A stretch of DNA of 18,062 nt from Brachionus koreanus (lineage: Eukaryota > Rotifera > Eurotatoria > Ploima > Brachionidae), in NCBI GenBank assembly GCA_016987375.1, contig PJRA01000473.1:1322736-1340797 (forward strand). Reading direction: 5' to 3'. The notes below the pieces were generated by a model that saw only the letters and a program-made list of their open reading frames with translations, ran no database searches and was not told where the DNA came from. Below, in pieces: positions 1 to 18,062 of this stretch (within the stretch, counting starts at the first letter, position 1; each line of letters opens with the position of its first letter). The translations under genes and the position numbers were made by a program.

Positions 1-1124
1 TGAAAAAAAATTATAAAAAAATGATTAAATTTATTGAATAAAAAACAAATAAAGGAAGTTACAAAAGGGGTTCAAAAGACCCCTGCGGTTTTTGAGTGTT
101 AACATTTTATAAAAATCAAACAATTTCTCATAAATATTAATATAACGATGATTTTGTGAAATGTGAAATTGAAATTTGTTACAAAATAGAACAAAAATTA
201 ATGCTAAAAAGATCATATTTTTTTTTCTAAAGGTTTATTTAGTTTTATAAATGCAATATATAGTGCAACATCCAAAGTTGTATCAACAGCAAAAGTCAGT
301 TAATCAATAATCTATGCAAAATGCAATAGGGCCAAATCTGTCAAAATTTGGATTATGCTAAATTCGGAGAGTTTTATCAGAATGCTCTTAATAATAAAAA
401 TATGAATGTTGCACCATATTGCATCTACAGAACTTGATTTTATTATTTGAAAGAAAGATTTTTTAATATTTTGTTTTGTTCTTTAAAACTTAATTTCACA
501 AAACCTACAACTATTAACAATATATAATTAACAGACAAATTTGAACAAGAAATATTATATTCATTTAAAGAACAGCTTAAAATAAGGTCAAGTGTCTTTT
601 TAGAACTATTCAAAATCAATTTCTCTAGAAATAATATTTGCCACATTGCATTACAAAAATTGTGTTTTTTTTATTCTATTTCAAATAGTTAATTAGAATC
701 TTAAAATTTACTTTCATTTTTCGGGTCACAATCAGAATTTGTTTTTTTCTTTAGAAATAAGTTTAAAAATACTTCTAGTCAATTTAAAATTTCCGCTTAA
801 TGCTTGGTGGACACTGAATGTTTTGAAGATCGTGACAAAAAATAGAAATTTTAATTAATTTTCACTTGAGCAAAAATCCATTTAGTTTCTATAGAGATTT
901 TATAGTTGAAAATTTTTGGTCTAGATTTTTCAGAATTTGATATCAAAAAAGGGGCCTCTTCGAAAATTTCAAATGAATCCAAATAAAATTAAATTTCCTT
1001 GGAAATATTTTTAGTTTTTTGTGCTAATCATTTTTTAGCTAAAAATATGACTTAGTTTAGGGAATTTTTTTTTTCTCTTTTAATCCTGATATCTAATTAT
1101 AAAACTTGAAGCAACATAAACAAG
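1..1124. other. AT-rich intergenic region, no convincing gene
   Basis: No open frame here has coding character. The minus-strand open frames near 31-216 and 443-646 are hydrophobic, Lys/Asn/Leu-rich strings typical of random AT-rich DNA. A short frame at about 320-430 encodes roughly 35 residues, but it lies inside the inverted repeat listed separately and has no clear splice partners. Homopolymer T runs are frequent. The stretch presumably includes the promoter of the gene at 1125, but I see no recognisable promoter motif. Confidence 0.6.
251..424. repeat. Short imperfect inverted repeat, possible small MITE or hairpin
   Basis: The left arm at 251-271 begins ATGCAATATATAGTGCAACA. The right arm at 406-424 reads ATGTTGCACCATATTGCAT, which is its reverse complement apart from a 3-versus-1-nt difference in the middle. 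The arms enclose about 135 bp. No clear target-site duplication is visible at the edges, so this could be a decayed miniature inverted-repeat element or simply a foldback. Confidence 0.4.
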
Positions 1125-2456
1125 ATGTCCTCCCGTAATCAGAGTATTTCTAACAACCATTCGATTAGTGATACGTCAAATAAGAATTTTTCAACTAGCA
1201 GTATGAATGATAAGTCTAAATCCAGTATAGCAAAGGTCAAAAATGAAAATTCAGAAGTAAAAATTATTAACAATATTGATGAAACTACTATTGAGCAGGC
1301 AAAAATAGGCCATAGAGAATCATCGTCTGTAAAAAATTTTCCACTCAGCGGACATTTAGAAATAAGTCCAAAAAAGCCTGGAAAAAAAACCTCCTTAACA
1401 TCTTCTGCGGTTTCTTCAATTGACCTGGACATTGGTCAAATTAAAAATCTAAACGATTCAATAAATCTATATCGTGATGATTTTGGCATGCAAGTAAAAG
1501 CAGACACTTTTAATGTTCATTCGACAAAAACTCAAAGCTTAGTTATAAGTAATCCTAGTAATACACATTCAAAATCTGCCAGGCATACTATTAAGGTCAA
1601 AAATTATGAAAAAAACTTGATTAAAAATCTAGTCAATTCAATGAAAAATTTTAGTGTATTTAGTATTTCACCGATTGTATCGCCAATTGATGCAATTGAG
1701 CAATTGAACCAGGATTTTGTTCAAATTTTGAAATGCTATAGCCTAGGGCCCAGAGATGAGCTAAAATGCGGCGTTTGTTGCATAGACAATTTAAATTTTA
1801 AACAAAGTTTCTTTAGTAAACAGCAAATTGAGACTCCTTTACAGTTAAATAAAAGTCAGAGTACTTTGAACCTAAGGGAATTGGCCAACAAAATAAACAC
1901 TTTTAACCCTTTTGAAAATTGTCCTATTTTGGAATCAGACATTAAGTCTCAAAGTGGTTTGAAAAATTTCAAAAGTGATGACTCTTTGTATACGGCTAGT
2001 GAATGCAGCAAGTTAAATGATTCAAATTTAAGTTTAAAACTTAAATATAGATATTTTGAAAATGAGGAACTTGTAAAACAGCAAAATTTTAAGCAGCTTA
2101 AATCAATGTCAGAAATTTCTAATAATTTAGATCTAACATTAAATTCTTCGTCAACAATAAGCTTTATGAACAATTCACATAATACAAATAATTATTCAGG
2201 TATTCATTTTTTTTCCTAAAAATATTTCGATTTTAACTAGCTCTCTAATGTCTTTTTAAATATATGATTTTAAGATGAAAAACTACAAATTTTAGAAAAA
2301 GACAAAAGTGTGCGTATAAAAAATGTAACTAGCAAGCAAAATGAAACAAAAAAAAAAGCTAACTATGATTTTGTTAGGTTCAAACCGTTGCCAGTGTGCA
2401 AAGATCTAAATGGTAACTTAGTGCTTAGTCTAAATTTACCCGAAAGTAGTAAATAA
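1125..2456 (+). CDS. Ser/Asn-rich, probably disordered protein of unknown function (2 exons)
   Basis: I do not recognise this protein. Exon 1 is 1125-2199 and exon 2 is 2296-2456, separated by a 96-bp GT-AG intron. The phase-1 junction codes Glu, and the spliced product is 411 aa ending in ...LPESSK. The unspliced frame would stop at 2219 after intron-derived residues, so the spliced form is preferred: it keeps an open frame for another 53 codons with coding-like composition. The N-terminal ~140 residues are Ser/Asn/Lys-rich and low in hydrophobics. A short Cys cluster (KCGVCC, about residues 215-220) and phosphosite-like Ser runs follow. There is no signal peptide or membrane segment. ATG 1125 follows CAAG. 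An AATAAA overlaps the stop. The frame length supports a real gene; the function is unknown. Confidence 0.7.
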
Positions 2457-2537
2457 ATTAACTATTTGAAGATAATCTAAACTATATTTTTCAATTTGTT
2501 TTTGGTTTTGAATTAATGCGGCTTATCATAAAATAAA
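2452..2537 (+). terminator. Polyadenylation signals of the 1125-2456 gene
   Basis: AATAAA at 2452-2457 overlaps the stop codon TAA (2454-2456), and a second AATAAA lies at 2532-2537. The downstream copy is better placed for 3'-end formation. AATAAA is common by chance in this AT-rich DNA, so the assignment rests on position. Confidence 0.4.
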
Positions 2538-2730
2538 CTAAAATAAAAATTTTAATCTTCTTTTTTAAAAATATTTAAATTTCAAACAAGCTTTAATAAC
2601 GGGCTTTTACGACCAATTTAAAATCTAAATAAATGAATAAAGAGGTTAAGTAAATATCTAATAGCAGTTAGATGATTAGTGTTTTCTTAAATAATTTTTA
2701 ATTGTGTGTCAATAGCCTAGAAAATATTAG

Positions 2731-2748
2731 CTTTTTTTTTTATTTTAG
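2731..2748 (+). promoter_or_regulatory. Strong orphan 3' splice acceptor upstream of the INSC start
   Basis: A pyrimidine tract of mostly T runs into TTTTAG at 2743-2748, 36 nt before ATG 2785. No matching upstream coding exon is evident. It could be the acceptor of a 5'-UTR intron or a spliced-leader trans-splice site. It is one of the best acceptor-like sequences in the window. Confidence 0.45.
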
Positions 2749-2784
2749 TGTACATTTATATTTAGATTTAAAAAAAATAAAGTA

Positions 2785-5700
2785 ATGGCAAATAAAACTT
2801 GTAATTTAAATTCAAACAAAATTAACAGTCAAATTACTAAAGTAAATCAATGCGAATTTAGAAAAAGTACATTGGCAGGCCGATTTAATTCAAGGCCGAT
2901 AAGCGAGCTTCAAAAAAGTACTATGAACAAAAATAAATATTTGCCCAACAAATTCCATTATGTTCATAGCCTAAACGATAGTTGTTTGGCCCAATATTTC
3001 AAGCAATCGATTCAAAAGTATGTGATAAAATGCAATTTTTTTATATCAAGACCTTTATTTTGAATTAATTTGTGTCATTAATCCCAAATCTGTTTGCCTA
3101 AGACTTACAATTAAGGTTCAAATTATACAGTACGAAGCATTTGAAAAGATTAGCCCAAAATTTTGAATAATTTTCGATTTATTTTTTCCTTCTTGAACAC
3201 ACGCTCTAAATTGAACAAACAAAGTGAATGCATACCTTGCATAGCTTTACTTTTCGCTGTAAAAATAACTATTGACACCTAAATGATAGTTTTTGTCTAA
3301 GCAAACTATTCAAATTAGAACTACTTAGTAAATGATTTTTATACCCAGTAGGTTTCTTTTTTCTATCAAAATTTCTTAGAGAATCTTTTTAATATGATCT
3401 CAAATAGGTAAATCCGAAACTTAAACTTTTAAAAGAATAAATGTATAAATAAGTATATTTTTCTAAGTTCTAATTTAACAAACAATAATTCAGTGGTGAA
3501 ATGGCTTCAAGATTTACGCATGATGAGCGAAAATGAATGTTTATGTGTCCTTCAGGCCAAGTCATTGGCAAGCAAAATGGTAAGAATTAGAGATTGAATT
3601 GATGAGTGAATTTTTGATACTTCCTATTTTAGAGTCAATTTAAAATAGAGAAAATCAATATTGCAGAAAATCAACAAGTTTCTTTGCCTGATTTAAATAT
3701 CCACGGTAACAATTTGTTCTTTAATATTGGACGTTTTTTTCTTTAACTATTTTTTAAAATAGAATTTACCGAGTTAGCTTTTCAAAAAAATGATGCAATC
3801 ATTTATGATTTATCAAAAATTATGAAGTAATTGAATAAAATTTTTGATTTTGTAATAAAAACAATTTAGCTAAATTTTTATTTAATTAGATCAGAAAAAA
3901 TTTCATGGCAAAATATTTCCGTTTCTTTGAATAAAATTGTCAACAATATTCAATTAATCGTTGATTTATTCAACAAAATATTCAATTATTCATCAAACAT
4001 GCAGTCAAATTTTCAAATCAAAGATTTAGAAGATTCACTCAGCTCTAAGTTGAATTCAATTAAAAAAATTCTAAACAAGTATTTTTGGTTAAATAAAATA
4101 AACAGAAATTATTATGTTCACATGATATTTTATCTAAATTTTAATTAGAAACTAAGAAAAATTACCGGCAAGAATCAATTAGATATTTAAATACGAATTT
4201 AGCAAAAATTTTTCCTTTATTAGCAAACTATTTTTTATTATTAAAATTAAAGATAAAAATATATTAACAAAAATACATAGTGCAGCATGATATGCTGATC
4301 CTTTTTTACCAAAAATAATTTTTTTTATATAGAATAAAAACGACAAATATTAAACTTAAATAAATAAAACTTAATTAAATTTGGTTATCTTTAATTTTAA
4401 TTTTTTTTAAAAGAAAAGGAAAAATTTCTGTTTAATTTTTTGGTGAAATTCACAATGCTAAAATTTTGTTCTTGTAAAAAAAAAACTTATGTTTTTAACT
4501 TAAGTTTTTTTTTTAAGGAAAAATAAAATTTTCAAATTTGAATTTCTGTTTGAATTTTTAAAATTTCGATTTTAACTCTCAAATTACATTTCATCAACAA
4601 AGAGTATTCTTTAAGTGTCAAAGAAACCAACAATCATAACTTAGAATTAAGCTTTTTGAAAGTTCTTCATGACACATTTCAAAAATATTTTAATTGCATA
4701 ATTCATATTTGTATGAGAAGACAGATCGAAAAACTTGATAAAAACGAAAACCTGGATTCAATTAAAACAACATTGAATCAGATACTTGATATTAGCTTAA
4801 AGAATGAATTTGCTAAAAAAATATTAATTAACGTACATAAATAAATTATTTTTAAATTTAGAATTTAATTTAATTTTTTTCTAGGAAAATGGAATTATTT
4901 GTCTCTTCAATTCATTAAAAAATCCTATTTACAAGGAAATATTAGATTTGCAACTAAGAACACTGAGCATCTTATGTTCTGATATAGACTCGTTGGAAAG
5001 CCTTAAGAAAATTAATTGCTTTAGTATACTAACAGATATTCTTTGTGATGAACAGGCCTCAGAGTGGACCAGAACTGAATGTGCAGGATGTGTTGGTAAT
5101 ATTAAAATATTCAAACAAAGATACACAACTCATAGATATTTAAAGCTCAAATTACATCACCCTATCTGGATTTTTGTGAAAACTTGAATGGATTTCTAGA
5201 CAACATTGAAGATTTAATTCGAGCCCTTACAAGTAAAAATTATTTAACTTATGATCTAATTTTTTTGATATTAAATAAACAAATTTTAGTTTTGTGTCGA
5301 GATTCTAGCGATGTAGAAATTTTTCTCATTGGAACAGCAGCGCTGGCAAATATAACATTTTTGGACAAAGTAGCATGTGAATATTTAAATAGATTCGGGA
5401 CCGCTCAAGTTCTAATTGAAAATTACTACCTAAAACAGTACAATTCAATATTTGTCAAAGATCAAGTAAGACTTGCTGTAAAAATGAAAAAGAAACAATT
5501 TTAAATTATTTAAATTATTAGATAACAACAATATTAGCAAATATGGCACTTTTAGAAAATTGTCGATATGAGATAAGCGAATTTAATGGACTAAACTTGT
5601 TGATTGACTTTTTAAATGAGAGACCTTTGAATTACATGAATTTAGATTCATCCAGAAATTCTATTGAATCTGAATTAAATGCATGCGAAAGAGTTCAGCA

Positions 5701-6266
5701 AAAAGCAGCTATTGCCATCAGTAGATTTTGCAAAGAGCCTAAGTATACAAGTCAGTTAATTGATCTAGGCGGTAAGTTTTTGTTCAATTTTTGAATTAAA
5801 TCAAATAGAATTTTCTAGAATAGACAAAATTTTTATTTTATTTTGATTAATTATCATAAATCTCTGGAGAAATTAAGTAAATAATTAGTTATATTATCAG
5901 TTATCAATACTGCACGATTAAATTCTATTTCAAGCATACATTTTATTTTAATTTATCTGGTATATAATAATTATTCTTCCACTTTAAGTCATTTCCAGGA
6001 TATCGTTTTTATGTCGAAATGCAAATGAAAGAAATAATAGCGATTCTGTATTAGTGGCATGCTTGGTAAGTAAAATTTTCGTTTTCTTTTTTGTTTATAT
6101 TGGATTAATAAATTTGAAATAGGCTGCACTAAGGCAAATAGCTATCTCGTCAGAATCATTAGAAAGTTCAGCTTTGCTAATAGAAGCCGATATTCAACAA
6201 TTGATCAAGCCAAAATCAAATGAATCATTTTTGCAATGTTCATCTAATGAAGAAAGCTATGTTTAG
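2785..6266 (+). CDS. INSC: Inscuteable homologue, cell-polarity and spindle-orientation adaptor (12 exons)
   Basis: Exons: 2785-3017, 3468-3579, 3633-3705, 3763-3826, 3890-4078, 4616-4832, 4885-5095, 5146-5232, 5290-5465, 5522-5771, 5989-6065, 6123-6266. All phases agree, giving 610 aa (human INSC is about 580). Residues 87-109 (VVKWLQDLRMMSENECLCVL...) match the helix by which Inscuteable binds the TPR domain of LGN/Pins. Residues from about 290 form armadillo-like repeats with family-typical segments: LRTLSILCSDID, TAALANITFLDKVACEYL, TILANMALLENC, ACERVQQKAA, NANERNNSDSVLVACLAALR. The C-terminus ESFLQCSSNEESYV ends in a class I PDZ ligand (S-Y-V), as in other Inscuteables that bind Par3/Bazooka. 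The family links Par3-Par6-aPKC to LGN in asymmetric division. Least certain are exon 1 (poorly conserved, Asn/Lys-rich) and the exon 6 acceptor at 4615, where 4651 is a phase-equivalent alternative. Confidence 0.94.
3018..3467 (+). other. INSC intron 1 (450 bp)
   Basis: The donor is AAAA/GTATGT and the acceptor TTTTTCTAAG/T. This pair is the only one I found that keeps phase 2 into the conserved LGN-binding helix; the nearer TTCAG at 3489-3493 would shift frame. The interior is plain AT-rich DNA with nothing recognisable. Confidence 0.6.
4079..4615 (+). other. INSC intron 5 (537 bp) with two foldbacks
   Basis: The donor is AACAA/GTATTT and the chosen acceptor is TTCTTTAAG/T. Inside lie a short perfect hairpin around 4283-4297 (CAGCAT-GAT-ATGCTG) and a longer A/T foldback around 4477-4516, in which A-run plus CTTA faces TAAG plus T-run. 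No coding signal is seen. Confidence 0.5.
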
Positions 6267-6317
6267 ATGTAAATTATAAGTTAAATTGACACTAAAATTA
6301 CTAAAATAATTTTTGTA

Positions 6318-6323
6318 AATAAA
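6318..6323 (+). terminator. Candidate INSC polyadenylation signal
   Basis: An AATAAA hexamer sits 52 nt after the INSC stop codon, a normal position for an animal poly(A) signal. Confidence 0.45.
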
Positions 6324-6382
6324 TTTTAAATTAAATGTTTATCATATAAATTAATTACTCTTGTTTTTTTCTAATAGCATGA

Positions 6383-6493
6383 GAGCAAGCTCTTAATGCT
6401 ATTAATGCTATTGCATGTCTAACATTCTCACAAAAAAAGTCATGTCGCTTAAGCATAAACAACTTTAAAAATTGCTTCATAACAAAAAAGTAA
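6383..6493 (+). pseudogene. Armadillo-like exon relic downstream of INSC
   Basis: A 36-codon open stretch between in-frame stops reads EQALNAINAIACLTFSQKKS at its start. This resembles an armadillo/HEAT helix (ALxALxALACL pattern). A good acceptor, TTTTTTTCTAATAG, ends at 6377, but the reading frame meets a TGA immediately after it, and no donor leads onward. It may be a decayed extra ARM exon, a relic of a duplicated INSC 3' end, or chance. Expression is unknown. Confidence 0.25.
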
Positions 6494-8815
6494 ATAATTT
6501 TATTCAAAAAATTGCTAAAAAAAATAGTTTGGGTTCAAAAAATCGATTAGCATTTGTAAAATCTTCAAAAATTAAAAATAAAAGATCGTAAGCCATCTTA
6601 ATTCGTAAATAATTTTAAAGCAATTATTATCATTGTGCTGAAGCTTAAATTGTTTTTTTTTTTGAAATTGCAACTGAATAAATTTTTTAATTATTGATTT
6701 AAATTTAGAAAGCTAAAATATTTTTTTATTTGTGTTTTGACTGATTAAATTCGGGTTCGATAAATATTTAAGTTTGCCAAAATTACGAAAAAAAATTACA
6801 AGAACTGTTAAAAATATTGAAAAAGAATCTACCTTGTTTATTTCCAAAGTCCTTTTTCGTCATTGCTGTTTGTCATAAATGAAAATATTTAATTAAAATT
6901 CTAGTTAATATTTGATTCTCTTTTCTCTCGTCTATATAAGTCTTAATTTTTGTTTTCATTTGAAAAATGAGTGACAAAAAAAATCAAAAGGGAATGCATC
7001 TATCAAACAGTTTCTAATTCATTTTAAAACCTCTGATGCTATTTTTTACGTCTGTAGATAATATAGTCAATATAGCATAAATTCTAATCAATTTACTCAG
7101 GAAACTCTTAACATATAAATGAAATTATTCTTTAAGCGGGTGTTTGTTGAATTATTACTGTAGAAATTTAATCAATTATTGAAGAAAAAAATATTGCGTA
7201 AGATAACTCTTTCATTTAGAGATCAATTTTCGATTTTGTGAAAATCGGTCCATATATTTTAGTTAATTTGTTATTTTTTGTCGGACAAAAATACATTTAA
7301 AACTAATATTGATGATTTATTCTGTTTTACATAGAATTAATGAATAGGTAATCGATTTTTTAAAAACATACAAAATCTGAAACAGAGAATCTATTCAAAT
7401 GCATTTGTATTTGTGAATTTTTTTAAAACAAATGCATTTTAACCTTTAAATAGAAAAAGGTTAGATTATTAGATTCATATGAAAATAATTATAGTCAAAT
7501 TTTTTGATTCAAATAAAAAAATTTTTATCAATTAAAATAAGTATAAACTTCTAAAGATAACAATCTCTTATTAGCCTTAAACAATAGAAATAAAGGAAGT
7601 ATAGCTAAAAATAAAGATCACTCTAGTTGTCAAGTTATTTAAATTATAATGCAAAGTTATATATTTTATTTATGCTTTTGATTAGACTCAATAAGCTTAG
7701 CCAAGTTAAATTAGATTTTTAAATTAGATTTTATTCTTAATTCAATTCAAATTTATTTTAGTTAAACAAGCATTTTAAAATGATTCGTTTAATAAAAATT
7801 TAGTTTTTTTAAGATAAACAATTTTTGAATGTCTCTTAAAAAAGAAAGATAAATTTAAAATCATTCCTATTTGGATCGTGATTTTAGAAATTTCGAATTT
7901 TTTATGTCATTCATTTAGATTTCTAACATTAATTTAAAATAAATAGAATTCTAGAATAAACTAGACACTCAGTTTTAATTAAAAAAGAATTTATTTATCT
8001 TATGTTAAATTCCGAATGAAATAAGTAATTAAAAAAGTATAAATTGGGATTATTTTTTTAAGTTTATGATCAAATATTAGTAATGTAATTTAAGCTGAAA
8101 AACCAAATTTCAGTTAGAAAAGTTTTAAGTTAATTATTTTCAAGAATCTTATTATAGTTTTACAAAAGACTGACAATGAGACATAAAGTTCTTTGAACAA
8201 AATTAAGCAGAACGGAACTTGTTAAAAATCTTATTAAAATTTCTAATACACTTGGATTGAATTGTTCAAGTTTGATTACATAAACAAAACGCAATTAGAC
8301 TCTATTAATCTAAATTAATAAAATAATAACTTTCTATGCATGCTTTATTTATTTAGTCAAGCAAATAACTTGTTTAAAGAAAAAAATAATTTGCAAAATT
8401 AACTCTTTAGCCATTTAAATAGTATATTAGACTTATAGAATGTATCTATTACTAGAAGATAAACAAACATTAAACGAATGAGATTTTTTTTTAATTACAG
8501 ACTATTTTTTGTTGAAAATTAAAATTTTTTTGATTATCAGAAAGCTCTTCTGAACATATATTTATTTCATTCTTTAATTATTTTTTTTCTTTTTCTATAG
8601 GCTTAAATAATAAAACATAATAATTAAGATCGCAACTACCACTTTATTTTTTTTCTAAGATTAATTAAAAATGACATTAATTTAATCTAAATAGCTTCCT
8701 ATCTATGCTAGTGAGAATCAGTTTTCATTTTTAAAATTTTATTGAATAAAAAAAATTTTTCAATTGTTTGAAATATCTTCCAAATTTTTATATATTTATA
8801 TATATATGTATATTA
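6494..8815. other. 2.3-kb AT-rich gene desert
   Basis: I find no open frame above background, no RNA gene and no transposon signature. One foldback is visible: AAATGCATTTGT at 7397-7408 faces ACAAATGCATTT at 7428-7439. Homopolymer runs and AATAAA/TTTATT motifs are at background level. The right end presumably holds the promoter of the KCTD gene. Confidence 0.55.
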
Positions 8816-8829
8816 GAAATAGTAATTCA

Positions 8830-9603
8830 ATGGCTGAGGATTTAATTGTTGAGTTGAACATTGGCGGAGTATATTATACCACTACAATAAAAACTCTTTG
8901 TCATGAAGCTAATAGTTTGTTCAGTCAAATGTTTGAAGCAAAATCTCAGATTAAAGATTCAAAAAATCGTATATTCATTGATAGAGATGGTCTTCTATTT
9001 CGATATATTTTGGACTATTTGCGAAATAGACAATTAATTTTGCCAGAAAATTTTACTGAAAAAAAGCGCCTTAAATGTGAGGCCGAATTTTACCGATTGC
9101 CCAATATGGTTAAATTAATTGGAGAATCAGAATTGATCAATGGATGTACAGTTAATTCGCTTAGCTTGAAGCCAGAGCGTTTAATAAGTTCAGCACCTAT
9201 ATCTGGCCGAAAAAAAACCTCTAGTGGTTGCATTATTGTTGGATACCGAGGTACTTTCTCAAATGGACGTGATGGTCTAAATGATGTTAAATTTAGGAAA
9301 ATATCAAGAATTTTGGTAAGTGGAAGAGTTCAGTTGTGCCGCGAAGTTTTTGGTGATACGTTAAATGAAAGTAGAGATCCTGATCACGGTGTTAGTGACA
9401 GGTATACTTCAAGATTTTTTCTCAAGCACACTTTTTTAGAGCAGGCATTTGACACATTAGTTGAGTGCAATTTCAAGTTGACTTGTGTGGGAGCTACTGG
9501 AGCTAATCCTTTTTACGACAAAGACAATAAGGCACTTATAGACAATGAAGAGAACAAATGGCTGCATTATAATGAATTTGTGTTTGTAAGAGATTTTAAC
9601 TAA
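8830..9603 (+). CDS. KCTD8/12/16-type BTB protein, putative GABA-B receptor auxiliary subunit (single exon)
   Basis: A 257-aa protein. Residues about 6-97 are a T1/BTB domain, opening VELNIGGVYYTT with the usual DRDGLLFRYILDYLR core. Residues about 133-257 match the H1 domain specific to KCTD8, KCTD12 and KCTD16: GCIIVGYRGTFSNGRD, KFRKISRILVSGR, EVFGDTLNESRDPD, RYTSRFFLKHTFLEQAFD. In vertebrates these proteins form BTB pentamers on the GABA-B2 tail, and H1 captures G-beta-gamma to speed desensitisation. There is no H2 domain, so the architecture is that of KCTD12. ATG 8830 is chosen because family similarity begins directly after it. An in-frame upstream ATG near 8806 lies in a TA repeat and before an AG that may be a splice acceptor. 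The gene is intronless, unlike its neighbours. Confidence 0.93.
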   Translation: MAEDLIVELNIGGVYYTTTIKTLCHEANSLFSQMFEAKSQIKDSKNRIFIDRDGLLFRYILDYLRNRQLILPENFTEKKRLKCEAEFYRLPNMVKLIGESELINGCTVNSLSLKPERLISSAPISGRKKTSSGCIIVGYRGTFSNGRDGLNDVKFRKISRILVSGRVQLCREVFGDTLNESRDPDHGVSDRYTSRFFLKHTFLEQAFDTLVECNFKLTCVGATGANPFYDKDNKALIDNEENKWLHYNEFVFVRDFN

Positions 9604-9979
9604 TTATTTACTCGATAATGTAATCAGTAACTATTAATTGAGTTAATTTAATGTTTTTAGATTCATTTTAGCGATTTTTTTATTTAAGTATGTTTGAAAA
9701 TTTTTAGCCAAATTATTTAATAAATATTTTTTTTTTAATTTTCTATAATGCAAACATTATTTTTGAAAAATCTTGAAATTAGTTATGCTATTAACTTAGA
9801 CAAAATAAAAAAAAATTATTAAAAAATCAATTAATATTTTTTTATTTTATTTTTCTAAAAAAAGGGAATGAATGTCAGAACTGAATCTAAAGCTATTAAT
9901 CAATTAGTTATGAAAATTTTATTAACCAGAGAATTACATAAAGCTGAAAGAACCTTCTTTCACTTTTCAAAAGAACAAC
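9604..9979. other. KCTD 3' flank with polyadenylation signal
   Basis: AT-rich DNA with no gene. AATAAA at 9719-9724, about 115 nt after the KCTD stop, is a plausible poly(A) signal. The right end abuts the inverted-repeat transposon, whose flanking TA begins at 9980. Confidence 0.5.
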
Positions 9980-10648
9980 TACCCGAGGGGACAAAAACAG
10001 GCAAAAAACACTGTTTAAACGCTGTTTAAACGTGAGCGTTTAAACGAAATAAAAACAGACCATAAACGGGGGTAAAACAGCCAGAAAAAAAAATTTATTA
10101 TTTTTGTCTAAAAAAAAGAATAAAGACAAGAATTTAGACAAATTTGGTCATAAATAGTTAAATTAAAATAAAATCTTACATAAAAAAATTCAACATATTT
10201 TTCAAAAATATTGTAAAGTAGTGTGTCTTTTAAGCATTTTTAGGTGTTTAAATAGTGTTAATGAGTGTTTGAGGTGTTTTTTTACAGTTTTTATTATTAA
10301 GAAATATTTTAATTATTATTTTAAAATTAATATTAAATATTAAAACAAATAATTTGATTATTTAAAATCATTCCTGAATAATAAACATGCTTAATTTGTT
10401 TTTGAAATCCTAAAAACGGGATAAAAACAGGCTTAAAATGTATTTGTCGCGTCAAAAAAGGCTTAAAAACTTTCTAAATGAAATATTTTGTTTTGTTTAT
10501 AAAGTGTTTTTCGCTCGTTTTTTTGGCCCAAAAACGCTCACGTTTCAAACGCAAAAAAACAAAGCGAAAACGCCCAAAAAACAGCTACCAAACGCCGTTT
10601 AAACAGCGTTTAAACAGTGTTTTTTGCTTGTTTTTGTCCCCTCGGGTA
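9980..10648. mobile_element. Non-autonomous DNA transposon (MITE-like) with 53-bp terminal inverted repeats
   Basis: The left terminus 9980-10032 and right terminus 10596-10648 are inverted copies with one mismatch over 53 bp. Each starts TACCCGAGGGGACAAAAACA on its own strand (the outermost TA may be the target-site duplication). The terminal repeats contain tandem copies of the palindrome GTTTAAAC: three on the left (about 10013-10045, including the subterminal one) and two on the right. Similarity continues imperfectly inward through a CGCTCACG segment (AAACGTGAGCG left, CGCTCACGTTT right). The ~560-bp interior is AT-rich and encodes no transposase; an open frame at 10478-10708 is an artefact of the repeats. 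A TA duplication would suit Tc1/mariner-like elements, but the CCCGAGG end is not diagnostic, so the superfamily is left open. Confidence 0.85.
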
Positions 10649-11210
10649 AATTTAAACTGTGAGCAATTAAAATTTGAAAAAACTTTAACTAATCTCACAA
10701 CATATTGAAGTCTTTTTCAAACTGGTGATTTAAAAGTTAATAAATTAATTTTGAGGTTGTTGATCAATTCAAAGAGTTTCCTTTTAAATATACATCTAAA
10801 TTGTGTTACATTAAAATCATTTAAATTAAATTCAAGATTAATTTTGATGTCTAAAGATAAACTCTTTGAATTGATTATACATAAAGATGCTTTATTTTAT
10901 CATTAAATTGTGCAGAATCAATTTGTTAATTTGATTTAAAAAGTTAATCAACTTTTATCGAATTGAACCGAGCCTCTCATAGCCTAATGTTAAATTTTTA
11001 TCTAATGATAGCTCAAAAAATCAAGCTATTTTTCTTTAATAGCAACTTTTTTGATTTTTTTATTCAAAAAACATAATGTTGTAGATGATAAGAATTTCAT
11101 GCTTGAGCGACTTTCAAATTTCTTTAGAAACGAAATGTGAAAAATGGAATTTAAATAAATAATTATTTTAAAGCTTAAAATAATTAAACTCAATTCTACA
11201 TTTTATGTTT
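10649..11210. other. AT-rich intergenic region, nothing recognised
   Basis: No coding or RNA signal. The motif CAAAGAGTTT and its inverse AAACTCTTTGAATTGAT occur near 10770-10780 and 10859-10876, a loose inverted pair that could be chance. Confidence 0.5.
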
Positions 11211-11216
11211 TCTTAG
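11211..11216 (+). promoter_or_regulatory. Orphan 3' splice acceptor before the 11236 gene
   Basis: A T-rich tract ends in TTTTCTTAG at 11216, 19 nt before ATG 11236, with no evident upstream exon. It is another candidate trans-splice or 5'-UTR-intron acceptor. Confidence 0.4.
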
Positions 11217-11235
11217 ATTTTTTTTCCAAAATAAA

Positions 11236-12009
11236 ATGCCCAATCCTCAGCACACAGCTTTTCTAAAAGAGTCTTTAGAAAGACAGAATATTGAAGTTAT
11301 TCATGTTTTTTCTACTAATAAATACGGACCATTTAATTATTTGAATGAAATCGATCCTTTAAACGAAGAAGAGCATCAGAAATTTATTCAAAATTTTAAA
11401 TGGGGTATTTATGCTATTGCAAAACCTAAAAAAAAATCAATAGAGATAATACAATTAGATGACGAAACTCCAATAACTATTTATCGGCCTTTTAGATTTT
11501 TAATTGGAGAAGCCTTTTCGCATGATGAAAAAAAATCATTTTTGATTTATGTTCCAAAGCCGTATTTAAATGAAATAAAAAAAATTCAAATTGAAGATAA
11601 ACAGAACAGACTAAAAGAATTAAATGATGCGTCTAAAAAACATTATGAATTTTTCGAAAATTTTTTCAATAGATTACAAGAAGAATCTCAAAAAGTTTTG
11701 GACAATTTTTTCCGAACTACCAATTTAAAAGAACTTGCTATGAAAGGTAATCGAAAAGATAATGTACCAAATCAAATAATTGAAGCGATTCGTAGAAATA
11801 AAATTCCAACACATCAAGAACTTCCATTAGGTGAATTTATAGCACATGAAGAATCTATTGAATTACCTAACGGTCAAATTAAAACCTTAGTTTTGATAAT
11901 TATTACCAACTTTAAAGGATCTTCCACACAAGAATACCAAGCCAATAATTGTCACATCAGTGAAACAACTGAGAATTATTCAATTCTTTATAATTTACTT
12001 TCAAAATAG
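11236..12009 (+). CDS. Unrecognised 257-aa protein (single exon)
   Basis: I do not recognise this protein. The open frame of 258 codons is far longer than chance in this AT-rich DNA and has balanced, coding-like composition. It starts at ATG 11236 shortly after a good splice acceptor. The N-terminal ~110 residues mix strands and turns (EVIHVFSTNKYGPFNYL, KWGIYAIAKPKKKSIEIIQL, ITIYRPFRFLIGEAFSHDE). Residues about 115-165 look like a charged helical or coiled-coil segment (KIQIEDKQNRLKELNDASKK onward). The C-terminal third ends in a hydrophobic strand, KTLVLIIITNF, and a polar tail. No signal peptide, clear membrane helix, Cys/His cluster or catalytic motif is visible. AATAAA at 12057-12062 follows the stop. 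Being intronless among intron-rich genes, it could be a retrocopy, a lineage-specific gene or a transferred gene. Confidence 0.7.
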   Translation: MPNPQHTAFLKESLERQNIEVIHVFSTNKYGPFNYLNEIDPLNEEEHQKFIQNFKWGIYAIAKPKKKSIEIIQLDDETPITIYRPFRFLIGEAFSHDEKKSFLIYVPKPYLNEIKKIQIEDKQNRLKELNDASKKHYEFFENFFNRLQEESQKVLDNFFRTTNLKELAMKGNRKDNVPNQIIEAIRRNKIPTHQELPLGEFIAHEESIELPNGQIKTLVLIIITNFKGSSTQEYQANNCHISETTENYSILYNLLSK

Positions 12010-12808
12010 TTTATTTAGAATTAAAAAATATAATTTTATAAAAATGATTTTTTTTAAATAAAATATTAACCCGTAGATAATATTTTTAGGAAGCAATTAA
12101 CAATTTTTAAATTAAAGTCTGTAATTAAGCATTAATGAAAAATTGGAAATAATCAAAATTAGACTTATTTAGAGTGATTTTTAAAAGATCAATTGAAAGC
12201 TTTGTGAAATTTAGTAAAGTATAAAATGTTAAAATTCTTAGTTTGGATTGTAGAGAATTTTGTAGAGATTTTGTTTTGACATCTTAACCTAATAATATTG
12301 CATTAAGTTGCAAATACAACATCTAAGAAGGACCAGAAAAACCTTTATAAAAAAAATTATGATCTTTTTTTCTATTTCTTATCTATTTATCTTTTTTGTA
12401 ACAAATTTCACAAAACCTCAATTGAGTAAATTTTTCGTAAAAATTATGCCAGTTTGTCAGATTCTTATTATTTAATAAAGATTCAAACATTATAACTATA
12501 ATTAAATTGTAGATATTGATTTGGAGGCAAATACAAAAATATTCAAAAACTGAGAAGAACACAAATTAAAATTGATACCTTTTTTTTTTATAAATTATGA
12601 AAATGAGATAAAATTATTTTAAATTAAATTGACAAATAGTATTGATAAGTTTTGACTTTTAACACTAGAAAGCCCAACTGATTTTTAATCAAAGAAAGTC
12701 AAATTAATTACTAAGTTGACAATTTAAATACTTTTTCTGGAAATTAATCAAATACGACAAACTAGAAAATTTGGAACCAAATAAAACCAGTCAAGTATAC
12801 TATATATA
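12010..12808. other. AT-rich intergenic region with poly(A) signal of the upstream gene
   Basis: AATAAA at 12057-12062 lies 48 nt past the stop of the 257-aa gene. The remainder shows no open frame of note and no repeat I can define, until the retrotransposon tail. Confidence 0.5.
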
Positions 12809-12950
12809 GTTAGCGCAAAAACTTTGAATATTTTTAAGTCGAAACTAGATGCATGGCTTGTGAAAAAAGAAGCGACTGCTAAAGCTCATTAGAGCTCTGC
12901 TCGGGCATTTTTCCGAGTCGCAGTTTAACTTACTACTACTACTACTACTA
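12809..12950 (+). mobile_element. 3' tail of a non-LTR retrotransposon (5'-truncated copy)
   Basis: In the frame ending at TAG 12890-12892 the last codons read NIFKSKLDAWLVKKEATAKA plus His. This resembles the FKxxLD end of reverse-transcriptase ORFs in CR1/Jockey-like non-LTR elements. After the stop comes a GC-richer structured stretch: GCGACT at 12872-12877 can pair with AGTCGC at 12916-12921 around an inner CTCGG/CCGAG stem. The copy ends in a trinucleotide run, (TAC) about 6-7 times, at 12930-12950. A short 3' UTR hairpin plus terminal microsatellite is typical of such elements. Only about 27 codons of the ORF are visible upstream, so this is a severely truncated insertion. The family name is not certain. 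Confidence 0.6.
12930..12950 (+). repeat. (TAC)n trinucleotide microsatellite
   Basis: An uninterrupted TAC repeat of six to seven units directly follows the retroelement 3' UTR. It is best read as that element's 3' terminal repeat rather than an independent microsatellite. Confidence 0.85.
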
Positions 12951-14080
12951 TTTTTTAAGAATTAAAAACAAAATGCTTAATTTTTAAAAAATGTTAATAT
13001 AAAAATTTACTTGTGTCAAAAAATATTTAGGTTTCAATCTCTTTAAAAAGGGAACTAATGAGTACCTTGGGTCAAATTTTATCTTTCAAATATGATAAAG
13101 AAATGATTTTATCCTTAACAATTTTATTCCTTATTAATTATTTTACCCTTAACTCAATATAATGAATTAAAATCCGTTGTTTCAACTACTTTTTGTTGAA
13201 TTTGTAAAATGTTGTAGCAGTTTTAAGAAGAGAAGGTTCCAAGAAAATTCATCTGTGTATGCTTTCACCAAATACTTTTATGCTTCTTAAGTCTGATCTT
13301 TAACAAAATAGTAATTTCAACATAGATTGCTAGCCATAACTACCATTTTTTTATCAAATATTTTAAATAATTTCGAATCAGATAGCAAACTATAAAAGAA
13401 AAAATATTTAGAACTTAAGATATTAAACAAATTAATTCAATTTTAAAAATATTCTATTATTACGATTATTATTTTATTTTAACTAAATTTTCTAGAATTA
13501 ATTCTTTATATCACAAAATAAAATAAAATAAAATTCTCAATATCAGCTAAAAAAATTTTGTTTAATTTAATTTTTTTTTAAAGTGAAAGTGAGACTAATC
13601 TTTTAACCGAAACTAGACGTGTCTAATTAAATTTAAAATTTCATAGAATTTTTTTTAGACCGTTCAGTAGTCGGTCTACACATGGTCGTTATAACTTTTG
13701 GCCGGTCTCAAAATGTCAGATTTTTTTTTAAAACGGTTTCCAAATGGTCAGTCAATTCACGGCCATAACAACCATATTGGCCGCCGTCCAACACCTTGTT
13801 AATTTAGTTTAAATCTTTAATATCTTTTATTTTAATAAAAAAAAAAAAAACAGAAGGGCCAAAATCACAGATTTTTCTAATTTAGAAGGAATACAAGTTT
13901 AAAGTATCTTTCTCTTTAAATATAAATCGAAAACGATCGAGGGTTTTATCACTTTAACTTTTCTAGAATTAAGTGTTGAAATTGTTCATGAGAACAATAA
14001 AACAAAAATGTAAAAAAAAACTTTTAGAGTTTAATAGAAATGATAGCTTAAGATATTGAGAATTTCTCAGCTCTAATTTT
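12951..14080. other. Intergenic region upstream of the chitinase locus
   Basis: Mostly AT-rich with no open frame of note. The exception is the GC-richer patch at 13656-13797, listed separately. The right end should include the promoter of the chitinase gene; no motif is recognised. Confidence 0.5.
13656..13797. repeat. GC-richer patch with hairpin, possible transposon remnant
   Basis: A perfect 7-bp stem, TAGACCG (13656-13662) with CGGTCTA (13672-13678), opens the patch. Beyond it ATGGTCGTTATAAC near 13682-13695 faces a diverged inverse, GGCCATAACAACCA, near 13760-13774. The motif GGCCG recurs. Base composition differs clearly from the flanks. It does not encode anything visible. A decayed inverted-repeat element is the simplest reading. 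Confidence 0.35.
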
Positions 14081-14083
14081 CAG
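14071..14083 (+). promoter_or_regulatory. Orphan 3' splice acceptor before the half-chitinase start
   Basis: CTCTAATTTTCAG ends at 14083, only 9 nt before ATG 14093. It is a textbook acceptor with no visible upstream exon, as for several other genes here. Confidence 0.45.
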
Positions 14084-14092
14084 AGAGCCAAA

Positions 14093-14878
14093 ATGAAATT
14101 AAACTTGTATCTATTTTTGGTTTATTTCCAATTTCAATTAAGTATTTATATCCAAAATTTGTAAATTTAGCTAAAATTTAATTAGATAGATTTGCTAGTG
14201 GTATATTACAAACTAATTCAAATTCAAGTAAAAGCTAAATTTATTTTATTTGTAATATTAGTTTAAAATTATTTTTCTTAAGGTTTTGTCAAAAAAAGAT
14301 CAGTTTTAGATCATGATTCAATCAATAACAATAAAAGTAAGATTTGTCTTCATACTTAGAAAAATGTATTTCAATAAAATTTAAGTTGTTTGCTATTACA
14401 CATCATGGTCGCGAAACAGAAATGGAGCAAATTTAGAACCAGAAAATATAGATCCAAATCTGTGCACTCATATAAATTATGCATTTGCAAAAATTAGATT
14501 TGAGCAACTTGTTCCTTCGGAATCTTACTTGGAAGAGACTTTTGAAAGAAGTGTAGGACTGTATTCTCGAATAAATAGCCTAAAACATACTAATCCACGA
14601 TTAAATGTTTTGCTTTCTATAGGAAGTAAAATTTTCTAAATTTAAATGCTGCAAAAAACAAATTCATTTTTAAGGTTTTGATCTGAATGGTGAATTAAAA
14701 CGATTCATTTATGATCGGTCAAAACGACTTAGCTTTATTAATTCAGCTCTAAAATTGGTTAAAAAATATGGCTTTGATGGAATCGGTAATAGTTTTCTTT
14801 ATTTAAAAAAAAAAAAGTTCAATTTGACATTGATATCATTTTTTAGATTTAAATTTTGATGAAAAAAAGCACTATTAA
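14093..14878 (+). CDS. N-terminal half of a secreted GH18 chitinase, truncated at the catalytic motif (4 exons)
   Basis: Exons: 14093-14141 (signal peptide MKLNLYLFLVYFQFQL), 14386-14625, 14675-14785, 14847-14878; phases all agree (1,1,1), product 143 aa. The mature part opens IVCYYTSWSRNRNGANL, the first barrel strand of animal GH18 enzymes. It continues with THINYAFAKI (strand 2) and RLNVLLSIG (strand 3) and reaches KKYGFDGIDLNFDEKK (strand 4). The family motif DxxDxDxE should sit here; the sequence gives D131, D134, N136 and D138, so the third Asp and the catalytic Glu are replaced. The frame then ends at TAA 14876-14878. AATAAA at 14907-14912 could end this transcript. The other half of the barrel is found beyond the LPMO module downstream. 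Alone this cannot be a working chitinase; it may be a pseudogene, a short lectin-like product, or the 5' part of an alternatively spliced chitinase. Confidence 0.82.
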
Positions 14879-14906
14879 AGTTTTTTTTCCTATGAACTCT
14901 TATTAA

Positions 14907-14916
14907 AATAAATAAA
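14907..14916 (+). terminator. Polyadenylation signals between half-chitinase and LPMO
   Basis: Two overlapping AATAAA hexamers (14907-14912, 14911-14916) lie about 30 nt after the truncated chitinase stop and before the LPMO start. They would allow a separate, short mRNA. Confidence 0.4.
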
Positions 14917-14952
14917 TTATTAAATCAAATATTTTCCTTTTATTTTTCATAA

Positions 14953-14973
14953 AAAATATTTTCATTCAATTAG
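14953..14973 (+). promoter_or_regulatory. Orphan 3' splice acceptor before the LPMO start
   Basis: TTTTCATTCAATTAG ends at 14973, 21 nt before ATG 14995 and 95 nt after the upstream stop. The spacing resembles that of a downstream cistron in a trans-spliced operon, but it could also be chance. Confidence 0.35.
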
Positions 14974-14994
14974 AATAAAAAATTACCTTTTAAA

Positions 14995-17658
14995 ATGATA
15001 TTATTTTATTTGTTGTTAATAATTAGAGCATTATCAGTTAACAGTCACGGCCGTTTGATTGATCCACCGGCAAGATCTTCTTGTTGGCGAGAATTTCCCA
15101 AAACATGTAAAGCAGAGTTTACTGATAACCAAATGTTTTGTGGTGGAAAAGAAACTCAATGGAATAAAAATGGTATTTTGAAGACGCATCTTTATCCGGA
15201 TTAATTTTTTTTGTATAGGTGGCAAGTGTGGAATATGCGGAGATAGCTTTTCTGGCCCTAGAAATTTTGAACTTGGTGGCAAAGGTTATTCTGGTTTCGT
15301 AGTAAGAAACTATTCTCATGGACAAATTATTAATGTTAAAGTAGAAGTAATAAAATATTTATTCATTTATCAGTGTTGTCTACTTAAGTTACTAAGTAAA
15401 TCAATTAATGTTATAGCTTACTGCAAATCACTTAGGATGGTTTGAATTTCGAATTTGCAATGCTGATCATTTGATAGCTCATGGTCAAGATGCAAATCAA
15501 GAATGTCTAAACCAAAATTTACTCAAAGATCAATTCGGAAATTCAAAGATGCTAGCTACTCCTGGTATGGGATCTTTCTATTCTTATAAAATTATTCTCC
15601 CTCTAGGGCTAAATTGTTATCGATGCGTTTTTCAAGTAAAGTATTTCTTCTATTGATAGTTTTTTCTCATTTTATGGCTTTATTTCTTAGTGGAAGTATC
15701 ATACGGGAAATAGTTGGGGCTCGAATCCAATAACAGGAAAATCTTGTCTTGGCTGTGGTTCACAAGAAGAATTTTATGGTTGTTCGGATATAAGTATTGG
15801 TCAAAGCCATGCCTCTTCTCAAATCTATCAGCCATTTTATTTCTCCAAATCAACTGTTCCTACTTCATCAACTAAAAGCTGGAAATTAACAACAGTTCCG
15901 TATCGTCAGTCTACATTGGTCTCCAATTATTTATTTGAATCTAATTCAAATGTTTCTTTTAAATGTCCGAATAATGGTTTGTATCCAAATTATCAAACAG
16001 GGTGTAGAGAGTTTTATTCATGTTGGCATGTCGGAACTAGGTGGGAAAATGTAGTTTCCATGTCTTGTCCTGCTAGGCTCCTTTTTGATAATCGTGTAAA
16101 ATCATGCAATTATGAACAATTAGTTGACTGCTTTGCAAACAAGCATCTTGATTACTTGGATAATATAGACAATTTTAGAGACATGATGGGCGATTTTATT
16201 TATGAATTAAAAAGTGTTTTATCTCAACATCGGTTAATACTATCAATAACGATTCCATCTGAAAAAAATTTGCCAAAAAACCGTGAAAAGGCTTTAAAGA
16301 TTATAAAGTAGATTTTTAATGTATAATATCTTAATTTTCAAATAATTTTAATTTTATTGATCTTTTACTCTTAAAAATAGATTAAGTAAAGCGAAATAAA
16401 AAAATTAATTAAATTAATAAAAGATAATTTAAGAAAAGTGTTGAGCACTTGATGGCCACGTATGAAAATTAAGTTTTAGAAAATTTAAAATATAAAAAAT
16501 AGTTGACACTGACGAATTTCAGCACCGTTTTAAATTTTGTTTAAAGAGAGTTAAATTTTTTAATTTTAGAAAAAAATCATTTAATTATTTGATTAGAAAT
16601 AAATAAATTTGATGTTTAAAATTTTATTTTAATTTGATTTTAAGTAACGTTGATTATATAAATCTAATTGCTTATGTAAGCTTGAGATTTTCCGGAAAAA
16701 AAATTTTTTAATTTACTAAGACATTTTAAAAGGATATTCATGGTCCATGGGAATCTGATATTCGTCATCATTCTCCATTGTTCGCACATCCAAATTTTGA
16801 TGTTCAGAGTTTGGTTAAAGGGATGTTAAATTATGGTGTGCCAAGGAAGAAGCTTGTCCTTGGAATGGCACTTTATGGAAGAACCTTTAGGAAAAAATAT
16901 TTTCCGTTTATAAAATCGCAAAGCATATCAGTCGAATCAGGGATATCAGGACAGGTATTAAGAAAGAAAAAATTTGTTCACTTTGCTTTTTAAAATATTG
17001 CTAAATCTATTGTCAAGTATTCAAAATCTTCAGGCATGATTGGTTATTTTGAAATTTGTGAATTGATTAAATCTCATGGTTGGACTCGCATATGGGACAA
17101 TGATAAAAAAGTTCCAGTTCTTTATAGAGGAAACGATTGGATTGGGTATGAAGACAGTCAAAGTCTTATTCATAAAGTTATAAAAATATAACTCATTTTT
17201 ACACTATTTATAAATCTGCATTTAATAGACCAAATTTGTAAAATATAACCAGTTAGCTGGAGTAATGTTTTGGGATTTAAGCTTAGATGATTATAATGGA
17301 AAGTTTTGCAATCAAGTAATTCTTAAACTGAACATCAATTTTCTTTTAAATTTATTAACAAATGTACAAGGGAAGATTTCACTTGATAAGAAGTGTAAAG
17401 AATGAGTTACTTTCACATAATAAAGTCACACCTGTGAGACCAAAGTCCTATAAAATTTATGCCTCGACTAAAGCACATTGTTGGAAAGGTGATGGCTTTT
17501 ATCCAGATTATAATACAAATTGTATCCGTTATTATCGTTGTTCCAACTCCATGACTCCGTACAAACGCATTGAATATTTTTCATGTCCAAAATCTACTCT
17601 ATACGATGAAAGATTAAAAACGTGTACTTTTAAGAACTTAGTAGTTTGTAAGAAATAA
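14995..17658 (+). CDS. Chimeric secreted AA15 LPMO-CBM14 fused to the C-terminal half of GH18 chitinase plus CBM14 (9 exons)
   Basis: Exons: 14995-15172, 15219-15346, 15417-15635, 15691-16307, 16645-16675, 16733-16954, 17018-17176, 17229-17315, 17371-17658; all phases agree, product 642 aa. Residues 1-17 are a signal peptide; cleavage exposes His18 (HGRLIDPPARSSCWR), the N-terminal copper ligand. The second histidine is His107 in LTANHLGWFEFR, and Phe203 in QEEFYGCSDI is the likely axial aromatic. After a Ser/Thr linker, residues about 265-322 form a six-Cys CBM14 (peritrophin-A) domain. From about 333 the chain becomes GH18: NFRDMMGDFIYELKSVL, NNVDYINLIAYDIHGPWE (strand 6, Tyr391-Asp392), KLVLGMALYGRTF, GMIGYFEICELI, GVMFWDLSLDDYNGKFC (strand 8). 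A second CBM14 (584-640) ends the protein. AA15 enzymes cleave chitin or cellulose oxidatively; the GH18 half lacks strands 1-4 and the catalytic acid, so only the LPMO should be active. A separate LPMO ending near 16140 has no stop to support it. Confidence 0.87.
16645..16675 (+). other. 31-nt microexon of the chimeric gene
   Basis: The segment encodes NVDYINLIAY between TTTTAAG/T and TAT/GTAAGC. It is the strand-6 region that GH18 proteins need directly before D-I-H-G, which starts the next exon at 16733. The phase-2 donor at 16307 and phase-0 acceptor at 16733 fit only if this microexon is included. Confidence 0.85.
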
Positions 17659-17659
17659 A
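17654..17659 (+). terminator. AATAAA overlapping the chimera stop codon
   Basis: AATAAA overlaps TAA 17656-17658. Further AATAAA-like hexamers follow, for example at about 17817-17822. The true poly(A) site is uncertain. Confidence 0.35.
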
Positions 17660-18062
17660 ATATTATTACAGAATTAAATTTTTGATTCTTTTGATTCTTT
17701 GATAGCCAAAATTAAGAGTTCTAATTTTAATTTTTAACTTAGCTCAACAAGAAATAATTAATTCACATTATTTGAAAAAAATAACTGACTCCAAAATTTG
17801 CTCAAAGGATAAATTGAATAAAAAATGAACATTTGTATTAGTAATTTGATATTATTAACGTTTTAATACCAAATTGTGTAAAATATTAAATATTAAAATC
17901 AATTGACAAGTTTTACTAAGCTTTTCCAAATAGAAAATTTAGTATTAAAAATCAAAATTTTCATATTTCAATATATTAAATTTGAAATTATTTTTCTTAT
18001 CACTTAAAACAGTAAAAAAAGGTGATTTTTTAATTATATAAAATTATACTTTTTCTTATCAT
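17659..18062. other. AT-rich 3' flank, nothing recognised
   Basis: There is no open frame and no RNA gene. A short direct repeat, TTTTGATTC then TTTGATTCTTT, occurs near 17680-17701. The window ends in non-coding DNA. Confidence 0.5.

Follow-up and report, generated by a model that had tools for sequence, protein, structure and literature searches.

In Brachionus koreanus (contig PJRA01000473.1), an AA15 LPMO gene lies within an exon of a chitinase-like (GH18) gene, an arrangement known from DNA alone. The locus forms two reading units, a 161-aa GH18 N-terminal half (N-half) upstream and a predicted 642-aa chimera downstream. Probably, to judge from the sequence, an AA15-CBM14 LPMO gene lodged in a GH18-CBM14 gene, leaving a truncated N-half and a secreted chimera with a chitin-holding tail. 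The chimera as predicted is a new arrangement of parts already known. The gene models are predictions from the genomic sequence of one assembly; the window is the whole stretch of 18,062 nucleotides that was analysed, and the features below are numbered from its first letter.

14093–14878, + strand: GH18 N-half open frame, 161 codons and TAA, 5 exons, strands 1–4
14847–14878, + strand: exon 5 of the N-half, with the degenerate motif (FDGI)DLNFDEKKHY and then TAA; the ancestral exon is broken here
14879–14994, + strand: spacer of 116 bp from the N-half stop to the LPMO start codon
14995–17658, + strand: predicted chimeric gene AA15-CBM14-GH18(strands 5–8)-CBM14, 642 aa and TAA, 9 exons
15046–15048, + strand: predicted mature N-terminal His codon (residue 18), from alignment to 5msz
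15964–16131, + strand: first CBM14 (residues 267–322, Pfam CBM_14 E 1.4e-08), 3' end of the AA15-CBM14 unit
16132–16161, + strand: CBM14/GH18 junction FANKHLDYLD, intron-free within exon 15691–16307
16162–16307, + strand: GH18 helix 4/strand 5 segment (NIDNFRDMMGDFIYELKSVLSQHRLILSITIPSEKN...), encoded in the LPMO exon; the match to the GH18 profile begins at position 126
16308–16644, + strand: bridging intron 182/2, 337 nt, donor at 16308
16645–16675, + strand: 31-nt microexon NVDYINLIAY, conserved in GH18 paralogs of the same genome
16733–17400, + strand: GH18 strands 6–8, with Y and D of MxYD and the strand-8 W kept
17485–17649, + strand: second CBM14 (Pfam CBM_14)

The two reading units

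The N-half (exons 14093–14141, 14283–14336, 14386–14625, 14675–14785 and 14847–14878) begins with a stretch that resembles a signal peptide as judged by eye, matches the Pfam profile Glyco_hydro_18 over positions 1–114 (E 2e-24) and closes at the in-frame TAA at 14876–14878. Its introns 83/1 and 121/1 (guide residue/phase) are common to GH18 paralogs. The GT donor closest to its end lies 3' of this TAA, and a GC donor 5' of it scores under all 53 paralog donors, with a score that was trained on GT donors only and is low partly by construction. The spacer displays AATAAA at 14907, 14911 and 14974, which carries little meaning because this hexamer occurs 0.42 times per 100 bp across the window, and an AG acceptor whose last base is 14973 and whose strength lies near the paralog median.

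The chimera is read as a single 642-codon frame across the junction, with eight GT-AG introns (exons 14995–15172, 15219–15346, 15417–15635, 15691–16307, 16645–16675, 16733–16954, 17018–17176, 17229–17315 and 17371–17658). The first three exons and the fourth from 15691 onward encode a complete AA15 LPMO and CBM14, spanning 14995 to about 16131. The LPMO_10 profile of Pfam matches residues 18–209 (E 3e-20), and the match to PDB 5msz (Thermobia AA15; E 1.7e-39, residues 18–216) covers the whole catalytic domain. H18 and H107 align with residues 1 and 91 of the 5msz chain, both His ligands thus being conserved, and signal-peptide cleavage is predicted. Presumably His18, His107 and position 203 of the LPMO have the copper-site roles of His1, His91 and Tyr184 in TdAA15A; the axial position is occupied by Phe 203, not Tyr (counted along the alignment, this position corresponds to Tyr184 of TdAA15A). 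The same axial Phe is seen in six other AA15 loci of the genome, and since Phe is usual at this position in AA10, it is no argument against activity. The domain is filed as AA15 by its sequence, with this exception to the axial Tyr stated. The two CBM_14 matches reach 35.1 and 36.8 bits (Pfam cut-off 22.1). With a full catalytic domain, both His ligands and an intact CBM14, the module is complete, as the sequence-only reading had proposed.

The LPMO keeps three introns, two of which (60/1 and 102/0) are common to the AA15 paralogs C25 and C6; it is therefore not a retrocopy, and a processed pseudogene was rejected. Concerning a donor copy in the genome, the best-scoring other match has 52% identity, and among the matches listed none exceeds 53%. 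None of the six other AA15 loci falls within a GH18 model, nor do they contain any of the 133 CBM14 places obtained by scoring 150 of 155 candidates. No relative from outside the genome was found in viral contigs.

The junction with the second GH18 half

The last LPMO exon runs intron-free into GH18 strand 5, which places the LPMO inside a single ancestral exon, immediately after strand 4. The GH18 profile is covered from 1 to 114 by the upstream unit and from 126 to 317 by the chimera. Leaving out the tail of the LPMO exon and the microexon reduces this to 1–114 and 182–317; when both are included, a gap of about 11 profile positions is left, in a variable loop. The 60-aa tail searched in isolation gave no Pfam match. 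The microexon connects the LPMO exon to the remaining GH18 and the second CBM14, and both introns that bound it occur in 7 of the 26 paralog models. The interrupted region is insert-free in C24_36239 and C2_1536880, two paralogs in which it consists of one exon or of two. The exon models and Pfam matches thus bear out the claimed order of a GH18 5' half, an AA15-CBM14 block and a GH18 3' half with CBM14 to 17658, while profile coverage and intron positions agree that the LPMO unit interrupts the GH18 gene right after the strand-4 motif. The parts also splice in phase, as had been predicted, the LPMO being joined in frame to the second GH18 half.

The apparent LPMO stop, an in-frame TAG at 16309–16311, overlaps the donor of the bridging intron, so that intron retention would yield a 381-aa LPMO-CBM14. 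This intron is longer than all 53 paralog introns (42–226 nt), and among paralog sites its donor ranks at the 19th percentile and its acceptor at the 23rd. Both the microexon and the conservation of the intron position speak against an LPMO that ends at the TAG as the sole form. A gene nested in a host intron was rejected, since the LPMO exon carries GH18 sequence and the host 5' exon ends in a stop. Part of the bridging intron (16549–16641) resembles two other places at 77–80%.

Traces of insertion were sought at the junctions, where the similarity AAAGCA.CT..ATTA does not amount to a significant target-site duplication (P 0.112, 1000 shuffles). All repeats bordering the insert are AT-rich and either short or imperfect (the longest inverted arms measure 57 nt, at 74%), and an Rfam search of the window gave no match at gathering score.

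Catalytic status and constraint

The N-half reads FDGIDLNFD where FDGLDLDWE is expected, that is DxxDxNxD in place of DxxDxDxE, and a second degenerate motif, GSF, stands where GGW is expected. The GH18 half of the chimera is without the catalytic motif and hence without the catalytic Glu. Because of these two losses the GH18 is probably dead, as far as its sequence tells. Among the 15 paralog models examined for motifs (18 of the 26 being full-length, from which 3 near-copies were dropped), 14 have the catalytic Glu, at which position the studied locus has Asp. Catalytically dead GH18 proteins are known as chi-lectins; these and C2_1534671, another open-frame paralog with the catalytic Glu lost, share the lost motif and the open frame, but are whole barrels. 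At the locus no single chain holds the complete eight-strand barrel, profile positions 1–114 and 126–317 lying in separate reading units, and no protein combines complete AA15 and GH18 catalytic domains, only half of GH18 being fused. The proposal that two cooperating chitin enzymes are physically combined does not hold: the half joined to the LPMO is without a catalytic acid, and the other half lies in a separate frame with a degenerate motif.

The sequence-only reading had also taken the parts to be constrained. In each block the frame is open and coding-like (0 in-frame stops, versus 16–35 in every other frame), and the reading stands in this sense only; a young insertion, with neutral divergence below about 5–8%, would likewise leave the frames open. 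The locus has 12 introns, all of them GT-AG and with site scores inside the range of the 53 GH18 paralog introns; for each of the seven that fall within the GH18 domain, 1 to 15 of the 26 paralog models have an intron of the same position and phase. With a threshold of 70%, the N-half keeps 33 of 51 conserved columns and the C-terminal half (C-half) 45 of 67; with 85%, the counts are 20 of 27 and 28 of 40. Their terminal branches are 0.67 and 1.11 respectively; the N-half is thus not decaying faster than the C-half. Both halves diverge at conserved sites, which makes pseudogenisation in progress possible, and three other paralogs, two with odd motifs, do so too.

It is accordingly conceivable, if rather doubtful, that the GH18 parts are a recent pseudogene whose remains have not yet decayed, with only the LPMO functional (381 aa, with the 337-nt intron retained). 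The degenerate motifs (GSF for GGW, DLNFD for DLDWE) fit such a history, the in-frame TAG just within the intron is real, and with a neutral divergence of less than about 0.05–0.08 since the event, the frames would be expected to be free of stops. Against this, the seven GH18-domain introns and the splice sites are intact along the roughly 1.4 kb that code for GH18-CBM14, the missing close LPMO donor among the matches listed gives no sign of a young event, and C2_1534671 combines an open frame with the loss of the catalytic Glu.

Origin of the locus and known systems

In the reading that we favour, an AA15-CBM14 gene, its own introns included, would have lodged in the GH18-CBM14 exon for the loop that follows strand 4. 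Lacking a stop codon of its own ahead of the GH18 sequence, it would read on, in frame, through the remainder of the chitinase. The locus would then yield the 161-aa N-terminal half barrel and the 642-aa secreted chimera. Its LPMO, cleaved to expose His1, would bind copper and oxidise chitin, while the two CBM14 and the half barrel would form a chitin-holding tail, not a chitinase, given that the chimera has no catalytic Glu and the upstream half has Asp in its place. On its own, a half TIM barrel may fail to fold. The GH18 halves are unlikely to stem from two genes: their complementary break points favour one gene, and the trees of N-half (18 sequences) and C-half (22 sequences) place them differently, with poor support, and do not decide.

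The complementary, open halves would also suit a split barrel, in which the secreted N-half and the C-half of the chimera assemble in trans and tether the LPMO to a chitin-binding pseudo-chitinase; with the catalytic residues lost, we regard this as unlikely. Each half keeps two cysteines, and in chitotriosidase such cysteines pair inside each half. Isolated half barrels of a beta-glucosidase turn catalytically active as particle size grows, according to PMC4591997. An elaboration, that a trans-assembled, non-catalytic, chitin-gripping barrel positions the LPMO and that retention of one intron toggles between the 381-aa LPMO and the long chimera, seems equally improbable.

Still less credible is the skipping of exons from GH18 exon 4 to LPMO exon 2, giving one chain GH18(N)-LPMO fragment-CBM14-GH18(C)-CBM14. 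Both are in phase 1 (exon lengths of 454 and 178 nt, each 1 modulo 3), but this match is a one-in-three coincidence, and such a transcript loses the strand-4 motif and the first LPMO exon with His1. An assembly chimera, which a locus known from one assembly only might suggest, is just as hard to credit, with an in-frame junction inside one 617-nt exon, a GH18 remainder free of duplication or gap beyond the approximately 11 loop positions, and a contig of 1.8 Mb. For a trans-spliced operon no leader was found: the bdelloid spliced leader had 0 genome matches at up to 2 mismatches, RF00198 had 0 matches in a search without a working control, and for Brachionus passages of PMC1925144 report no such leader.

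If expressed, the favoured insertion would be a natural chitin-active gene made by dropping a complete enzyme mid-barrel into another, with a half-barrel tail left. It would offer a route to LPMO-chitinase multimodular proteins without fusion at domain ends, and a direct test of half TIM barrels in animals as binding modules versus assembly in trans.

Within the same genome, the GH18 genes resemble the locus in intron positions, microexon and C-terminal CBM14, which several of the 26 models carry. TdAA15A (PDB 5MSZ) aligns over the whole catalytic domain, the N-terminal and second His being conserved, while the B. koreanus LPMO differs by its axial Phe, CBM14 and half GH18. Sabbadin 2018 (PMC5823890) describes AA15 fused to GH18 in Chlorophyta, diatoms and tunicates, and PMC8615602, too, mentions AA15 together with GH9 or GH18 domains. 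The idea that an AA15–half-GH18 chimera is undescribed is thus narrowed: AA15-GH18 fusions are already published, and the half-barrel version was not met in the literature searched, mostly titles and starts of abstracts. The fusions of PMC5823890 likewise join AA15 and GH18 in one predicted protein; the relevant passages call these GH18 domains, with halves unmentioned there, whereas in B. koreanus strands 5–8 are fused and strands 1–4 lie upstream in another frame. The bacterial AA10-CBM5-GH18 enzyme Jd1381/JdLPMO10A similarly carries LPMO, chitin-binding module and GH18 on one chain; its GH18 is active and, according to passages of PMC10154629, the full-length enzyme beats any mix of its parts, whereas the known mechanism rules out catalysis by the GH18 part of B. 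koreanus.

Layout of the locus and the splice bridge

The window (C24:1322736-1340797 in a genome of 83.3 Mb and 92 contigs; 25% G+C) holds a KCTD8/12/16-type gene (PF23110, 3e-50) and the split GH18 gene, in a genome where exon-level matches are found at 88 places for GH18 and at 133 places for CBM14 (150 of 155 candidates scored). This gene and the abundance of GH18 and CBM14 matches indicate an invertebrate animal. Besides, a 257-codon frame without introns and without Pfam match above cut-off occupies 11236-12009, while 12830-12950 is a SINE-like short repeat with the terminal part TACTACTAC, present in at least 40 copies including itself among the scored part of 121 candidates, the others at 85-98% identity. 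The features of the locus are as follows.

14093-14878: N-half, upstream GH18 frame (strands 1-4)
14995-17658: predicted 642-aa chimera, AA15-CBM14-GH18(strands 5-8)-CBM14, nine exons; the part from GH18 strand 5 onwards is the C-half
16308-16644: bridging intron
16645-16675: microexon (31 nt)

The N-half comprises 161 codons in five exons separated by GT-AG introns, covers GH18 profile positions 1-114 and terminates with FDGIDLNFDEKKHY followed by TAA; it may encode a short secreted protein or a trans partner, or be a by-product. The LPMO unit has its own ATG at 14995, followed by a signal-peptide-like stretch (called by eye), His18, an AA15 domain and CBM14. Read naively, it ends after 381 codons at TAG 16309-16311, with its final 59 residues resembling the GH18 segment past the strand-4 loop. 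This tail by itself (60 aa) has no Pfam match, but lengthened into the following exons (87 aa) it matches GH18 positions 126-198 (47.3 bits, E 3e-12). A splice donor at 16308 overlaps the TAG, and its use together with the microexon and an acceptor ending at 16732 yields an uninterrupted 642-codon frame matching LPMO_10, two CBM14 and GH18 126-317 (8.4e-41).

The bridge is not ad hoc, since its introns recur in spliced alignments of GH18 models from the same genome: intron 182/2 (guide residue/phase), 5' of the microexon, in 15/26, intron 192/0, 3' of it, in 8/26 and both together in 7/26, while introns 83/1, 121/1, 273/0, 325/0 and 354/0 of the window GH18 domain occur in 2, 5, 10, 5 and 1 of these models; the 26 include near-copies (C18, C31, C5/C53, C21/C35 and C3/C9 pairs) and eight incomplete models, so that shared introns do not count as independent events. 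All 12 locus introns have splice scores within the range spanned by 53 introns of GH18 paralogs, a somewhat favourable yardstick because the aligner rewards the GT-AG consensus. Lowest in rank are the acceptor ending at 15416, at the 4th percentile, and the donors 15173 and 17177, both at the 6th; for the bridging intron, the donor ranks at the 19th percentile and the acceptor at the 23rd. At 337 nt this intron exceeds all 53 paralog introns (42-226 nt), and its segment 16549-16641, with matches of 77-80% at two further places in the genome, is possibly a decayed repeat that enlarged it. Another GH18 gene (L006/L011, C24:34739-40639) has a 1.74-kb intron at 182/2, this intron being 47-62 nt in the 14 other models having it. 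Finally, the donors of N-half exons 1-4 (14093-14785) and of LPMO exon 1 (14995-15172) are all in phase 1, and thus a skip into LPMO exon 2 would keep the frame.

Insertion site and origin of the LPMO unit

The sequence-only reading had suggested an LPMO-CBM14 insertion right after the catalytic motif of a chitinase gene. Past the motif, C2_1536880 continues with DLDWEYPANRDTEDRPDDKIFFTILCK, an intron and ELKAAF..., while in C24_36239 the region is a single exon. The window loop is interrupted, with DLNFDEKKHY-stop upstream, ANKHLDYLDNIDNFRDMMGDFIYELKS immediately 3' of CBM14 and about 11 GH18 profile positions missing between the two halves. The unit thus lies within an exon and not an intron. 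GH18-then-CBM14 genes without insert are present in the genome (e.g. C31 324-326 kb and the C12 cluster).

A protein search of the genome located at least six other AA15 loci (C2, C15, C25, C28, C60 and C6), those on C28 and C60 looking almost identical, and the best-scoring one shares 52% protein identity with the window LPMO. None of the 133 CBM14 places falls in these six loci, and no stand-alone AA15-CBM14 gene was found across the same loci and places. Introns 60/1 and 102/0 of the window LPMO are present in C25 and C6 and absent from C2 and C15; their sharing with C25 and C6 speaks for a transfer as genomic DNA. The AA15 paralog at L034 (C2:92968-96585) has behind it a CBM1-like motif, CGG..WIGSTECQSGLACQYVNDWYSHC, by resemblance a putative cellulose-type module.

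Constraint and catalytic state of the GH18 parts

Stops per frame amount to 0/16/17 in the N-half, 0/20/28 in LPMO-CBM14 and 0/26/35 in the C-half, and a codon score trained on a small set, three other frames of the window, favours the reading frame in each of these blocks. Under neutrality (substitutions only), a stop would be expected (95%) by about 8% divergence in the N-half and 5% in the C-half. Hence, either the insertion is younger than about 5-8% neutral divergence or the GH18 parts are under selection. No relatives were found in two scans of the viral contigs.

Motifs were compared with 15 paralog models (18 full-length of the 26, minus three near-copies). The catalytic Glu, retained in 14/15, is Asp in the window, where Asn also replaces the preceding Asp and GSF replaces GGW; C41_174972, a model that retains Glu, has Asn at the same preceding position. 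Within MxYD the window keeps Y and D, and it also has the Trp of strand 8. Conserved columns are retained at 33/51 (N-half) and 45/67 (C-half) with a 70% threshold, and at 20/27 and 28/40 with an 85% threshold. At 70%, 12/15 models retain 0.74-0.99, the lower ones being C2_1534671 (0.56, 0.67), C9_1849505 (0.47, 0.62) and C29_328688 (0.65, 0.63); since the C29 and C9 models keep Glu, low retention by itself does not prove loss of activity. The two halves are similarly divergent, the N-half not evolving faster (terminal branches 0.67 versus 1.11 for the C-half). Elsewhere, C31:235976-240520 and C31:325799-330343 are near-identical GH18 copies on opposite strands about 90 kb apart, which may reflect a recent inverted duplication or the assembly of both haplotypes.

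Proposed function and comparison with known enzymes

With the known mechanism of GH18 enzymes, chitin hydrolysis by the half barrel is not possible, and it is uncertain whether this half would fold on its own; for a beta-glucosidase, half barrels in isolation are reported to gain activity as particle size grows (PMC4591997). We regard the chimera as most likely a secreted LPMO active on chitin, on which its CBM14-half barrel-CBM14 tail would anchor it. This proposal draws on the conserved copper ligands, on the activity of AA15 and its synergy with a GH18 chitinase described in PMC5823890, and on the value of tethered modules noted in PMC10154629.

In the open-licence literature, we found nothing on AA15 in rotifers and, among the papers listed there on AA15 (also with CBM14), split GH18 half barrels, rotifer GH18 and LPMO in Brachionus, no description of an AA15-half-GH18 protein. 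AA15-GH18 fusions as such are already published, being reported in PMC5823890 and mentioned in PMC8615602. Altogether, the modules are known, while both the break inside the barrel and the gene-in-exon origin are out of the ordinary.
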